Source: Pontimicrobium aquaticum (GTDB lineage: Bacteria > Bacteroidota > Bacteroidia > Flavobacteriales > Flavobacteriaceae). Taken from it: DNA of 64,000 nucleotides. This document shows, piece after piece, positions 1 through 64,000 of this stretch. Within the stretch, counting starts at the first letter, position 1. Every line of letters starts with the position of its first letter. Position numbers and translations under genes: made by a program. A model generated the notes under the pieces. The model had not been told where the DNA came from. It was given only the letters and a program-made list of their open reading frames with translations, and made no database searches. The DNA is taken from positions 558,001-622,000 of the forward strand of contig NZ_SUPL01000001.1 of the NCBI RefSeq assembly GCF_005047595.1. Reading direction: 5' to 3'.

Positions 1-60
1 TTTGAAAAATTGGAATATTGAATTTAATGTTGAACAATTTAAATAAAAAAACTTAGTAGA

Positions 61-165
61 ACAACGTTTATAATTCATTGCTAATACTCATCTACTTACG
101 AAAATCCTCGCGGATTTTCTATTCGGTTTGTATTTACTAAATTAAGTGCTTAATCAAAGGTTAGT
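61..165. repeat. Cassette-like intergenic repeat upstream of the PdxH-like gene
   Basis: This non-coding stretch contains acaac followed by the 12-mer tataattcattg (69-80), then a perfect 8-bp hairpin at 100-119 (gaaaatcc, loop tcgc, ggattttc). The same 12-mer and a hairpin with a very similar core (aatcctgcggat) recur at 37674-37772 beside another isolated accessory gene. The order of parts is the same in both, so I read them as two members of one dispersed repeat family marking boundaries of gene-cassette-like inserts. The rest of 1-219 holds no gene I can support. Confidence 0.5.
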
Positions 166-219
166 ACACTTTTTTTGTTACGTAACCTACAAGCTAAAAA
201 ACACAATGTTAAAATTAAA

Positions 220-801
220 ATGAGTAAAACAAAACAACCTATATCGCTGTTCTCTGAGTGGTTTCAAAAGGAACTTAATCTAACTAAAGTACAAATTCCC
301 ACAGCAGTTTGCTTATCAACAATCGGAATTGACAATTTTCCAAATGCTAGATTTGTTTCGTTTAAAGAAATAATTAATGACTCTTTTATTCTTACTGGAT
401 CTTTAAACTCAAGAAAAGGAATTGAAATCAAAAATAATGATAAGGTTGCACTAACTTTTTGGTGGACAAAAACTGAAAGACAAATTAGAATACAAGGAAT
501 AGCAACCGAAATAAACAAACAACTTGCAAACAAATATTTTAGTGAGCGAAGTAAAAAGTCTAAAGCAGTTTCTTCCATTTGTGAACAAGGAAAAGAAATT
601 GACAATATGGAAAGACTGGAAAAACAAATATTGAGAAAAGTGGCAGAAGATAAAAATATTCCAAGACCTAAAAACTGGGGCGGAGTTTCAATCAAACCTT
701 TAAGAATCGAATTTATGGAATTCAAAAAAACAAGATTCCACGACAGAAAATTATTTGAATTTGATAATGGCGAATGGAATATGAAGCAAATTCAACCGTA
801 A
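220..801 (+). CDS. Pyridoxamine 5'-phosphate oxidase family protein
   Basis: A 193-residue FMN-binding split-barrel protein of the PdxH type, whose family oxidises pyridoxine/pyridoxamine 5'-phosphate to PLP. Visible family features: NARFVSFKE early in the barrel, the SRKG motif (FMN phosphate region), a WWTKTERQIRIQG strand matching the PdxH W-x-x-x-x-RQVR-x-G pattern, and a C-terminal WGG...RIEF...RFHDR segment. It is slightly shorter than typical PdxH (about 210). The ATG at 220 is preferred over an upstream in-frame TTG-type start because homology begins there. It stands alone between repeat-like DNA and an unrelated TetR pair, so it may be an acquired paralogue rather than the housekeeping pdxH; substrate is uncertain. 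Confidence 0.75.
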   Translation: MSKTKQPISLFSEWFQKELNLTKVQIPTAVCLSTIGIDNFPNARFVSFKEIINDSFILTGSLNSRKGIEIKNNDKVALTFWWTKTERQIRIQGIATEINKQLANKYFSERSKKSKAVSSICEQGKEIDNMERLEKQILRKVAEDKNIPRPKNWGGVSIKPLRIEFMEFKKTRFHDRKLFEFDNGEWNMKQIQP

Positions 802-930
802 AAAACCACTACTAACAAGAACGTGTAAGCGCAATAACAACAAAAAATTTAGTTGGTTTAAAATAAAGCTAAACTCGTTTTGGCTAAATACCTAAAATTA
901 TCATAAATATTGCATTTTGTTTTTTCATTT

Positions 931-946
931 CTAAGCAATTGATTAG
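931..946. promoter_or_regulatory. Putative TetR operator in the tetR promoter
   Basis: CTAAGC-AATT-GATTAG is an imperfect 16-bp palindrome (one mismatched pair). It has the same half-site CTAAGC and the same 4-bp spacing as the perfect palindrome at 1554-1569 downstream of the regulator gene. It overlaps the TAGTTTTG element at 944-951, a position suited to autorepression. Confidence 0.6.
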
Positions 947-951
947 TTTTG
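944..951 (+). promoter_or_regulatory. -7 promoter element of the tetR-family gene
   Basis: TAGTTTTG fits the Bacteroidota -7 consensus TAnnTTTG and lies 18 bases before the start codon at 969. A TTTTG at 915-919 is a candidate -33 element, with a 24-bp gap that is slightly longer than usual. Confidence 0.5.
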
Positions 952-968
952 TAAAGTTATAGTAATTT

Positions 969-1535
969 ATGGCTAGAAAGAAAGAATATAAAGAAGAGGA
1001 GGTTATAGAAAAGGCAATGGATTTGTTTTGGCGTAATGGATACGAAAGTACTTCTGTTAGAATGCTAGAAAAAGAAATGGGAATTAACCAGTTTTCAATC
1101 TACTCTAGTTTTGGAAATAAAAAAGGGGTGTTCTTAAAAAGCCTAAACTGCTACAAAAAAAAAGCTAAGCTAGAATTAATAGATAAACTTAAAAATTCTT
1201 CTGATGGAATAGAATCAATTAAGCAGTATTTCTATGATTTTATTAATTTCTCTAAAGATATACAACTTAATAAAGGGTGTTTAATAACAAACACCGTAAA
1301 TGAATTAGGGGAAAAAGCTGACAAGGAAATTATTTCTGAAATTTTAAATTTTGCTGCAAGTGTTAAAAAAGTATTTATACAAAAATTAGAATCTAACAGT
1401 TTAAAGACAACAAAAACAATTAATAAGCAAGCAAATTACTTAATGATATCATTACAAGGATTATCTGTTGCCTCAAAAATGTTTGACCAAGAACAGTTAA
1501 ATGATTTCATAGAAAGTACTTTCAAAAATTTATAA
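969..1535 (+). CDS. TetR/AcrR family transcriptional regulator
   Basis: A 188-residue dimeric repressor-type protein. The N-terminal HTH is clear: residues about 9-53 contain VIEKAMDLFWRNGYESTSV, then the recognition region INQFSIYSSFGNKKGVFLKSL typical of TetR proteins (Y-x-x-FG-x-K). The C-terminal ligand domain is divergent, so no inducer can be named. The next gene, 61 bp downstream on the same strand, encodes an AhpD-like protein. Matching palindromes sit upstream of both genes, so it probably represses itself and that neighbour. Confidence 0.9.
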   Translation: MARKKEYKEEEVIEKAMDLFWRNGYESTSVRMLEKEMGINQFSIYSSFGNKKGVFLKSLNCYKKKAKLELIDKLKNSSDGIESIKQYFYDFINFSKDIQLNKGCLITNTVNELGEKADKEIISEILNFAASVKKVFIQKLESNSLKTTKTINKQANYLMISLQGLSVASKMFDQEQLNDFIESTFKNL

Positions 1536-1552
1536 CTTTTTTTTATAATATA

Positions 1553-1570
1553 ACTAAGCGTATGCTTAGT
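1553..1570. promoter_or_regulatory. Perfect palindromic operator before the AhpD-like gene
   Basis: ACTAAGC-GTAT-GCTTAGT is a perfect 7-bp inverted repeat with a 4-bp centre, located in the 61-bp gap between the TetR gene and the AhpD-like gene. The half-site CTAAGC and the spacing equal those of the site at 931-946, so the TetR-family protein encoded at 969-1535 is the likely ligand. Confidence 0.7.
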
Positions 1571-1596
1571 ATTAATAATTCAAATAAATAATAATT

Positions 1597-2169
1597 ATGA
1601 GTATCACAAAAACAATGGATTTAAAACCCAAGACTATTGAAAATGCAGATGCAATTTCGAGTCAAATTTTAGAAGCAACACAAAAGAAATTAGGATTAAT
1701 TCCTAATATGTATGCAGGTATGGCTAACAACACTGCTTTATTAGATGGTTATGCATTTGCTTATAACTCTTTTAGGGCTAATTCGGGATTTAACTCACAA
1801 GAACAAGAGGTAATATTTTTATCGATAGCATTTGAAAACAATTGCGAATATTGTATGGCTGCACACAGCTTTGTTGGTGACAACATGACTAATGTACCAA
1901 TTGAAGTTACCAATGCAATAAGGGACAACTCAGAAATTCCAGATGATAAACTTAAAGCATTAAGCGTGTTTTCAAGAATAATTACAAAAAAGAGAGGGTT
2001 ACCTACAGACAATGATATTGCAAACTTTATGGATGCAGGATATACTGAAAAACACATTTTAGGTGTAATCTCAGCTGTGGGCATTAAAACAATGAGTAAT
2101 TATTTCAACCATATTTTTAATACACCTGTTGACGATGCCTTTAAAGGTCGAATTTGGAAAAAGAAATAA
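1597..2169 (+). CDS. Carboxymuconolactone decarboxylase / AhpD-like peroxidase family protein
   Basis: A 190-residue all-alpha protein. Residues about 85-94 read NCEYCMAAHS, the CxxC...H redox motif of AhpD-type alkylhydroperoxidases (CxxCxxxH). LIPNMYAGMANN near the N terminus and the helical C-terminal part (HILGVISAVGIKTMSNYFNH) are typical of the uncharacterised peroxidase-related branch. Predicted role: thiol-dependent reduction of peroxides or detoxification of a reactive compound, cytoplasmic. It is the probable regulatory target of the upstream TetR protein through the palindrome at 1553-1570. The reaction itself is inferred from the family. Confidence 0.85.
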   Translation: MSITKTMDLKPKTIENADAISSQILEATQKKLGLIPNMYAGMANNTALLDGYAFAYNSFRANSGFNSQEQEVIFLSIAFENNCEYCMAAHSFVGDNMTNVPIEVTNAIRDNSEIPDDKLKALSVFSRIITKKRGLPTDNDIANFMDAGYTEKHILGVISAVGIKTMSNYFNHIFNTPVDDAFKGRIWKKK

Positions 2170-2203
2170 AGACTACAACAACATATGTGAAGAACAGCCA
2201 GTT

Positions 2204-2233
2204 AAGCACAATCCGAAAGGTTTGTGCTTTTTT
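2204..2233 (+). terminator. Rho-independent terminator after the AhpD-like gene
   Basis: AAGCACAA (2204-2211) pairs with TTGTGCTT (2222-2229) across a 10-nt loop, followed by a T run. It closes the tetR-ahpD-like unit. Confidence 0.8.
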
Positions 2234-2312
2234 ATTCATTTTTTATTCAGAAAAGCTAGTGTATTCCTACTCGCTACTTTTATATAACAACCGTTGGGGT
2301 TAATTTTAAAAA

Positions 2313-2399
2313 ATGAAAAACATATTTCTGATTTTATTATTGAGCTTTTGGTCTCTATATTTACTTGAACAGTATGTCACTAAATTACGACAGATGTGA
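2313..2399 (+). pseudogene. Possible gene remnant: 28-codon ORF with signal-peptide-like start
   Basis: An ATG at 2313 opens a 28-residue reading frame (MKNIFLILLLSFWSLYLLEQ then TGA after eight more residues). It looks like the lysine-plus-hydrophobic start of a secreted or membrane protein that ends abruptly. It is preceded by AACAACCGTTGGGGTTAA, resembling cassette-boundary DNA. I read it as either the truncated 5' end of a lost cassette gene or a tiny membrane peptide. Nothing else is visible in 2236-2410. Confidence 0.25.
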
Positions 2400-2410
2400 C
2401 TATTTTAAAA

Positions 2411-2806
2411 TCACTTCACCAAAACACCTCTTACTTCCATTAAAGGAATAGTTTGCAGTGCCTTTTTATTAATGGTATTTTTTCTAAATAGATAAGTTTT
2501 CTCAAACATTTTATTAGCTTCAAAAAATGTTACTTTAAACTCGTTATTTAGGGCTAGCACATCCTCTTGCATGAATTCTATTTTTGCATAACTTTTAGCA
2601 GGTAGCATATCTAGTTTATGACGCATGGTTGAGGTGGATTTAATTTCAGAAAAACCTCTGGTAACAATTAGCACCATTTCTAACGCAACGTCTTTATCGT
2701 TAATGATATAAGCATTCCAATCATGTGTTTTGTAAATATCGTTATACTCATTTACAACAGATACATACACATTAGATACTTCTGGTATTTGGATATCTTT
2801 TTTCAT
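2411..2806 (-). CDS. Conserved hypothetical protein
   Basis: A 131-residue soluble protein with no signal peptide or membrane segment. It contains alternating beta-strand-like stretches (VYVSVVNEYNDIYKTHDWNAYIINDK, split by charged residues) ending in LMEVRGVLVK. I do not recognise a named family. The sequence looks like an intact, ordinary protein, and its position upstream of pheS suggests a conserved flavobacterial gene. Its start codon abuts the REP-like repeat at 2815-2863. Confidence 0.7.
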   Translation of the reverse strand: MKKDIQIPEVSNVYVSVVNEYNDIYKTHDWNAYIINDKDVALEMVLIVTRGFSEIKSTSTMRHKLDMLPAKSYAKIEFMQEDVLALNNEFKVTFFEANKMFEKTYLFRKNTINKKALQTIPLMEVRGVLVK

Positions 2807-2814
2807 AGTTCTTT

Positions 2815-2863
2815 GTCATTTCGAGCTAGCTTGCACTGAGTGAAATCGAAGTGAGAAATCTCA
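2815..2863 (+). repeat. REP-like repeat, family A, left arm of the GIY-YIG unit
   Basis: Starts GTCATTTCGA and ends GTGAGAAATCTC. It lies against the 3' end of the GIY-YIG gene: the gene's stop codon (2861-2863) is formed by the last bases of the repeat. The right arm at 3192-3218 reads GTCATTCCGA...GTGGAGGAATC on the opposite strand, so the pair forms an inverted repeat with GTCATT at the outer ends. Confidence 0.75.
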
Positions 2864-3169
2864 AACAGTATCATTTAAGAAAGTCCAATCAGGATTTTTT
2901 AAATTAATCAACCTCTCTTTTTTAGCTCTACTCCATTTTTTAAGTTGTTTTTCTCTTTTAATTGCATCTTCAATTTCCAAAAAATGCTCAAAATATATTA
3001 AGTATTTACATTTATACTTATGTGAAAATGATTTTGAATGGGGTTCAGGGTTAGAATGATAAAATATTCTCTCTTTTAAATTATTAGTCACACCAATATA
3101 TAGAACCGTTTTATTTTTATTGGTTATTATGTAAACATAATAATTATGCGAAGCTGTGACTTTAGGCAT
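2861..3169 (-). CDS. GIY-YIG endonuclease family protein
   Basis: A 102-residue single-domain nuclease. It shows YYVYIITNKN then VLYIGVT (the GIY and YIG strands, residues about 9-27), LKERIFYH with the catalytic Arg region, and IEDAIKREKQLKKW with the helix found in the UPF0213/YhbQ branch. These proteins are predicted DNA-nicking or DNA-cleaving enzymes; the substrate of this branch is not known to me. The gene is exactly enclosed by inverted family A repeats (2815-2863 and 3192-3218), and its stop codon lies in one of them. This argues that gene and repeats form one unit. Confidence 0.85.
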   Translation of the reverse strand: MPKVTASHNYYVYIITNKNKTVLYIGVTNNLKERIFYHSNPEPHSKSFSHKYKCKYLIYFEHFLEIEDAIKREKQLKKWSRAKKERLINLKNPDWTFLNDTV

Positions 3170-3191
3170 TCAACAAAAATAAGAAAACATA

Positions 3192-3232
3192 AGATTCCTC
3201 CACTACGGTCGGAATGACATTACCCTCGTAAT
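3192..3232 (-). repeat. REP-like repeat, family A, right arm of the GIY-YIG unit
   Basis: On the minus strand it reads GTCATTCCGACCGTAGTGG followed by AGGAATC (3192-3218). It is followed on the plus strand by a small perfect hairpin CATTAC-CCTC-GTAATG at about 3217-3232. Its ends match the left arm at 2815-2863 in inverted orientation. Confidence 0.7.
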
Positions 3233-3241
3233 GACAATAAA

Positions 3242-4264
3242 TTATAAAGCCGACTTAAACTGATCTAAAAAACGCGCATCGTTTTCACTTAATAAACGTA
3301 TATCACCTATTTGGTGTAATAACATTGCGATTCTATCAATTCCCATTCCAAAAGCAAAACCAGAATACACTTCAGGATCGATGCCGCAATTTTTAAGAAC
3401 ATTAGGGTCAACCATACCACAGCCCATAATCTCTAACCATCCTGTGCCTTTAGTAATACGATAATCTATTTCGGTTTCTAATCCCCAATACACATCTACC
3501 TCAGCACTAGGCTCTGTAAATGGAAAATACGAAGGGCGCAACCTTATTTTAGACTTTCCAAACATTTCGGTTGTAAAGTATTGCAATGTTTGTTTTAGGT
3601 CTGAGAAACTCACGTTTTTATCAATATACAAGCCTTCTACTTGATGGAAAAAGCAATGCGAACGTGCCGAAATGGCTTCGTTACGATATACTCTTCCTGG
3701 AGAAATAGTACGAATAGGTGGTTTGTTATTTTCCATATAGCGCACTTGCACAGAACTTGTGTGTGTGCGTAATAAAATATCTGGATTTGTTTGAATAAAG
3801 AATGTATCCTGCATATCACGCGCTGGATGATATTCTGGCAAATTTAATGCTGTAAAGTTGTGCCAATCATCTTCAATTTCAGGACCTTCGCTAACGTTAA
3901 ATCCAATACGTGAAAAGATGTCAATAATTTGATTTTTTACAATTGAAATAGGATGACGAGACCCAATATTTATAGGTTCTCCTGGTCTTGTTAAGTCTCC
4001 TAAATTACCTTGAGTATCTTCTCCTTTACCTTCTAATTCTTCTTTTAAAGCATTAACTTTTTCTTGTGCAGTTGTTTTAAGTTTATTAATAGCTTGACCA
4101 AATTCTTTTTTTTGATCATTTGCTACATTTTTAAACTCTGCAAAGTACTCATTAAGTAATCCCTTTTTTCCTAAATACTTAATTCGGAATGCTTCTATTT
4201 CATCTAACGATTGTGCAGAAAATGCTTCTACTTCTTCAATTAGTTCTTTAATTTTATCAATCAT
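3242..4264 (-). CDS. pheS: Phenylalanine--tRNA ligase alpha subunit
   Basis: At 340 residues it has the normal length for bacterial PheS, the catalytic subunit of the alpha2-beta2 enzyme that charges tRNA-Phe. The N-terminal coiled coil (residues 1-90, rich in K/E) is followed by the class II catalytic core. Motif 1 lies in [16 protein letters not shown], motif 2 in [19 protein letters not shown], and motif 3 in [20 protein letters not shown]. The start is the ATG at 4262-4264. A TAAATTTG promoter element lies at 4311-4318. pheT is not adjacent. Confidence 0.97.
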
Positions 4265-4310
4265 GATATCTCTCTTGTGCTGAATACATACAAGTATTCA
4301 AAATAATGGG

Positions 4311-4318
4311 CAAATTTA
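4311..4318 (-). promoter_or_regulatory. -7 promoter element of pheS
   Basis: On the minus strand TAAATTTG fits TAnnTTTG exactly. It lies 46 bases before the pheS start codon, in the 61-bp gap between pheS and the upstream hypothetical gene. No clear -33 TTTG was seen at the expected distance. Confidence 0.5.
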
Positions 4319-4325
4319 ACAAATC

Positions 4326-4682
4326 TTATCTTATAAATTCCGCTTGAAGAAAATAGTTTACAATGGCCTCTTTCATTAAAACACTTTGTTCTCCAGCTTT
4401 TAAATTTGGAAGTTTTTCTTTTGTTTTATAATGTGGCCAACCTTGATCGTCTATAAAATCGAACTCATAATATCCATAAGGCTCCAGTAATCTGCAAATA
4501 GCTATATGCATAAGGTTTACCTTTTCATCTTTTTTAAACTTACGATGTAGTTGTCCTAGTTCCTGAACACCAATTAAATAAATTATTGCATCTAAATCTA
4601 AGGTGTCGCCATCTGCAAACTGCGTTGAAAGTCTCCCAACCACAAGCTCCCATCGTTCTTTTAACTGTTCGTCTCTTGCCAT
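4326..4682 (-). CDS. Conserved hypothetical protein
   Basis: A 118-residue, helix-rich, soluble protein with a striking C-terminal block: RLLEPYGYYEFDFIDDQGWP followed by HYKTKEKLPNL. The central DLDAIIYLIGVQELGQL helix looks conserved. I do not recognise an experimentally characterised family; similar small proteins are common in Bacteroidota. It lies upstream of pheS on the same strand and is divergent from the cvpA-like gene. Confidence 0.75.
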   Translation of the reverse strand: MARDEQLKERWELVVGRLSTQFADGDTLDLDAIIYLIGVQELGQLHRKFKKDEKVNLMHIAICRLLEPYGYYEFDFIDDQGWPHYKTKEKLPNLKAGEQSVLMKEAIVNYFLQAEFIR

Positions 4683-4811
4683 ATTTTTTTCCGTTACAAC
4701 GGTAATTTTTCATTTAATAAGCCACAAAGTTACAGAGATATAAAATACTAAGGAAACTCTATCGTTATTATTACACTACCTTTTAATTTCTTTTTTTGAT
4801 TTTAAAATATG

Positions 4812-4819
4812 TAGGTTTG
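4812..4819 (+). promoter_or_regulatory. -7 promoter element of the cvpA-like gene
   Basis: TAGGTTTG fits the Bacteroidota TAnnTTTG box and sits 17 bases before the ATG at 4837. No -33 element at canonical spacing was found. Confidence 0.45.
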
Positions 4820-4836
4820 TAACACACTATATTTAT

Positions 4837-5346
4837 ATGAATATTTTAGATATCATTTTAGGAGCCCTGATTCTATTTGGTCTTATTCGTGGTCTTTCTA
4901 AAGGTCTGTTTGTTGAAATAGCCTCTTTAGTGGCACTTGTTGCTGGTGTTTTTGGTGCGATTCACTTTAGCGATTTTGCGGCTGGTTTTTTAGAAAGTAA
5001 GGTAGATTGGAGTGAACAAACCATTAATATAGCTGCTTTTGCCATAACCTTTGTTATTATAGTCATGGTTATTTCGTTAGCTGGGAGAGCGTTGACCAAG
5101 TTGGCAGATTTTGCTGCTTTAGGTATGTTAAACAAACTCCTTGGAGGTGTTTTTGGAGCACTTAAAATAGCGCTTATTTTAAGTATTGCTTTAATGATTT
5201 TTAGTAAAATGAATAGAGCAATTCCTTTTTTAGGTGAAGAAGACATAGAAAACTCTGTGCTTTATGAGCCTGTTGAATCGCTAGCTCCTATGATTTTTCC
5301 TTATATTATAAAAGAAGATTTACCAGCAGAAACTGCTGAGAAATAA
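4837..5346 (+). CDS. CvpA family inner-membrane protein
   Basis: A 169-residue protein with four hydrophobic segments, at residues about 3-22, 28-48, 62-84 and 100-122. The opening MNILDIILGALILFGLIRG matches the CvpA family, in which the first helices carry the D...G.IRG pattern. Family members are linked to colicin V production and membrane stress tolerance; the molecular activity is unknown. It is a single-gene unit with its own promoter and a terminator directly after the stop codon. Confidence 0.9.
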   Translation: MNILDIILGALILFGLIRGLSKGLFVEIASLVALVAGVFGAIHFSDFAAGFLESKVDWSEQTINIAAFAITFVIIVMVISLAGRALTKLADFAALGMLNKLLGGVFGALKIALILSIALMIFSKMNRAIPFLGEEDIENSVLYEPVESLAPMIFPYIIKEDLPAETAEK

Positions 5347-5376
5347 AAAAAAGCCGCTCATTAGCGACTTTTTTTT
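5347..5376 (+). terminator. Rho-independent terminator between cvpA-like and carbonic anhydrase genes
   Basis: AAGCCGCT-CATT-AGCGACTT (one mismatch in the stem) is followed by a long T run and preceded by an A run. It could therefore serve both of the convergent genes. Confidence 0.7.
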
Positions 5377-5396
5377 ATTCACTATTTTATAAATAA

Positions 5397-6026
5397 CTAT
5401 TCGTAAAAGGCTACAGCACCAGTGTTAATATCATACATAGCACCAATGATCATGATCTCTCCGTTCTTTTCCATTTCTGAAAGGATAGGGCTTTCTTCAT
5501 GAATTCTATCAATGGTTAATTCTACATTCTTTTTTGATACTGCATCTACAAAGTCTAAATTTTTAGACGTTCTTAAACTTTCATCCTTAGGGTCTTGTGT
5601 GGCATTTACTGCTGGAGTAATCTTTTCTATTAACTTGGTCAAATTACCCATTTCTGCATGATCACATGCGCCTTTTACAGCACCACAACTGGTATGCCCT
5701 AATACAACAATTAGTTTTGTACCTGCAAGCTTACATGCAAACTCCATACTTCCTAAGATATCTTCATTTACAAAATTTCCAGCGATGCGAACACTGAATA
5801 TATCACCCAAACCTTGGTCAAAAACCAATTCTGCTGACACTCGGGAATCTATACAACTTAAAATGGTTGCAAATGGAAATTGCCCTTCACTAGTATCGTT
5901 CACTTGTTCTAATAAATTTCTATTTGCCTTTAAATTACTTTGAAACCTTATATTTCCTTCTTTTAAAAATTGCAATGCCTTTTCAGGGGTCATTGTTGCT
6001 TGTGATTCTTTAGTATGTGCTTTCAT
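5397..6026 (-). CDS. Beta-class carbonic anhydrase
   Basis: A 209-residue zinc enzyme that interconverts CO2 and bicarbonate. The beta-class zinc ligands and catalytic dyad are visible: SCIDSRVSAE supplies Cys and the Asp-Arg dyad, and VLGHTSCGAVKGA supplies His and Cys. The sequence lacks a clear signal peptide, so it is probably cytoplasmic. It lies 35 bp downstream of a SulP transporter on the same strand; CA-SulP pairs are usually read as bicarbonate uptake or retention modules, which is the inference here. Confidence 0.95.
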   Translation of the reverse strand: MKAHTKESQATMTPEKALQFLKEGNIRFQSNLKANRNLLEQVNDTSEGQFPFATILSCIDSRVSAELVFDQGLGDIFSVRIAGNFVNEDILGSMEFACKLAGTKLIVVLGHTSCGAVKGACDHAEMGNLTKLIEKITPAVNATQDPKDESLRTSKNLDFVDAVSKKNVELTIDRIHEESPILSEMEKNGEIMIIGAMYDINTGAVAFYE

Positions 6027-6061
6027 AATTTATTGTTTTTTTCTAATATTTTTTTAAATCT

Positions 6062-7924
6062 TTAATGTACATCTTTTATATTTTGTTTTATCCAGCGAAC
6101 ACAGTCATTAAAATTATTGAATATGTGCTCTTCTGGAATAAAGTCTGGTATGATATCTATTCGCTCCATCATGTAACGCGGTTGTTTTAATAAGTTTACA
6201 AACAACACATCTACATTTTTGGTTTTTAAATCTTGAAGCATATCCTCCATAGCATATAAACCTGATTGATCCATATATTGCATACGTCCTAACCTCAATA
6301 TTACTGTGGATGCTGTATCAGGTATTTGCAACCTGAGTTGCTGAAAATCGCTTGTAGAACCAAAAAACAAAGGGCCTTTTAAGTGTTTAATAAACACTTC
6401 TTCTTTAAGGTTTTCTGGAAACCCTATTTCGTCTTTCCAAGCTTCTTCTTTTAATGGTTTTACATCACTACGCTCAGCTGTTAAATCACCTATTTTCTTC
6501 ATAAACATTAATGAAGCTATTACCAAACCAATTCCAACCGCATATACTAAATTCCAGAATGTAGATAATAATAATACTATAATCATTATGATTACTTCTG
6601 AACTTAATTTTAATGGTCCAAACTTAACATCTTTTGGTAAAGCAGGAATCGCTCTTAATCCTTTATAATCCATTACACCAATGCCAACAGTAATTAAAAT
6701 TCCGGCTAAAACAGCTGCAGGAATTTTGGATGCCAATGGAGCTAATGCTAATAGTATTATTAATAGCATGATACCAGCAATCATCCCTGAAAGTTTTGTT
6801 TTTCCACCAGAATTAATATTTACAACGGTTCTAATAGTTGCTCCTGCTCCTGGAATACCTCCAAATAAAGCTCCTATAGTATTACCAATTCCTTGACCTA
6901 CTAATTCTTTATTTGGTTTGTGTTTAGTTTTTGTCATATTATCTGCTACAACACTTGTTAATAAGGAATCAATTGCTCCTAAAAGTGCTAATGTAAGCGC
7001 TGTAAATATATATGGCGTTATGGAGCCTAAGCTAAAACTGGTAAAAATATCGGTTCTAATAGTTGGCAATCCTTCAGGGATTCTCTCTATAGGTTGATAG
7101 TCTAAACTAAACCCAATGGCTACAGATGTCATTACAACTAAAGCCACTAAAGTACTTGGCACTGCTTTGGTTACTTTCTTAAATCCATAAATAATAAAAA
7201 TGGTACCAAGTGCTAACAATAACTCTAGCCAGTTTGTTTTTTGCAATGCTCTTGGCAGCACTTTAAAAGCTCCCATAACACCTGAAGCTTCTTTGGCTGC
7301 TAACGTTTGCGACTCTTTAAGAATTTGGTCTGGTGTTACTTTTTCGGCTCTATTAATTGTTTCTTTAAAATCTTCAAGAACTAAAATGCCTTCGCCTGCT
7401 TCTTCTTTAAGAATATTCTCTAATATTAGTTCTTCGGCTACGGGTTTAAATTCGCTTACAAATTCTACATCGTCTTTTGGGTAATACCCAATAGATGGTA
7501 AAATTTGTGTTACTAAAATTATAACACCAATAGCAGTCATAAACCCTGAAACTACAGGATAAGGTATGTATCGAATGTACTTACCAAGTCCTAAAATTCC
7601 AAGACCTATTTGCATTAGTCCTGCTAAAATAAATACTGTTAAAATGGCTGGAAGTGCTTTATTGACATCGCCATCGTTTACCGCAATTATACCAGCGATA
7701 ACCACCATACTAACGGCAGTCATTGGTGCTGTTGGTCCAGAAATTTGCGTGTTTGTTCCTCCAAAAAGTGCAGCGAAAAAGCTAATAAAAATAGCTCCAT
7801 ACAACCCTGCGCTTGGGCCTAATCCTGAAGAAACACCGAAAGCTAATGCCAATGGTAATGCTACAATTCCTGCTGTAACGCCTCCAAAGATATCGCCTCT
7901 TAAATTCGAAAATAAATTTTTCAT
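6062..7924 (-). CDS. SulP family inorganic anion transporter with STAS domain
   Basis: A 620-residue membrane transporter with about 12-14 hydrophobic segments. SulP signatures: the opening GGVTAGIVALPLALAFGV, the NTQISGPTAPMT stretch of TM3, and GGIPGAGATIRTVVNINSGG in the middle. A long hydrophilic insert occupies residues about 160-225. A C-terminal STAS domain (about 510-605) has the strand TVILRLGRMQYMDQSGLYA. Members carry bicarbonate, sulfate or other anions; the adjacent carbonic anhydrase favours bicarbonate. Confidence 0.92.
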   Translation of the reverse strand: MKNLFSNLRGDIFGGVTAGIVALPLALAFGVSSGLGPSAGLYGAIFISFFAALFGGTNTQISGPTAPMTAVSMVVIAGIIAVNDGDVNKALPAILTVFILAGLMQIGLGILGLGKYIRYIPYPVVSGFMTAIGVIILVTQILPSIGYYPKDDVEFVSEFKPVAEELILENILKEEAGEGILVLEDFKETINRAEKVTPDQILKESQTLAAKEASGVMGAFKVLPRALQKTNWLELLLALGTIFIIYGFKKVTKAVPSTLVALVVMTSVAIGFSLDYQPIERIPEGLPTIRTDIFTSFSLGSITPYIFTALTLALLGAIDSLLTSVVADNMTKTKHKPNKELVGQGIGNTIGALFGGIPGAGATIRTVVNINSGGKTKLSGMIAGIMLLIILLALAPLASKIPAAVLAGILITVGIGVMDYKGLRAIPALPKDVKFGPLKLSSEVIIMIIVLLLSTFWNLVYAVGIGLVIASLMFMKKIGDLTAERSDVKPLKEEAWKDEIGFPENLKEEVFIKHLKGPLFFGSTSDFQQLRLQIPDTASTVILRLGRMQYMDQSGLYAMEDMLQDLKTKNVDVLFVNLLKQPRYMMERIDIIPDFIPEEHIFNNFNDCVRWIKQNIKDVH

Positions 7925-7948
7925 GGTTATTTAGTTATTTTGTGTTCT

Positions 7949-8632
7949 TTAAAAAGTAAAAAACGTTATTATATTAAATTGATCTCGACTTGTAGTTTCA
8001 AAAAACTGATTCATATAGCCAGCTTCTAATCTTAATGTATTGCTAATATTATATCCCAAACCTGCATAAACTCTGTTTCTGTCGAAAATAGAACTTTTCG
8101 TGTTTAAGAAAATTTCATTGTAAGCAGAAATATAATATTTATTTACATCTTTCTCTTTTTTACCCAAAGGGATGTTTAAGCCTAAAAAATACCTGAAACG
8201 CATTTTAAAAGCGTCTTCAACAAATCGTTGTTCAAACCTATATCGATGGTTTAACTTTACTGAGCCTACTGACTGTTTTGATGTAAACTGCTGAAAAATT
8301 CTATGCTCGTTAACCGATATTTTGTCGTCTGTATTTCCAACGTAATTTTCAGATAGTATATAACCATAACCTAGTAACATATTGTTTTTGTTATCGTTAA
8401 AGGTATATCCTAAACCTGTTCTAAGTAATAACTGCTCCAAATCGCCAATGGCATTGTAGTTTCTATATTGAACTTCATTATGGATGTTCCATTTATTATT
8501 TAGTTTTTTGTTCCCTATATAAATTAGCCAATTACCAAAATTACTGTCTTGACTTTGAACAAATGTAGGCAGCATTAATGCAATGATTAGTGCTAACAGA
8601 CTTATTTTACTTTTTATATTAATTTTCTTCAT
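7949..8632 (-). CDS. DUF2490 family outer-membrane beta-barrel protein
   Basis: A 227-residue secreted protein with an N-terminal signal peptide (hydrophobic LLALIIALMLPTFVQSQ). It is followed by alternating amphipathic strands rich in Y, N and R (WNIHNEVQYRNYNAIGD; LLLRTGLGYTFNDNKNN) and ends in a phenylalanine (NIITFFTF), as expected for a Bam-assembled barrel. The pattern matches DUF2490. It sits between two SulP transporter genes (1 bp from one, 24 bp from the other), so it may give outer-membrane passage for the same solute; this is an inference from position only. Confidence 0.8.
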   Translation of the reverse strand: MKKINIKSKISLLALIIALMLPTFVQSQDSNFGNWLIYIGNKKLNNKWNIHNEVQYRNYNAIGDLEQLLLRTGLGYTFNDNKNNMLLGYGYILSENYVGNTDDKISVNEHRIFQQFTSKQSVGSVKLNHRYRFEQRFVEDAFKMRFRYFLGLNIPLGKKEKDVNKYYISAYNEIFLNTKSSIFDRNRVYAGLGYNISNTLRLEAGYMNQFFETTSRDQFNIITFFTF

Positions 8633-8633
8633 T

Positions 8634-10202
8634 CTAAGCGGTTTTAGGCCTTAGTTTAAAAAACTCGATATAACTATCTGGGTTTTGTACAATTCCTCTT
8701 TCTGAAACTAACTCTATATCAATATTTCTTTGTTTTGCTTTAAATGCAAAATCTTCGAGAATTTCAACAATATCGTTATCTAAAAATCTTGTCTTTCTTA
8801 CATCAAGTTCTAAAAAAGAATTTTCAGGAAGCCTATCAAGCTCTTTTAAAATAGCACCTTTATTAAAGAATGTTACCTCTTCTGCTAAGGTCATTTTCAA
8901 TCTTTGTTTACCATTGCTTTTATCTTCTATATGCAAAAAGTGTGAGTTTTGGTAACTCTTTATAAGTATTACAACCACACCTACAGTAAGTCCTAAACCA
9001 ATGCCATATAAAAGATCGATAAAAACAATACCTAAAACAGTAACTGTAAACGGAATAAATTGTTTCCAACCAATTTGATACATTTTTATAAACAATGATG
9101 GTTTTGCTAGTTTATATCCTACAATTAATAAAATGGCTGCTAAAACAGATAAAGGAATCATGTTTAACAATCTTGGAATTAAAATTACTGAAACCAATAA
9201 TAATAGACCGTGAACAATTGCAGATAGTTTACTTCTACCACCAGATTGAATGTTTGCCGAACTACGTACAATAACCTGAGTAATTGGAAGTCCTCCTACT
9301 AACCCTGAAACAATATTACCTGTTCCCTGCGCTAATAACTCTCTGTTTGTTGGAGTTACATTTTTATTTGGGTCTAACTTATCTGTAGCTTCTACACATA
9401 AAAGCGTTTCTAAACTAGCAACTAAGGCAATGGTAAACGCTACAATCCAGATATCTGGATTTGTAATAACGCTAAAATTTGGAAAGCTAAATTGTGCAAA
9501 AAACGATGCAGCATTTTCGGGTATTGGTACACTTACTAAATGTGATTCGGTTATTACCAATGAATCATTTGATTGTGTTAGTGTATAAAAAATAATACCA
9601 ATAGCTACTGCTACCAAAGGTCCTTGAATGATTTGAAATATTTTTCCTTTTTTAGATAATACTTTGTCCCAAAAAAGCAATATGCCTAATCCAATAATTC
9701 CAATTAATGTTGACCCAATTTGTATATGATCTACAATTTTTAGTAATTGGGTTAAGGTACTTTCTTCATTAACATTAAAAAACACGAATGTTTTATCGTA
9801 ACCAAAAAAGTGTGGTATCTGTTTTAAAATAATAATAATACCAATCCCTGTTAACATCCCTTTTATTACAGATGATGGAAAATAATAGCCTATAATTCCA
9901 GCTTTTAAAAACCCAAATAAAAGCTGGATAGCTCCAGCTATAACTACTGCTACTAAAAAATTTTCATAACCTCCTAAGGTTCCTATTGAGGTTAACACAA
10001 TAGCTGCTAAACCTGCTGCAGGTCCTGAAACACCAATTTTAGAACCACTTAAACCTCCAACAACAATTCCACCAATAATTCCTGCAATTACTCCCGAAAA
10101 GAGAGGAGCACCACTGGCTAACGCAATACCTAGACATAATGGCAATGCAACAAAAAATACGACTATACTCGCAGGTAAGTCACTCTTAATATATTTAAAC
10201 AT
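8634..10202 (-). CDS. SulP family inorganic anion transporter (second copy)
   Basis: A 522-residue paralogous transporter, shorter than its neighbour because it lacks the hydrophilic insert. Signatures include SDLPASIVVFFVALPLCLGI at the first TM, GSKIGVSGPAAGLAAIV, and GLPITQVIVRSSANIQSGG before TM9. A shorter C-terminal STAS-like region (about 430-515) contains FLELDVRKTRFLDNDIVEIL. It is first in the anion transport cluster (SulP, barrel, SulP-STAS, carbonic anhydrase), all on the minus strand with short gaps, and so likely co-transcribed. Confidence 0.92.
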   Translation of the reverse strand: MFKYIKSDLPASIVVFFVALPLCLGIALASGAPLFSGVIAGIIGGIVVGGLSGSKIGVSGPAAGLAAIVLTSIGTLGGYENFLVAVVIAGAIQLLFGFLKAGIIGYYFPSSVIKGMLTGIGIIIILKQIPHFFGYDKTFVFFNVNEESTLTQLLKIVDHIQIGSTLIGIIGLGILLFWDKVLSKKGKIFQIIQGPLVAVAIGIIFYTLTQSNDSLVITESHLVSVPIPENAASFFAQFSFPNFSVITNPDIWIVAFTIALVASLETLLCVEATDKLDPNKNVTPTNRELLAQGTGNIVSGLVGGLPITQVIVRSSANIQSGGRSKLSAIVHGLLLLVSVILIPRLLNMIPLSVLAAILLIVGYKLAKPSLFIKMYQIGWKQFIPFTVTVLGIVFIDLLYGIGLGLTVGVVVILIKSYQNSHFLHIEDKSNGKQRLKMTLAEEVTFFNKGAILKELDRLPENSFLELDVRKTRFLDNDIVEILEDFAFKAKQRNIDIELVSERGIVQNPDSYIEFFKLRPKTA

Positions 10203-10292
10203 ATAATAATTGATTTAATTAATCTAAAAAAGATTAATTTTTAATTGAACTTTCAATTTTGATAAGGCTTTGCTTTGCCTTAAACTAAATTA

Positions 10293-10577
10293 TTACATGT
10301 TTACTTCTGGAGGTGGAGACGATAAATTAAGGTGAGGTGTAGAATACTTCTTGTTACGATACTCTAATTGCTTAGTTGTGTTACTTGCAAATACTTTTTC
10401 TGTATCGCTTAAGTCACTATCAGGCAAGGTGAGTTTAAAGTTTTCGTTTTCTTCTTCTGTAATACTGTAGAGTATTGAAATATCTACAGAATCATCTATT
10501 GCACTAATTATAGATGGCGCCGAAATAAGAGCCACAAATAGTATAGAAAAGATAAGTGCAATAGCTTTTTTATTCAT
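10293..10577 (-). CDS. Small hypothetical secreted or membrane-anchored protein
   Basis: A 94-residue protein with an N-terminal hydrophobic segment (AIALIFSILFVALISAPSII), then an acidic stretch (ITEEENENFKLTLPDSDLSD) and a polar tail ending in SSPPPEVNM. I recognise no family. The hydrophobic start could be an anchor or a signal peptide. It lies just beyond batE on the same strand, 58 bp away, and could be a minor operon member. Confidence 0.6.
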   Translation of the reverse strand: MNKKAIALIFSILFVALISAPSIISAIDDSVDISILYSITEEENENFKLTLPDSDLSDTEKVFASNTTKQLEYRNKKYSTPHLNLSSPPPEVNM

Positions 10578-10635
10578 CTAAAAAATTTGAAAAGCAAATA
10601 TACTTTTTGATTTTGTTAAAACTGTTAAGGAAATA

Positions 10636-11397
10636 TTAAATATCATTCAACAACTTAATATCTTCTGATGGAATCCAACCTATTTTTCCATCAGCTAATT
10701 TTATTTTTATCCAATTTTCATCATAACTCTCTAACACTAAAACCTTTGTGCCTTCGTGTAGCGTAAATGCTATTTCACTTCGTAAATTTGGCTCTGTTTT
10801 AACATCGGTTTCTTTTGCAAACACTATTGCTGGTTTATCTTTTTGGGTGTATTGATATTTTTGTTGAGCAAAAAATAAGCACATGATTGCTAAACCAAGA
10901 GAGGTTGAGCTAACTATGAATGCCAACCGTTTTTTAGCTGTGGCACTTGAAAAATAATACCCTAAAAATAATAATACAAATAATAATACAAATGATACGG
11001 AGAGTATTGCCCAAGTATCAAAATTAAACGCATTGATAATGCTTTTCCTTATTTTAGACAAACCTATTTCCGGAATAATTTCAATATTATCAACAGTCAT
11101 ATTTTGAGCAAAACCTAAATTATTCTTAATATCTTTGTTGTTTGGTGATAATTGCAAAGCTTTCTCATAATAATAAATGCTTGGTGCAATTCTATTAAGT
11201 TTATAATACGCATTTCCTAAGTTAAAATATAACTCACTAGAATGAACACCATTACTTAATATACTTTCATAACTTTCAATTGCTTCTTGAAAACTGCCAT
11301 TGTTATAAAGTTTATTGGCTTTATCAAATAAATCATCGTTTTGAGCACTTAAAGACATACTAAACAACAAAACGACTATGTATAAAATATATCTCAT
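10636..11397 (-). CDS. batE: BatE: TPR and SH3-domain protein of the Bat operon
   Basis: A 253-residue protein. It has a signal peptide (YILYIVVLLFSMSLSAQ) and TPR repeats at about 20-95 (ELYFNLGNAYYKLNRIAPSI). Two membrane segments follow at about 130-180, then a C-terminal SH3-like domain at about 190-253 (KTEPNLRSEIAFTLHEGTKV; DGKIGWIPSEDI). This TPR-TM-SH3 order is the BatE architecture. Bat proteins are linked to aerotolerance and envelope integrity in Bacteroidota and spirochaetes; the mechanism is unsettled. It follows batD with a 2-bp gap. Confidence 0.85.
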   Translation of the reverse strand: MRYILYIVVLLFSMSLSAQNDDLFDKANKLYNNGSFQEAIESYESILSNGVHSSELYFNLGNAYYKLNRIAPSIYYYEKALQLSPNNKDIKNNLGFAQNMTVDNIEIIPEIGLSKIRKSIINAFNFDTWAILSVSFVLLFVLLFLGYYFSSATAKKRLAFIVSSTSLGLAIMCLFFAQQKYQYTQKDKPAIVFAKETDVKTEPNLRSEIAFTLHEGTKVLVLESYDENWIKIKLADGKIGWIPSEDIKLLNDI

Positions 11398-11399
11398 TA

Positions 11400-13163
11400 C
11401 TATCTCTTAATTTGTTTGTCTAAAGTTGAAATTACTCGTACTGCTTTATCGTAATCTTGTTGCATTTCAACATTCGAAAATGGTGTGTATCTTGCTAGCT
11501 CACAACTTTCAAGGAGACTGTTAAATTCTACAACCGTATTATTATTAACAGATTTTTGAGTTAACAATTCTGAGATTTTGTCTTTACTAAACTCACTCGT
11601 CTCGATATGAAGTTTAGATTTTAAATAATTATGTAATGCACGTTCTAAGGCGTTGTAAAATTCTTCTTTGTTGCCTAAAGATTTTTTTGCTTCACTTAAA
11701 TACTTTCGAGCTAGTTTATTAGCTGTTCTTATTTTATTTCCTACAATGTCATTATCTCTTTCTATTTTTTTACGCCTTAGTAAGATTGTTATTGGAATAA
11801 TTAAAAAAGGCACTAATAATAACATCCAAAAAGACTTAGATTTATAGAAATATGATGTCTCGATTGGAATGAAATTGGTTTTTGTTTTAAAAGATAAGAA
11901 TTGTCCTACAACCTGTACTACTGGTTCTTTTGTTAAAGTTGTAGTATTTTCATTAGTGTTTTCACTACTTATAGGTCCTTCGTTAACATTAATTACAAGC
12001 TCATCAGATGTTATTGTTCTATAGCGCTTTGTATTGATATCGAAATACGAAAATGAAACACTTGGTATTGGATATTTACCCTGATAAGATGGCACAATGG
12101 TATAAGTATCTGATATTTGCCCTTGCATTCCTGCTAAAGTTGTTGATACATTTTCACTATGTTCGGGCTCGTAAACCTCTAATGAACTTGGAAGTGTTAA
12201 CTTAGGGAGTTCAAAAAGTTTTAAGTTTCCTTTTCCAGATACTTTTACGGTTGCCTCTAAAGCTTCGGTTGCTTTAAGTTGACTTTTATTAGCTGATACT
12301 TCAAAATCAAAGCTTCCTACAGCTCCCGAAAAATCTAATGGTCTGCCTTCTTTAGGCAATGGTTTTACATTAATGGTTCTGTTACCTGCGGCAACTGTAC
12401 GATGTACTGTTTTTAATAGTCTGCTTCCAAAAATATCACGTCTGTTAGTTGGCACTTGAACCTTAATATCTAAGGTTAAAGGTTCAATATTAAGTTTACC
12501 GGTTTTTTGTGGATAAAGTACCGTTTTTCTTAGAACAACATACCTATAATCTTCTCCTTTATAAGTACTATTTATAAGCTTTAATTCCTTTACATTAATA
12601 TTCTGACTCCAAAAATCGGCATATCTTGGATTATCTAATTCTCTCCATGTTTCAACTCCTGTATTAGGTGAAATATAGAGTTTATATACAACTGTGATGG
12701 CTTCGTTTAAATAAGGATTGGTTTTTGAAACTTCGGCTACTAAATGAATGTTTTGTGACGCTATATAGTTTGGGTCGTTAACGTCTTTGGGTTTATCTAT
12801 GGCAGCAGTCACCTCTACAGTAATAGGTAATGTTTTATAGGTTTCGCCTTCTATCTCTATAGTAGATTGCCCAATGGTAAACCTTCCTCTTTTTTTAGGT
12901 GCCAAAAAATAACTGTAGGTTTTTGAAAACGACCTAACACCATTTATCCAAGAATTATTAATGGCTTGACTAGGGCCTCCAACAATGGTAAAGTTTTCAA
13001 AATTTGGTGGATTAAAGTTATCGCCATCCTTATTCATTACAAAATCGATGCGCAAACGCTCATTTATACCTAATTTTTTCTTACTAACTTTTGCTTCAAA
13101 AGTTACTTGAGCTGAAGCAAAACAGGTGATTAAAAATGCAATTATATGGAGCTTGAGTTTCAT
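11400..13163 (-). CDS. batD: BatD family protein
   Basis: A 587-residue protein with a signal peptide (LHIIAFLITCFASAQ). Several Ig-like beta-rich domains follow, with the characteristic opening VTFEAKVSKKKLGINERL. A TM segment lies near 440 (FWMLLLVPFLIIPITILL), followed by a helical cytoplasmic tail with EEFYNALERALHNYLKSKL. This is the BatD arrangement. The bulk faces the periplasm, with the tail in the cytoplasm near the VWA partners. It lies between batC and batE. Confidence 0.88.
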   Translation of the reverse strand: MKLKLHIIAFLITCFASAQVTFEAKVSKKKLGINERLRIDFVMNKDGDNFNPPNFENFTIVGGPSQAINNSWINGVRSFSKTYSYFLAPKKRGRFTIGQSTIEIEGETYKTLPITVEVTAAIDKPKDVNDPNYIASQNIHLVAEVSKTNPYLNEAITVVYKLYISPNTGVETWRELDNPRYADFWSQNINVKELKLINSTYKGEDYRYVVLRKTVLYPQKTGKLNIEPLTLDIKVQVPTNRRDIFGSRLLKTVHRTVAAGNRTINVKPLPKEGRPLDFSGAVGSFDFEVSANKSQLKATEALEATVKVSGKGNLKLFELPKLTLPSSLEVYEPEHSENVSTTLAGMQGQISDTYTIVPSYQGKYPIPSVSFSYFDINTKRYRTITSDELVINVNEGPISSENTNENTTTLTKEPVVQVVGQFLSFKTKTNFIPIETSYFYKSKSFWMLLLVPFLIIPITILLRRKKIERDNDIVGNKIRTANKLARKYLSEAKKSLGNKEEFYNALERALHNYLKSKLHIETSEFSKDKISELLTQKSVNNNTVVEFNSLLESCELARYTPFSNVEMQQDYDKAVRVISTLDKQIKR

Positions 13164-13251
13164 GTGTTAATCATTATCATTTTTCATCTGTCACATGTAA
13201 CATCTATTGAATATCTAACTATAATTTAAGATAGTATTAAGATGTTTCATT

Positions 13252-14067
13252 TTACCAATCTTTTTCGGCTTTTACTTTCTTTCCTTTGGCTTTTTTGGCA
13301 TTTATTTTTTGCTGCACCTTTTTCTCTTCATTGTTCATTGCTTCTAACAAGTTTTTAACTTGCTGAGGCGATAATTTTCCAGGTTGCGGTTCTGGTTTAT
13401 CATTTTTATTTTTAGGATCACCATCTTTTTTCTCGTCTTTATCATCTTTAGGCTTGCCCTGATCGTCTTCTTTATTATCACCATCCTTTTTGTCTTGATC
13501 GCCTTCATCTTTATTTTCCTCTTCTTTTTCTCCGTCTTCCTTTTTTTCTTTATCTTCTTTCTTTTCGTCCTTTTTCTCTTCGTCTTTTTTGTCTTTATCC
13601 TTATTCTGGTCTTCGTTTTGTTGTTGCTGTTTAGCACACTCTTTAGCTACTACAAGGTTGTATCTACTTTCCTCGTCACTAGGGTTATTTCTTAAAGCAT
13701 TTTTATAGGCTTCAACTGCTTCTTTACATTTTTTTTGTTCCATTAGTGTATTACCAATGTTGTGAAATGCTCTATGCTTTTCTTCTTTAGTTTTAGCTAC
13801 ATTAGCAGCTTCGATGTGGCGTAATAACGCTTCGTCAAAGTTTTCGGTTTTATAATAAGCATTTCCTAGGTTATAAGCTCCTACTGCATTAGTTGGCTTT
13901 TTAGAAATGGCTTTTCGGTACTCTTTTTCGGCTGCTATAAAATCTTCATCTATTAAAGTGTTTCCTTGATAGACAAAATCGTTAGATTTTTGCAATGCTT
14001 TGTCCTTTTCTTGTGCAAAGGCTACAGAAATTGATAAGGTTAATAAAAAAGTGAATACATATTTCAT
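13252..14067 (-). CDS. batC: BatC: TPR protein with long charged low-complexity tail
   Basis: A 271-residue protein using the ATG at 14065-14067, which gives a clean signal peptide (MKYVFTFLLTLSISVAFAQ). A longer reading frame exists upstream to 14136 but would bury that signal. TPR repeats occupy about 25-135 (AVGAYNLGNAYYKTENFDEA; RAFHNIGNTLMEQKKCKEAV). The rest, to about 235, is almost purely K, D, E, N, G and Q. It ends in a basic patch (KAKGKKVKAEKDW). The composition bias produces long open frames on other frames that are not genes. It sits between batB and batD. Confidence 0.85.
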   Translation of the reverse strand: MKYVFTFLLTLSISVAFAQEKDKALQKSNDFVYQGNTLIDEDFIAAEKEYRKAISKKPTNAVGAYNLGNAYYKTENFDEALLRHIEAANVAKTKEEKHRAFHNIGNTLMEQKKCKEAVEAYKNALRNNPSDEESRYNLVVAKECAKQQQQNEDQNKDKDKKDEEKKDEKKEDKEKKEDGEKEEENKDEGDQDKKDGDNKEDDQGKPKDDKDEKKDGDPKNKNDKPEPQPGKLSPQQVKNLLEAMNNEEKKVQQKINAKKAKGKKVKAEKDW

Positions 14068-14132
14068 ACTACATATATCTTTCGTTACTTGATGAATATC
14101 ACCGAATAATACTACTTTTTTATGTAAAAAAA

Positions 14133-15170
14133 TCATAAGTTTTCGTTAAATAAATTTAAACTGTTTAACCATGCTGTTTTACGTTCCAATAAAAATATAT
14201 CTATTAATAAAAAGAAAATACCTAAACCTAAAAACCATTGAAACTGGTCTTTATACTCTGCAAATTGCTTAGCTTCAAATTCTTTTTTATCCATATTGTT
14301 TAAAATGTCACGAATGGTTTCAACAACCTCACTCGTGTTAGTGCCATTAATATATTGTCCGCTTGCTTCTTTAGCAATATCAATTAATGTCTCTTCATTG
14401 AGCTTAGTTATAACCGTTTCACCATCATTGTCTTTTTTATAATTAAGTATAATGCCGTTACGCTTTATAGGAATAGGTGCTCCTTTAGTGTCTCCTACAC
14501 CAATGGTGAATATCTTAATGCCTTCGTCACTAGCTTCTTCCGCTACAGAAGTTGCAATATTGTTATGATCCTCACCATCAGAAATAATAATTAGGACTCG
14601 ATTTGTTTGTTCTTCATCATCATAATAGGTTTTTGCTAGCTGAATTGCTTCATCGATAGCTGTACCCTGAGATGACAACATATCTGTATTCATACTTTGT
14701 AAAAACATCTTTGCTGATGCATAATCGGTAGTAATAGGTAGTTGCGGAAATGCTTTTCCTGCGTAGGCTATAATACCAACCCTATCGCTTGCTAAATTAT
14801 TGATGATTTGCGTTACTAATTGCTTAGATTTTTCAAGACGATTAGGTGCAATATCTTCAGCTAACATACTTTTGGAAACATCGACCGCAAAAACAATATC
14901 GACACCTTGACGCTTTATGGTTTCTAGCTTTGTTCCTATTTTAGGGTTTACCATAGCAATGGTTAAACTAGCAAATGCTAAACAAAGTACGATGAGCTTT
15001 AATACTGATTTTAACGTGGATTTATTGGGGCTTAATCGTTTTAATAATTGTTCGTTAGCAAACTTCTTTTGTACATGTCTTTTCCAGAGCTGAAGTGCTA
15101 AAAAAATAACTATTACCACAGGGATAATAAGCAATAACCAAAACCATATTTTTTCTTCTAGTTGAAACAT
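14133..15170 (-). CDS. batB: BatB: von Willebrand factor A domain membrane protein
   Basis: A 345-residue protein. It has two N-terminal membrane segments (about 10-26 and 55-75), a VWA domain (about 85-280) and a C-terminal TM (about 312-330). The MIDAS motif is intact: AVDVSKSMLAED (DxSxS) and later the threonine and aspartate positions (YAGKAFPQLPITTD; ISDGEDHNN). The family binds metal and partner proteins at the membrane. It is very similar in layout to its neighbour BatA, the usual batA-batB duplication. Confidence 0.93.
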   Translation of the reverse strand: MFQLEEKIWFWLLLIIPVVIVIFLALQLWKRHVQKKFANEQLLKRLSPNKSTLKSVLKLIVLCLAFASLTIAMVNPKIGTKLETIKRQGVDIVFAVDVSKSMLAEDIAPNRLEKSKQLVTQIINNLASDRVGIIAYAGKAFPQLPITTDYASAKMFLQSMNTDMLSSQGTAIDEAIQLAKTYYDDEEQTNRVLIIISDGEDHNNIATSVAEEASDEGIKIFTIGVGDTKGAPIPIKRNGIILNYKKDNDGETVITKLNEETLIDIAKEASGQYINGTNTSEVVETIRDILNNMDKKEFEAKQFAEYKDQFQWFLGLGIFFLLIDIFLLERKTAWLNSLNLFNENL

Positions 15171-15262
15171 TTTTTTTGTGTCCAGTTTACTGTAGTAGTA
15201 ATTAGCTATCTACTAATATATTTAACTGGTTTTTTTGTTCTTGATTCTTTTTTTAAATTCTG

Positions 15263-16270
15263 CTATATAAAACTTCTAAAAATTGTAAATCGCAATAGCA
15301 CTTCTATAAGTAACAGTATTCCTGCAAATAGTACTAATGATCTATATTTTTCTTCGTAGTTATAGAATTTAAACTCTTCTACATCCGTTTTTTCTAACTT
15401 ATCTATTTCTTTATAAATTTCTTTTAATTTTCTATTATCGGTAGCCCTAAAGTACTGCCCTCCAGTAACACTAGCTATTTCTTCTAACAATTCTTCATCA
15501 ATCTCTACTTGAACTCTACCATATTGAAATTGTCCTGTGGTTTGACTATGAGCTATTGGCGATAAAGCCATACCGTTTGTTCCTAGTCCAATAGTGTAGG
15601 TTTTAATACCATACTCAACAGCCAATTCACTTGCGGTATTAGGGTCTATAAACCCTGAATTGTTAACTCCATCTGTTAATAAAATAATGATTTTGCTTTT
15701 TGCTTTACTGTCTTTTATTCTATTAACAGCTGTTGCCAGTCCCATTCCAATAGCTGTACCTCCATCGATAATAGTGTTGTATTTTATATCTCTTAACGAC
15801 CTTAGCACGATAGATTTATCACTGGTAATAGGTGTTTTTGTATAACTTTCTCCAGCATATTCTACGATACCAATTCTATCATTTGGTCTGCCTTCAATAA
15901 ATTCGGCAGCCACGGCTTTAAGAGCTTCTAATCTGTTTGGTTTTAAATCTTTGGCCAGCATACTTGCCGATACATCTATTGCCATAACAATATCAATGCC
16001 TCTTGTGGTTTTTGTTTTTGTAGAAACATCAACCGTTTGTGGTCTTGCTAATGCTGTAATTAATAATGCTAAAGCCACTAGGCGTAACAAGAATAAAACA
16101 TGTTTAAATTTGGGCAATATTGAACTTCCTATTTTAAAGCCTTTAATGCTAGATATTTTAAACTCAGCGGTTTGTTTTTTATATTTAAAAATGTACCATA
16201 CAAGTGCCAAAGGCAATACTAATAATGCCCAAAAAAACTGCTTGTTTAAAAATTCTATTCCTTCTAACAT
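15263..16270 (-). CDS. batA: BatA: von Willebrand factor A domain membrane protein
   Basis: A 335-residue paralogue of BatB. It has N-terminal membrane segments (about 12-28 and 55-75), a VWA domain with complete MIDAS (MAIDVSASMLAKDL; LLTDGVNNSGF), and a TM near the C terminus (LVLFAGILLLIEVLLRF). Its ATG shares one base with the stop codon of the upstream gene (TAATG), so translation is probably coupled. A 92-bp gap separates it from batB. Confidence 0.93.
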   Translation of the reverse strand: MLEGIEFLNKQFFWALLVLPLALVWYIFKYKKQTAEFKISSIKGFKIGSSILPKFKHVLFLLRLVALALLITALARPQTVDVSTKTKTTRGIDIVMAIDVSASMLAKDLKPNRLEALKAVAAEFIEGRPNDRIGIVEYAGESYTKTPITSDKSIVLRSLRDIKYNTIIDGGTAIGMGLATAVNRIKDSKAKSKIIILLTDGVNNSGFIDPNTASELAVEYGIKTYTIGLGTNGMALSPIAHSQTTGQFQYGRVQVEIDEELLEEIASVTGGQYFRATDNRKLKEIYKEIDKLEKTDVEEFKFYNYEEKYRSLVLFAGILLLIEVLLRFTIFRSFI

Positions 16271-17979
16271 TATTCTTCGTCGTCTTCTAACTTAATTAAC
16301 TCAATTGAATTTAATATACGCTCCATGATTTGATCGGCATACACATCGTCTTCTTCCCATACAAGTACTACTTGCTGCAAAAGGTTTTGGGTAGTAAACC
16401 CAAGAATAACGTATTGCCCTTTTACGTTATCTCCATTCTCAGTAACAAAATCACCTGTTCCGTAGGTTTTTAAACCTTCCTGACCATTTGGTGTTATAAA
16501 TTGTTCGCTTCTAGTAATAATATTTGTTACACCACGTTCTTCAAAACTTTTAAGTTGACCTTCAGCAACATTTATTAAGTCTATCTCGTTTTTTTCTTGT
16601 TCGGCGTTTTCTTGATCATGACCTCCAGGAGGTTCTGTTGATGCCATTTTTGTAGAAATAACAAGAATATCAAAATTTGTATTCTTATCTCCAAAGCCAA
16701 ATGCAGCGACTTGCATTTGCTTTTTTAAGTTTTCTGGCAATTCGTTAGGTTTTCGTTCTAACACCTTAGGTGTTGTAATAATAACACCTGGAGCTCCATA
16801 TTCGCTGGTAACCCAATCTTTTTCTTCTAAAAGCTCTAAACTTGAATTTCCAAAAATGGTGTCTTTTATATAGTTGAAACCATAATGCATTCCAAAACCT
16901 ATGTATGTTGCTACTAGAATTAAAACTGAGGCAGCAACAGTAATAGTAATTTTTCTTTTTCGTTTTTTCTCTTCTAATTCTTCTTGATATTTTAAATCGG
17001 CTAAAAGCTCTTCTTCTGTTGGTTCAGGAAGCGCTTCTTTAACATGGTCAATTTCCATGTCAATAGTATCTCTGTCTAATTTGGCTAATTCTATATCTGG
17101 TTTTGACTTTGCAAACTTTACTAAGTCGGCTCGTCTAAGAATTGTGTTTATTTTTTCAATATCCTCTTTGCTCAAGTCTATTTGATTGCCATCTTTAAGC
17201 AAATGAAGCCTCGTTATTAACTCTTCTGTAGTACTCTCTAGAGCATGATCATATACCTTTTCGTCTAGGTATTTTCTAATAATTCCTGTTAATTCAGAAT
17301 AATATTCTTTTAGTTTTTCACTCTTTAGGTAACCTGATTCATCAAGCTGTGCTAGGGCTAACTTTGCACGTTCGTAAGGAGGTAATAAAGCTACTTTTTC
17401 TTCTTCAGTAAGTGGCTTTTCTCTCCAAATAAACCAATAGAGTAAAAATGCTATTACTGCTAAAGTAAAAATTATAATGAGTAAATATAACCACCATTTA
17501 CTTGGGCTTTTATCTACCTCAATAATTGGCTTTATACTATATAGTGGTTGCTGGGTAGTGTCAACTTCTATAGTGTTTACCTCCACTTTTAACGAATCGG
17601 TAAAAAATTCGTAATCGCCAATTAAAACTTTTTGTCTTGGTATGGTATAGGTGCCAGAATCAAACTGTGTTAATCCGTATTTTTTTATTAGTTTAAATCT
17701 ATCTCCTAATTTAGTAGCATCAACTTGATATGATTCTAAAACTTCTAATGGTAAAAATGTTTGTCCTTCAGGAAACACTACTACGCTAGATGTATCTACA
17801 TCTACTTCTATTTCATAAACTAATTCTTGACCTATTTTTATGGTTGTAGAATCAATAGAAGAAGTTATTTTTTGAGCAAAAGAGAACAATGACAAAAGCA
17901 CAAACACAGAAAACAGAAGCCAGTTTCTTCTAAAGTTTCTTTTTGTATTTAAATCAATATTTTGTGTTTCGTGGTTCAT
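16270..17979 (-). CDS. Bat-operon membrane protein, BatD-like with Ig-type N terminus
   Basis: A 569-residue protein placed between the DUF58 gene and batA, as is usual in Bacteroidota. A signal or TM segment lies at about 20-36, then an extracytoplasmic beta-rich domain (ITSSIDSTTIKIGQELVYEI). A TM at about 161-184 precedes a cytoplasmic helical region containing LLPPYERAKLALAQLDESG and a YYSELTGIIRKYLDEK block. Another TM at about 345-367 leads to a C-terminal alpha/beta domain. The first half resembles a short BatD. Function is not established. Confidence 0.75.
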   Translation of the reverse strand: MNHETQNIDLNTKRNFRRNWLLFSVFVLLSLFSFAQKITSSIDSTTIKIGQELVYEIEVDVDTSSVVVFPEGQTFLPLEVLESYQVDATKLGDRFKLIKKYGLTQFDSGTYTIPRQKVLIGDYEFFTDSLKVEVNTIEVDTTQQPLYSIKPIIEVDKSPSKWWLYLLIIIFTLAVIAFLLYWFIWREKPLTEEEKVALLPPYERAKLALAQLDESGYLKSEKLKEYYSELTGIIRKYLDEKVYDHALESTTEELITRLHLLKDGNQIDLSKEDIEKINTILRRADLVKFAKSKPDIELAKLDRDTIDMEIDHVKEALPEPTEEELLADLKYQEELEEKKRKRKITITVAASVLILVATYIGFGMHYGFNYIKDTIFGNSSLELLEEKDWVTSEYGAPGVIITTPKVLERKPNELPENLKKQMQVAAFGFGDKNTNFDILVISTKMASTEPPGGHDQENAEQEKNEIDLINVAEGQLKSFEERGVTNIITRSEQFITPNGQEGLKTYGTGDFVTENGDNVKGQYVILGFTTQNLLQQVVLVWEEDDVYADQIMERILNSIELIKLEDDEE

Positions 17980-17982
17980 TTT

Positions 17983-18849
17983 TTATCCTCTTCTCTTAAA
18001 ATATCCCAATAATTTTTTCACGTAACTTTCGTCTGCACGACAATCTATAACGCCAGCTCCTGATTTATTAAAGCTATCTTTATAATAATCTACCTTATCT
18101 CTATAATATTTACCATAATTAAGGCGTACTTTTTTTGACGAAGTATTTACCAATAGTAATTCGCCTGTTTCCTCGTCTTGCATTTGTACCATTCCAAGAT
18201 TAGGAATACTTTCTTCATGCTTATCATATATTCTAATGCCTGTAACGTCATGTTTTTTAGCAGCAATTTTAAGTGTATGATGGTAATCATCTGCTATAAA
18301 ATCACTTAACACAAAAACAATAGCTTTTTTCTTCATCACGCTAGATAAAAACTTTAAAGCTTCAGCAATATTTGTTTTTTTGCTTTTAGGATGAAACTCA
18401 ATTAACTCACGAATAATACGCAACACGTGTGATTTTCCTTTCTTGGGCGGAATGTATAATTCTACATCATCAGAAAATAAAATTAATCCTATTTTATCGT
18501 TGTTTTGAGTGGCTGAAAAAGCTAAAGTTGCCGCAATTTCTGTAACCACTTCGTTTTTAAACTGCTTAACTGTTCCAAAAAATTCTGATCCTGAAATATC
18601 AACCATCAACACCATAGTAAGTTCTCTTTCTTCTTCAAAAACTTTAATATGAGGTTCATTGGTTCGTGCAGTTACGTTCCAATCTATGTTACGCACATCA
18701 TCTCCATATTGATACTGACGTACTTCACTAAAGGTCATACCTCGCCCTTTGAAAGTAGAATGGTATTCTCCTCCAAAAATATGATCAGACAAACGACGTG
18801 TCTTAATCTCAATTTTTCGAACTTTTTTTAGTAACTCTTTAGTATCCAT
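17983..18849 (-). CDS. DUF58 domain-containing protein
   Basis: A 288-residue protein with the DUF58 hallmark FSEVRQYQYGDDVRNIDWN followed by TARTNEPHIKVFEEER, then a degenerate VWA fold (MVDISGSEFFG; FVLSDFIADD). Members work with MoxR-type ATPases, probably in assembly or activation of VWA proteins. It is cytoplasmic with no membrane segment. It lies downstream of moxR, separated by a 97-bp repeat-like insert, and 3 bp before the next operon gene. Confidence 0.92.
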   Translation of the reverse strand: MDTKELLKKVRKIEIKTRRLSDHIFGGEYHSTFKGRGMTFSEVRQYQYGDDVRNIDWNVTARTNEPHIKVFEEERELTMVLMVDISGSEFFGTVKQFKNEVVTEIAATLAFSATQNNDKIGLILFSDDVELYIPPKKGKSHVLRIIRELIEFHPKSKKTNIAEALKFLSSVMKKKAIVFVLSDFIADDYHHTLKIAAKKHDVTGIRIYDKHEESIPNLGMVQMQDEETGELLLVNTSSKKVRLNYGKYYRDKVDYYKDSFNKSGAGVIDCRADESYVKKLLGYFKRRG

Positions 18850-18858
18850 GTTTTAAGT

Positions 18859-18940
18859 ATGCAGTGTGCAGTCTTCAGTTAGCAGTCAAAAAAATCAGAA
18901 TTCTAGCAAGCATTGCCTACTGAATACTGATTTACTGGTA
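18859..18940. repeat. CAGT-rich intergenic repeat within the moxR-bat operon
   Basis: The moxR-DUF58 gap contains GCAGTGTGCAGTCTTCAGTT then AGCAGTC on one side (18861-18887). On the other side it contains ACTGAATACTGATTTACTGG (18919-18938). The CAGT words on the left face ACTG words on the right, so the transcript could fold. No promoter or gene is evident. Confidence 0.45.
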
Positions 18941-18946
18941 ACTCAT

Positions 18947-19951
18947 TTATGGTACTTCTATTTCATTAACAATTTTATTGATAATGTCTTCTGAGGTCAC
19001 ATTTTCAGCTTCGGCTTCATAAGTAATACCTATTCTGTGACGCAATACATCGTGTACAACTGCACGAACATCTTCTGGAATTACATAGCCACGACGCTTA
19101 ATAAATGCATAACATTTAGCAGCATTAGCTAGGTTAATACTTCCACGAGGTGATGCTCCAAATGAAATAAGTGGTTTTAAATCGGCTAACTTATATTTTT
19201 CAGGATAACGTGTAGCAAACACAATATCTAAGATGTACTTTTCAATTTTTTCGTCCATGTAAACTTCACGAACAGCCTTTTGAGCATTTAATATTTGTTT
19301 AATAGATACTACAGGATTTACTTTCTCGAAACTACCCCTTAAATTCGCTCTAACAATTAATTGCTCTTCATCCATTTTTGGATAGTCAATGACTGTTTTA
19401 AGCATAAAACGATCCACTTGCGCTTCTGGTAGAGGGTAGGTTCCTTCTTGCTCTACTGGGTTTTGAGTTGCCATTACCAAGAAAGGCTTGTCTAAAATAA
19501 ATGTTTCATCTCCAATAGTTACTTGCTTTTCCTGCATGGCTTCTAGTAAAGCCGATTGTACTTTAGCTGGGGCTCTGTTAATTTCATCTGCTAAAACAAA
19601 GTTGGCAAAAATTGGACCTTTTTTAATTGAAAAATCGTTTTCTTTTATATTGTATATCAGGGTTCCAACAACATCTGCTGGCAATAAGTCTGGTGTAAAT
19701 TGTATTCTACTAAATGTACCATCTACTGCTTGCGATAACGTATTAATGGCTAATGTTTTTGCCAACCCTGGAACACCTTCAAGCAAAATGTGCCCTTGAC
19801 CTAGTAAACCAATAAGCAAACGCTCCACCATATGCTTTTGGCCTACAATTACTTTATTCATTTCCATGGTTAGTAAATCAACAAAAGCACTTTCCTTTTC
19901 TATTTTCTCATTAATCGTTTTGATGTCAATTGTACCTGTATCTTCTATCAT
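18947..19951 (-). CDS. MoxR family AAA+ ATPase
   Basis: A 334-residue AAA+ protein of the MoxR clade. Walker A is LLEGVPGLAKTLAIN (about 54-68), Walker B is FVLADEINRAPAKVQ, sensor 1 is in VMATQNPVEQEGTYPLPEAQ, and the C-terminal lid follows with SFGASPRGSINLANAAK. It is thought to act as a chaperone that remodels VWA proteins using ATP. It is the first gene of the bat operon (moxR, DUF58, BatD-like, batA, batB, batC, batD, batE), all on the minus strand. Confidence 0.95.
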   Translation of the reverse strand: MIEDTGTIDIKTINEKIEKESAFVDLLTMEMNKVIVGQKHMVERLLIGLLGQGHILLEGVPGLAKTLAINTLSQAVDGTFSRIQFTPDLLPADVVGTLIYNIKENDFSIKKGPIFANFVLADEINRAPAKVQSALLEAMQEKQVTIGDETFILDKPFLVMATQNPVEQEGTYPLPEAQVDRFMLKTVIDYPKMDEEQLIVRANLRGSFEKVNPVVSIKQILNAQKAVREVYMDEKIEKYILDIVFATRYPEKYKLADLKPLISFGASPRGSINLANAAKCYAFIKRRGYVIPEDVRAVVHDVLRHRIGITYEAEAENVTSEDIINKIVNEIEVP

Positions 19952-20041
19952 TTTGTTATTTTTTTATGCGTGAATATAGCTCGCATTTTTCAACACCGCA
20001 AATTGTTAAAATATTTTGTGTAGTGCTGTTAATAATTGGTT

Positions 20042-20082
20042 AAAAAAAAGAGCATTACTAATTAGCAATGCTCTTTTTTTTA
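20042..20082 (-). terminator. Bidirectional hairpin terminator after the DUF4382 lipoprotein gene
   Basis: AAGAGCATT...AATGCTCTT is a strong stem with A and T runs on both sides. It lies between the minus-strand lipoprotein gene and the moxR start, and probably terminates the lipoprotein transcript. Confidence 0.8.
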
Positions 20083-20098
20083 TCTTTTTTAAAATATA

Positions 20099-20905
20099 CT
20101 ATTCAAAATTAACTGTTTCAATTGTGGTAGTGTTTCCTATAGTTACTTCTATATCTTCAATAACTAATGGGGTAAATCCTGAAGCTTCTTCCGGAGTAAC
20201 TATTATACTGTAAGCACCTTCTTCTAAACCTACTAACATGAAATTTCCATCTTCATTTGTATAGGTAGAAATTGTCTCACCATCTATTTCTGTAGCAACT
20301 TCTACTTGAATTCCTGTTGGTAAAACTTGTCCTGAAATAGTTCCTGTTTTAGCTTCTATAGATCCTCTTATTACTGGTTTTAAAATTATGTTGCTTGAAT
20401 TTCCAGCAACGACTATAGATTCATCAACCACAAAATCTAATAAAAATGTATAACTGATATTTTCTTCTAGTGTTTCATTTACTTTTATTTTTAACCCACT
20501 TTGTTGAGCACTAGGAGTTTTTAGCAAAAAACTTTCACCATCAATTACAACTGTATTGTCATCTCCTAAAACTAATCTTATTTCGTTTAATGTTCCTGAA
20601 GGTATCTGAAAATCATCAACCAATAACACATTAACTCCACCCGTTAATTCTAAAAGATCATAAATTCCAGTATTAATAGGGTTTAGACTTTGCCATCCAT
20701 TTTCATCATTACTATAGTCATTTAATTTTACCTCAACATCTACTACCTCGATGAATACATTATCATAATCTGCTGGGTCATCCATTAATCTTACAGAAAT
20801 ACTTGAAGTCCCATTATTTGTGGAAACTTCATCTTCATTACAACTAAAAGACATTAAAATTAAAAATAGAATAGTTGTTAATTTAAGATTTTTTACTGTT
20901 TTCAT
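20099..20905 (-). CDS. DUF4382 domain-containing lipoprotein
   Basis: A 268-residue protein with a lipoprotein signal (LFLILMSFSCNEDE, lipobox Cys about residue 22). The DUF4382 domain follows (about 35-190), recognisable from ISVRLMDDPADYDNVFIEV and GGVNVLLVDDFQIPSGTLNE. A C-terminal carboxypeptidase-regulatory-like beta domain (about 195-268) contains TYTNEDGNFMLVGLEEGAYS. It is probably surface- or periplasm-exposed. Domain functions are not established. It is monocistronic with its own terminator. Confidence 0.88.
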   Translation of the reverse strand: MKTVKNLKLTTILFLILMSFSCNEDEVSTNNGTSSISVRLMDDPADYDNVFIEVVDVEVKLNDYSNDENGWQSLNPINTGIYDLLELTGGVNVLLVDDFQIPSGTLNEIRLVLGDDNTVVIDGESFLLKTPSAQQSGLKIKVNETLEENISYTFLLDFVVDESIVVAGNSSNIILKPVIRGSIEAKTGTISGQVLPTGIQVEVATEIDGETISTYTNEDGNFMLVGLEEGAYSIIVTPEEASGFTPLVIEDIEVTIGNTTTIETVNFE

Positions 20906-21086
20906 ATTTAAGTTTTTGGGTTATACAATAATTACGAATAACTTTAAGCTCTGGATGTTTTTAATGCTATATAGATTTTAAAACACTATAAACAATGATA
21001 CAATAATTATAAAGTAATAAGTATTTTTATATACGAATTACAAAAAAACAACCATTAACTGACTAGAATTTAAATAACTGTACTAA

Positions 21087-21845
21087 ATGAATCAAAACAA
21101 AACAGCTTTAATCACAGGAGCAACTAGTGGAATTGGAAAAGCAACAGCCTATGAATTTGCCAAACATGGCATACGATTAATTTTATGTGGAAGACGTCAA
21201 GAGCGTTTAAACATCATACAAACTGCTTTATCAAAACAAACCGATGTCATCACTTTAAATTTTGATGTTAGAGATAAAACAGAGGTTTTTAAAGCCATAG
21301 AATCGCTTCCAGAACCTTTTAAGCACATAGATATTTTAATAAACAACGCAGGAAATGCTCATGGCTTAGATCCTATTCAAGATGGGAAATTGGAGGATTG
21401 GGATGCCATGATAGATATAAACGTAAAAGGGTTGTTGTACGTGAGCAAAGCAGTCATTCCGAAAATGACTAAAAGACAATCTGGACATATCATTAACATA
21501 GGTTCTTCGGCTGGAAAAGAAGTTTATCCAAAAGGAAATGTGTATTGCGCTAGCAAACATGCTGTTATTGCCATTACTGATGGTATGCGTATTGATTTGA
21601 ATCCGTTTGACATTAAAGTTTCTGCCATTAATCCTGGGTTGGTTGAAACCGAATTCTCGCAAGTTAGATTTAAAGGTAATGCCTTGGCTGACAATGTATA
21701 TAAAGGATATAAGGCTTTACAACCTGAAGACATTGCAGACATCATTTATTTTACAGTTACAAGACCTCAACATGTCAACCTTGCCGATATATTAGTATTC
21801 CCAACGGCACAGGCTAATAGTGTGACCGTGAAGAAAAATCTTTAA
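21087..21845 (+). CDS. Short-chain dehydrogenase/reductase, YdfG-like
   Basis: A 252-residue classical SDR. The NAD(P)-binding motif is ITGATSGIGKA (TGxxxGIG, about 9-19), with NNAG at about 88-91. The catalytic Ser-Tyr-Lys are in INIGSSAGKEVYPKGNVYCA followed by SKHA (YxxxK). The PG motif is in INPGLVETEFS. CGRRQERL after beta-2 suggests NADP preference. The overall pattern matches the YdfG/3-hydroxy acid dehydrogenase branch. Thirty-five bp separate it from the AlbA_2 gene, with a REP-like repeat between. Confidence 0.92.
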   Translation: MNQNKTALITGATSGIGKATAYEFAKHGIRLILCGRRQERLNIIQTALSKQTDVITLNFDVRDKTEVFKAIESLPEPFKHIDILINNAGNAHGLDPIQDGKLEDWDAMIDINVKGLLYVSKAVIPKMTKRQSGHIINIGSSAGKEVYPKGNVYCASKHAVIAITDGMRIDLNPFDIKVSAINPGLVETEFSQVRFKGNALADNVYKGYKALQPEDIADIIYFTVTRPQHVNLADILVFPTAQANSVTVKKNL

Positions 21846-21850
21846 CTTAA

Positions 21851-21877
21851 AAGATTCCTGCTTTCGCAGGAAATGAT
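21851..21877 (-). repeat. Solitary REP-like repeat, family A
   Basis: On the minus strand it starts ATCATTTCCTGCGAAAGCAG and ends GAATCTT. The ends match the arms around the GIY-YIG gene (GTCATTYC...GGAATCT), with an inner CCTGC/GCAGG stem. It fills the SDR-AlbA_2 gap. Confidence 0.65.
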
Positions 21878-21880
21878 GTT

Positions 21881-23014
21881 ATGATTAATAAACGCTTACT
21901 TATTAAAAACCTATTAGCTCACAACGATGAGAATAGTTTTTATGATAAAAAGCGAAAAATTGACATTGGTCAAAAAGAAGGGAAAGCCAAATTTTTAAAA
22001 CACATTTGCGCGCTTTCTAATAGCAATCCAAAAAACAACTCGTACATCGTTATTGGAGTTGAAGATGAAGACAACAAGATTGTTGGTGTTGATTTTTTTG
22101 ATGACAGCAAAATTCAAAACCTCATCAATGCATATCTTGCTAATCCACCCATAGTGCAATATGAAAACATTCCATTTCCTCATCTGCCTGACGATAAAGT
22201 AGTTGGTTTGGTAACTATTAGACCAATAAATGAAATTACATCCTTGCGCAAAAACATATGGAAGTATTATGGTGGTTCTGTGTTTTTTAGAGATGGCAGT
22301 ATGAGTATGCCTAAGGTATTTGATATTGAACTTACAGACACTAATTCTGAGATTGTTACTGCTATAGAAAATCATGCTCAGAATAATATTGAACATACTC
22401 TAGATGGTGTGTTTGACTTTCTGCAAAAACGAAAAGATTATAATCCACAATACAAAGTGTTTAAAGAATACTTTGTTATGTGTTGGGCTGGACAAAAAAA
22501 AGAAGTGAAAGACGAAGTGTTCTATTCAAGAGTAGATATTGAGTTAATTAATGAACAAGTGCGTTTGTTTTTTTCAACGTTAGACGAGGTCTCCATTGAA
22601 TACAACGAGGATTCCTTTAAAATAATTGAATATGTGAACTTAGGGTTACAAGGAACAAACAAATACTTTCAGTTAGAAGAAACGATTATCAGCTTTCAAG
22701 AAAGTGCCAACTACACGATTGACACGCAATTACTTTTCGAGCCTCCACAATATGATAAAAAAGTATTGCATCATATTTACAATTCTAACAATGCACTTCT
22801 AAAAAACATTCAAATTGGGACATCACTTAATAAACAGCAAGAATTGGATTTAAAAAATCTTCCTGTGACCTATTTAATTTGTTATTTCAATGGGTTTGAA
22901 GATGCCATTACTAAACTAGAAGAGGCAAAATCATATTTAAGAAAGCACAGTGTTGAAGTCTATAAATTGTATAAAGAAGCTGTTCGTGTGTTAAGAAAAG
23001 TAAAGTATAATTAA
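21881..23014 (+). CDS. AlbA_2 (Schlafen-type) domain protein
   Basis: A 377-residue protein. Residues about 15-130 match the AlbA_2 fold: ENSFYDKKRKIDIGQKEGKA, then FLKHICALSNSN and YIVIGVEDEDNKIVGVDFFD. The C-terminal two-thirds is helical and unassigned. The domain occurs in ATP-binding and transcription-linked proteins and in some RNA nucleases. The usual first-strand xESxxxE motif is only loosely present here, so enzymatic activity is uncertain. It follows the SDR gene and ends at a terminator. Confidence 0.75.
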   Translation: MINKRLLIKNLLAHNDENSFYDKKRKIDIGQKEGKAKFLKHICALSNSNPKNNSYIVIGVEDEDNKIVGVDFFDDSKIQNLINAYLANPPIVQYENIPFPHLPDDKVVGLVTIRPINEITSLRKNIWKYYGGSVFFRDGSMSMPKVFDIELTDTNSEIVTAIENHAQNNIEHTLDGVFDFLQKRKDYNPQYKVFKEYFVMCWAGQKKEVKDEVFYSRVDIELINEQVRLFFSTLDEVSIEYNEDSFKIIEYVNLGLQGTNKYFQLEETIISFQESANYTIDTQLLFEPPQYDKKVLHHIYNSNNALLKNIQIGTSLNKQQELDLKNLPVTYLICYFNGFEDAITKLEEAKSYLRKHSVEVYKLYKEAVRVLRKVKYN

Positions 23015-23043
23015 AAAAGCCACAACAAAATGATGTGGCTTTT
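23015..23043 (+). terminator. Rho-independent terminator after the AlbA_2 gene
   Basis: AAAGCCACA...TGTGGCTTT with flanking A and T runs starts directly after the stop codon. It also faces the convergent aldehyde dehydrogenase gene and may serve both. Confidence 0.85.
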
Positions 23044-23064
23044 ACTATATATCTCTAAATACTT

Positions 23065-24618
23065 TTAAAGGTCAAACTTTATCCCTTGAGCTAAAGGCAA
23101 TTCATCAGAATAATTAATGGTGTTTGTTTGTCTTCTCATATAAATCTTCCATGCATCACTTCCAGACTCTCGTCCGCCACCTGTTTCTTTTTCGCCTCCA
23201 AAAGCACCTCCAATTTCGGCTCCTGAAGTTCCAATGTTAACATTGGCTATTCCACAATCTGAACCAGCATACGATAAGAATTTCTCAGCTTCTTTCATTT
23301 CGTTAGTCATAATTGCTGACGATAACCCTTGAGCTACACCATTTTGTAATTCGATAGCGTTTTCAACATCACCAGAATATTTCATTAAGTATAAAATTGG
23401 TGCAAAGGTTTCGTGCTGTACAATTTCGTAGTGGTTCTCGGCTTCAATAATCGCTGGTTTTACGTAGCATCCGCTTTCGTAACCTTCGCCTTCCAACACG
23501 CCACCTTCAACCAGTACATTTCCGCCTTCGGCTTTTGCTTTTTCAATAGCAGCTAAATACATGTTTACAGCATCGTGGTCAATTAATGGCCCAATGTGGT
23601 TCTTTTCATCTAAAGGGTTTCCAATAGTTAATTGTTTATACGCTCCAACAATAGCATCGCGAACTTTGTCGTAAACCGATTCGTGAATAATCAGTCGTCT
23701 TGTCGATGTACAACGTTGTCCACAAGTTCCAACTGCTCCAAAAACAGCACCAGGAACGACTACTTTTAAATCTGCTGTAGGTGTAATAATAATCGCATTA
23801 TTTCCACCTAACTCTAATAAAGATTTTCCAAAACGTTCGGCAACTGTCTTACCAACAATGCGTCCCATACGTGTAGAACCTGTTGCAGACACTAAAGGAA
23901 TTCTAGAGTCTGTTGTCATGAATTCTCCAACTTTATAATCTCCATTAATGATGCAAGAAATTCCTTCTGGCAAGTTGTTATCTCTTAATACTTCTGCAAT
24001 TATATTTTGACAAGCAATCGAGCAAATTGGTGCTTTTTCAGAGGCTTTCCAAACACAAACATCTCCACAAATCCAAGCTAAAGCAGTATTCCAAGACCAA
24101 ACTGCTACTGGAAAGTTAAACGCCGAAATAATGCCAACCACACCTATTGGATGCCATTGCTCACGCATGACGTGACCTGGACGTTCCGACGGTATGGTTT
24201 GTCCATTTAATTGACGTGATAAACCTACTGCAAAGTCACAGATGTCAATCATTTCTTGAACCTCTCCATAACCTTCTTGCAACGATTTGCCCATTTCGTA
24301 AGACACTAACTTACCTAAAGGTTCTTTTAAGTCTCTTAATTTATTTCCAAACTGACGTACAATTTCGCCACGTTGTGGTGCAGGCACATCTCTCCAGGTT
24401 TTAAAAGCAGCGGTAGCTACATCCATCACTTTATCGTAATCTGCTCTTGTAGTAGTTTTTACTTTTCCTATTAATTTTCCATCCACTGGAGAATAACTTT
24501 CAATAATCTCTCCATTTGAAAAATTATTGGATCCTGTAGATGTTCCTTCATTTATATCTTTTATCCCTAATTGACTAAGTGCTTCTTGTATTCCAAAATC
24601 AGTTGCTACTGCTTCCAT
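23065..24618 (-). CDS. ALDH7-type aldehyde dehydrogenase (aminoadipate-semialdehyde dehydrogenase-like)
   Basis: A 517-residue NAD-dependent dehydrogenase of the ALDH7/antiquitin family, which oxidises alpha-aminoadipic semialdehyde in lysine catabolism and other aldehydes. Visible features: IISAFNFPVAVWSWN (the ALDH7 substitute for the PWNFP region), KASEKAP, ATGSTRMG (GxTxxG), the general base Glu in LLELGGNNA, and the catalytic Cys in GTCGQRCTSTRR. Full length. Single gene, convergent with the AlbA_2 gene. Confidence 0.92.
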   Translation of the reverse strand: MEAVATDFGIQEALSQLGIKDINEGTSTGSNNFSNGEIIESYSPVDGKLIGKVKTTTRADYDKVMDVATAAFKTWRDVPAPQRGEIVRQFGNKLRDLKEPLGKLVSYEMGKSLQEGYGEVQEMIDICDFAVGLSRQLNGQTIPSERPGHVMREQWHPIGVVGIISAFNFPVAVWSWNTALAWICGDVCVWKASEKAPICSIACQNIIAEVLRDNNLPEGISCIINGDYKVGEFMTTDSRIPLVSATGSTRMGRIVGKTVAERFGKSLLELGGNNAIIITPTADLKVVVPGAVFGAVGTCGQRCTSTRRLIIHESVYDKVRDAIVGAYKQLTIGNPLDEKNHIGPLIDHDAVNMYLAAIEKAKAEGGNVLVEGGVLEGEGYESGCYVKPAIIEAENHYEIVQHETFAPILYLMKYSGDVENAIELQNGVAQGLSSAIMTNEMKEAEKFLSYAGSDCGIANVNIGTSGAEIGGAFGGEKETGGGRESGSDAWKIYMRRQTNTINYSDELPLAQGIKFDL

Positions 24619-24671
24619 TCTATACGTGTTTTTTTGATTTATTAATTTGATGCGAAGATACTAATTTATTA

Positions 24672-24679
24672 TATTTTTG
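24672..24679 (+). promoter_or_regulatory. Promoter of the alpha-2-macroglobulin gene
   Basis: TATTTTTG fits TAnnTTTG and is preceded at 24646-24649 by TTTG with a 22-bp gap, close to the Bacteroidota -33/-7 layout. It would give a 5' leader of about 150 nt. Confidence 0.55.
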
Positions 24680-24767
24680 TAGTTGTGTAATCACGTTAAG
24701 ATTTTGGGCTATAATTGATTTTAATACTTATTTAACATTATTAAAAAGTCTAAACATATTAAATCTT

Positions 24768-24798
24768 GCGTAAGTATTTAACAAGAGATTACTTACGC
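24768..24798 (+). promoter_or_regulatory. Leader hairpin upstream of the alpha-2-macroglobulin gene
   Basis: GCGTAAGTA (24768-24776) and TACTTACGC (24790-24798) form a perfect 9-bp inverted repeat with a 13-nt loop. It is followed by TCTTTT, 40 bp before the ATG. It could be an attenuator, a protein operator or a stabilising 5' structure. Confidence 0.5.
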
Positions 24799-24838
24799 TC
24801 TTTTAACAACATCGTTCACTTAAATACTTTTTACAATT

Positions 24839-27800
24839 ATGCAGCTAAAAAAATCTCTTGTCGTTTTCCTTCTCACAATAGTTGCTTTTTCATGTAAGCA
24901 AAGAGCAACGCAAACCGATAATCTTTTCAAATTTAAAGACCATATAAGCTACACAACATCTGGATTGGTTTCTGTGACGAGTCCAATAACTATCAATCTT
25001 GTAAAAGCTGTAGATAGTTGGAAACCTAACGAAGAGATTCTAACAAACGTAATACGTATTTCGCCTAAAGTTTCTGGAAAACTCATTTCAAAAAATGCTA
25101 ATCAATTAGTTTTTATACCTAAAAACCCTTTAAAAGCTGATACAGAATACACTGTAACGGTTAATCTAAAAGATATATATGAAACAATGCCGAAAGGTTT
25201 TGAAAGTTATACATTTCAGTTTAAAACCTTTAAACCCAATTTCTCGGTTATCACAAACGATTTACAATCCTACAGTAAAGAATGGCTATATATTGATGGC
25301 ATTATAAAACTAGCTGATATGGTGCGTTTAGAAGATGCTAAAACGATAATTGAAGCTTCACAAAACAATAAAGATCTTTCAATAAAATGGGATGAATCTA
25401 TTGAAACAGCTCGAATATTTGAATTTAAAATAGATAGTATTCATCGTGATATTGATGACTCAAAAGTAACCATCAATTGGAATGGAAAATCCATCAATGC
25501 TAATAATAAAGGCGAGAATACCATGATAATTCCAGGTATTAATAACTTCACCATCGTTGATGTAAAAGTGGAACAATCGCCTGAGCAATACTTGTCTATT
25601 AATTTTTCCGATCCTTTAAAAAAGCAACAAAACTTTGACGGTTTGGTAACATTAAAAGGCGTTTCAGACCCAAAATATATTGTTGATGGCAACGTGTTAA
25701 AGGTGTATACAGACTCTCGTGTAGTTGGTAATATTCAAGTAGATGTGTTTCAAGGCATCCGAAATACTGACGATTTTAAACTAAGAACACCTTTTTCAGA
25801 ATTGATTTCTTTTGAAGCGCTAAAACCTCAGGTTAGACTCATTACAGGAGCGGGAATTTTACCAAATTCGCAAGATTTAAGGTTCAATTTTGAAGCGGTT
25901 AACTTAAAAGCGGTTGATGTTCGCGTTATCAAGATTTTCGAAGATAACATCCTCCAGTTTTTACAAGACGATAACATTGGTAGCAACAGCAATTATAGCA
26001 TTAAACGTGTTGGACGACGCATTGCAAAGAAAACCATTCCACTTATAAAAGATGAAACTATAAACACAGGAAAATGGAAGGCCTACAGCATTGATTTATC
26101 TGAATATTTCAATGCAGATGCAGGTGCTATATATCGTGTTGAATTAAGCTTTAACAAAGACTATTCGCTATATGATTGTGAAGTGAATAACACCAATACA
26201 ACCAATCTTGAGGACGACGAATACTACGAAGATGATTATTATTATGACGAAGAAGAATACACTAAAACTTCTGATGATGAAGACCTTCGTGAAGAACAAT
26301 ATTGGGATAATGTTATCTACAATTACAAACGCTATTCGTATAACTGGAGAGAACGAGATAATCCTTGTCACGAAGCGTATTACAATCAAGAGCGTATGGT
26401 TTCAAATAATCTTATGGCTTCAAATCTTGGAGCCATTGTAAAACGTGGTACTAACAATTCGTTTTATTTTGCTGTCACTAATATTTTAAATACCAATCCT
26501 GAAGCAAATGCTAAAGTGACACTGTATAACTTTCAGCAGCAACCTTTGGCTTCAAAAACCACTGATACTAATGGTTTCACAATTATCGATTCGGACACCA
26601 ATGCCTATTTCGCTTTAGTTGAAAAAGGAACCAACACAACGTATGTAAAACTCAACGAAGGCAACTCATTATCCTTAAGCAAATTTGATATCTCAGGAAA
26701 AACGTTGCAACGTGGACTAAAAGGCTTTATTTATGGCGAACGTGGCGTGTGGCGACCAGGAGATTCGTTACACTTAACATTCATGTTAAACGATAACGCC
26801 AACCCTTTACCAAAAGAACATCCAGTAAAAATGGAAGTGACTGATGCCAATGGAAAGCTCGCCTACAGAAACATTACACAAAACGGATTGAATAACGTAT
26901 ATCGCTTTTCCGTACCTACCTCAACAGAGGACAAAACAGGAAATTGGAACGCAAAAGTGTCTGTTGGTGGTGCCACATTTTATAAAACCTTAAAAGTGGA
27001 GACCGTAAAACCTAATCGCTTAAAAATTAAAATAGATTTTGAAGACGAGGTACTTTCTAACACAAAGCCACTACAAAGTAAGCTTAGCGTGAATTGGTTA
27101 CATGGTGCGCCTGCAAAAAACGTCAAGGCTGAAATAAAAGCAAAATTTAGCACAACTTCAACTGGATTTGAAACCTATCCAAAATATGTGTTTAGTGATC
27201 CAACACGTTCATTCAATACAGAAGAAATTACCATTTTTGAAGGGAATGTAAATGCCGAAGGTATTGCCAATGTTAACAAAAAAATCAATGTTGGCGCGAA
27301 TGCTCCAGGCATGTTAAACGTATCATTCTTAACCAGAGCATTTGAAAATGGAGGTGATTTTTCTATAGACGCGTTTAGCAAAAAATATACGCCTTATAAA
27401 TCGTTTGTTGGTTTGCGTTCTCCAAAAGGAAATGCATATGGCTCGTTTTATACAGATGAAAATCAAACATTCGATATCGTAGTTGTTGATGCTAATGGAA
27501 AACCCATACAACGCAATAATCTTGAAATAAAAGTTTATAAAATTGAATGGCGCTGGTGGTGGAATTCCTCTTATGATGATTTAGCTTCCTATGAATCATC
27601 AAGCTACCACACACCTTTTTCAAGCAGTGCTGTAAACACAAATGCTAAAGGCGAAGCCAATTTCAATATAAACATTCCAGATGATGAAAGTGGTCGTTAC
27701 CTTATTCGAGTATATGACAAAGAAAGTGGTCATGCCACAGGACGCGTTGCTTATTTCTATAGAAATTGGTGGCATGGTAATTCTAGAAACGATAAAGAAG

Positions 27801-30415
27801 CTGCAAAAATGTTAGTCTTTGCTGCTGATAAAGAAACCTATACTATTGGTGAAGAAGCCAAAGTCACATTTCCTAGTGGCACCGAAGGTCGTGCACTCAT
27901 CAGCATTGAAAATGGTACAGAAGTACTTAGTACAACATGGGTAAAAACTCAAAAAGGAGAAACCACGGCGAGCATTCCTATCACTAAAGAAATGACACCA
28001 AATGTGTATATAAATATTTCGTTGTTGCAACCTCATGCTGTTACCGAAAATGACTTGCCAGTTCGATTATATGGTGTCATTCCAATAATGGTGGAAGACA
28101 AAAACACCATTCTAGAACCTCAAATCTCAATGCCAAATGTGTTGCGTCCAGAGCAGAATATCACTGTAAAAGTCAGCGAAAAAAACAACAAAGCCATGAC
28201 TTATACGGTTGCGTTGGTTGACGAAGGCTTATTGGATTTAACACGTTTTAAAACACCAAATGCTTGGGAGGAGTTTTACGCTCGTGAAGCTCTTGGTGTA
28301 AAAACTTGGGATATATTTGATGATGTGATTGGAGCTTATACAGGAAGTATTGACCAAGTGTTTGAAATTGGTGGTGATGGTTCTGCTTCCGAAGGCAAAA
28401 AGAAAAAAGCCAATCGCTTTAAACCAGTGGTTAAATTTTTAGGTCCTTTTGAGCTTAAAGCTGGAGAAACCAAAGCACACGACATAAAAATTCCAAAATA
28501 TATTGGTTCGGTCCGTACTATGGTGGTTGCTGGAGATTCCAAAAATGCAGCCTACGGAAGTATCGACAAGACAACACCTGTAAAAAAGCCTTTAATGGTG
28601 TTAGCAACCTTACCTCGTAAACTAAGTCCAGGTGAAAAAGTAACACTTCCTGTGACTGTTTTTGCTATGGAAAACAACATCAAAAATATAAACATTAGTT
28701 TAAAATTGAGTGATGGTATTTCAATAGTTGGCAACAAAAATCAGTCGTTAACTTTTGCAAAACCTGATGAGCAAATGGCGTATTTTCAGTTAGATGTTAG
28801 CAAAGCAAAAGGGATTAATACTGTTGAAGTGATTGCTTCTGGACATGGTGAAATATCGTCATATCAAGTAGAAATAGATGTGATGAATCCAAATCCATAT
28901 AGCACCAAAGCAACCGATTTTGTTCTAGACGGCAACACATCGCAAACCATAGATTTTGCAACCTTTGGTGAAATTGGAACTAATAGCGCAAACGTTGAGT
29001 TTTCAACCTTACCTCCAATGAATTTCACTGGAAGATTACAATATTTAATTCGCTATCCTCATGGCTGTGTGGAACAAATCACGTCTAGTGTATTTCCGCA
29101 GTTATTCTTAACAGATATTTTCGATTTAACCTTTGATAAAAAGAAGACTATTGAAGATAACGTGAAAAATGGGATTAAAAAACTGGCTCATTTTCAAAGA
29201 CCAAATGGTGGTTTATCCTATTGGAGTGGACAACATGATGTGAATGATTGGGGAACGTCGTATGCTGGACACTTTATGATTGAGGCAGAGAAAAAAGGTT
29301 ATGTATTACCATTGACTTTTAAAAGTAATTGGATTCAATACCAAAAACAAGCTGCCAAAAATTGGCGACCAAGTTATAGGTATTATCGAAGTGATGTCGC
29401 TCAAGCTTACAGATTATATACGTTAGCGTTAGCAGGACAGCCAGATTTAGCATCGATGAATCGATTAAAGGAATTTTCAGAATTAAGCAACGATGCTAAA
29501 TGGCGTTTAGCTGCTGCCTATGCACTTGCTGGACAACCTGAAGCTGCAAAAGCGATTTCAGCCACAGCAAACATAGAATTCAATAACGTGCAATATGATT
29601 ATTATACTTATGGCTCAGTTGATAGAAATAGAGCAATGGCACTAGAAACCATGGTAATCCTAAACGATACAAGAACTCGTGAATTAGCCGAATTAATTGC
29701 AAAACGTTTGTCATCAAATCAATGGATGAGCACACAATCTACAGCTTACAGTTTGTTGGCAATGGCTAAAATGGTCAACGAAAATGGAGGTAAAGATTTG
29801 AATCTAACTTTCAAACTTAATAATGGAAATCAAGAAACCATCAACACTAAAAATGCCATTTCACAACGTGATTTAAACATTAAAGATGGTAATAATCAAA
29901 TTGTGGTCAACAATACAAAAAACAATACCATTTATGCTCGTGTGATTACTTCTGGAAAATTGCCATTAGGCAAAGAAATTTCAGAGCAAAGAGGATTAAA
30001 AGTCTATGTGACTTATAAAGATTCACAAGGCAATACTATAGATATTACTAAGTTACAACAAGGTCAAGATTTTGTTGCAAGCATACAAGTTACTAACCAG
30101 AAAAATGAACCAATCAACGATGTGGCACTCACCCAAATTTTCCCTTCCGGATGGGAAATAGTAAATACGCGTTTTACTGCATTTGGAGAGACAGCCACGA
30201 ATCAAGCTGATTATACAGATATTAGAGATGACCGCGTAAATTTCTATTTCAATCTGAATAAAAGCTCGAGAGATGGAAGCACAAAAACCTTTAATGTGCT
30301 ATTAAACGCTTCGTATTTAGGAACCTATTATTTACCAGGAACACAAGCCGAAGCGATGTATGATAATGACTATTTCGTGAGAACGAAAGGTCAGTGGATT
30401 GAAGTAATTAAATAA
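24839..30415 (+). CDS. Bacterial alpha-2-macroglobulin family lipoprotein with thioester
   Basis: A giant 1858-residue protein with a lipoprotein signal (FLLTIVAFSCKQRA, Cys about 19). An Ig-like N domain (about 45-125, YTVTVNLKDIYETM) is followed by macroglobulin domains including GLKGFIYGERGVWRPGDSLH (about 630). The alpha-2-macroglobulin core has VALVDEGLLDLTRF. The thioester motif is intact at Cys1410 (HGCVEQ), and a helical toroid follows. Residues about 455-495 form an unusual D/E/Y-rich stretch. The family traps proteases at the cell surface and usually pairs with PBP1C, here pbpC about 1.8 kb downstream. Confidence 0.95.
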   Translation: MQLKKSLVVFLLTIVAFSCKQRATQTDNLFKFKDHISYTTSGLVSVTSPITINLVKAVDSWKPNEEILTNVIRISPKVSGKLISKNANQLVFIPKNPLKADTEYTVTVNLKDIYETMPKGFESYTFQFKTFKPNFSVITNDLQSYSKEWLYIDGIIKLADMVRLEDAKTIIEASQNNKDLSIKWDESIETARIFEFKIDSIHRDIDDSKVTINWNGKSINANNKGENTMIIPGINNFTIVDVKVEQSPEQYLSINFSDPLKKQQNFDGLVTLKGVSDPKYIVDGNVLKVYTDSRVVGNIQVDVFQGIRNTDDFKLRTPFSELISFEALKPQVRLITGAGILPNSQDLRFNFEAVNLKAVDVRVIKIFEDNILQFLQDDNIGSNSNYSIKRVGRRIAKKTIPLIKDETINTGKWKAYSIDLSEYFNADAGAIYRVELSFNKDYSLYDCEVNNTNTTNLEDDEYYEDDYYYDEEEYTKTSDDEDLREEQYWDNVIYNYKRYSYNWRERDNPCHEAYYNQERMVSNNLMASNLGAIVKRGTNNSFYFAVTNILNTNPEANAKVTLYNFQQQPLASKTTDTNGFTIIDSDTNAYFALVEKGTNTTYVKLNEGNSLSLSKFDISGKTLQRGLKGFIYGERGVWRPGDSLHLTFMLNDNANPLPKEHPVKMEVTDANGKLAYRNITQNGLNNVYRFSVPTSTEDKTGNWNAKVSVGGATFYKTLKVETVKPNRLKIKIDFEDEVLSNTKPLQSKLSVNWLHGAPAKNVKAEIKAKFSTTSTGFETYPKYVFSDPTRSFNTEEITIFEGNVNAEGIANVNKKINVGANAPGMLNVSFLTRAFENGGDFSIDAFSKKYTPYKSFVGLRSPKGNAYGSFYTDENQTFDIVVVDANGKPIQRNNLEIKVYKIEWRWWWNSSYDDLASYESSSYHTPFSSSAVNTNAKGEANFNINIPDDESGRYLIRVYDKESGHATGRVAYFYRNWWHGNSRNDKEAAKMLVFAADKETYTIGEEAKVTFPSGTEGRALISIENGTEVLSTTWVKTQKGETTASIPITKEMTPNVYINISLLQPHAVTENDLPVRLYGVIPIMVEDKNTILEPQISMPNVLRPEQNITVKVSEKNNKAMTYTVALVDEGLLDLTRFKTPNAWEEFYAREALGVKTWDIFDDVIGAYTGSIDQVFEIGGDGSASEGKKKKANRFKPVVKFLGPFELKAGETKAHDIKIPKYIGSVRTMVVAGDSKNAAYGSIDKTTPVKKPLMVLATLPRKLSPGEKVTLPVTVFAMENNIKNINISLKLSDGISIVGNKNQSLTFAKPDEQMAYFQLDVSKAKGINTVEVIASGHGEISSYQVEIDVMNPNPYSTKATDFVLDGNTSQTIDFATFGEIGTNSANVEFSTLPPMNFTGRLQYLIRYPHGCVEQITSSVFPQLFLTDIFDLTFDKKKTIEDNVKNGIKKLAHFQRPNGGLSYWSGQHDVNDWGTSYAGHFMIEAEKKGYVLPLTFKSNWIQYQKQAAKNWRPSYRYYRSDVAQAYRLYTLALAGQPDLASMNRLKEFSELSNDAKWRLAAAYALAGQPEAAKAISATANIEFNNVQYDYYTYGSVDRNRAMALETMVILNDTRTRELAELIAKRLSSNQWMSTQSTAYSLLAMAKMVNENGGKDLNLTFKLNNGNQETINTKNAISQRDLNIKDGNNQIVVNNTKNNTIYARVITSGKLPLGKEISEQRGLKVYVTYKDSQGNTIDITKLQQGQDFVASIQVTNQKNEPINDVALTQIFPSGWEIVNTRFTAFGETATNQADYTDIRDDRVNFYFNLNKSSRDGSTKTFNVLLNASYLGTYYLPGTQAEAMYDNDYFVRTKGQWIEVIK

Positions 30416-30423
30416 ACAAATCG

Positions 30424-30481
30424 GTCATTCTGAAATTGGTTCTGAGAGCCAAGAATTTTTCTGAAACTTTTTCGGAGTGAC
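30424..30481. repeat. REP-like repeat, family A variant
   Basis: GTCATTCTGA at one end and TCGGAGTGAC at the other form near-matching inverted ends around a 38-nt middle. It occupies nearly all of the gap between the macroglobulin and SH3-like genes and resembles the family A arms near the GIY-YIG gene. Confidence 0.5.
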
Positions 30482-30499
30482 TTTTAACACCTTAAAATA

Positions 30500-31399
30500 A
30501 TGAAAACAATAATAAGTTTATTAGTAACAATCGTAGCATTTGGCTACGTAGAAGCACAAGACATTCAATACGTTAATGCAGAAAACGGATTAATTGTAAG
30601 AGAAAAACCAAGCCAAGGCGCCATTAAAGTTGGTATGTTAGATTATGGAACAGCTATAGAAATTACCGAACACACCAATTTAAAACTCGACGTTGTCGAT
30701 GGTGGCACAAAACTTACTGGTGAATGGGTAAAAGTAAGAGGTATTGACGCTTACGAATTCTTTGAAGAAGGCTATGTTTTTAATGGTTATTTAACCGAAG
30801 AAAAACTGGAAAAACGCTTTAAGGCAAGCTATGATGAATTCACAGTAACTATTGAAGGCATCTTAGAAAAAGAGAGCAGGAAAGATGACATAAATCCTGA
30901 TTTTGATGGCGTGTTGTTTTACAAGTTGAATGATGATGAAACTTTAGAAGGCAAAACAGTTAGGGTAAAACATCATCAAGAATTTAGAACTATTGAAGTA
31001 TTCCAAAAGCATGAAAACAGTATCGCTATTTCTGATGATAAATCGCATTGCGATATTATTAACTGGCAACACTACTATTCTAGTTGGAAGCCTTTAAAAA
31101 CCATTTCCAGCAATAAAAAGTTTGAAGCTTTACCAATTTCAGAAAAAGAAGCAAGCAGGTTTATTGATGTTGATATTGATGAGCTAAAAACAGTTGTAAA
31201 CGATGCTTGTGGCGAAACTTGGAGTGAAGCTATAAAAGATGTTACCTCTTTGAATGACTATCCTACGAAAATTGTGGTAAGCAAAATGTATTTACGCATT
31301 TTAATGACAGATATTGATGGCTATAAAACAGAGAAGATAATTATCTTTGAAGTACCACTTAATAGTCAAACAAAAAAAGAGTCTTATGCAAAACTTTAA
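30500..31399 (+). CDS. Secreted SH3-like domain protein
   Basis: A 299-residue protein with a signal peptide (IISLLVTIVAFGYVEAQ). A bacterial SH3-like domain follows (about 20-100: VNAENGLIVREKPSQGAIK; GEWVKVRGIDAYEFFEEGYV). The remaining 200 residues form a mixed domain with no family I recognise. SH3b domains commonly bind cell-wall peptides. It lies between the macroglobulin and pbpC genes, so an envelope role is plausible. Confidence 0.75.
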   Translation: MKTIISLLVTIVAFGYVEAQDIQYVNAENGLIVREKPSQGAIKVGMLDYGTAIEITEHTNLKLDVVDGGTKLTGEWVKVRGIDAYEFFEEGYVFNGYLTEEKLEKRFKASYDEFTVTIEGILEKESRKDDINPDFDGVLFYKLNDDETLEGKTVRVKHHQEFRTIEVFQKHENSIAISDDKSHCDIINWQHYYSSWKPLKTISSNKKFEALPISEKEASRFIDVDIDELKTVVNDACGETWSEAIKDVTSLNDYPTKIVVSKMYLRILMTDIDGYKTEKIIIFEVPLNSQTKKESYAKL

Positions 31400-31697
31400 G
31401 CCATACTACGCAGTAATATTTACATCCACTTTAACTCAAAAGAATGAAGACTATAGTGAGATGGCACAAAAAATGGAAGATTTAGCCAAAACCCAATCTG
31501 GGTTTTTGGGTATTGATAGTGCACGAGAAGATGTAGGTATTACTGTGAGTTATTGGGAAAGTTTAGAGGCTATAAAAACATGGAAACAACATTCAGAGCA
31601 TTTAATAGCACAACAAAAAGGACGTGAGCAATGGTACAGTTGGTACAACACTAGAATCTGCAAAGTAGAACGTGAATATGAGTTTAACAATATATAA
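31386..31697 (+). CDS. Antibiotic biosynthesis monooxygenase (ABM) domain protein
   Basis: A 103-residue ferredoxin-like alpha/beta protein using the ATG at 31386, which overlaps the end of the SH3-like gene by 14 bases. Family features: YYAVIFTSTLTQ as strand 1, QSGFLGIDSAREDVGITVSY in the middle, and the SLEAIKTWKQHSEHLIAQQK helix. Members include small monooxygenases and stress proteins such as YczJ. The substrate is unknown. Translational overlap suggests co-expression with the preceding gene. Confidence 0.85.
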   Translation: MQNFKPYYAVIFTSTLTQKNEDYSEMAQKMEDLAKTQSGFLGIDSAREDVGITVSYWESLEAIKTWKQHSEHLIAQQKGREQWYSWYNTRICKVEREYEFNNI

Positions 31698-31701
31698 ACT
31701 T

Positions 31702-31760
31702 CCTTCCCTATTTTAGGGAAGGTGGATTTAATTCTTTTAGTAGAATTAAATTCGGAAGGG
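31702..31760 (+). repeat. REP-like repeat, family B, left arm of the DUF559 unit
   Basis: Two adjacent hairpins. The first is a perfect 8-bp stem with a 5-nt loop (CCTTCCCT-ATTTT-AGGGAAGG, 31702-31722). After TGG, the second is a perfect 9-bp stem (ATTTAATTC / GAATTAAAT, 31726-31751). CGGAAGGG follows. The right arm (32128-32185) has the same stem lengths, loop size and linker on the other strand with different bases. Confidence 0.8.
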
Positions 31761-31775
31761 TAAAATCATAAAAGA

Positions 31776-32150
31776 ATGAGTAAAACCCATAATCAAAGAC
31801 ATCTTGAAGAGCGCAGGAAAGAACTTAGAAAGAACCTAACTCCTGCCGAAGCGACCTTATGGAAATCATTACAAAGAAAACAACTAAAAGGAAGAAAATT
31901 TAGAAGGCAACACAGTATTCAAAATTTTATAGTTGATTTTTATTGCGCTTCTGAGGGATTAATAGTAGAACTCGATGGCGCTGTTCATTTAGATTTTGCG
32001 CAACAAAATTATGATTTGGAAAGAACTGAAATACTTGAAAACCTTGGACTTAAAGTAATTCGGTTTGAAAATCGGTTGATATTTGAACATTTATCCGAAG
32101 TATTAGAAGAAATTATCTGTCATTTTAAAACCACCTCGTCTTCTGAATAA
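31776..32150 (+). CDS. DUF559 (Vsr-like) endonuclease-domain protein
   Basis: A 124-residue single-domain protein. It has LRKNLTPAEATLWKSLQRKQ then FRRQHSIQNFIVDFYC and LIVELDGAVHLD, the D...ELDG pattern of the DUF559 branch of the PD-(D/E)XK/Vsr superfamily. It is predicted to cleave or nick DNA; targets are unknown. The last residues (KTTSSSE and stop) are encoded inside the family B repeat at 32128-32185, and a matching inverted arm precedes the gene. The gene and its repeats therefore look like one mobile unit inserted between the macroglobulin operon and pbpC. Confidence 0.88.
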   Translation: MSKTHNQRHLEERRKELRKNLTPAEATLWKSLQRKQLKGRKFRRQHSIQNFIVDFYCASEGLIVELDGAVHLDFAQQNYDLERTEILENLGLKVIRFENRLIFEHLSEVLEEIICHFKTTSSSE

Positions 32151-32185
32151 AAATTCAGAAGCCACTCCTCCTCTCTAAGGAGGAG
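32128..32185 (-). repeat. REP-like repeat, family B, right arm of the DUF559 unit
   Basis: On the minus strand: CTCCTCCT-TAGAG-AGGAGGAG (8-bp stem, 5-nt loop, 32165-32185), then TGG. Next is CTTCTGAAT-TTTT-ATTCAGAAG (9-bp stem, 32140-32161), then ACGAGGTGG. Same architecture as the left arm but inverted, with compensated sequence changes. It contains the stop codon of the DUF559 gene. Confidence 0.8.
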
Positions 32186-32217
32186 AGTTATATAAATAAA
32201 TATTAATTGGAAGAATT

Positions 32218-32260
32218 CCTTCCCTATTTTAGGTAAGGTGTCACGAAATGACGGAAGAGT
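32218..32260 (+). repeat. Third family B REP-like repeat, before pbpC
   Basis: CCTTCCCT-ATTTT-AGGTAAGG (32218-32238) differs from the left arm's first hairpin at one base. It is followed by a shortened second hairpin (GTCA-CGAAA-TGAC, 32240-32252) and CGGAAGAG. It forms a direct repeat with 31702-31722, 516 bp away, flanking the DUF559 gene and its right arm. Confidence 0.75.
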
Positions 32261-32261
32261 T

Positions 32262-34613
32262 ATGAATAAAATAATAAGCTACATAAAACGTAACAAAATA
32301 AAATCAGTAGTAGTAACAATACTGCTGATTGCTTATTATTTCTGTTTGCCAAAACAACTTTTTACAGATCCTACAGCAACCGTTATTGAGAGTCGTGATG
32401 GTGAATTGCTTGGTGCTATTATTGCTAAAGATGGTCAGTGGCGATTTCCACATAACGACAGTATTCCAGAGAAATTTAAAGAATGCTTACTCCTATTTGA
32501 AGATGAATACTTTTACAAACATCCTGGATTTAATCCAGTGTCTATTTATAAAGCCTTAAGAGACAATATAAGTTCTGGTGAAGTGAAACGAGGCGGAAGC
32601 ACACTCACTCAACAAACCATACGTCTGTCTCGAAAAGGAAAGTCAAGAACTTACACTGAAAAATTTAAAGAGATTATCCTTGCAACAAGGCTTGAATTAA
32701 GATATTCCAAAGACAACATTTTAGCTTACTACACAAGTAATGCGCCTTTTGGTGGTAACGTTGTTGGACTCGACGCAGCCTCATGGCGTTATTTTAATAG
32801 GAATGCTAACGATTTGTCTTGGGCGGAAAGTGCTACACTTGCCGTATTACCTAATGCACCCAGCTTGATTTATCCTGGAAAAAACCACGAGCGTTTACTC
32901 AAAAAAAGAAATGCACTTCTTGAAAAACTATTGAAAAACGAGGTCATAGATTCTTTAACCTATGATTTATCAATTCTAGAAGAATTACCTCAAAAACCCT
33001 ATCCTTTACCGCAAATTGCACCTCATTTATTGCAAAATGTTGCCAAAAGCAATTATGGTAAACGCATTAAAACAACCATCAAAAAACAGGTGCAAGAGCA
33101 AACTAATGTCATTGTAAAAAATCATCATCATCAATTACGCCAAAACGAAATTCATAACATTGCTGTTTTGGTTTTAGATGTCAACACACGAAAAGTGGTG
33201 TCGTATGTTGGCAATGCGCCAACCGATAAAACACATCAAAATGCAGTAGATGTCATAACCAAACCACGAAGTACAGGAAGCATTTTAAAACCCTTTTTAT
33301 ATGCTGCTATGTTAGATGCTGGCGATTTGTTGCCAAACACTTTAGTGCCAGACGTACCAACACAATTTGGAAGTTACAATCCGCAAAACTATAGTAAGGA
33401 ATTTGATGGTGCTGTCACTGCCAAACGTGCTTTAGCTCGTTCGCTCAATGTGCCTTCAGTGAGATTACTACAACAGTTTGGTTTGGACAGATTCTACTAT
33501 TATCTCAAGCAATTAAAATTAAAAGACATAAAAAAGAACGCCAATCATTATGGTTTATCCTTAATTCTTGGTGGTGCCGAAAGTAATCTTTGGGATTTAT
33601 GCAAAAGCTATGCTGCTATGGCTGGAACCGTTAATCATTTCAATGAAAACTCAAGTCAGTATTATACAAATGAGTTTTTAGAGCCTACTTTTTTTGCAGA
33701 TGCAGAAGTAGATTTTGGTAACCTCAATAATGAAAAAACCATTTTTGATGCAGCTTCTATTTACCTCACGTTTGAAAGTATGAAAGAAGTCAACAGACCT
33801 GAAGGCGACGAAAACTGGCAGTTCTTTGACTCCTCTAAACAAATAGCTTGGAAAACAGGAACTAGTTTTGGTTTTCGAGATGCTTGGGCCATTGGTGTGA
33901 CAAAAGATTATGTCGTTGGTGTTTGGGTTGGCAATGCAGATGGTGAAGGTCGTCCAGGATTGGTTGGTGTGCAAACTGCTGCGCCTATTTTATTTGATGT
34001 GTTTGATATATTGCCACATAGCGACTGGTTTAGTAAGCCTTTTGATGAAATGCAAGAAGTAGCCGTTTGCTCCAAAAGTGGTTATAGAGCGTCGCCTAAT
34101 TGCAGGGATACTGAACAGAAATTCATTCAATTGAGTGGCTTAAAAACCAAACCTTGTCCTTATCATATCTTAGTACATTTAGATGCTTCTGAACAATATC
34201 AAGTGAATTCCTCTTGTGAATCTTTGGATAATATTAAAAACGTTTCTTGGTTTGTATTACCGCCTTTAATGGAATATTATTACAAGTCTAAAAACCCGTT
34301 TTATAAACCCTTACCTCCTTACAAAAGCGATTGTATAACAAAAGGCTCTACTACCATGCAGTTCATTTATCCTAAACAATCTGGCAAATTCTTTTTACCT
34401 AAGGATTTTGATGGAAATACCAATGAGCTTATTTTAAAAATTGCTCACTCAAAACCAGAAACAACCGTTTTTTGGTATCTGGATGACAATTTTATTGGAA
34501 GCACAAAAGTCATTCATGAACTTGCTATTTTGCCTGAAATTGGAAAACATGTCATTACTGTGGTTGATGAACTTGGCAATGAAGCCAAACGTCGTATTGA
34601 GATTTCGGAATAA
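32262..34613 (+). CDS. pbpC: Penicillin-binding protein 1C
   Basis: A 783-residue bifunctional peptidoglycan synthase. A TM anchor lies near the N terminus (VVVTILLIAYYFCLP). The glycosyltransferase domain has FEDEYFYKHPGFNP and RGGSTLTQQTIRLSRK. The transpeptidase domain has SILK (SxxK), SLN (SxN) and KTGTSFGFRDAW. A C-terminal BiPBP_C domain follows. The ATG at 32262 is preferred over an in-frame GTG at 32238 that lies inside a REP-like repeat. PBP1C genes are classically paired with alpha-2-macroglobulin genes, as here. Confidence 0.95.
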   Translation: MNKIISYIKRNKIKSVVVTILLIAYYFCLPKQLFTDPTATVIESRDGELLGAIIAKDGQWRFPHNDSIPEKFKECLLLFEDEYFYKHPGFNPVSIYKALRDNISSGEVKRGGSTLTQQTIRLSRKGKSRTYTEKFKEIILATRLELRYSKDNILAYYTSNAPFGGNVVGLDAASWRYFNRNANDLSWAESATLAVLPNAPSLIYPGKNHERLLKKRNALLEKLLKNEVIDSLTYDLSILEELPQKPYPLPQIAPHLLQNVAKSNYGKRIKTTIKKQVQEQTNVIVKNHHHQLRQNEIHNIAVLVLDVNTRKVVSYVGNAPTDKTHQNAVDVITKPRSTGSILKPFLYAAMLDAGDLLPNTLVPDVPTQFGSYNPQNYSKEFDGAVTAKRALARSLNVPSVRLLQQFGLDRFYYYLKQLKLKDIKKNANHYGLSLILGGAESNLWDLCKSYAAMAGTVNHFNENSSQYYTNEFLEPTFFADAEVDFGNLNNEKTIFDAASIYLTFESMKEVNRPEGDENWQFFDSSKQIAWKTGTSFGFRDAWAIGVTKDYVVGVWVGNADGEGRPGLVGVQTAAPILFDVFDILPHSDWFSKPFDEMQEVAVCSKSGYRASPNCRDTEQKFIQLSGLKTKPCPYHILVHLDASEQYQVNSSCESLDNIKNVSWFVLPPLMEYYYKSKNPFYKPLPPYKSDCITKGSTTMQFIYPKQSGKFFLPKDFDGNTNELILKIAHSKPETTVFWYLDDNFIGSTKVIHELAILPEIGKHVITVVDELGNEAKRRIEISE

Positions 34614-35111
34614 TTATCTCAACGGAAGTCCTTTTCCTGCCCACCATGGGTGTATTTCTATCACTAAGCGACCAGCTTTTACCATGGGATCAGCATTGGC
34701 TAAACTATCTGCCATTTCTAAGGTTGGAACATTGTAAATAGTGATCCCTCTAATATCACCATCGTCACCAAAAGGGCCTGAAATATCAGCATAACCCAAT
34801 TCATACATTTTTGCTAAATGTGCTAAATGCGCCGATTGAAGTTTACTAGCTTCTTCTTCAGATTGTGACCGATTTGGTCCAGACTTTAAAAAGGCCATAA
34901 AGTATTGTTGCATCAAGGTAGTATCTTTGGTTTTTTCATCTACATAATCAAACACCTGAAAGCCTTTTGCAATAAGCGCTTCTTTTAATGCTTTGTTAGA
35001 CTTTTCTATTGTTTCAAGAGGTTGTTCTGCGACTTCAACAGTATCTTTCGTTTCCGTTTTGCATGCAATAATCGCCAAAAGAATTGCTAAACTAAAAATG
35101 ACTTTTTTCAT
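34614..35111 (-). CDS. YCII-related domain lipoprotein
   Basis: A 165-residue protein with a lipoprotein signal (VIFSLAILLAIIACKTE). An acidic linker follows, then a YCII-like domain (about 65-160): YFMAFLKSGPNR, QSAHLAHLAKMYELGYADIS, and ADSLANADPMVKAGRLVIEI. Free-standing YCII proteins are cytoplasmic, so export is a variant on the theme; catalytic activity is unknown. The ATG at 35109-35111 gives the compact signal peptide. It overlaps the stop of the upstream CYTH gene by four bases, suggesting coupling. Confidence 0.82.
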   Translation of the reverse strand: MKKVIFSLAILLAIIACKTETKDTVEVAEQPLETIEKSNKALKEALIAKGFQVFDYVDEKTKDTTLMQQYFMAFLKSGPNRSQSEEEASKLQSAHLAHLAKMYELGYADISGPFGDDGDIRGITIYNVPTLEMADSLANADPMVKAGRLVIEIHPWWAGKGLPLR

Positions 35112-35581
35112 TGGTACCAAGTATTATATGGTTGTTTACTTAATTGCGAATTATAATATTTTATGTCTCCCGTCACTTCTTCTCCTAGCCACTCTGGTTT
35201 TGTAAAGGTTTCATCTTCTGATTGTAATTCTACTTCAGCGACTACCAGTCCTTCATTGTCTCCAAAAAATTCATCGACTTCAAAAATATGATGGTTAACT
35301 TTAACTTCATAACGTATTTTATCAATAACTCCTTTCTCGCAAAACTCCAATAATGCATTTGCATCGTTTTTTGAAATCTCTTTTTCCCATTCAAAACGCG
35401 ATAAACCATCATTAGATGAAAGTCCTTTTACAGTTAAAATGCCTTTGTCGTCTTTAAGCCTTACTCTAACGGTTCGTTCAGGGTCACGATTTAAAAACCC
35501 TTGAATGATTCTATGTTTTTGATGCGCTTCGGCTTTAAAAGCATCTGATATAACCAAAAATTTGCGTTCTATTTCTATCAT
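35108..35581 (-). CDS. CYTH domain protein (triphosphate tunnel enzyme)
   Basis: A 157-residue single-domain protein starting MIEIERKFLV, the ExExK signature of the triphosphate tunnel metalloenzymes. Internal strands with alternating charged residues follow (TVRVRLKDDKGILTVKG; SRFEWEKEI; KIRYEV; EVDEF; LVVAEVELQSE). Small bacterial CYTH proteins usually hydrolyse inorganic triphosphate. Divergent from dinB; translationally coupled with the YCII lipoprotein. Confidence 0.92.
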   Translation of the reverse strand: MIEIERKFLVISDAFKAEAHQKHRIIQGFLNRDPERTVRVRLKDDKGILTVKGLSSNDGLSRFEWEKEISKNDANALLEFCEKGVIDKIRYEVKVNHHIFEVDEFFGDNEGLVVAEVELQSEDETFTKPEWLGEEVTGDIKYYNSQLSKQPYNTWYQ

Positions 35582-35613
35582 TTAAATTGAATAAGAAATC
35601 CTAAATTTACGCT

Positions 35614-36720
35614 ATGCCAAACGATTTACCAATAAGAAAAATTATTCATGTTGATATGGACGCTTTTTATGCATCTGTAGAGCAAATGGACAATCCTGAA
35701 CTTAAAGGTAAACCACTCGCTGTTGGTGGTGGTGGCAAACGAGGTGTTATAAGTGCTGCGAGTTATGAAGCTCGACAATTTGGCGTTAAAAGTGCTATGT
35801 CTGGTAACTTAGCCATTAAATTGTGTCCTGAACTTATTTTTGTAAAACCTAATTTTGAACGCTACACCAAAATTTCTAAACAAATAAGAAAGATCTTTCA
35901 TGATTATACCGATTTGGTAGAACCACTATCATTAGACGAAGCCTACTTAGATGTGACAAAAAACAAAAAAGGCAACCCAAGTGCCTCATTAATTGCCAAA
36001 GAAATAAGGCAACGCATTTTTGATGAAGTTGGCTTAACTGCTTCCGCAGGTATTAGCATTAATAAGTTTGTGGCAAAAATTGCGAGTGATTACAATAAAC
36101 CTAACGGACAAAAAACCGTAAACCCTGAAGACGTTTTGGAATTTTTAGAGCAATTGGATATCAGGAAGTTTTATGGTATTGGTAAAGTAACTGCTGAAAA
36201 GATGTACCAAAAAGGTATTTTTACAGGAAAAGATTTAAAAGCAAAATCGGCTGACTATTTAGAAGCACATTTTGGAAAATCTGGAAAGTCTTATTACTAC
36301 ATTGTTCGAGGTATTCATAACAGTGAAGTGAAACCACATCGCACAAGAAAATCGTTAGCTGCCGAGCGCACCTTTTATGAAAACTTAACTAGCGAAGTGT
36401 TTATGATTAAAAAATTAGAGCACATTGCCAAAGAAGTTGCTAAACGATTATCTAAAAGTAAAGTGGCTGGAAAAACCGTGACGCTAAAAATAAAATACAG
36501 CGATTTTACCTTACAAACACGAAGCAGAACCTTGCCTTATTATGTGAGTGATAAAGACATTATCCTAGATGCTGCAAAAAACTTGTTGTATCAAGACACC
36601 TTAAAAGAATCGGTTAGGTTATTGGGCATTTCAATATCAAATTTAAACACACAATCCATCTACGCTAAAGCTTCGATGGACAAAGAAAGCGTGAGTGTAC
36701 AGTTAAAGTTTGAGTTTTAG
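35614..36720 (+). CDS. dinB: DNA polymerase IV (Y family)
   Basis: A 368-residue translesion polymerase of standard length. HVDMDAFYASVEQMDNPELK carries the first catalytic aspartate, YEARQFGVKSAM follows, and SLDEAYLDVT holds the second catalytic D-E pair. The helix-hairpin-helix region has FYGIGKVTAEKMYQKGI, and the little finger is at the C terminus (about 245-365). No beta-clamp motif was assigned with certainty. Single gene, divergent from the CYTH gene. The next gene downstream is a cassette-like insert. Confidence 0.96.
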   Translation: MPNDLPIRKIIHVDMDAFYASVEQMDNPELKGKPLAVGGGGKRGVISAASYEARQFGVKSAMSGNLAIKLCPELIFVKPNFERYTKISKQIRKIFHDYTDLVEPLSLDEAYLDVTKNKKGNPSASLIAKEIRQRIFDEVGLTASAGISINKFVAKIASDYNKPNGQKTVNPEDVLEFLEQLDIRKFYGIGKVTAEKMYQKGIFTGKDLKAKSADYLEAHFGKSGKSYYYIVRGIHNSEVKPHRTRKSLAAERTFYENLTSEVFMIKKLEHIAKEVAKRLSKSKVAGKTVTLKIKYSDFTLQTRSRTLPYYVSDKDIILDAAKNLLYQDTLKESVRLLGISISNLNTQSIYAKASMDKESVSVQLKFEF

Positions 36721-36751
36721 GTATTTGACATTGTAAGAAAAAACACCTAAC

Positions 36752-36765
36752 TTCGTTTAACAGTC
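36752..36765 (-). repeat. Left terminal inverted repeat of the hydrolase cassette
   Basis: TTCGTTTAACAGTC matches, in inverted orientation and with one mismatch, GACCGTTAAACGAA at 37792-37805. The two sites bracket the alpha/beta hydrolase gene and lie close to the ends of dinB and pyk, so they mark the likely insert limits. Confidence 0.5.
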
Positions 36766-36817
36766 GATAAACTTCAATTAAAACTGAATTTATCTTAACA
36801 TTGTGTGCAATGCAAAA

Positions 36818-37663
36818 ATGAAAAAAATGAAAAAAATAATCGGAATTTTAATTATAAGTTTATATATAAATTCTTGTGAAGAAAAACCTGTAATAAGTTC
36901 AAAATCTGAATTTTATACTGACTCTATTTATAGTAAATATTTGAGTGAATATCGAAAACATAATATTTATTTACCAAATGGGTTTAATAGTAAAAAAAAA
37001 TACCCAATTCTATATGCAACCGATGGTGGTGAAATAAAAGAGAACAATTTTTATAAAAGAACATTAGATTCATTGATCGACAATCGAATCATTAATCCAA
37101 TGATTATGATTTTAAGTCATTCTAATAATAAAGTTGCTGACAGTGTTGACATGGGTAATGGAAAGAAATTCTATTTAACATTTAGAAATTATGAATATGC
37201 TAATGATATTGCATCTATCAGTGAGGATTCATTATTAAAAAATAAGTTTAAAAACCATATGTTATACTTTAATGATGAATTAATCCTTAAAGTAGAAAAT
37301 GAATTGAACCAAAACCCAAATAAAAAAGACAGATATTTTTATGGGACTTCTAATGGCGCAGGTTTTGGGTTAAATTTATTAAACAAACACCCAAACAAAA
37401 TTGGAACCTATCTTTGTTTTTCAGTATTCGGAGGAGATATTCAATCGAAAACATGGAAAAACAATGTTTATTATCCTAAATTATATTTAAGATACGGTAA
37501 TAAAGAAGATATTTCTCTCAAAAAAGATGCGGAATTTTTAAAACTAAAATATAAAGAATTGAATTTATATGCTGATATCAGCGATTTTGAAGGTGGACAC
37601 GACTCAAATAAATGGAATGAAATATTTACTGAAATGATTAGTAAAATATTTACGACTGAATGA
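36818..37663 (+). CDS. Alpha/beta hydrolase (esterase-like) lipoprotein
   Basis: A 281-residue secreted protein with a lipoprotein signal (IIGILIISLYINSCEEK). The esterase D-like fold follows: KYPILYATDGGE, nucleophile region FYGTSNGAGFGLNLL (GxSxG-like GTSNG), YLRYGNKEDI, and the catalytic His candidate in FEGGHDSNKWNE. It resembles putative siderophore or sugar-ester esterases; the substrate is unknown. The ATG at 36818 is preferred over an in-frame GTG at 36803. It is a single gene flanked by inverted repeats and cassette-like non-coding DNA, with strikingly AT-rich composition. Confidence 0.75.
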   Translation: MKKMKKIIGILIISLYINSCEEKPVISSKSEFYTDSIYSKYLSEYRKHNIYLPNGFNSKKKYPILYATDGGEIKENNFYKRTLDSLIDNRIINPMIMILSHSNNKVADSVDMGNGKKFYLTFRNYEYANDIASISEDSLLKNKFKNHMLYFNDELILKVENELNQNPNKKDRYFYGTSNGAGFGLNLLNKHPNKIGTYLCFSVFGGDIQSKTWKNNVYYPKLYLRYGNKEDISLKKDAEFLKLKYKELNLYADISDFEGGHDSNKWNEIFTEMISKIFTTE

Positions 37664-37673
37664 AGCACTGCTC

Positions 37674-37806
37674 ACAACAATGGCTATAATTCATTGTGGT
37701 TTTGTGCCACACCAAAATAAAAGTATAAATCAACGGCTGATTTCTCAGCGGAATAATCCTGCGGATGATTCCACAACGAAATCATAGCCGAGACCGTTAA
37801 ACGAAC
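37674..37806. repeat. Cassette-like folded repeat after the hydrolase gene
   Basis: It contains ACAAC and TATAATTCATTG (37685-37696), shared with 61-80. A nested foldback follows: AACGGCT, GATTTC, GGAATAATCC-TGC-GGATGATTCC (37750-37772), GAAATC, AGCCG and CCGTT pair in order. It ends in CCGTTAAACGAAC. GTTAAAC satisfies the integron attC core GTTRRRY, but the matching partner core is not clear, so identity as an attC-type site is only a possibility. Confidence 0.5.
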
Positions 37807-37808
37807 AT

Positions 37809-39254
37809 CTAAAAACTACAACTTGTAATTTCAGTAACACGTAAAGTGTTTACCATGCCTTTGTCTTGTATTGGCATTGCCGCTAAACTAATAAGCATAT
37901 CGCCTTCTTCTAAATACCCTTTTTTGCAAGCAATGGCATTTACATCTTCAATAGTTTCATCGGTACTTACAAACTTATCATAATAAAATGCCTTAACTCC
38001 CCAAAGCAAACTAAGTTGTGTTAAGATGCTTTTATTAGAAGTAAATACTAAAATGTGTGCGTCTGGTCGCCATGCCGAAATTTGAAACGCCGTATAACCA
38101 CTATTGGTTAATGTAGAAATGGCTTTGGCATTTATCTCGTTAGCCATATTGGCCGCGTGATAACAAATAGACTTTGTTATATATCTGTTGGTGCGAATAT
38201 GTGGTGGCTCTTGAGGTACTGTAATTAAATGTGAATCTTCTACGCTTTTAATAATGTTAGACATTTGCCTAATAACTTGTACTGGATAACTACCAACTGA
38301 GGTTTCGCCAGATAACATCACAGCATCGGCGCCATCCATAACCGAATTGGCTACATCGTTTACTTCAGCTCTTGTAGGCGTTAAACTGTTAATCATAGTT
38401 TCCATCATTTGTGTAGCAATAATAACAGGGATTCTTGCTTTTTTTGCTCGTAATACCAACTGTTTTTGAATCAGTGGAACTTCTTCAGCTGGAATTTCTA
38501 CACCTAAATCACCACGTGCCACCATTAAACCATCGCAATATGCTACAATCTTATCTATATTCTCAACAGCTTCAGGCTTTTCTATTTTAGCAATGATTGG
38601 AATTTTATGGTCGCTATGTTCTTTAATCAATTCTTCCAGTTGCATTAAATCTTCGGCATGACGTACAAATGATAAGGCCATCCAATCTACACGTTGCTCA
38701 ATAGCAAAAATGGCATCTTTAATATCCTTTTCGGTTAAAGCTGGTTGTGAAATGTTGGTATTTGGAAGGTTGACTCCCTTTTTCGATTTTAATGGACCTC
38801 CTTGAATGACTTTAGCTGTAACCTCGTTTTTTTTATTTGTTGAAACGACTTCGAATATTAATTTGCCATCATCTAGTAATATGTGTTCTCCTGGTTTGGC
38901 ATCTTGAGGAAATTTGTCGTACGTCATATACACACGGTCTTTGGTGCCTTCAAATCTTTTCCCAGTGGCAAAAATTATTTGGTCTCCTTCATTGACAATT
39001 ACATCTGATTGCATTTTACCAACACGTAACTTAGGACCTTGTAAATCTCCTAAAATAGCTGCATTATAACCAAACTCATCATTCAATTCTCTAATAAGTT
39101 TAATTCGTCTCTTTACATCTTCGTAATTGGCATGCGAGAAATTTATGCGAAACACATTTACACCTTCATCGAGCATTGCTTTTAGTGTTTCTTTTTTGTT
39201 TGTTGCAGGACCTAAGGTTGCAACTATTTTGGTTTTTTTTCTTTTATTGGCCAT
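37809..39254 (-). CDS. pyk: Pyruvate kinase
   Basis: A 481-residue glycolytic enzyme converting PEP and ADP to pyruvate and ATP. Motifs: KIVATLGPATNKKE, FRINFSHANYED, ILGDLQGPKLRVG, the signature IIAKIEKPEAVENIDKI with the catalytic Lys, GLMVARGDLGVEIPAEEV, and ATQMMETMINSLTPTRAEV. The C-terminal allosteric domain is present. Its start overlaps the stop codon of the IPExxxVDY gene by one base (TAATG), so the two are translationally coupled. Confidence 0.97.
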   Translation of the reverse strand: MANKRKKTKIVATLGPATNKKETLKAMLDEGVNVFRINFSHANYEDVKRRIKLIRELNDEFGYNAAILGDLQGPKLRVGKMQSDVIVNEGDQIIFATGKRFEGTKDRVYMTYDKFPQDAKPGEHILLDDGKLIFEVVSTNKKNEVTAKVIQGGPLKSKKGVNLPNTNISQPALTEKDIKDAIFAIEQRVDWMALSFVRHAEDLMQLEELIKEHSDHKIPIIAKIEKPEAVENIDKIVAYCDGLMVARGDLGVEIPAEEVPLIQKQLVLRAKKARIPVIIATQMMETMINSLTPTRAEVNDVANSVMDGADAVMLSGETSVGSYPVQVIRQMSNIIKSVEDSHLITVPQEPPHIRTNRYITKSICYHAANMANEINAKAISTLTNSGYTAFQISAWRPDAHILVFTSNKSILTQLSLLWGVKAFYYDKFVSTDETIEDVNAIACKKGYLEEGDMLISLAAMPIQDKGMVNTLRVTEITSCSF

Positions 39255-39736
39255 TAATTAAAAATTAAATTGTCCTTAGATTTTAGTTGAGAAACATTAA
39301 TACTAAACACAGCTGCCACCTGAGGCATTTCTTGAATTTTGTGAATAATTGCTCTTTCGTTTATAAAATTTCCATCATTGTTAATCTTTAGCAAATAATT
39401 CACCTTTTTATATTCTGGAATTAAATTATGGGTTCTTAATATTTTGTTTTGTGTTTCAAATAATGATCCAGAACTAGCCATACTATCTTCTTCCTTTTTA
39501 CAAACATTAGAAACTAGATTCCAAATGGTTTGCTGGTTTTTATCTTTCCATTCATAAATTGGAAAGGATGATGCTGTGTATTGAACATCTATATCTTGCT
39601 GTTTTCTTTGTAAACTTATTTGAAGCTGTTTGTTTAAAAGATAGGCAATACGATAATCCTCAAGGGTACAATGAATTGCTAACAGAGAATACGTTTCAAT
39701 ATCAAAATCATCAACAAGTAACTTGTGTAATGCCAT
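39254..39736 (-). CDS. IPExxxVDY family protein
   Basis: A 160-residue protein. The family name motif appears as LIPEYKKVNYLLKI near residue 115 (IPExxxVNY). It also has MALHKLLVDDFDIETYSLLA at the N terminus and EMPQVAAVFSINVSQLKSKD at the C terminus. The family is confined to Bacteroidota and sits upstream of pyk, as here. No biochemical role is established. A regulatory or structural link with pyruvate kinase is suggested only by this conserved coupling. Confidence 0.88.
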   Translation of the reverse strand: MALHKLLVDDFDIETYSLLAIHCTLEDYRIAYLLNKQLQISLQRKQQDIDVQYTASSFPIYEWKDKNQQTIWNLVSNVCKKEEDSMASSGSLFETQNKILRTHNLIPEYKKVNYLLKINNDGNFINERAIIHKIQEMPQVAAVFSINVSQLKSKDNLIFN

Positions 39737-39847
39737 AATGCTTAAATTATGAAATGTAAATATAGCATTTTAACACTATAATTGTTTACTGTTTATTATA
39801 ACTTAACAATAAAATAGTATGAAAAACACGGTAGTCTTGGTACTAAG

Positions 39848-40594
39848 TTAGATAGCTCTAGATATTTTTTCTTGTAAAGCAAAAAATGCGCGCTTGGACG
39901 CTTTTTCCTCGGCTTTCTTTTTAGAAGTTGCTCTTGCTTTAGCGATTACTTTGTTATTTATAGATAATTTTACTGAGAAGTGTTTTAACTGGTCGTTTCC
40001 TGTATCTTCGTAAACGTTGTAATTAAAATTTTTCTTTTCTTTTTGGCACCACTCAATTAATAAGCTTTTGTAACTAATTACTTTTCCTTCTAGCTTTTCT
40101 ATATCTACATGCGGAATAATTACTCGCTCATAAATAAACTTTTCGCACATAGAGTAACCTTTATCCAAAAAAATAGCACCTACTAAAGCCTCAAATAAAT
40201 TACCATGAATATTATTCCCAAAATTATCGGTTGAAATTCTACTTTTAACTAACTCAATAAGATTTAATTCTCTTCCAAGTTCATTTAGATGCTCCCTGCT
40301 TACAATTTTAGAGCGCATTTTGGTTAAATAGCCTTCGTCTCCTTGTGGTACTTCGCTAAATAAATGCGACGCAATTACTGCACTAAGCATGGCATCTCCA
40401 ACAAATTCTAACCGTTCGTAGTTTATTGGGTTCCCATCATCATCACGAATATTCATGGAACGATGGGTAAATGCTTTTTTGTAGAAACTGTGGTTCTTAG
40501 TTTGGAAGCCCAATATTTTTTGCAATTGAACAAAAAAATTCCCGCCTTCATCAGAACGGGAATTTCTTTTCAATATGTTACGAATGAAATTCAT
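39848..40594 (-). CDS. rnc: Ribonuclease III
   Basis: A 248-residue dsRNA endonuclease. The catalytic domain (about 20-150) has the signature NYERLEFVGDAMLSAV and the second acidic cluster NLFEALVGAIFLDKGY. The C-terminal dsRNA-binding domain (about 165-240) has HFSVKLSINNKVIAKARATS followed by KKKAEEKASKRA. An N-terminal extension of about 20 residues precedes the core. It follows fabF on the same strand with a 7-bp gap, the common acpP-fabF-rnc order. Confidence 0.97.
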   Translation of the reverse strand: MNFIRNILKRNSRSDEGGNFFVQLQKILGFQTKNHSFYKKAFTHRSMNIRDDDGNPINYERLEFVGDAMLSAVIASHLFSEVPQGDEGYLTKMRSKIVSREHLNELGRELNLIELVKSRISTDNFGNNIHGNLFEALVGAIFLDKGYSMCEKFIYERVIIPHVDIEKLEGKVISYKSLLIEWCQKEKKNFNYNVYEDTGNDQLKHFSVKLSINNKVIAKARATSKKKAEEKASKRAFFALQEKISRAI

Positions 40595-40601
40595 TCGGGA
40601 T

Positions 40602-41852
40602 TTAATCTAATTTCTTGAATAATACACAGGCGTTGTGTCCGCCAAATCCAAAGGTATTACTCATTGCTACTTTAACGTCTTGTTTTTGTGCTTTGTTTAG
40701 AATTAAATTTAAATCAGGATCAATATTCTCATCTACTACTGAATGATTTATTGTTGGTGGTATAATACCATGTTCTATTGCAAGAATTGATGCAATAGAC
40801 TCAATAGCACCTGCGGCACCTAATAAATGACCAGTCATAGACTTGGTAGAATTGATACTAATATTTTTAGCATGATCTCCAAATACTTCTTTTATCGCTT
40901 TTAACTCTGCTACATCACCTAAAGGTGTTGATGTGCCATGAGTGTTAATATGATCGACATCAGAAGGAGAAATACCTGCATTCTCTAAACAATTTCTCAT
41001 TACAGCCATTACGCCAATTCCTTCAGGATGTGGTGCTGTCATATGATACGCGTCAGAAGATAAACCTCCTCCAATAACTTCTGCATAAATTTTAGCACCT
41101 CTAGCTTTTGCATGCTCATAATCTTCTAAAATAATAGCTCCTGCTCCTTCGCCTAATACAAACCCATCTCGGGTTGCATCAAATGGTCTAGAAGCTGTTT
41201 CAGGACTTTCATTTCTTGTTGACAATGCATGCATTGCATTAAAACCACCCATTCCAGCAATGGTAACTGCGGCTTCACTACCTCCAGTAACTACAACATC
41301 ACAATGCCCTAACCTAATATAATTAAGCGCATCAATCATTGAGTTTGCCGAAGAAGCACATGCAGATACAGTTGTATAATTAGGCCCCATAAATCCATGC
41401 TTAATAGATATGTTTCCTGGTGCAATATCTGCAATCATTTTTGGGATAAAAAATGGATTAAATCTTGGTGTACCATCGCCTTGTGCGAAGTTTAATACTT
41501 CGTTCTGGAATGTTTCCAAGCCTCCAATTCCTGCACCCCAAATAACACCTACTCGTAATTTATTTACTTCATCTAGGTTTAGCTTAGCATCGGTAATGGC
41601 TTCATCTGAAGCGACCATGGCATACTGTGCAAACCTATCCATTTTACGAGCTTCTTTTCTATCAAGAAAATCGGTAGCGTTAAAGTTTTTTAATTCACAA
41701 GCGAACTTAGTTTTGAACTTTTCAGTATCAAAATAAGTTATAGGTGCAGCACCGCTTTTACCATTAATAAGACCATCCCAATATTCCTCTTTGGTATTTC
41801 CTATAGGTGTAAGTGCTCCTAAACCTGTAACAACAACTCGCTTTAATTCCAT
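40602..41852 (-). CDS. fabF: Beta-ketoacyl-ACP synthase II
   Basis: A 416-residue condensing enzyme of type II fatty acid synthesis, elongating acyl-ACP with malonyl-ACP. The catalytic triad is visible: nucleophilic Cys in TVSACASSANSMIDA, His in NTHGTSTPLGD and His in SMTGHLLGAAGAIES. The N terminus VVVTGLGALTPIGNT and C terminus NTFGFGGHNACVLF are typical. It lies 13 bp after acpP and 7 bp before rnc. Confidence 0.98.
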   Translation of the reverse strand: MELKRVVVTGLGALTPIGNTKEEYWDGLINGKSGAAPITYFDTEKFKTKFACELKNFNATDFLDRKEARKMDRFAQYAMVASDEAITDAKLNLDEVNKLRVGVIWGAGIGGLETFQNEVLNFAQGDGTPRFNPFFIPKMIADIAPGNISIKHGFMGPNYTTVSACASSANSMIDALNYIRLGHCDVVVTGGSEAAVTIAGMGGFNAMHALSTRNESPETASRPFDATRDGFVLGEGAGAIILEDYEHAKARGAKIYAEVIGGGLSSDAYHMTAPHPEGIGVMAVMRNCLENAGISPSDVDHINTHGTSTPLGDVAELKAIKEVFGDHAKNISINSTKSMTGHLLGAAGAIESIASILAIEHGIIPPTINHSVVDENIDPDLNLILNKAQKQDVKVAMSNTFGFGGHNACVLFKKLD

Positions 41853-41865
41853 AAATAACTATTAA

Positions 41866-42099
41866 TTATTTTGCGTCTTCAATATATGATACTGCTTGAC
41901 CTACTGTTGCAATGTTCTCAGCTTGATCATCTGGAATTTGAATATCGAATTCTTTTTCGAACTCCATAATTAATTCTACAGTGTCTAATGAATCTGCTCC
42001 TAAGTCGTTAGTGAAGCTAGCTTCTGTTACAACTTCGTTTTCATCAACACCTAATTTGTCTACGATAATCGCTTTTACTCTTGATGCAATGTCTGACAT
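41866..42099 (-). CDS. acpP: Acyl carrier protein
   Basis: A 77-residue acidic four-helix protein that carries acyl chains on a 4'-phosphopantetheine arm. The attachment serine is in [16 protein letters not shown] (DSL motif, about residue 37). Length and charge match housekeeping AcpP. It is the first gene of acpP-fabF-rnc. A TAnnTTTG element lies at 42131-42138 on the minus strand. Confidence 0.98.
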
Positions 42100-42130
42100 A
42101 ATCTTTAAATTTTAAGTTTTAATTAGGACG

Positions 42131-42138
42131 CAAAAATA
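42131..42138 (-). promoter_or_regulatory. -7 promoter element of acpP-fabF-rnc
   Basis: On the minus strand TATTTTTG fits TAnnTTTG and lies 31 bases upstream of the acpP start. It gives a short leader that suits a highly expressed operon. A clear -33 was not found. Confidence 0.5.
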
Positions 42139-42278
42139 AAAAACTTTATTTTAAAACGCACCTTTAGTACAAAAATGTGATTGTAATTTAAGGATTTTAA
42201 CTCTAAGAGTTTTATTTTGCTTCTAATTGTTAATAATTATTCTTTTTTTTGTCCGAATAATAAAAAGGTTGTCTGTAA

Positions 42279-42851
42279 ATGAAACGTATTGTAATCTTTG
42301 CCTCCGGAAGTGGATCTAATGCTGAAAATTTAATTAAGTTTTTTCACAACAGAGATGATGTTTCTGTTATTCAAGTATTAACTAACAATCCTCATGCCAA
42401 AGTTTTAGATCGATGCAAAAAAATGAATGTAAGTGCTTTATCATTTAACAAAATCGCTTTCTATGATACAAATCATGTGTTAAATCTTTTAAAATCGGTT
42501 AAACCAGATTTAATAGTGCTGGCTGGCTTTTTATGGAAGTTCCCTGAAAATATTATTGCCGAATTCCCTAATGAAATAATAAATATCCATCCAGCTTTAT
42601 TACCAAAATATGGTGGAAAAGGTATGTATGGTATGCATGTTCATAAAGCCGTTGTTGTTAATAAAGAAAAAGAAAGTGGTATTACAATACATTATGTAAA
42701 TGAAAATTATGATGAAGGCGCTATCATTTTTCAGGCAAAATTTGACATTTTAACTTCAGATTCAGCCGAAGATGTAGCTGCAAAAATTCATGAATTGGAG
42801 ATGGAGCATTTTCCTAAAGTTGTGGAAAAGATCTTATTGAATACAAACTAA
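42279..42851 (+). CDS. purN: Phosphoribosylglycinamide formyltransferase
   Basis: A 190-residue folate-dependent GAR transformylase of purine synthesis. Visible: IVIFASGSGSNAENLI (phosphate-binding loop), LAGFLWKFP, the catalytic asparagine-histidine pair in NIHPALLPKYGGKGMYG, and the downstream KESGITIHYVNENYDEGAII with the conserved Asp. It is divergent from acpP and 28 bp before the RNase H gene. Confidence 0.96.
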   Translation: MKRIVIFASGSGSNAENLIKFFHNRDDVSVIQVLTNNPHAKVLDRCKKMNVSALSFNKIAFYDTNHVLNLLKSVKPDLIVLAGFLWKFPENIIAEFPNEIINIHPALLPKYGGKGMYGMHVHKAVVVNKEKESGITIHYVNENYDEGAIIFQAKFDILTSDSAEDVAAKIHELEMEHFPKVVEKILLNTN

Positions 42852-42879
42852 AAGATTTACGTTTTCACGGAAACTAAAA

Positions 42880-43521
42880 ATGAGTAAAAAAAAGAAAAAA
42901 TATTACACAGTCTGGAAAGGACATCACACAGGGGTTTTTGAGTCTTGGGATGACTGTAAAGCGCAAATCAAAGATTTTCAAGGTGCTCAATATAAATCGT
43001 TTGAAACTTTTGATACAGCAAAAAAAGCTTTAAAAGGCAACTACAAGGACTATATTGGTAAAACCAAAAAGTTTAAAAGTGAACTTAGCGAGGAACAGCT
43101 TAAAAAAATTGGTCAACCTAATTATAATTCAATTTCAGTAGATGCTGCTTCAAGTGGAAATCCAGGTAAAATGGAATATAGAGGTGTCGATACCAAAACT
43201 AAAAAGCAATTGTTTATTCAAGGGCCTTTTGAAGAAGGCACAAATAATATTGGTGAGTTTTTAGCCATTGTACATGGTTTAGCCTTTTTAAAACAAAAAA
43301 ATAGTAATCGAATTATTTACACAGACTCAAAAACTGCCATGAGTTGGGTTAGAAAAAAAAACTGTAATACAAAATTAGAGCGTAATGATAAAAACGAGGC
43401 GCTTTTTCAGTTAGTGGATCGCGCCATTACTTGGTTAAAAACCAACACTTATACAACCACCATTGTGAAATGGGAAACCAAAGCTTGGGGAGAAATTCCT
43501 GCCGATTTTGGAAGAAAATAA
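42880..43521 (+). CDS. Viroplasmin-domain ribonuclease H
   Basis: A 213-residue RNase HI with an N-terminal viroplasmin domain (about 5-50: YYTVWKGHHTGVFESWDDCK, QIKDFQGAQYKSFETFDTA) that binds RNA-DNA hybrids. The RNase H domain starts near residue 80: ISVDAASSGNPGKMEY with the first Asp, NNIGEFLAIVHGLAFL with the Glu, IIYTDSKTAMSW with the next Asp, and a C-terminal acidic position in WGEIPADFGRK. The -AASSGNPG- variant of the usual DGS/GNPG motif is common in Bacteroidota. It removes RNA from RNA-DNA hybrids. Confidence 0.93.
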   Translation: MSKKKKKYYTVWKGHHTGVFESWDDCKAQIKDFQGAQYKSFETFDTAKKALKGNYKDYIGKTKKFKSELSEEQLKKIGQPNYNSISVDAASSGNPGKMEYRGVDTKTKKQLFIQGPFEEGTNNIGEFLAIVHGLAFLKQKNSNRIIYTDSKTAMSWVRKKNCNTKLERNDKNEALFQLVDRAITWLKTNTYTTTIVKWETKAWGEIPADFGRK

Positions 43522-43571
43522 CTGCTTTAAACAACCGCTTTCTTTACTTTTTTTCAGAATAAATTTTACGT

Positions 43572-43579
43572 AAGTTTGC
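43572..43579 (+). promoter_or_regulatory. -7 promoter element of the PfkB-family gene
   Basis: TAAGTTTG fits TAnnTTTG exactly and is 21 bases upstream of the ATG at 43601, in the gap after the RNase H gene. Confidence 0.5.
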
Positions 43580-43600
43580 ACTGGATTTTTAAACCACTTT

Positions 43601-44527
43601 ATGAGCAAATTAGTGATTGTTGGAACTGTAGCTTTTGATGCTATTGAAACCCCCTTTGGAAAAACTGATAAAATACTTGGTGGCGCCGCTACTTTTATAG
43701 GATTGGCAGCATCTCAATTTCATGTAGATTCTGCTGCTGTGTCTGTTGTTGGAGGTGATTTTCCGAAAAAATATTTAGATCTTCTTGAAGATAAAAACAT
43801 TGATATTTCAGGAATAGAAATCGTTAAAGACGGTAAAACTTTCTTCTGGAGTGGTTTATATCATAACGATATGAACTCTCGTGACACACTTGCTACAGAG
43901 TTAAATGTTTTGGCCGATTTTCAACCTGTAGTTCCTGAAAATTATAAAGATGCTAAAGTAGTTATGTTAGGAAATCTTCATCCATTAACTCAGTTAAGCG
44001 TTTTAGAACAAATGCATAAAAAGCCTGAATTAGTTGTATTAGATACTATGAATTTTTGGATGGACAATGCTCTTGATGACTTACATAAAGTGATGAAAAA
44101 AATTGACGTTATTACTATTAATGACGAAGAAGCAAGACAACTTACAGGGGAATACTCATTAGTAGTAGCCGCTAGAAAAATACATGACATGGGACCACAA
44201 TATGTGGTTATTAAAAAAGGAGAACACGGTGCTTTATTGTTTCATGACGACAACGTGTTTTACGCACCGGCACTTCCGTTAGAAGAAGTATTTGACCCAA
44301 CAGGCGCTGGAGATACTTTTGCTGGAGGATTTGCAGGTTATTTAGCTAAAAGTGACGATCTGTCTTTCGAAAACATGAAAAAGGCAGTTATATATGGTTC
44401 GACATTAGCCTCTTTTTGTGTGGAAAAATTTGGTACAGAACGCATGGTAAGTTTAAAAAGCGACGAAGTTTTAAAACGACTTCAGCAATTTAAAGCCTTA
44501 ACACAATTTGAAATAGAATTAACATAA
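43601..44527 (+). CDS. PfkB family carbohydrate/nucleoside kinase
   Basis: A 308-residue ribokinase-fold kinase. It has VIVGTVAFDAIETPFGKTDK at the N terminus and the GG pair in KILGGAATFIGLAASQF. The C-terminal PfkB signature DPTGAGDTFAGGFAGYLA contains the anion hole and catalytic Asp. Substrate cannot be assigned; sugars and nucleosides are both possible. It ends at a strong terminator. The adjacent downstream gene acts in purine synthesis. Confidence 0.92.
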   Translation: MSKLVIVGTVAFDAIETPFGKTDKILGGAATFIGLAASQFHVDSAAVSVVGGDFPKKYLDLLEDKNIDISGIEIVKDGKTFFWSGLYHNDMNSRDTLATELNVLADFQPVVPENYKDAKVVMLGNLHPLTQLSVLEQMHKKPELVVLDTMNFWMDNALDDLHKVMKKIDVITINDEEARQLTGEYSLVVAARKIHDMGPQYVVIKKGEHGALLFHDDNVFYAPALPLEEVFDPTGAGDTFAGGFAGYLAKSDDLSFENMKKAVIYGSTLASFCVEKFGTERMVSLKSDEVLKRLQQFKALTQFEIELT

Positions 44528-44530
44528 ACC

Positions 44531-44559
44531 AACGCGCTCAATTTTTGAGCGCGTTTTTA
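44531..44559 (+). terminator. Rho-independent terminator after the PfkB-family gene
   Basis: A perfect 11-bp GC-rich stem (AACGCGCTCAA / TTGAGCGCGTT, 3-nt loop) is followed by T residues. Confidence 0.92.
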
Positions 44560-44605
44560 TTTAAAATAGCACTTCAATATGCTGGCATATTGAAAACATA
44601 AAATT

Positions 44606-44630
44606 GTCATTCCTGTGAAGACAGGAATCT
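44606..44630 (+). repeat. Solitary REP-like repeat, family A
   Basis: GTCATTCCTGTGAAGACAGG followed by AATCT. The ends match the GIY-YIG-flanking arms and the copy at 21851-21877. CCTGT/ACAGG forms a short stem. It lies just before the PurF-like gene. Confidence 0.65.
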
Positions 44631-44644
44631 AAACAAAATATACA

Positions 44645-46543
44645 ATGAGTGACGCTTTAAAACACGAATGTGGGATTGCCCATATTAGACTTTTAAAACC
44701 ATTAGAGTATTACAAAGAAAAATATGGTAGCGCCTTTTATGGTGTAAACAAAATGTATCTGTTAATGGAAAAGCAACACAATCGTGGTCAAGATGGTGCT
44801 GGTTTTGCAAGCATAAAATTAGATACAAAACCTGGAGAAAGGTATATTAGCAGAGTTCGCTCAATACAACAACAACCTATTCAAGATATTTTTGCACAAA
44901 TAAACGAGCGCATTAATAAAGAGTTTAAAGAAAACCCGGAATATGCTAACGATGTTGCTTTACAAAAACGTCATATTCCATACATTGGAGAGGTACTATT
45001 AGGGCATGTTAGGTACGGAACTTTTGGTAAGAATAGCGTAGAAAGTGTACATCCTTTTTTAAGGCAAAACAATTGGATGCACAGAAATTTAATTATGGCA
45101 GGTAACTTTAACATGACCAATGTTAAAGAACTTTTTGGAAACCTTGTAGATTTAGGGCAACACCCAAAAGAATACACAGACACCATTACCATCATGGAAA
45201 AAGTAGGTCACTTTTTAGATGATGCTGTTAGCAAAATATATAAGAAATTAAAAAAAGAAGGCTATAGTAAAAGTGAATGTTCGCCATTAATTGCTGAACG
45301 ATTAAACATTGCTAAAATCTTAAGAAGAGCCGCAAAAAACTGGGATGGTGGTTACGCCATGGCAGGTTTAATTGGTCATGGCGATTCATTTGTATTACGT
45401 GATCCTGCAGGTATTCGTCCTGCTTACTATTATAAGGACGATGAAGTGGTTGTGGTAGCTTCAGAGCGTCCGGTAATTCAAACCGTGTTTAACGTAGATT
45501 TTGATGATGTTAAGGAATTAAATCCAGGGCATGCCATTATTACTAAAAAATCTGGAGAAGTATCAATCAAACAAATTTTAGAACCTTTAGAAAGAAAAGC
45601 GTGTTCATTTGAACGTATTTATTTTTCTAGAGGAAGTGATTCTGAAATCTACCAAGAGCGAAAACTACTAGGCAAACTCATTATGCCAAAGGTATTGAAG
45701 TCTATTGATAATGATATAAAAAACTCTGTGTTTTCATATATTCCAAATACTGCTGAAACATCTTTTTTCGGAATGATTGAAACGGTTGAAGAATTTTTAA
45801 ATAAAGAAAAAACCAAAGCTATTTTAAATGGTGGTGGAAAAATGTCGGCAAAAAAAGTTACTGAAATACTTTCTGAACATCCAAGAATAGAAAAAATAGC
45901 CATTAAGGATGTGAAATTAAGAACTTTTATTACCGAGGACAGTAGTAGGGACGACCTTGTAGCACACGTTTACGATATTACCTATGGTGTTATTAAACCA
46001 GAAGACAACCTAGTTATTATTGACGATAGTATTGTAAGAGGAACTACTTTAAAGAAAAGTATTTTAAAAATGATGGATCGATTACGCCCTAAAAAAATAG
46101 TAGTGGTTTCGTCGGCTCCTCAAATTCGTTATCCAGATTGCTATGGTATTGATATGGCAAATCTAGAAAGTCTTGTGGCTTTTAGAGCAGCTTTAGCACT
46201 TTTAAAAGATGCTAATAGCTATAGTATCGTTGAAGACGTTTATAAAAAATGTAAAGCTCAAGTAAACTTAGATGATAAAGATGTAGAAAACTTTGTAAAA
46301 GAAATATATGCACCTTTTACCGATGAACAACTTTCAGATAAAATATCTGAACTTTTAAGTGATGAGTCTTTAAATGCTGAAGTTAAAATAATCTTTCAAT
46401 CGGTTGAAAACTTACATAAGGCTTGTCCAAAAAATCTAGGAGATTGGTACTTTACTGGTAATTACCCAACCGTTGGCGGTAATCGAGTGGTTAACAGAGC
46501 ATTTATTAATTTTTATGAAGGAAATAAAGAGCGTGCATATTAG
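44645..46543 (+). CDS. Amidophosphoribosyltransferase (PurF-like, long form)
   Basis: A 632-residue enzyme of the first purine-synthesis step type. The N-terminal glutaminase begins HECGIAHIRL, with the nucleophilic Cys at residue 9 after a short propeptide. Glutaminase features are EKQHNRGQDGAGFAS and LGHVRYGTFG. The PRTase domain has the PRPP loop VIIDDSIVRGTTLKKS. It is about 120 residues longer than E. coli PurF, with extra sequence between the two domains and at the C terminus. This long form is common in Bacteroidota and may coexist with a standard PurF elsewhere, so I give no symbol. Confidence 0.85.
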   Translation: MSDALKHECGIAHIRLLKPLEYYKEKYGSAFYGVNKMYLLMEKQHNRGQDGAGFASIKLDTKPGERYISRVRSIQQQPIQDIFAQINERINKEFKENPEYANDVALQKRHIPYIGEVLLGHVRYGTFGKNSVESVHPFLRQNNWMHRNLIMAGNFNMTNVKELFGNLVDLGQHPKEYTDTITIMEKVGHFLDDAVSKIYKKLKKEGYSKSECSPLIAERLNIAKILRRAAKNWDGGYAMAGLIGHGDSFVLRDPAGIRPAYYYKDDEVVVVASERPVIQTVFNVDFDDVKELNPGHAIITKKSGEVSIKQILEPLERKACSFERIYFSRGSDSEIYQERKLLGKLIMPKVLKSIDNDIKNSVFSYIPNTAETSFFGMIETVEEFLNKEKTKAILNGGGKMSAKKVTEILSEHPRIEKIAIKDVKLRTFITEDSSRDDLVAHVYDITYGVIKPEDNLVIIDDSIVRGTTLKKSILKMMDRLRPKKIVVVSSAPQIRYPDCYGIDMANLESLVAFRAALALLKDANSYSIVEDVYKKCKAQVNLDDKDVENFVKEIYAPFTDEQLSDKISELLSDESLNAEVKIIFQSVENLHKACPKNLGDWYFTGNYPTVGGNRVVNRAFINFYEGNKERAY

Positions 46544-46652
46544 CGAAAAAATGTGTTTTTCGTCTTTTAATCTATAAAAATAGGTCTTTAAACTAAAAAA
46601 AATGCAGTTCGTCTAATATTTATAGGCTTTCACCAAATTACATATACTTTAG

Positions 46653-46730
46653 TATCACCATAACATAAGTAGGTTAAGTTCATGGTAGATTTGGGGCAAA
46701 AAAAGGTGAACTCTCGTTCACCTTTTTTTA
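46653..46730 (+). ncRNA. Small-RNA-like unit, copy 1
   Basis: A conserved block (from ATCACCATAACATAAGTAGG onward, about 53 nt) ends in an intrinsic terminator (AAAGGTGAAC-TCTC-GTTCACCTTT and T run). The block occurs again at 46906-46980 with one internal mismatch. The 5' part can fold (ACCAT pairs with ATGGT around loop GTAGG), leaving a single-stranded AGATTTGGGGCAAA before the terminator. The flanking DNA is not conserved between copies, so the unit behaves like an independent transcript. I cannot tie it to an Rfam family from memory. Confidence 0.6.
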
Positions 46731-46905
46731 TGCATATTTCTTACTATCCTAACTTCCTGAAAATAAAAATTTTATCTCTGATTTTTTTTGCTATTTTTCT
46801 CCTATCGCTTGATATACGCTGTTTTCCGCAAATCACTGTTAGACTAATTTATAAGTATTTTATCTAATAAATTTAATTATTAGAAATAATCACCCTTATA
46901 TTTAC

Positions 46906-46982
46906 ATCACCATAACATAAGTAGGTTAAGTTTATGGTAGATTTGGGGCAAAAAAGGTGGACACTTCGTTCACCTTTTTTAT
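46906..46982 (+). ncRNA. Small-RNA-like unit, copy 2
   Basis: Second copy of the unit at 46653-46730, 252 bp downstream. The 5' hairpin is longer here (ACCATAA / TTATGGT). The terminator stem carries changes (GTGGAC pairing with GTTCAC through G-T wobble) that keep the fold. TATATTTAC lies just before the conserved start, comparable to TACTTTAGT before copy 1, and may be the -7 region. The rest of 46544-47057 shows no gene: the frame at 46682-46867 starts inside copy 1 and looks spurious. Confidence 0.6.
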
Positions 46983-47004
46983 TTTTATTAAAATATTGTT
47001 CTAC

Positions 47005-47037
47005 AAAAAAAGACAACCTTATCAGGTTGCCTTTTTT
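47005..47037 (-). terminator. Terminator of the superoxide dismutase gene
   Basis: On the minus strand AAAAGGCAACCT-GATA-AGGTTGTCTTTTTTT forms a stem followed by a T run, 20 bp after the sod stop codon. Confidence 0.8.
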
Positions 47038-47057
47038 GAATATTTATAAGCCAGTTC

Positions 47058-47666
47058 TTATTTAGCTTCTGCATAACGTCTTTCAACTTCATTCCAGTTA
47101 ATCACATTAAAAAATGCTTCAATATAATCTGGTCTTCGGTTTTGATAATTTAAGTAATAGGCATGCTCCCAAACATCTAGACCTAAAATTGGTGTTCCTT
47201 GACATGTTACTCCAGGCATTAATGGGTTATCTTGATTAGGTGTAGAGCAAACCTCAACCTTGCCTCCTTTATGAACACACAACCAAGCCCAACCAGATCC
47301 AAACTGAGTTGCTGCTGCTTTACTAAAAGCCTCAACAAAAGCATCTTTTGAACCAAACTCTGCTTCAATTGCATCTTTAAGTTCTCCAGATAAATAACCT
47401 TTGCCTTCTGGGTTCATTACCTCCCAAAATAATGAGTGGTTATAAAATCCTCCTCCATTATTTCTAACAGCACTATTACTCATGTCTAAATTTGTTAGAA
47501 TATCTTCAATAGATTTCCCTTCTAAATCAGTACCAGCTATGGCTGCGTTTAATTTTGTCGTATAACCATTGTGGTGTTTTGAATGATGTATTTCCATCGT
47601 GCGTGCATCAATATGGGGCTCTAAAGCATCATATGCATATTTTAATTTCAGTAATTCGAAAGCCAT
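47058..47666 (-). CDS. Superoxide dismutase (Fe/Mn family)
   Basis: A 202-residue enzyme dismutating superoxide to O2 and H2O2. Metal ligands are visible: His in [11 protein letters not shown], His in YNHSLFW, and Asp/His in [20 protein letters not shown]. Outer-sphere residues ([18 protein letters not shown]) are canonical. No signal peptide, so cytoplasmic. Fe versus Mn cannot be decided by eye. Monocistronic, with a promoter box at 47704-47711 and a terminator. Confidence 0.97.
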
Positions 47667-47703
47667 AATTTTAAAGTTTTTATATTAATATTTATTTTCC
47701 TAT

Positions 47704-47711
47704 CAAATTTA
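47704..47711 (-). promoter_or_regulatory. -7 promoter element of sod
   Basis: On the minus strand TAAATTTG fits TAnnTTTG, 37 bases before the start codon. It lies in the 115-bp divergent region shared with the helicase gene. Confidence 0.5.
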
Positions 47712-47781
47712 CAATAATGCATTAAGTTTTGTATAATTAAGTTATTAAGTTTCCTTATTTTGGTATAAAAATTTTCTTTTC

Positions 47782-50700
47782 TTGAGCTCGACCTCTTTTA
47801 ATATTTACGATGCATCTGCTGGAAGTGGAAAAACCTACACTTTAGTTAAGGAGTATTTAAAAATACTTTTTAAATCGGCTTACAAAGATGTTTATAAAAA
47901 CATCCTTGCGATAACATTTACCAATAAAGCTGTTGGTGAAATGAAAGAGCGAATAATTGAAACGCTTAAACAGTTTTCTGAAGACACTATTTTAACCGAG
48001 CCTAACAGTATGTTTAAAGATCTTTGTAAAGAGCTTAATGTTGCGCCTGAAAAGCTGTCAAAAAAATCTAAGAACATTTTAGAAAGTATTATTCATAATT
48101 ATGCTGCTTTTGATATTTCAACGATAGACAAGTTCACTCAAAAAGTTATTAGGACTTTTGCCTACGACTTGCATTTACCTTTAAATTTTGAGGTTGAGTT
48201 AGACACCGACACGCTTTTGGCCAAAGCTATTGATAATTTAATTGCTAGCGCTGGAACCGAAAAAGAGCTAACCAAAACTTTAATTGACTTTGCTATTGAA
48301 AAGGCTGATGATGATAAAAGCTGGGATATTGCCTATGACTTTAATCCGGTTGCAAAATTATTGGTTAACGAAAATCATGTGCCTTATGTCGAGTTGTTAA
48401 AAAATAAAACCTTAGATGATTTTAAGAAACTTAAAAAGTATTTACGTAGAGAAATTGAAAATATTAAAGTTGAGATTACGCAGGAAGCACAAAGTACTTT
48501 AGAAATGATACATTTATCTGGGGTAAAATATTATGATTTTAGTAGAAGCTCACTTCCAAATCATTTTAAAAAACTTTCTAATGAAGATTTTAGCGTTGCT
48601 TTTACTTCTAATTGGCAAAGCGATTTAGTTGAGGGTAACTCTCTATACCCAGGTCGCGTTTCGCAAGATATTGCTACACTAATTGATGGTTTACAAACAA
48701 ACCTTAGTAAGGTATTTAGTAAAACTAAGCAGTTAATTATTAATTATAACTTCCTGAAAAATATTTATAAAAATGTAACACCGCTTTCGGTACTTAATGA
48801 AATAAATAAAGAAGTTCGTAAAATTAAAGAAGAACAAAACTTACTGCTAATTTCAGAGTTTAACTCAATTATTGGTAATCACATTAAAAAGCAACCAGCT
48901 CCTTTTATTTATGAGCGTATTGGCGAAAAGTTTAAGCATTATTTTATTGATGAGTTTCAAGACACCTCAAAAATGCAGTGGGAAAATTTAGTACCTCTTC
49001 TTGAAAATTCTCTTTCTAGTGAAAACGGAAGCGTTATGCTGGTTGGAGATGCTAAACAAGCCATTTACCGCTGGCGAGGTGGAAAAGCTGAACAGTTTAT
49101 AGATTTATATAATGGCAATAACAATCCTTTTCATGTAAAAGTTAATAAAGAACATCTTCCTGTAAACTACAGAAGTTACAAAGAGATTGTTAAATTTAAC
49201 AATGCCTTTTTTAAACATATTTCATCTTTTGTTTTTAGTAATGAGGAATATTCTAAATTATATCAAAACAGTCATCAAGACTGCTATAAAAACCATCAAG
49301 GTTTTGTGGATATTACATTATTAGAAATCGATAAAGATGATGACAAAGACATTGAATATCCAATTCAGGTCTTAAAAACAATTACAAACTGTATTGAAAA
49401 CGGTTTTAAATTAAACGATATTTGTGTACTTGTCAGAAAGAAAAAAGAAGGTGTTGCTGTAGCAAAATACCTTTCAGAAAACGGTATAGACATTATCTCT
49501 TCAGAAACTTTACTTATTGGGAATGCTCCAGAGGTTAAGTTTATAATTAATCTTTTAAAATATATTCTTGAACCACAAAATTTAGAAGTTAAGATTGAAG
49601 TTATTAGCTATCTTGGAAATAAAAAACTTCAAGTTGATGATATTCATGCTTTTTACAAAAAACTTATAAATCTAGATGTTGGTGCTTTTTTTGTAGAATG
49701 TAGCCATTTAGGGTTTAATTTTAATTATTCCGAAGCATTACAAACTGCAGTTTATGAGGTTATAGAGGCTATAATTTATGGTTTTAACCTTAACAAAACC
49801 TCCAATGCATATTTACAGTTTTTTCTAGATTTTACTTTAGATTATGAAAATAAAAAGAACTCTAATTTAACCGACTTTATAGCACATTTTGAAACCAAAA
49901 AAGAATCCTTAACAATAGTGTCTCCTGAGGGTCAAAATGCAGTTAAAATAATGACCATACATAAGTCTAAAGGCTTAGAGTTTCCTGTTGTTATTTTTCC
50001 TTATGCCGACTTAAACATTTACAAAGAAAATAGTCCCAAAATATGGTTTCCTTTAGATCCTGAAAGCTTTCAAGGATTTCCAATAGCATACATAAATTAT
50101 AATAAAAATATTGATGCTATAAATGAGGTTGGAGAAGCGCTCTATACGCAACATCAATCAGAGTTAGAGTTAGATAATATCAATCTCCTATACGTAGCTC
50201 TAACAAGACCTGTTGAGCAACTGTATATTATTAGCAATAAAACTCAGTCCAATAGGAAAAATGAAACTTTAAATTCTTATAATGATTTATTAATTCATTA
50301 TTTAAAGCATATAGGTAAATGGGAAGAAAGCAAGTTGAATTATAGTTTTGGAGACCAAAAAAGAGTCGTTTCCAAACATAAAAACCTAGTTATTACTGAA
50401 AAACAAAAAATGTTTATCTCTATTCCTAAAAAAAAACATGGAATAAACATAGTTACAACCTCTGGAAACCTCTGGGACACTTCTCAAAAAGAAGCTATTG
50501 AACGCGGAAACTTAATTCATGATATGATGTCTCAAATAAAAACCAAAAACGACATAGAAATTACTACAGAAAACTTTATTACATCTGGTGTCATCAATGA
50601 AAATCAAGCTGTAGAATTAAAAACGATTGTTGAAAATATTGTAAATCACAATCTAATAGCACACTTGTTTAGTCCAGATGTCACAGTTTATAATGAAAAA

Positions 50701-50919
50701 GATATTATAACTAAACAAGGCAAAATATGGCGTCCTGATAGAGTTGTCATTAATAAAAATAATGAGGCAACGATTGTCGATTACAAAACTGGCGCACAAG
50801 ACAGTAATCATCTAGCGCAAATTGAAGACTATAAATATGCTTTAAAGGATATGGGATTTGAAGTAAATAAAGGTGTACTAATTTATACGAATGACACGAT
50901 AGAAATAAAAGAAGTTTAA
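47782..50919 (+). CDS. AddA-like UvrD/Rep-family helicase-nuclease
   Basis: A 1045-residue SF1 helicase. It starts at TTG (47782); no in-frame ATG lies upstream before the promoter region, and the Walker [14 protein letters not shown] follows within 10 residues. Other helicase motifs are [61 protein letters not shown] and [11 protein letters not shown]-terminal PD-(D/E)XK nuclease has WRPDRVV and IVDYKTG. With the gene at 53697 it forms an AddAB-like double-strand-break resection pair. Confidence 0.92.
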
Positions 50920-50924
50920 CTTTG
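50917..50924 (+). promoter_or_regulatory. -7 promoter element of kbl
   Basis: TAACTTTG fits TAnnTTTG exactly. Its TAA is the stop codon of the upstream helicase gene, and it is 14 bases before the kbl ATG. Confidence 0.45.
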
Positions 50925-50938
50925 CAAAAAAATACATC

Positions 50939-52132
50939 ATGTACGGAAACATTAAAGAACATTTAGAAAAAGAAATTCAAGATATTAAAGACAATGGTCT
51001 TTATAAGGAAGAACGCATAATAACCTCAGCTCAGGGAGCCAAAATAACCTTAAACACAGGTGAAACTGTATTAAACTTTTGTGCCAATAATTATTTAGGA
51101 CTATCTGCACATCCTGAAGTCATTCAAGCAGCAAAAGACACGATGGATACACACGGTTTTGGAATGTCGTCAGTACGTTTTATCTGCGGAACCCAAGACA
51201 TACATAAAGAATTAGAGCAAAAAATTGCTGATTTTTATGAAACCGAAGATACTATTCTTTATGCTGCTGCTTTTGATGCTAATGGAGGTGTTTTTGAGCC
51301 ACTTTTAACTGCTGAAGATGCTATAATTTCAGACTCTCTAAACCATGCATCAATTATTGATGGAGTGCGCTTATGTAAAGCGGCAAGATATCGTTATAAA
51401 AATAATGATATGGAAGACCTTGAAAAACAATTAAAAGACGCAAATGCAAATAGTGCTCGCTTTAAAATAATTGTTACGGATGGTGTCTTCTCAATGGATG
51501 GTTTAGTAGCTCCTTTAGATGAAATTTGTGATTTAGCTGATAAATACGATGCGTTAGTCATGATTGACGAGTGCCACGCTGCTGGATTTATAGGTAAAAC
51601 AGGAAGAGGAACACTTGAAGAAAAAGATGTTATGAATCGTATTGATATTATAACAGGAACTCTTGGCAAAGCCTTAGGTGGTGCTATGGGTGGTTACACT
51701 ACAGGAAAAAAAGAGATTATTGATATGTTGCGTCAACGCTCTAGACCATATTTATTTTCAAACTCTTTAGCACCTGCAATTGTTGGAGCATCTATAAAAG
51801 TGTTTGACTTACTTTCAAACGACACATCACTAAGAGATAAACTAGAATGGAACACAAACTACTTTAAAAAAGGTATTAAAAATGCTGGTTTTGATATAGT
51901 TGATGGTGACTCAGCTATTGTTCCAGTAATGCTTTATGATGCAAAACTATCTCAAATAATGGCAAACAAACTATTAGAAGAAGGTATTTATGTTATTGGG
52001 TTCTTTTTTCCAGTAGTACCAAGGGAAAAAGCAAGAATTAGAGTGCAATTATCGGCAGCTCATGAAAAAGAGCATTTAGACAAAGCTATTGCCGCATTTA
52101 TTAAAGTAGGAAAAGCCCTTGAAATTGTTTAA
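50939..52132 (+). CDS. kbl: Glycine C-acetyltransferase (2-amino-3-ketobutyrate CoA ligase)
   Basis: A 397-residue PLP enzyme that cleaves 2-amino-3-ketobutyrate with CoA to glycine and acetyl-CoA in threonine breakdown. Motifs: [71 protein letters not shown], and the PLP lysine in [15 protein letters not shown]. It matches Kbl over its full length. The threonine dehydrogenase partner is not next to it. It lies between the two AddAB-like genes. Confidence 0.96.
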
Positions 52133-52180
52133 AACCTTTATAAATACTAGTGTTTTAATACAAAAAAGTCAATAATTTCC

Positions 52181-52188
52181 TATATTTG
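52181..52188 (+). promoter_or_regulatory. -7 promoter element of the OmpA-family gene
   Basis: TATATTTG matches TAnnTTTG exactly. It gives a leader of about 60 nt before the ATG at 52257, as expected for an abundant outer-membrane protein gene. Confidence 0.6.
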
Positions 52189-52256
52189 TCTTTGTTAATA
52201 AATTTTAACAACTTACTTTTGCTTACAATTAACACTTAAAATTAAAATTATAGAAT

Positions 52257-53624
52257 ATGAAAAATCTTAGCAGATTAATGTTCGCTTTGTTGCTAGTAAT
52301 TGGTTTTAGCAACGTTAACGCACAAGACGAGAATAATCCTTGGCAATTAAGCATAGGGACTAACGCCGTTGATTTTTATCCAGTTGGAGATGGCTCTCCG
52401 CTTGGTGGGACTTTTGAAAAATTCTTTGATACAGATCATTGGAATATAAGCCCTACAATTAATTCCTTTTCAGTTTCTAATTATTTAGGAGATAATTTCT
52501 CTTTAGGAGCAGTTTTGTCTTTTAACCGAATTAAAAAATTTGGTGATGCTAACATTAATAGCTTAAGCTATTATGGTTTAGACGGTATCATTAAGTATAG
52601 CCTTGCTGATGCTTTAAATACAGGTAAATTTGACCCTTTCCTTGCTGTGGGAGGTGGTTATACTTGGGTAGATAAAATTGGAGCAGGGACTGCTAATGGA
52701 ACATTTGGAATTAATTATTGGTTTAACGATAATATAGGCTTAACAGCTCAATCTAGCTATAAGCATTCTTTTGAAGATTATTTAGCTAAGCATTTTCAAC
52801 ATACTTTTGGAGTTTCTGTTAAGTTTGGAGGTAAAGATACTGATGGTGATGGGATATATGACAAATACGATGCATGTCCTGAAGTTCCTGGTCTAGAAGC
52901 TTTCAACGGTTGCCCTGATACTGATGGTGACGGTATTGAAGATTCTAAAGACACTTGCCCTAACGAAGCTGGTTTAGCTGAGTTTAATGGTTGTCCAGAT
53001 TCTGATGGTGATGGTGTATCAGATAATAATGATAACTGTCCTAATGTTGCTGGTTTAAAATCATTAGCTGGTTGTCCAGATGCTGATGGTGATGGTGTAA
53101 CAGATAAAGACGATAGATGTCCTAACGAAGCAGGTCCTTCTGCAAACAACGGATGCCCTTGGCCAGATTCTGATGGTGATGGTGTATTAGACAAAGACGA
53201 TCAATGCCCTAACGAAGCTGGTACTGTTGCTAACAATGGATGCCCAGAAATAGTTGTTCCTACGGTTGAGGTTCAAAACCAATTAACTGAATACGCAAGA
53301 ACTATTAACTTTAATACAGGTAAATCTTCTTTCAAAAGTGGTACTGAGCCAACATTACAAGCAATTGCTGCTATCTTAAAAGAATATCCTAAAGCTAACT
53401 TCACTATTGAAGGTCATACAGACAGTACAGGTGGAGATGCTTTAAACCAAAGATTATCAGAAGCTAGAGCAAATGCAGTTATGGATTACTTAGTAAACAA
53501 TGGTATTTCTGCCGCTAGATTATCTGCAAAAGGTTATGGTGAAACTATGCCAATAGATTCTAACAGAACTAGAGCTGGTAGAGCTGCAAACAGACGTGTT
53601 GAAGTAAAACTTGCAAACATGTAA
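52257..53624 (+). CDS. OmpA family outer-membrane protein with TSP type 3 repeats
   Basis: A 455-residue protein with a signal peptide ([17 protein letters not shown]). An N-terminal beta-barrel occupies about 25-195. Five calcium-binding thrombospondin type 3 repeats follow at about 198-335 (D-x-DGDG-x-x-D-x-x-D-x-CPN, each with NGCP-type closures; the last is preceded by an extra Trp-Pro). A C-terminal OmpA peptidoglycan-binding domain (about 345-455) has [20 protein letters not shown] and [11 protein letters not shown]. It anchors the outer membrane to the wall. Confidence 0.95.
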
Positions 53625-53653
53625 GAGATAAAATATAATTCAAATTATATAAC

Positions 53654-53690
53654 AAAAAACGCTTCGAAATTTCGAAGCGTTTTTTATTTT
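53654..53690 (+). terminator. Rho-independent terminator after the OmpA-family gene
   Basis: A 32-nt perfect palindrome centred on GCTTCGAAATTTCGAAGC with A and T tracts, ending 7 bp before the next ATG. Confidence 0.9.
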
Positions 53691-53696
53691 TATACT

Positions 53697-56456
53697 ATGC
53701 CAAACTTTATTAGTGATGTTTTAAAAGACCTTGAAATAAAAGAGGTTAATTTATCTAACCTAACGTTTATACTTCCAAGTAAACGTGCTGGTGTATTCCT
53801 GCGAAATGAAATAGCCACGAATGCTTCTAAAACTATTTTCGCACCATCAATAATAAGCATTGAAGAATTTGTTGAAGAACTTTCACAGTTAAAAAAAATA
53901 AGCAACACAGAACTTCTTTTTGAATTCTATAGTGTTTACAAATCTCAAACTCCTATTGAGCAGATTGAATCATTTGAAACTTTTTCAAAATGGGCTCGAA
54001 TGTTACTACAAGATTTTAATGAAGTAGATAGATATCTTATTGAACCTAAATCTATTTTTAAATATTTAAGTGACATTAAAGATATTAACCATTGGGCGTT
54101 AGAAAAAAATCAAACTCCTTTAATTACGAATTATTTAGCGTTTTGGAAACGACTGTTTACTTACTATTCTAGTCTTGTTGATGTGCTTATAAAAAAAGGG
54201 AAGGCATATCAAGGGTTAATTTATAGAGAAGCCGTAGAGAGTTTAGAAAGCTATATTCAACTTAACGAAAATGACCATCACGTTTTTTTAGGGTTTAATG
54301 CATTAAATAATTCTGAAAGCCTTATTATACAGGAGTTACTCCAATCTGGTTTAGCAAGTGTGTATTGGGATATTGACGAATTGTTTTTAAATAATACTAA
54401 ACATGATGCAGGTTACTTTATTCGCCAGCATAAAAACATGTGGACATACTTAAAAAGTAAACCTTTTCAATGGTCTCACAAACATTATTCAGAACAAAAA
54501 AACATGTCGGTTATAGGCATCCCGAAAAATGTTGGGCAAGCTAAATATGTTGGAGAAATACTTTCAACATTAAAATCACAAAAAGGTCATCTTAATAATA
54601 CTGCTGTTGTTTTAGGAGATGAAACCCTGTTATTACCAGTGTTAAATTCGTTGCCAGATACTGTAGAGGCACTTAACATTACCATGGGATTTCCGCTTAA
54701 ATCTATCCCTTTAGCGTCTTTATTCGATCAATTATTCTTGCTTCATAAAGATGGTAAATCATCCTTTTACTATAAAGATGTAATTGCAATACTATCTCAT
54801 TCTTTTATAAGGTCATTATTTATAGACAATCATAAAGATTTTGGTCAAATTATTATTGATTTCATTAATGAAAACAACTTAGTAAATATTGATTATAAAA
54901 AACTTCTTAAGCTAGCGCCTCAATTAGAAACGATTTTAACTTTATTATTTAAACCTTGGTCAAACAACCCAAGCGAAGCACTACATAACTGCTTAAGAGT
55001 TATTCTTGAAATTAAAGCCTTTTTAGTAAAAAATAAAAAGGAAAACTTACTAGCTCTAGAGTATCTTTATAGGTTTAATGAAGTTTTTAACACTTTAACC
55101 ACTCTAAACTCTAAATACAAGCACATTATTTCAATAAGTGCTTTGTATAGTGTATATAATGAACTTCTTAGCTTTGAAACACTTGATTTTAAAGGCGAAC
55201 CCTTAAAAGGATTACAAATAATGGGAATGTTAGAGTCAAGGGTTTTAGACTTCGAAACAGTAATTATCACCTCAGTCAACGAAGGCATTTTACCTTCGGG
55301 AAAAAGTAACAACTCATTTATTCCTTATGATGTAAAACTAGAAAACAAGCTACCAACATATAAGGAAAAAGACGCTGTTTACACATATCATTTTTACCGA
55401 TTAATACAACGTTCAAAAAATGTGTTTATTTTATACAATACTGAGCCTGATGTTATTAATGGAGGTGAAAAAAGCAGATTTATCACACAACTAGAAGTAG
55501 AAGGAATTCACAACATACAGCATAAAATAATTACTCCTATAACGCCCAAAATTTTTCAAGAATTGATGTCAATTTCTAAAACAGATGATGTTATTTCAAC
55601 CTTAAAATCATTGTCCAAAAAGGGATTGTCTCCTTCATCTTTAACCAACTATATTAGAAATCCGTTAGATTTTTACTATCAAAAAATTCTCGGCATTAAA
55701 GAAGTTGACGATGTTGAAGAAACCGTAGCAGCTAATACTCTTGGAACTGTTGTACACAATACTCTTGAAGACCTTTATAAACCTTTTGAAAATGCTATAC
55801 TAAACGTTGATTTGATTAAAAACATGACACAGAAGGTTGAAAACACAGTACAACATCACTTTAAAAACATATACAAAGATGGCGATATAACTAAAGGTAA
55901 AAACCTTATTATTTACGAAATCGCAAAACGCTATGTAACTAATTTTTTAAACGAGGAGCTAAAAGATTTAGAACAAGGAAACCGTATAAAAATCATTGAA
56001 GTAGAAGCAGATTTATCTGTAAACCTCAATATTGACACTTTAGATTTCCCTGTAACGCTAAAAGGTAAAGTAGATCGTATCGACGAGTACAATGGCACCT
56101 TACGAATTATAGACTATAAAACTGGAAAAGTAGAACAAAGCCAAGTTGAAGTAGTGGATTGGGACATTATATGTACCGATTACAAAAAGTACAGCAAAAG
56201 CTTTCAAGTATTAATGTATGCTTACATGTTGCACTTACAAACCCCTTTTAAACAAAATGTTGAAGCAGGAATAATATCGTTTAAAAACTTAAGCTCAGGG
56301 TTTTTGAAATTTGGTAAAAAAGAAAAACCTGGTAGTAGAAACAAAAACACTAATATAGATGTTGAAGTACTTAATAATTTTGAAAATGAGCTAAAAAAAC
56401 TTATTCTAGAAATTTATAACCCTAATATTGATTTTATTGAAAAAGAAATAGAGTAA
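53697..56456 (+). CDS. AddB-like PD-(D/E)XK nuclease family protein
   Basis: A 919-residue protein. The N-terminal half resembles an inactivated SF1 helicase fold (LTFILPSKRAGVFLRNEI; IPKNVGQAKYVGEIL). The C-terminal nuclease domain (about 640-900) contains LSPSSLTNYIRNPLDFYYQK, LGTVVHNTLEDLY and the catalytic GKVDRIDEY plus RIIDYKTGKV. This is the AddB arrangement; the usual iron-sulfur cysteines are not evident. It pairs with the helicase-nuclease at 47782, although kbl and the OmpA gene lie between. Its stop overlaps the next start by one base. Confidence 0.88.
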   Translation: MPNFISDVLKDLEIKEVNLSNLTFILPSKRAGVFLRNEIATNASKTIFAPSIISIEEFVEELSQLKKISNTELLFEFYSVYKSQTPIEQIESFETFSKWARMLLQDFNEVDRYLIEPKSIFKYLSDIKDINHWALEKNQTPLITNYLAFWKRLFTYYSSLVDVLIKKGKAYQGLIYREAVESLESYIQLNENDHHVFLGFNALNNSESLIIQELLQSGLASVYWDIDELFLNNTKHDAGYFIRQHKNMWTYLKSKPFQWSHKHYSEQKNMSVIGIPKNVGQAKYVGEILSTLKSQKGHLNNTAVVLGDETLLLPVLNSLPDTVEALNITMGFPLKSIPLASLFDQLFLLHKDGKSSFYYKDVIAILSHSFIRSLFIDNHKDFGQIIIDFINENNLVNIDYKKLLKLAPQLETILTLLFKPWSNNPSEALHNCLRVILEIKAFLVKNKKENLLALEYLYRFNEVFNTLTTLNSKYKHIISISALYSVYNELLSFETLDFKGEPLKGLQIMGMLESRVLDFETVIITSVNEGILPSGKSNNSFIPYDVKLENKLPTYKEKDAVYTYHFYRLIQRSKNVFILYNTEPDVINGGEKSRFITQLEVEGIHNIQHKIITPITPKIFQELMSISKTDDVISTLKSLSKKGLSPSSLTNYIRNPLDFYYQKILGIKEVDDVEETVAANTLGTVVHNTLEDLYKPFENAILNVDLIKNMTQKVENTVQHHFKNIYKDGDITKGKNLIIYEIAKRYVTNFLNEELKDLEQGNRIKIIEVEADLSVNLNIDTLDFPVTLKGKVDRIDEYNGTLRIIDYKTGKVEQSQVEVVDWDIICTDYKKYSKSFQVLMYAYMLHLQTPFKQNVEAGIISFKNLSSGFLKFGKKEKPGSRNKNTNIDVEVLNNFENELKKLILEIYNPNIDFIEKEIE

Positions 56457-57289
56457 TGCAAGTTTTAAAAAATTACATTTTTGAGCGGCAAAAAAAGAAA
56501 CCAATACTTATTGATGCTTTTTATTCTAAAAGTAAATCTAATCAGCCAATAATTATTTTTTGTCATGGTTATAAAGGATTTAAAGATTGGGGTGCTTGGA
56601 ACGTTATGGCTAAAAAAATTTCTGAATCTGGTTTTTGTTTTATAAAATTTAATTTCTCGCATAATGGAAGCACAATGGAAAATCCTATTGATTTTCCAGA
56701 TTTGGAAGCCTTTGGACAAAACAATTACACCAAAGAGTTAAACGATTTAAACGATGTTATTAGTTGGTCACAACACCACTTTAAGGACGAACCTTTTGTT
56801 AATACCAAGAGCATATGTCTTATTGGTCACAGTCGTGGTGGTGGTATATGCATATTAAAGGCCTCTGAAGACAAACGCATTACAAAGCTTATAACTTTAG
56901 CGAGTGTTTGTGACTTTGAAAAACGTACAGCAACTATAGGAAATCTAAAAGAATGGAAAGAAAAAGGCGTAAAATATGTTTTAAATGGTCGTACTAAGCA
57001 GCAAATGCCACACTACTATCAATTTTATGAAAATTTTATTGCTAATAAAAAACTATTAAACATAAAATCTGCAACCAAAACATTAACCATTCCGCAACTA
57101 ATTATTCATGGTGATAACGATACTTCTATAAACATTAAAGAAGCTAACGAATTACATAAGTGGAATCCAAATAGTAAATTACAAATTATTAAAGATGCAG
57201 ATCATGTATTTAATACCAAGCATCCTTGGGAATCTAATGAGCTTTCCCCAGAACTGGAGGTGGTTGTAAAATCAATTACAAATTTTTAA
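56456..57289 (+). CDS. Alpha/beta hydrolase
   Basis: A 277-residue cytoplasmic hydrolase. It has PIIIFCHGYKGFKDWGAWN (oxyanion-hole strand), nucleophile elbow LIGHSRGGGI (GHSRG), the acid in IIHGDNDTSINIKEA, and His in KDADHVFNTKHPW. It resembles dienelactone hydrolase/prolyl-oligopeptidase-type esterases; substrate unknown. It starts at the last base of the AddB-like gene (A of TAATG), so it is co-translated. It is the last chromosomal gene before the integrated element. Confidence 0.85.
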   Translation: MQVLKNYIFERQKKKPILIDAFYSKSKSNQPIIIFCHGYKGFKDWGAWNVMAKKISESGFCFIKFNFSHNGSTMENPIDFPDLEAFGQNNYTKELNDLNDVISWSQHHFKDEPFVNTKSICLIGHSRGGGICILKASEDKRITKLITLASVCDFEKRTATIGNLKEWKEKGVKYVLNGRTKQQMPHYYQFYENFIANKKLLNIKSATKTLTIPQLIIHGDNDTSINIKEANELHKWNPNSKLQIIKDADHVFNTKHPWESNELSPELEVVVKSITNF

Positions 57290-57292
57290 TAG

Positions 57293-57338
57293 TGGAGAAG
57301 ATGGGATTCGAACCCACGACCTCTTGACTGCCAGTCAA
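57293..57338 (-). tRNA. Partial tRNA-Ala(GGC), 3' fragment at an attachment site
   Basis: On the minus strand it reads TTGACTGGCAGTCAAGAGG, then GTCGTGGGTTCGAATCCCAT, then CTTCTCCA. These are the anticodon arm (loop CTGGCAG, anticodon GGC), the variable loop, a T arm with GTTCGAATC, and the acceptor 3' strand. The 5' half (acceptor 5' strand and D arm) is absent; the sequence beyond is island DNA. This is the expected remnant where a tyrosine integrase inserted into a tRNA 3' end. The intact gene should lie at the other end of the element, outside the window. No CCA is encoded. Confidence 0.85.
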
Positions 57339-57387
57339 AATTTTAATTATATTTTAGTTTATCATCATTTCTATTTTCTTTTGTATA

Positions 57388-57429
57388 TATAACAAAAATA
57401 GAGAAAAGGTTTTGTTCTATTTTGTTATA
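57388..57429. promoter_or_regulatory. Inverted repeat upstream of the integrase gene
   Basis: TATAACAAAAATAG (57388-57401) and CTATTTTGTTATA (57417-57429) are inverted copies differing by one extra A. They lie between the tRNA fragment and the integrase gene, a suitable place for an operator or integrase/excisionase binding. Confidence 0.5.
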
Positions 57430-57462
57430 TTGTATGCAAATTATGTATTTTTGTATGCAAAT
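57430..57462 (+). repeat. 12-bp direct repeats, candidate integrase arm sites
   Basis: TTGTATGCAAAT occurs at 57430-57441 and exactly again at 57451-57462, 21 bp (two helical turns) apart. A partial TATGCAAT follows at about 57466. They overlap the only part of the integrase frame with no homology, supporting a DNA-site role and a later start codon. Confidence 0.55.
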
Positions 57463-57484
57463 AATATGCAATAATTATTTAATT

Positions 57485-58732
57485 GTGAAAAGAGAATATT
57501 CCATATCAATCTATCTAGACACAAGAAGACCTAAATCTAATGGCAAGTATCCCGTTAAATTAAGAGTTTTTAGCTCAAACCCTAGAAAGCAAAAATTATT
57601 CCCCACCGTGTTTGACCTAACAAAAAAAGAATTTGATAGTATTTGGCTATCAACAAAGCCGCGAAACAAAAACAAGAAAATTCGAATGCAAATTCAAGCA
57701 ATAGAAACTAAGGCTAATGAAATAGCAGATAAGCTTAACATCTTTTCATTTGAACAATTCGAAAGAAAAATGTTTAGAGAAAAAGGAGAGGGAACAAAGA
57801 TAAGCTATCACTATCATCAGCTAATAGAACACTATCGCAAAAACAATCGCTTAGGGACTGCCGACTCCTATAAATACAGTGAAAAAGCTATAAGCGAATT
57901 TGTAGAAAACAAAAATAAGAAGTATAACAAATTAAGCTTTTTCGATATTGATAAAAACTGGCTAAATGAATTTGAAAACTATTTAAAAATAACTGGTCGT
58001 AGCATAACTACAGTAGGGATATTCTTAAGACCGCTAAGAGCAATTTTCAATAAGGCTATAGCTGAAAATGAAATAGAGCAAGAAATATATCCATTCGGTA
58101 AAAGAAAATATCAAATTCCTTCTTCTAGAGCTTCAAAAAAGGCATTGACAAGGGAGCAACTTAAAATTCTATTTAACTCTACTCCAAGTACTCCAGAGCA
58201 AGAAAAAGCCAAAGCTTTTTGGTTCTTTTCATTCAACTCTAATGGAATAAACATTAAAGATATTGCATTACTTAAGTTTAAGAACATTGATGGCGAAACC
58301 ATTAAATTCTATAGAGCTAAAACTCTTTTTACTTCAAAATCTGACTTAAAACCAATCACTATTTATCTTAACGATTATGCTAAATCATTTATTGAAAAAT
58401 ATAGTAACAAGAATACACATCCTGAAAATTATGTGTTTGATATCATATCAGAAACAATGAATGCAGAAGAACAGCGATTAAAAATAAAGGGCTTCACAAG
58501 ATTTATCAATCAACATTTAAAGAAACTGTGTAAATCTATTGGACTTCCTAATGAAATATCTACCTATTGGGCAAGACACAGTTTTGCCACAACATCAATC
58601 CGCAAAGGAGCTACCATGGAACTCATACAGGAAAGTTTAGGGCATAAGAATATTAAAACAACTCAGTCTTACTTTAATGGATTTGAAGATGAAACAAAAA
58701 AAGAATTAGCAAAACAATTAATGGATTTTTAA
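57485..58732 (+). CDS. Tyrosine site-specific integrase
   Basis: A 415-residue recombinase from the GTG at 57485 (KREYSISIYLDTRRPKSNGK). The frame stays open upstream to 57422, but that part is repeat DNA. The N-terminal arm-binding domain (about 1-60), SAM-like core-binding domain (about 85-200) and catalytic domain (about 215-415) are in order. The catalytic domain has TYWARHSFATTSI (Arg II, with Tyr where His is usual), LGHKNIKTTQSYF (His III and nucleophilic Tyr), and FNSNGINIKDIALLKF where Arg I is normally found but seems replaced, as in other Bacteroidota integrases. It adjoins the split tRNA-Ala. Confidence 0.93.
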   Translation: MKREYSISIYLDTRRPKSNGKYPVKLRVFSSNPRKQKLFPTVFDLTKKEFDSIWLSTKPRNKNKKIRMQIQAIETKANEIADKLNIFSFEQFERKMFREKGEGTKISYHYHQLIEHYRKNNRLGTADSYKYSEKAISEFVENKNKKYNKLSFFDIDKNWLNEFENYLKITGRSITTVGIFLRPLRAIFNKAIAENEIEQEIYPFGKRKYQIPSSRASKKALTREQLKILFNSTPSTPEQEKAKAFWFFSFNSNGINIKDIALLKFKNIDGETIKFYRAKTLFTSKSDLKPITIYLNDYAKSFIEKYSNKNTHPENYVFDIISETMNAEEQRLKIKGFTRFINQHLKKLCKSIGLPNEISTYWARHSFATTSIRKGATMELIQESLGHKNIKTTQSYFNGFEDETKKELAKQLMDF

Positions 58733-58735
58733 ACT

Positions 58736-59491
58736 ATGGATACCAAATACATTAATAAAACGGTATTACCCTATTTAAATGAGGTCTTCTTCCCCGAAAT
58801 ACTGATTGGCGAGTTAATTCAATACGTTGTAGATGAAAATGGCTTTCAAGAAAGAACTAATAAAGATAAATCCCCTGATGATTGGGATTATGCCCAAAAC
58901 GAACTGGTTGATATCACACCTGAAGACATCCTATATAAAGCAAAACATTATTTCAATACATCCAATTTTACCCAAACACAAATAGAGAGTATTTTTAAAG
59001 GTTTAGACATGTCTCTTGAACGATTTAAAAAAAAGACTCCAAAATCTTTTGTTTCTTTTGACTGGAAAAACAAATGTAAAAATGAAAAAGCCATTCCAGA
59101 AGCAAACAAAAGACAACAAGAAATAATTAATATCTATACTGCACTTAGAAATAAACTATTAGGAGTCAAAATCAATAAGTCCACTATAGATGAAACTGCT
59201 TTGAAATATGTTTACTTGGGTATTGATATTAATAGGTCAAATTGTAATATTCACGCCAATGACAACAATCATAAATCAGGTGAAAAGCTTTACCAGCGTT
59301 ACATCTATTTTTTAAATAAAAACAATCGTATTGTCCCTCCTGACCCAATCTCCTTCATTAAATTTAGAAACAAAATAGAATTATTCGAGTCTGTTTTTGA
59401 AAAGCTGCCACTTAACAAGAGAGATATAGCTAAAGCTGACCTTGATTGCTTAAAAGAAAAATTCATTAATCTATATAATGATAAGTTGTAA
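58736..59491 (+). CDS. Hypothetical island protein
   Basis: A 251-residue soluble protein, starting 3 bp after the integrase stop. No signal peptide or TM. It contains DDWDYAQNELVDITPEDILY in the first third and a lysine-rich helical remainder (KFINLYNDKL at the end). I recognise no family. Tight coupling to the integrase suggests a role in the element's own life cycle rather than cargo. Confidence 0.65.
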   Translation: MDTKYINKTVLPYLNEVFFPEILIGELIQYVVDENGFQERTNKDKSPDDWDYAQNELVDITPEDILYKAKHYFNTSNFTQTQIESIFKGLDMSLERFKKKTPKSFVSFDWKNKCKNEKAIPEANKRQQEIINIYTALRNKLLGVKINKSTIDETALKYVYLGIDINRSNCNIHANDNNHKSGEKLYQRYIYFLNKNNRIVPPDPISFIKFRNKIELFESVFEKLPLNKRDIAKADLDCLKEKFINLYNDKL

Positions 59492-59559
59492 CTAAAAATA
59501 ACTAGTTACATACTCCAACAAAATATAATATTGCCATATCAATTTTAAAATAAGGTAAT

Positions 59560-59871
59560 ATGAATAATCCTTTTGAATATATAGAGGCAAGGTTAGATAA
59601 GATTGAAATACTATTACTTGACATTATACAAAACCCTAATAATATGTCAGGTGATAAACATGACAACCCTATTGATATCAAAGCTGTTTCAGAGTTGACA
59701 GGATTATCAGTTCCAACTCTTTATGGTTATTGCCATAGAAGAGAAATTCCTTTTCATAAAATAGGCAATAGGTCAAAATTTTTCAGAAATGAAATCTTGG
59801 CTTGGATTAAATCAAAAAAGCAAGAGACCTTCAAAGAAATTGAAGCTAATGCAAATAAATACTTAAAGTAA
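59560..59871 (+). CDS. Excisionase/AlpA-like helix-turn-helix protein
   Basis: A 103-residue protein. A short N-terminal helix (EYIEARLDKIEILLLDIIQN) precedes a MerR-type winged HTH of the excisionase family (about 42-95: IDIKAVSELTGLSVPTLYGY, REIPFHKIGNRSKFFRNEIL). In integrative elements such proteins act as recombination directionality factors or activate the element's genes. Position downstream of the integrase fits. ATATTGCC and GGTAATAT near 59530-59562 form an imperfect inverted repeat overlapping its start and may be its binding site. Confidence 0.85.
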   Translation: MNNPFEYIEARLDKIEILLLDIIQNPNNMSGDKHDNPIDIKAVSELTGLSVPTLYGYCHRREIPFHKIGNRSKFFRNEILAWIKSKKQETFKEIEANANKYLK

Positions 59872-59926
59872 GAAAGTAATCCTAAATACTGAATTATACA
59901 ATAAGGAGGGGAAACCTGCATTAACC

Positions 59927-59949
59927 TTGTTGCGTTTAATAAACAACAA
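59927..59949. repeat. Inverted repeat directly before the HUH endonuclease gene
   Basis: TTGTTGCGTTTAATAAACAACAA: TTGTT and GTTT pair with AAAC and AACAA around an AAT loop, with a 2-nt bulge. It ends 2 bp before the ATG at 59952. It is a candidate origin/nick site for the encoded HUH enzyme or its operator. AAGGAGGGG at 59903-59911 is an unusually strong anti-16S match but too far from the ATG to be its ribosome binding site. Confidence 0.4.
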
Positions 59950-59951
59950 TT

Positions 59952-60323
59952 ATGAGTTTAATTACTAATGCCTACGGGAATTGGCTAACATCAATGAAAT
60001 GGGATTACAATGCAACCCTTAGAAGACATTTTGCAATAACTGAATTTAACATACATCCTCTAATGGACAATTTGATAAAGTACAAAAGCATAAATAAGCT
60101 GTTTTGCTGTATAGAGGAAGATAGAAATGATAATATGACCCATCTACATTTACTGATTGACACTAACGCGTCCTACTCCAAAGAACGTTTATCAAAAGAA
60201 ATAGGAGTTAACAAAAAAACTGTCAGTTATTTAGACAGAATTAATGATATCAACCAAATTGGACATTATGTAACTAAAGACTTTTGGAAAAGAACCTCAT
60301 TCTACGATATAAGATTTAAATAA
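59952..60323 (+). CDS. Single-domain HUH endonuclease (Rep-like)
   Basis: A 123-residue protein that looks like a lone HUH Rep domain. Motif 1 candidate RRHFAITEF lies near residue 25. Motif 2 is FCCIEEDRNDNMTHLHLLID with the HxH metal pair (about 71-73). Motif 3 is GHYVTKDF with a YxxK catalytic tyrosine (about 109-112). The order and spacing match rolling-circle replication initiators. Y1 (IS200-type) transposases share the HUH centre but usually differ after it. No helicase domain is attached. Placed between an excisionase-like and a terminase-like gene, it may start replication of the excised element. Confidence 0.6.
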   Translation: MSLITNAYGNWLTSMKWDYNATLRRHFAITEFNIHPLMDNLIKYKSINKLFCCIEEDRNDNMTHLHLLIDTNASYSKERLSKEIGVNKKTVSYLDRINDINQIGHYVTKDFWKRTSFYDIRFK

Positions 60324-60353
60324 GTTATTGATATTCCTAACCTTAACTGAGAA

Positions 60354-60911
60354 ATGAAGAAACAAAAAAAACCTCTTAAAGATTTATACAAAAATATCAT
60401 TGACCAATACTTTTTAAATGGTTTCAATGGAATTAAAGCTGTAAGAACAGTTAAAGGCTCAATGTATAATTATAATAGTGCTGCTAGCCTTTTCAACACA
60501 GTTATCAAGCACACAGACTCAATAGCTTATATTCAAGCCAAGAGAGAAGCTTTAAGAAGTAGCGTTTCTATTAAGAATGAAGACATATTAAAAGAGTTGA
60601 TTAACTGGGCTTACTCAGATATAACTGATTACATCCTTCTTACTCCGTCAGAATTAAAACAGCTCCCAGAAGACCTGAAACGTTGCATTCAATCAGCAAC
60701 ATATAAAAAAAAGAAATACGTTACAAGACAAGGTGAAGAGGTAGAAGAGGAAGTGATGACAGTTAAACTCGTTGATAAATCAAAAGCATTAGAAATGATT
60801 AATAAACATCTTGGGTTTTACCTTGAAGACAATAAACAAAAGTCCAATCCAATTAACATAGAACGTCTAAGTGTTGATACACTTAATGCCTTACTACAAG
60901 CAATAGAGTAA
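60354..60911 (+). CDS. Terminase small subunit-like protein
   Basis: A 185-residue protein. The N-terminal part resembles the DNA-binding domain of TerS proteins (IDQYFLNGFNGIKAVRTVKG, then SAASLFNTVIKHTDSIAYIQ, like the SRLLRNxKVxxYI pattern). The middle has ILKELINWAYSDITDYILLT and LPEDLKRCIQSATYKKKKY. The tail VKLVDKSKALEMINKHLGFY matches the conserved KALELLGKHLG ending. TerS recognises packaging sites. No large terminase, portal or capsid gene is in view, so it may redirect a helper phage's packaging. Confidence 0.65.
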   Translation: MKKQKKPLKDLYKNIIDQYFLNGFNGIKAVRTVKGSMYNYNSAASLFNTVIKHTDSIAYIQAKREALRSSVSIKNEDILKELINWAYSDITDYILLTPSELKQLPEDLKRCIQSATYKKKKYVTRQGEEVEEEVMTVKLVDKSKALEMINKHLGFYLEDNKQKSNPINIERLSVDTLNALLQAIE

Positions 60912-61130
60912 CACCACAAACCCCAAAAGAGGTGTTAAAAGGACACTCTTGAAAGGTATCCATACAATTTTGGAAGTTTTCAAATAAGTTATGAATAAAA
61001 CCCATTAAAACCCATTAATGTAAAACACTGGTTATCAATTAAAATTCAGAATTGGGCTAATAGACGAGCTATTGCACATATACATAAACACAATTTGAAA
61101 TTTTTGGTGGGTGGTGAAATATAAAAAACC
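60912..61130. other. Non-coding spacer with short repeats in the island
   Basis: No gene is visible. It contains tandem AAAACCCATT words around 61000-61020 and a GTGGGTGGTGAAAT stretch before the lipoprotein gene's 3' end. It separates the int-to-TerS block from the cargo genes. It could hold a packaging site or replication origin; I have no direct evidence for either. Confidence 0.3.
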
Positions 61131-61763
61131 TTATAAATCTTCGATAGCCTTTTCGATAGATGCTTTCTCTTTTTCTATAACCTTTTTTTCTAATTTTCTG
61201 GCTTCATCTTGTGTTTCATATTTAAAATGGAGCAATAATCTATATTTAAAATTATAATCATCTTCAACTATATTCAATCGAATACTTTTATTTCCTATTT
61301 TCCATTCTATATTTGGCAATTGATTATATATAAAAGTGTCTGTCGGGATGCCATATTTTTTAATTAATATTGATTTTAAAGAAGAAAAATCATCCAACAT
61401 ATAATTTTTGAAATAATTATAATTCCTAATCTGCCCATACAGTCTTAAATGCCTAAGCCCTCTATTTTCATCATAAAAATCTGGTCTCATAGAAAATTTA
61501 AATGTTCCCAGCTTACCATTGGTTGAGTTTAAAAACTTCTCTTTCTCCAGTACATATTCAGCTTTACTAATTCCAAAATTAATATTCCCTACCGCTATTT
61601 TTTCTTCAATTTTTATAATACTATCTCTGCTGTTTTCGGCTGCCAATCGAACACTATCAAATTTCTCCTTGCCTTGCTGCTTATATGAATTGTTATTTCT
61701 ATTATCGCCACAGCTATAGATTAAAATAATTAAAATAGCTAAAATAAATCTGTTAAATATCAT
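61131..61763 (-). CDS. Island-encoded lipoprotein of unknown function
   Basis: A 210-residue protein with a lipoprotein signal (FILAILIILIYSCGDN, Cys about residue 18). A coiled polar region follows (DSVRLAAENSRDSIIKIEEK), then an alpha/beta domain with FGISKAEYVLEKEKF and KYGIPTDTFIYNQLP, ending in a charged helix (KKVIEKEKASIEKAIEDL). I recognise no family. Lipoproteins carried by phage-related elements sometimes block superinfection, but here that is only a possibility. Confidence 0.7.
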   Translation of the reverse strand: MIFNRFILAILIILIYSCGDNRNNNSYKQQGKEKFDSVRLAAENSRDSIIKIEEKIAVGNINFGISKAEYVLEKEKFLNSTNGKLGTFKFSMRPDFYDENRGLRHLRLYGQIRNYNYFKNYMLDDFSSLKSILIKKYGIPTDTFIYNQLPNIEWKIGNKSIRLNIVEDDYNFKYRLLLHFKYETQDEARKLEKKVIEKEKASIEKAIEDL

Positions 61764-61823
61764 AGTTTTTGCATGCTTTGATTAAAAATTCTTGTCTTTA
61801 AAAGTAGCAATTATTTTATATTG

Positions 61824-61841
61824 GACACAAACATGTGTCCG
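61824..61841. promoter_or_regulatory. Perfect palindromic operator of the XRE-family gene
   Basis: GGACACA-AACA-TGTGTCC: 7-bp perfect inverted repeat with a 4-bp centre. It is 32 bp before the XRE gene start and in the divergent region shared with the lipoprotein gene, so it could control both. Confidence 0.65.
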
Positions 61842-61872
61842 ATTAGTTTATTTGATGTACTGATATTTCGGT

Positions 61873-62103
61873 ATGCCAAAGAAGTATTCATCGTCAAAAC
61901 AAGAGTTTTTAAAAAAGCTAGGTAACACTCTTAAAGAAATTAGAATGTCTAAAGGGCTTTCTCAATTCCAATTAGCTATTGAAGCTGAAATTCCTAAAAA
62001 TCAAATAGGTCGTATTGAGCGAGGTGAAATAAATACTAGTGTTTATACTTTAAAAAAAATTTCTGTGGCATTAAAAACGCCTGTTGACGAGTTTTTGAAA
62101 TAA
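61873..62103 (+). CDS. XRE family HTH regulator
   Basis: A 76-residue single HTH_3 domain protein. KLGNTLKEIRMSKGLSQFQL is followed by EIPKNQIGRIERGEINTSVY, the classic Cro/CI-type recognition helix, and a closing helix SVALKTPVDEFLK. Compact regulators of this kind control mobile-element or defence genes. The perfect palindrome at 61824-61841 in its promoter suggests autoregulation. It converges with the ATPase gene with no intergenic base. Confidence 0.92.
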   Translation: MPKKYSSSKQEFLKKLGNTLKEIRMSKGLSQFQLAIEAEIPKNQIGRIERGEINTSVYTLKKISVALKTPVDEFLK

Positions 62104-64000
62104 TTAACTAATTCTTTTCAGCAAGTAATCTGTACTATCAACCATTTCATGACATATATATTTTTCAAACAAGTTCTTTTCTTTTTCAACATGGCTGTAC
62201 GTAGTTAATATTATTTGACACTTATTTTCTTCTATGTGCTCAATCAAGCTAATGAACTTTTTAAGTGTTTTATTATCCAAATTTTGCTGTTTTGGTTCAT
62301 CAAAAATTAAGATGTTTGGGAATTTGATGTTATTATCTTTTTCAAGTTTAACGGAAGTCTGTAATAAACTCAAATAATAACTTAAAATTATACGCACATT
62401 ATCACTTGAACTCACAATATTATAGATGTCATATGAATCTAAATAAGGCGTGTAATAATCGTTTTCATCAATTTTTATTTGATTTATTAATTGCTCTTTA
62501 CTTCTGAACAATTCAAGCTCTCTTACATTGTTTCTAAAATTATCTACAATAGACTTTAAAATTTCAAGGTCTCCTTTTGTGTATTTTAAATCCCTTAGCT
62601 TTTCATCTATCGTCTTTTTTTCAGCCTCTAACTCCGCCAATTCTTCCCTGAAATAATCCAATTCTTGCCATTTTCTAGACGCCCATCTATATCTCTTAAT
62701 TTCTTCCCTAATATCATCTAACTCTAAAACCTTTAATTTAATTTTAGATTTACTAGAATCAGAATAGGTGTTAATACTGTGCTCAATTGTTTCCTCAAGC
62801 TCTTTTAGCTTGGCTTTTTGGTCTGCGATAGCTACTCCTACCTTTCTAAGTTCCAGCTTCTTTGACCGTAGTACTTCTTTAAAAGATTTTTCTTCGTCTT
62901 CTAAAAAAGCCAAATTTTGTTCTGGAGAAGATATTTTCCTTTTTAATTTAGAATGACATAGTTTGCATTCTCCTTCTTCCTCAACATTTAATTCTGTCTC
63001 ACATACAGGACAAGAATTAATGTTTAAAGTTAAAGCTAGATTTTCAATTTTCTTTAACTGTCTATTTTTGGCTTTGTTAATCTGTATTCTTTCTATATAA
63101 TTTACGTAGCCACTTATTTCTGAATTAAGCTTATTCGCTCTGTCAATTGATTTTCTTAATTTGTAATCTAACCTTCTAAGCCTAGTTCTCAAACCCTTAT
63201 TTTCATCTTTTAAACCAGAATCACTCTCACTTAAGTTTTCCAGAACTTCTAACTCACGATTGTATTTTTTATCTAAATAACTTAGCCCATCATGAACACT
63301 CGTTTTACCAATATCACTTCTGTTTACTAACAATACACTCCCATCTTTTTCACCGTTTATTCCAACAATAATCTCTTCCTCTCTATCTCCAAGTACAGCC
63401 TTTTTTCTTCTTATTTTCTCCAGTATTTCCTTCTTCCTTATTTCAATAAGATGTGACTCAAACCTATCTAATCCCATTAGGTATTCGAAAGCCACTCTTT
63501 TGACATCCCTAATACCATACCTTGTTACTTGCATTGACTGAATTTGTGACCACCCTGCTCTCTGTTCCACAAAAAACAAAGGGGTTAAATTCTCAAAATA
63601 CAGTTTTGATGCTCCCCCGTCATAAGTTGGCACTTCTAAGAATGGTATGTTCAAAAACTTATAAAGATAGTGTTGTAGCCCTCCTTTTGAAGCAACTCCA
63701 TCTCCTACTGCAACGTAATAGTTAATTTTTTTTGTTGAGTGAAAATCTTTGATTTTACAGTTTTTAATTCCTACTACATTGGTTTTACCTATAATGCTTC
63801 TTGCTATGGTTATTGTTTTTTTACCATTAGATATTTCTAATTGAACAAATGATGTTGAAATCTTTTCTCCCTCTATGACATCATAAAATTCAGGTTTAAA
63901 TGGATTTTGACTAGATTTAAAAATCCCAAAGGACTTTTCTAAACCCATAGAATAGAGAATTCCAATTATTATACTCGTTTTACCTAAAGAATTTGGGCCA
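62104..64000 (-). CDS. SMC/Rad50-like ATPase with zinc motif, 5' end outside the window
   Basis: The frame stays open to the window edge, and the last visible codons encode GPNSLGKTSIIIGILYS, a Walker A loop. The apparent ATG at 63948 is therefore internal and the gene starts beyond 64000. Visible part: 631 residues. Counting from that ATG, long coiled coils occupy about 165-310 and 345-490. Between them is a zinc-binding pair, CPVC and CKLC (about 313-331), like the Rad50 hook. A degenerate ABC signature SSSDNVRIILSYY lies near 513, and Walker B ILIFDEPKQQNLD near 546-558. Related coiled-coil ATPases act in DNA repair and antiphage defence; which applies is not decided here. Confidence 0.85.
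   Translation of the reverse strand, partial: GPNSLGKTSIIIGILYSMGLEKSFGIFKSSQNPFKPEFYDVIEGEKISTSFVQLEISNGKKTITIARSIIGKTNVVGIKNCKIKDFHSTKKINYYVAVGDGVASKGGLQHYLYKFLNIPFLEVPTYDGGASKLYFENLTPLFFVEQRAGWSQIQSMQVTRYGIRDVKRVAFEYLMGLDRFESHLIEIRKKEILEKIRRKKAVLGDREEEIIVGINGEKDGSVLLVNRSDIGKTSVHDGLSYLDKKYNRELEVLENLSESDSGLKDENKGLRTRLRRLDYKLRKSIDRANKLNSEISGYVNYIERIQINKAKNRQLKKIENLALTLNINSCPVCETELNVEEEGECKLCHSKLKRKISSPEQNLAFLEDEEKSFKEVLRSKKLELRKVGVAIADQKAKLKELEETIEHSINTYSDSSKSKIKLKVLELDDIREEIKRYRWASRKWQELDYFREELAELEAEKKTIDEKLRDLKYTKGDLEILKSIVDNFRNNVRELELFRSKEQLINQIKIDENDYYTPYLDSYDIYNIVSSSDNVRIILSYYLSLLQTSVKLEKDNNIKFPNILIFDEPKQQNLDNKTLKKFISLIEHIEENKCQIILTTYSHVEKEKNLFEKYICHEMVDSTDYLLKRIS

What the first reader, a model, noticed from the sequence alone, without database searches (positions are those of the whole stretch)
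57293..60911. Candidate phage satellite (PICI-like) in a Bacteroidota genome, integrated in tRNA-Ala
Seen: a split tRNA-Ala(GGC), tyrosine integrase, unknown protein, excisionase/AlpA-like HTH, single-domain HUH Rep and TerS-like protein, consecutive on one strand within 3.6 kb, with no capsid, portal, large terminase or tail gene. Known: phage-inducible chromosomal islands carry int, alpA/xis, a replication initiator and often terS to redirect helper packaging. Inference: this is a satellite whose initiator is an HUH nuclease rather than the usual primase/helicase, with cargo following. I know of no described family with this exact composition.
Basis: partly seen in the sequence, partly recalled or inferred. 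Interest (0 to 1): 0.9.

Follow-up and report, generated by a model that had tools for sequence, protein, structure and literature searches.

The report
HUH-type phage satellite in Flavobacteriaceae
An 8.6-kilobase mobile DNA element sits in a tRNA gene of a flavobacterium-family bacterium and looks built to hitch rides inside other viruses' particles, with an unusual copying enzyme and an anti-virus defence system on board; the sequence supports this, but no experiment has yet shown it moving.

Summary
Beyond the window end I found the second attachment site: the element is 8,600 bp between two identical 49-bp copies of the tRNA-Ala(GGC) 3' end (window 57290-57338 and window-equivalent 65890-65938); three of five congeners have the uninterrupted site. 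Order: int, unknown 251-aa gene, AlpA/HTH_17, 123-aa HUH protein, TerS, then a lipoprotein-like gene, an XRE regulator and a Lamassu-type defence operon. No large terminase, portal or capsid family hit in it; one family search found no credible large terminase elsewhere in the genome. TerS is solid (Pfam 1.9e-12; profile matches SPP1/SF6-type TerS structures, 5e-17) and groups with Polaribacter phage P12002, a candidate helper type. The HUH protein belongs to a small single-domain Rep family whose best PDB match is SIRV1 Rep ORF119 (1.2e-6). Int arm sites flank both ends and recur, same spacing, in a congener's sister element. The int-AlpA backbone recurs in 17 of 17 further loci read (primase-type genes in four of six tested), without TerS or HUH; four other int-AlpA-TerS elements were found. 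I rate it a new variant of PICI/PICMI-like satellites. Induction, excision and packaging are unproven.

The parts
57290..57338 (-). attL core: 49-bp displaced 3' end of tRNA-Ala(GGC), identical to the attR core at window-equivalent 65890-65938
57433..57471 (+). left candidate Int arm sites: TATGCAAA at 57433 and 57454, TATGCAA at 57465; partners on the right at window-equivalent 65825 and 65836; same spacing in the congener's sister element
57485..58732 (+). tyrosine integrase (415 aa from GTG 57485; the longer ORF from TTG 57422 overlaps the arm sites)
58736..59491 (+). 251-aa gene of unknown family directly after int (the position of the PICMI iolg/icg gene); 38% identical over residues 125-243 to the sister element's gene
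59560..59871 (+). AlpA/excisionase-like HTH_17 protein (103 aa)
59952..60323 (+). single-domain HUH Rep-like protein (123 aa): HLH at residues 64-66, Tyr106/Lys109
60354..60911 (+). terminase small subunit (185 aa), SPP1/SF6 type
61131..61763 (-). 210-aa gene of unknown function, lipoprotein-like by eye (accessory)
61820..61843 (.). palindrome (10-nt arms, 90% complementary, 4-nt spacer) upstream of the XRE gene, candidate operator (inferred)
61873..62103 (+). XRE/HTH_3 regulator (76 aa)
62104..64000 (-). LmuB-like SMC/ABC ATPase of a Lamassu-type operon (666 aa; gene continues to window-equivalent 64104); beyond the window end come LmuC-like 198 aa (64085-64681) and a PDDEXK/Mrr-like 315-aa protein in the LmuA position (64683-65630)

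Best explanation
An 8.6-kb integrated phage satellite of PICI/PICMI-like organisation. Shown from sequence: a bounded element in tRNA-Ala with int, att cores and arm-like sites, AlpA, a single-domain HUH Rep-type protein, a true phage-type TerS, defence cargo, and no detectable large terminase or structural gene. Inferred working: an infecting helper phage triggers AlpA; AlpA with Int excises the circle; the HUH protein nicks it and host or phage polymerase extends it by rolling circle, giving concatemers; the element's own TerS marks this DNA and recruits the helper's large terminase, so that it is packed into helper capsids; after transfer Int re-inserts it in tRNA-Ala, and the Lamassu operon protects the host against competing phages. 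The TerS tree suggests a helper related to Polaribacter phage P12002 (Incheonvirus).
For: Bounds and empty sites: 49-bp identical cores; hydrolase-tRNA-Ala-UspA uninterrupted in 3 of 5 congeners, a sister element in a fourth. Arm sites at both ends, same spacing in the sister. TerS; closest named phages Polaribacter P12002S and P12002L, 35% and 32%; 100/99 support for that group. HUH as Rep; int and AlpA both near in 4 of 13 other HUH places, AlpA alone in one more. Int-AlpA-TerS without TerL recurs: G056, G325 with repeat at tmRNA, G1056 with repeat at tRNA-Asn, IMG/VR contig L166. Backbone: 17 of 17 further int-clade loci have AlpA. Defence cargo; in other islands.
Against: No excision, induction or encapsidation data. 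No pac site or origin identified: intergenic folds near the HUH and TerS genes are not better than shuffles. HUH plus TerS together seen only here; 0 of 17 further int-clade loci have either. No credible large terminase in this genome by one family search, so no resident helper. HUH, int and arm-site queries found nothing in IMG/VR. HUH model confidence is poor. My portal profile failed its control.
Confidence: 0.72

Rival explanations
1. A tRNA-borne defence island whose Int/AlpA/HUH module moves by some other route (natural transformation, general transduction, mobilisation), with TerS as a non-functional hitchhiker picked up from a phage.
For: The sister element at the same site keeps int (75%), X and AlpA and carries type I restriction-modification genes but no TerS or HUH. 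TerS absent from 17 of 17 further int-clade loci.
Against: TerS is an intact ORF directly after the replication gene; int-AlpA elements hold TerS of different phage groups, so it was gained more than once, which suggests selection.
Confidence: 0.15
2. A decayed prophage remnant that kept int, xis, rep and terS.
For: These gene types occur in prophages, and related TerS genes usually stand beside TerL (43 of 55 IMG/VR loci).
Against: Intact ORFs, both att cores and arm-like sites intact, a sister element with the same ends and different cargo, no phage structural family hit, HUH not found in 50,697 phage records.
Confidence: 0.08
3. An integrative mobilizable element in which the HUH protein is a relaxase for conjugative transfer.
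For: HUH nucleases include relaxases (recalled); int and xis are common in such elements (recalled).
Against: 123 aa; matches point to Rep-type families (REP_ORF2-G2P, SIRV1 Rep); no T4SS or coupling gene hit above a cut-off; would not explain TerS.
Confidence: 0.05

Closest known systems
Phage-inducible chromosomal islands (PICIs; PMC6092414, abstract and passages seen)
   Same: Specific att site, int, AlpA in the Gram-negative forms, a replication module, sometimes terS, accessory genes at an end.
   Different: PICI replication uses a primase homolog and an initiator; here a single-domain HUH Rep. Host is Flavobacteriaceae; that paper's main text has no word beginning 'Bacteroid' or 'Flavo'.
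PICMIs of Vibrionaceae (PMC10803314, section 10 and passages seen)
   Same: int, a gene overlapping or contiguous with int, AlpA (the model includes PF12728), replication gene, defence gene, small size (average 6.7 kb), virulent helper phage, DNA pattern called consistent with plasmid-like rolling-circle replication.
   Different: PICMIs have a DUF3987/DUF5906 primase, lie at fis, and the prototype lacks terS; here HUH, tRNA-Ala and TerS. Other islands of this int clade with DUF5906/DUF3987 genes are closer to PICMI layout. That paper reports 135 hits of its model in complete genomes, 67 in Vibrionaceae; what the rest are I did not see (supplement not read).
SIRV1 Rep ORF119 (PDB 2X3G; PMC4187194 passages seen)
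   Same: Rep protein of 119 aa, matched at 1.2e-6 over positions 14-110 of the HUH profile.
   Different: From an archaeal virus; described there as using a flip-flop mechanism rather than conventional rolling circle.
Lamassu defence system
   Same: LmuB (1.3e-64) and LmuC (3.4e-6) PADLOC hits in a three-gene run.
   Different: The third protein has only weak PDDEXK_13/Mrr hits (0.011, 0.049) and no PADLOC hit at E 1 or better.
VEIMEs (Eppley et al. 2022; paper not held)
   Same: Marine integrative elements found in virions, as the PICMI paper's introduction says (passage).
   Different: Not comparable here; gene content not read.

Membership tests
PICI | Specific att site flanked by direct repeats | tested here: met
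   49-bp cores; uninterrupted sites in 3 of 5 congeners
PICI | Integrase plus AlpA/Xis regulator | tested here: met
PICI | Primase-type replication module with its origin | tested here: not met
   no primase or helicase family hit in the element; HUH Rep instead; no origin found
PICI | No large terminase or capsid genes (recalled); terS optional | tested here: met
   TerS present; TerL profile with passing control finds none; no portal or capsid Pfam hit; portal profile made here failed its control and is not counted
PICI | Phage-dependent induction, interference and packaging | not testable with these tools
   needs a helper phage and culture
PICMI | int, alpA and DUF3987/DUF5906 primase together | tested here: not met
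   int and HTH_17 AlpA present, primase absent
PICMI | Integration at fis | tested here: not met
   site is tRNA-Ala(GGC)
HUH endonuclease, Rep type | HUH motif and Tyr (YxxK) in one small domain | tested here: met
   H64 and H66 invariant, Y106 and K109 nearly so in the 13-row alignment; profile match to SIRV1 Rep; catalysis not tested
HUH endonuclease, Rep type | Fold | tested here: inconclusive
   model pLDDT 46; 2x3g at rank 5, Z 8.2, 105 residues aligned, rmsd 3.0, tied with unrelated folds
Terminase small subunit (Terminase_2, SPP1/SF6 type) | Family profile and fold | tested here: met
   Pfam 48.5 bits vs cut-off 26.1; 3zqp 5.2e-17; model pLDDT 86, best Foldseek row 3zqq E 1.1e-3 but TM-score 0.25/0.34
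Lamassu | LmuB and LmuC | tested here: met
Lamassu | LmuA effector | tested here: inconclusive
   weak nuclease hits only

The most novel reading that the evidence does not exclude
A lineage of phage satellites in Bacteroidota that has swapped the standard primase for a single-domain HUH Rep: rolling-circle replication feeds concatemers directly to headful packaging chosen by the element's own SPP1-type TerS, with TerS genes captured repeatedly and independently from different helper phages by a shared int-X-AlpA backbone that ferries defence systems between Flavobacteriaceae.
Probability: 0.5. Interest if true: 0.75.

Novelty: new variant of a known kind. Interest (0 to 1): 0.62.

Why it matters
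The satellites described in the passages I read are from Gram-positive cocci and from E. coli, Pasteurella and Vibrio relatives; Bacteroidota are a large phylum outside that set. If this element is active it gives a small, bounded model there, shows that a nickase-type initiator can replace the primase of satellites, links rolling-circle concatemers to TerS-directed packaging, and offers a route by which Lamassu and restriction systems spread. The TerS relationship names a helper type to try first.

Tried and rejected
DNA search with the part of the element inside the window (57283-63999) against plasmids and phages gave no match. HUH search of IMG/VR by single protein and by alignment gave none; of genome contigs two, Flavobacteriaceae bacterium PRS1 and uncultured Bacteroidetes isolate AG-390-P11. 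Int and an arm-site DNA pattern in IMG/VR: none. Origin search: hairpins near the HUH and TerS genes are not better than shuffled DNA; only the stretch before the XRE gene stood out (z -2.61, 3 of 200 shuffles as good), read as an operator. HUH structure: a three-row alignment gave pLDDT 46, so the fold match is not used as proof. A resident helper was looked for with one large-terminase family (phrog_2): the single weak hit (3.7e-5) lies in a gene I read as PhoH-like (name recalled), and a similar weak hit occurs in each of the five congeners; stronger hits exist in congeners G004 and G005 only. TerS hits judged not to be satellites: G372, G169, G887 and G1037 beside TerL by my profile; G647 lies inside a 918-aa gene and looks spurious; G661 has two copies without int or TerL neighbours; G1085 and G826 are short contigs left undecided. 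A portal profile built from three proteins that I named by reading them failed on two annotated portals and is not used for absence claims; the TerL profile, seeded the same way and iterated, recovered annotated TerLs of P12002S (9.1e-123) and phi46:1 (4.5e-58), while its first three-row form recovered only the first. Relaxase/ICE and prophage-remnant readings rejected for the reasons in the rivals. Literature searches for Bacteroidota or Flavobacteriaceae satellites, HUH satellites, SatelliteFinder and Lamassu satellites listed no title or abstract start with this composition; lists were capped, no bioRxiv preprints beyond those in PMC and few subscription papers are held, and supplements were not read.
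Full report
WHAT IS THERE. The window is contig C1 558001-622000 of a 3.31-Mb draft genome. The attL region matches again downstream at C1 623883-623938, so I fetched C1 614001-632000 (L003; window position = L003 position + 56000). The intact tRNA-Ala(GGC) lies at L003 9892-9966, minus strand. The two copies share an identical 49-bp core, window 57290-57338 and window-equivalent 65890-65938; core-to-core size is 8,600 bp. The element has 29.6% G+C against 32.9% for the window left of it. The host family is inferred: G335, of the same family as the window's genome, has a 16,204-base contig that matches the contig of Flavobacteriaceae bacterium PRS1 in length and HUH hit.

EMPTY SITES AND A SISTER. 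The flanking 277-aa hydrolase-like gene is in 6 of 6 genomes of the genus, own included. In 3 of the 5 others (G003, G004, G005) hydrolase, tRNA-Ala and UspA-like gene stand side by side. G001 has a 15.5-kb element in the same tRNA with a 75%-identical integrase, a second gene 38% identical over part, and a 40%-identical AlpA; in place of HUH and TerS it has a 437-aa gene without a Pfam hit above cut-off, then type I restriction-modification genes. In G002 the hydrolase and tRNA-Ala are about 22 kb apart; the part I listed (L068) is mostly paralogous genes.

ARM SITES. TATGCAAA occurs four times between the cores, at L003 1433, 1454, 9825 and 9836, all within about 165 bp of a core; in the G001 element it also occurs four times, near its cores, with the same 21- and 11-base spacings. 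Since the left sites overlap the start of the longest int ORF, int probably begins at the in-frame GTG 57485 (415 aa). That these are Int arm sites is inference; the integrase has an arm-binding domain.

GENES. int, X (251 aa, no family), AlpA-like HTH_17, HUH, TerS on the plus strand; then a 210-aa gene (minus), an XRE regulator (plus) and three minus-strand genes: 315 aa with weak PDDEXK/Mrr hits, 198 aa LmuC-like, 666 aa LmuB-like. I call the last three a Lamassu-type operon; the effector is inferred by position.

HUH. Homologs were found in 13 of 397 family genomes, own included. In a 13-row alignment E55, H64 and H66 are invariant and F51, Y106 and K109 nearly so, the HUH and YxxK motifs (motif names recalled). 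Six of 13 rows hit Pfam REP_ORF2-G2P, best 6.1e-7; 3 of 13 hit 117-like_vir, best 0.0064 (the window row alone is below the cut-off, 0.023). The alignment profile's best PDB match is SIRV1 ORF119, 1.2e-6, a Rep protein (PMC4187194 passages). The model is poor (pLDDT 46). Of the 13 places besides the window's, int and AlpA are both near in 4 (L023, L028, L030, L032), AlpA alone in one, int alone in two; TerS in none; one place (L034) was not confirmed by the profile. One of the four (L030) carries type I restriction-modification genes.

TERS. Nearest named phages are Polaribacter P12002S and P12002L (35% and 32%), where the gene is annotated TerS and a large terminase gene lies further on. A 31-row alignment gave a model of pLDDT 86, best Foldseek row the SPP1-like small terminase 3zqq (E 1.1e-3, low TM-score); the profile matches 3zqp at 5.2e-17. 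A viral-contig scan gave 55 loci with relatives: TerS and TerL are both called in 43 of 55; 8 of 55 have neither TerL nor a hit to my (unvalidated) portal profile; of the 8, L166 is satellite-like and the other seven look like phage pieces by eye. In a 65-row tree the window TerS groups with P12002S and three viral contigs (support 100/99), one of them (L129) as long as the P12002L record; the other satellites' TerS fall elsewhere: G325 with L166, G056 near other phage contigs, G1056 on a long uncertain branch. So TerS was gained more than once.

RELATED ELEMENTS. TerS-bearing genomes: 2 of 99 (relatives), 4 of 397 (family), 4 of 395 (order), 7 of 375 (class); samples overlap and all include the own genome. 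Satellite-like among them: G056 (int and TerS each split over two frames; AlpA; 764-aa virion protein family, phrog_15220 2.3e-90, 26% to Polaribacter Danklef/Freya phages), G325 (12.2 kb, 21-bp repeat with one mismatch at the tmRNA, int-260-AlpA-255-208-905-TerS, the 905-aa protein 45% identical over 62% of its length to the phi46:1 tape measure, methyltransferase cargo), and G1056 of another family (7.6 kb, 46-bp repeat in tRNA-Asn, int 43% identical). IMG/VR contig L166 is a fifth int-AlpA-TerS element; its 1,162-aa protein I read as tape-measure-like by eye (no match to the annotated tape measures).

THE BACKBONE. Sixteen of 299 family genomes have the integrase at E 1e-70 or better, 18 places. 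I read the 17 other than the window's (two stretches were cut short by contig ends, and in L102 int is split and AlpA faces the other way): 17 of 17 have AlpA near int, 0 of 17 TerS or HUH, 0 of 17 TerL by a profile that passes its control. Genes in the replication position were tested by Pfam in six of these 17: four gave families that the PICMI paper or Pfam ties to primases (DUF5906 in L095, L096, L104; DUF3987 with PriCT_2 in L090), L093 gave AAA_25 and L099 none above cut-off, though L099's protein resembles phage regions annotated primase/TOPRIM or VirE. This is the PICMI order int, int-adjacent gene, alpA, primase, defence (PMC10803314), at tRNA or other sites instead of fis. The window element has HUH in place of the primase and adds TerS.

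MECHANISM. Shown: bounded element, paired att cores, intact ORFs for Int, AlpA, HUH and TerS. Inferred from PICI and PICMI work: AlpA switches on excision when a helper arrives. Inferred from HUH biology (recalled): rolling-circle synthesis, giving concatemers that suit a headful TerS. Inferred from SaPI TerS work (PMC6092414 passages): TerS directs preferential packaging of the element. One family search found no credible large terminase in this genome, so the helper would be an infecting phage, as for PICMI.

VERDICT. New variant of a known kind. Not a PICMI member (two defining features not met) and not a proven PICI (replication feature not met, activity untested), but on present evidence it works like one.

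Noticed in passing
L068 / L070 (congener G002, same tRNA-Ala site): About 22 kb lies between the hydrolase and tRNA-Ala; 12 of the 20 ORFs listed in L068 begin with a shared MIKFFR-type start, with a partial att core at L068 18613-18643; looks like stepwise accretion at the site.
   Followed up: no
L040 6414-9131, L166 8244-11732, L035 10400-12694: Satellite-like elements carrying one large phage tail or virion protein (905-aa tape-measure-like; 1,162 aa by eye only; 764-aa structural family) near TerS but no TerL: possible tail-length or virion remodelling by satellites.
   Followed up: partly
L049 1260-1772 and L050 2091-2576 (genome G661): Two TerS genes among ordinary chromosomal genes, one with an internal stop.
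   Followed up: no
L041 3737-3982 (G335, contig like that of Flavobacteriaceae bacterium PRS1): HUH copy 58% identical to the window's, lacking its 5' part and without int nearby: a likely remnant of a close relative.
   Followed up: partly
L166 420-435 and 12318-12333: 16-bp repeat that ends exactly at the contig end, as if the contig stops at a second att site or comes from a circular form.
   Followed up: no
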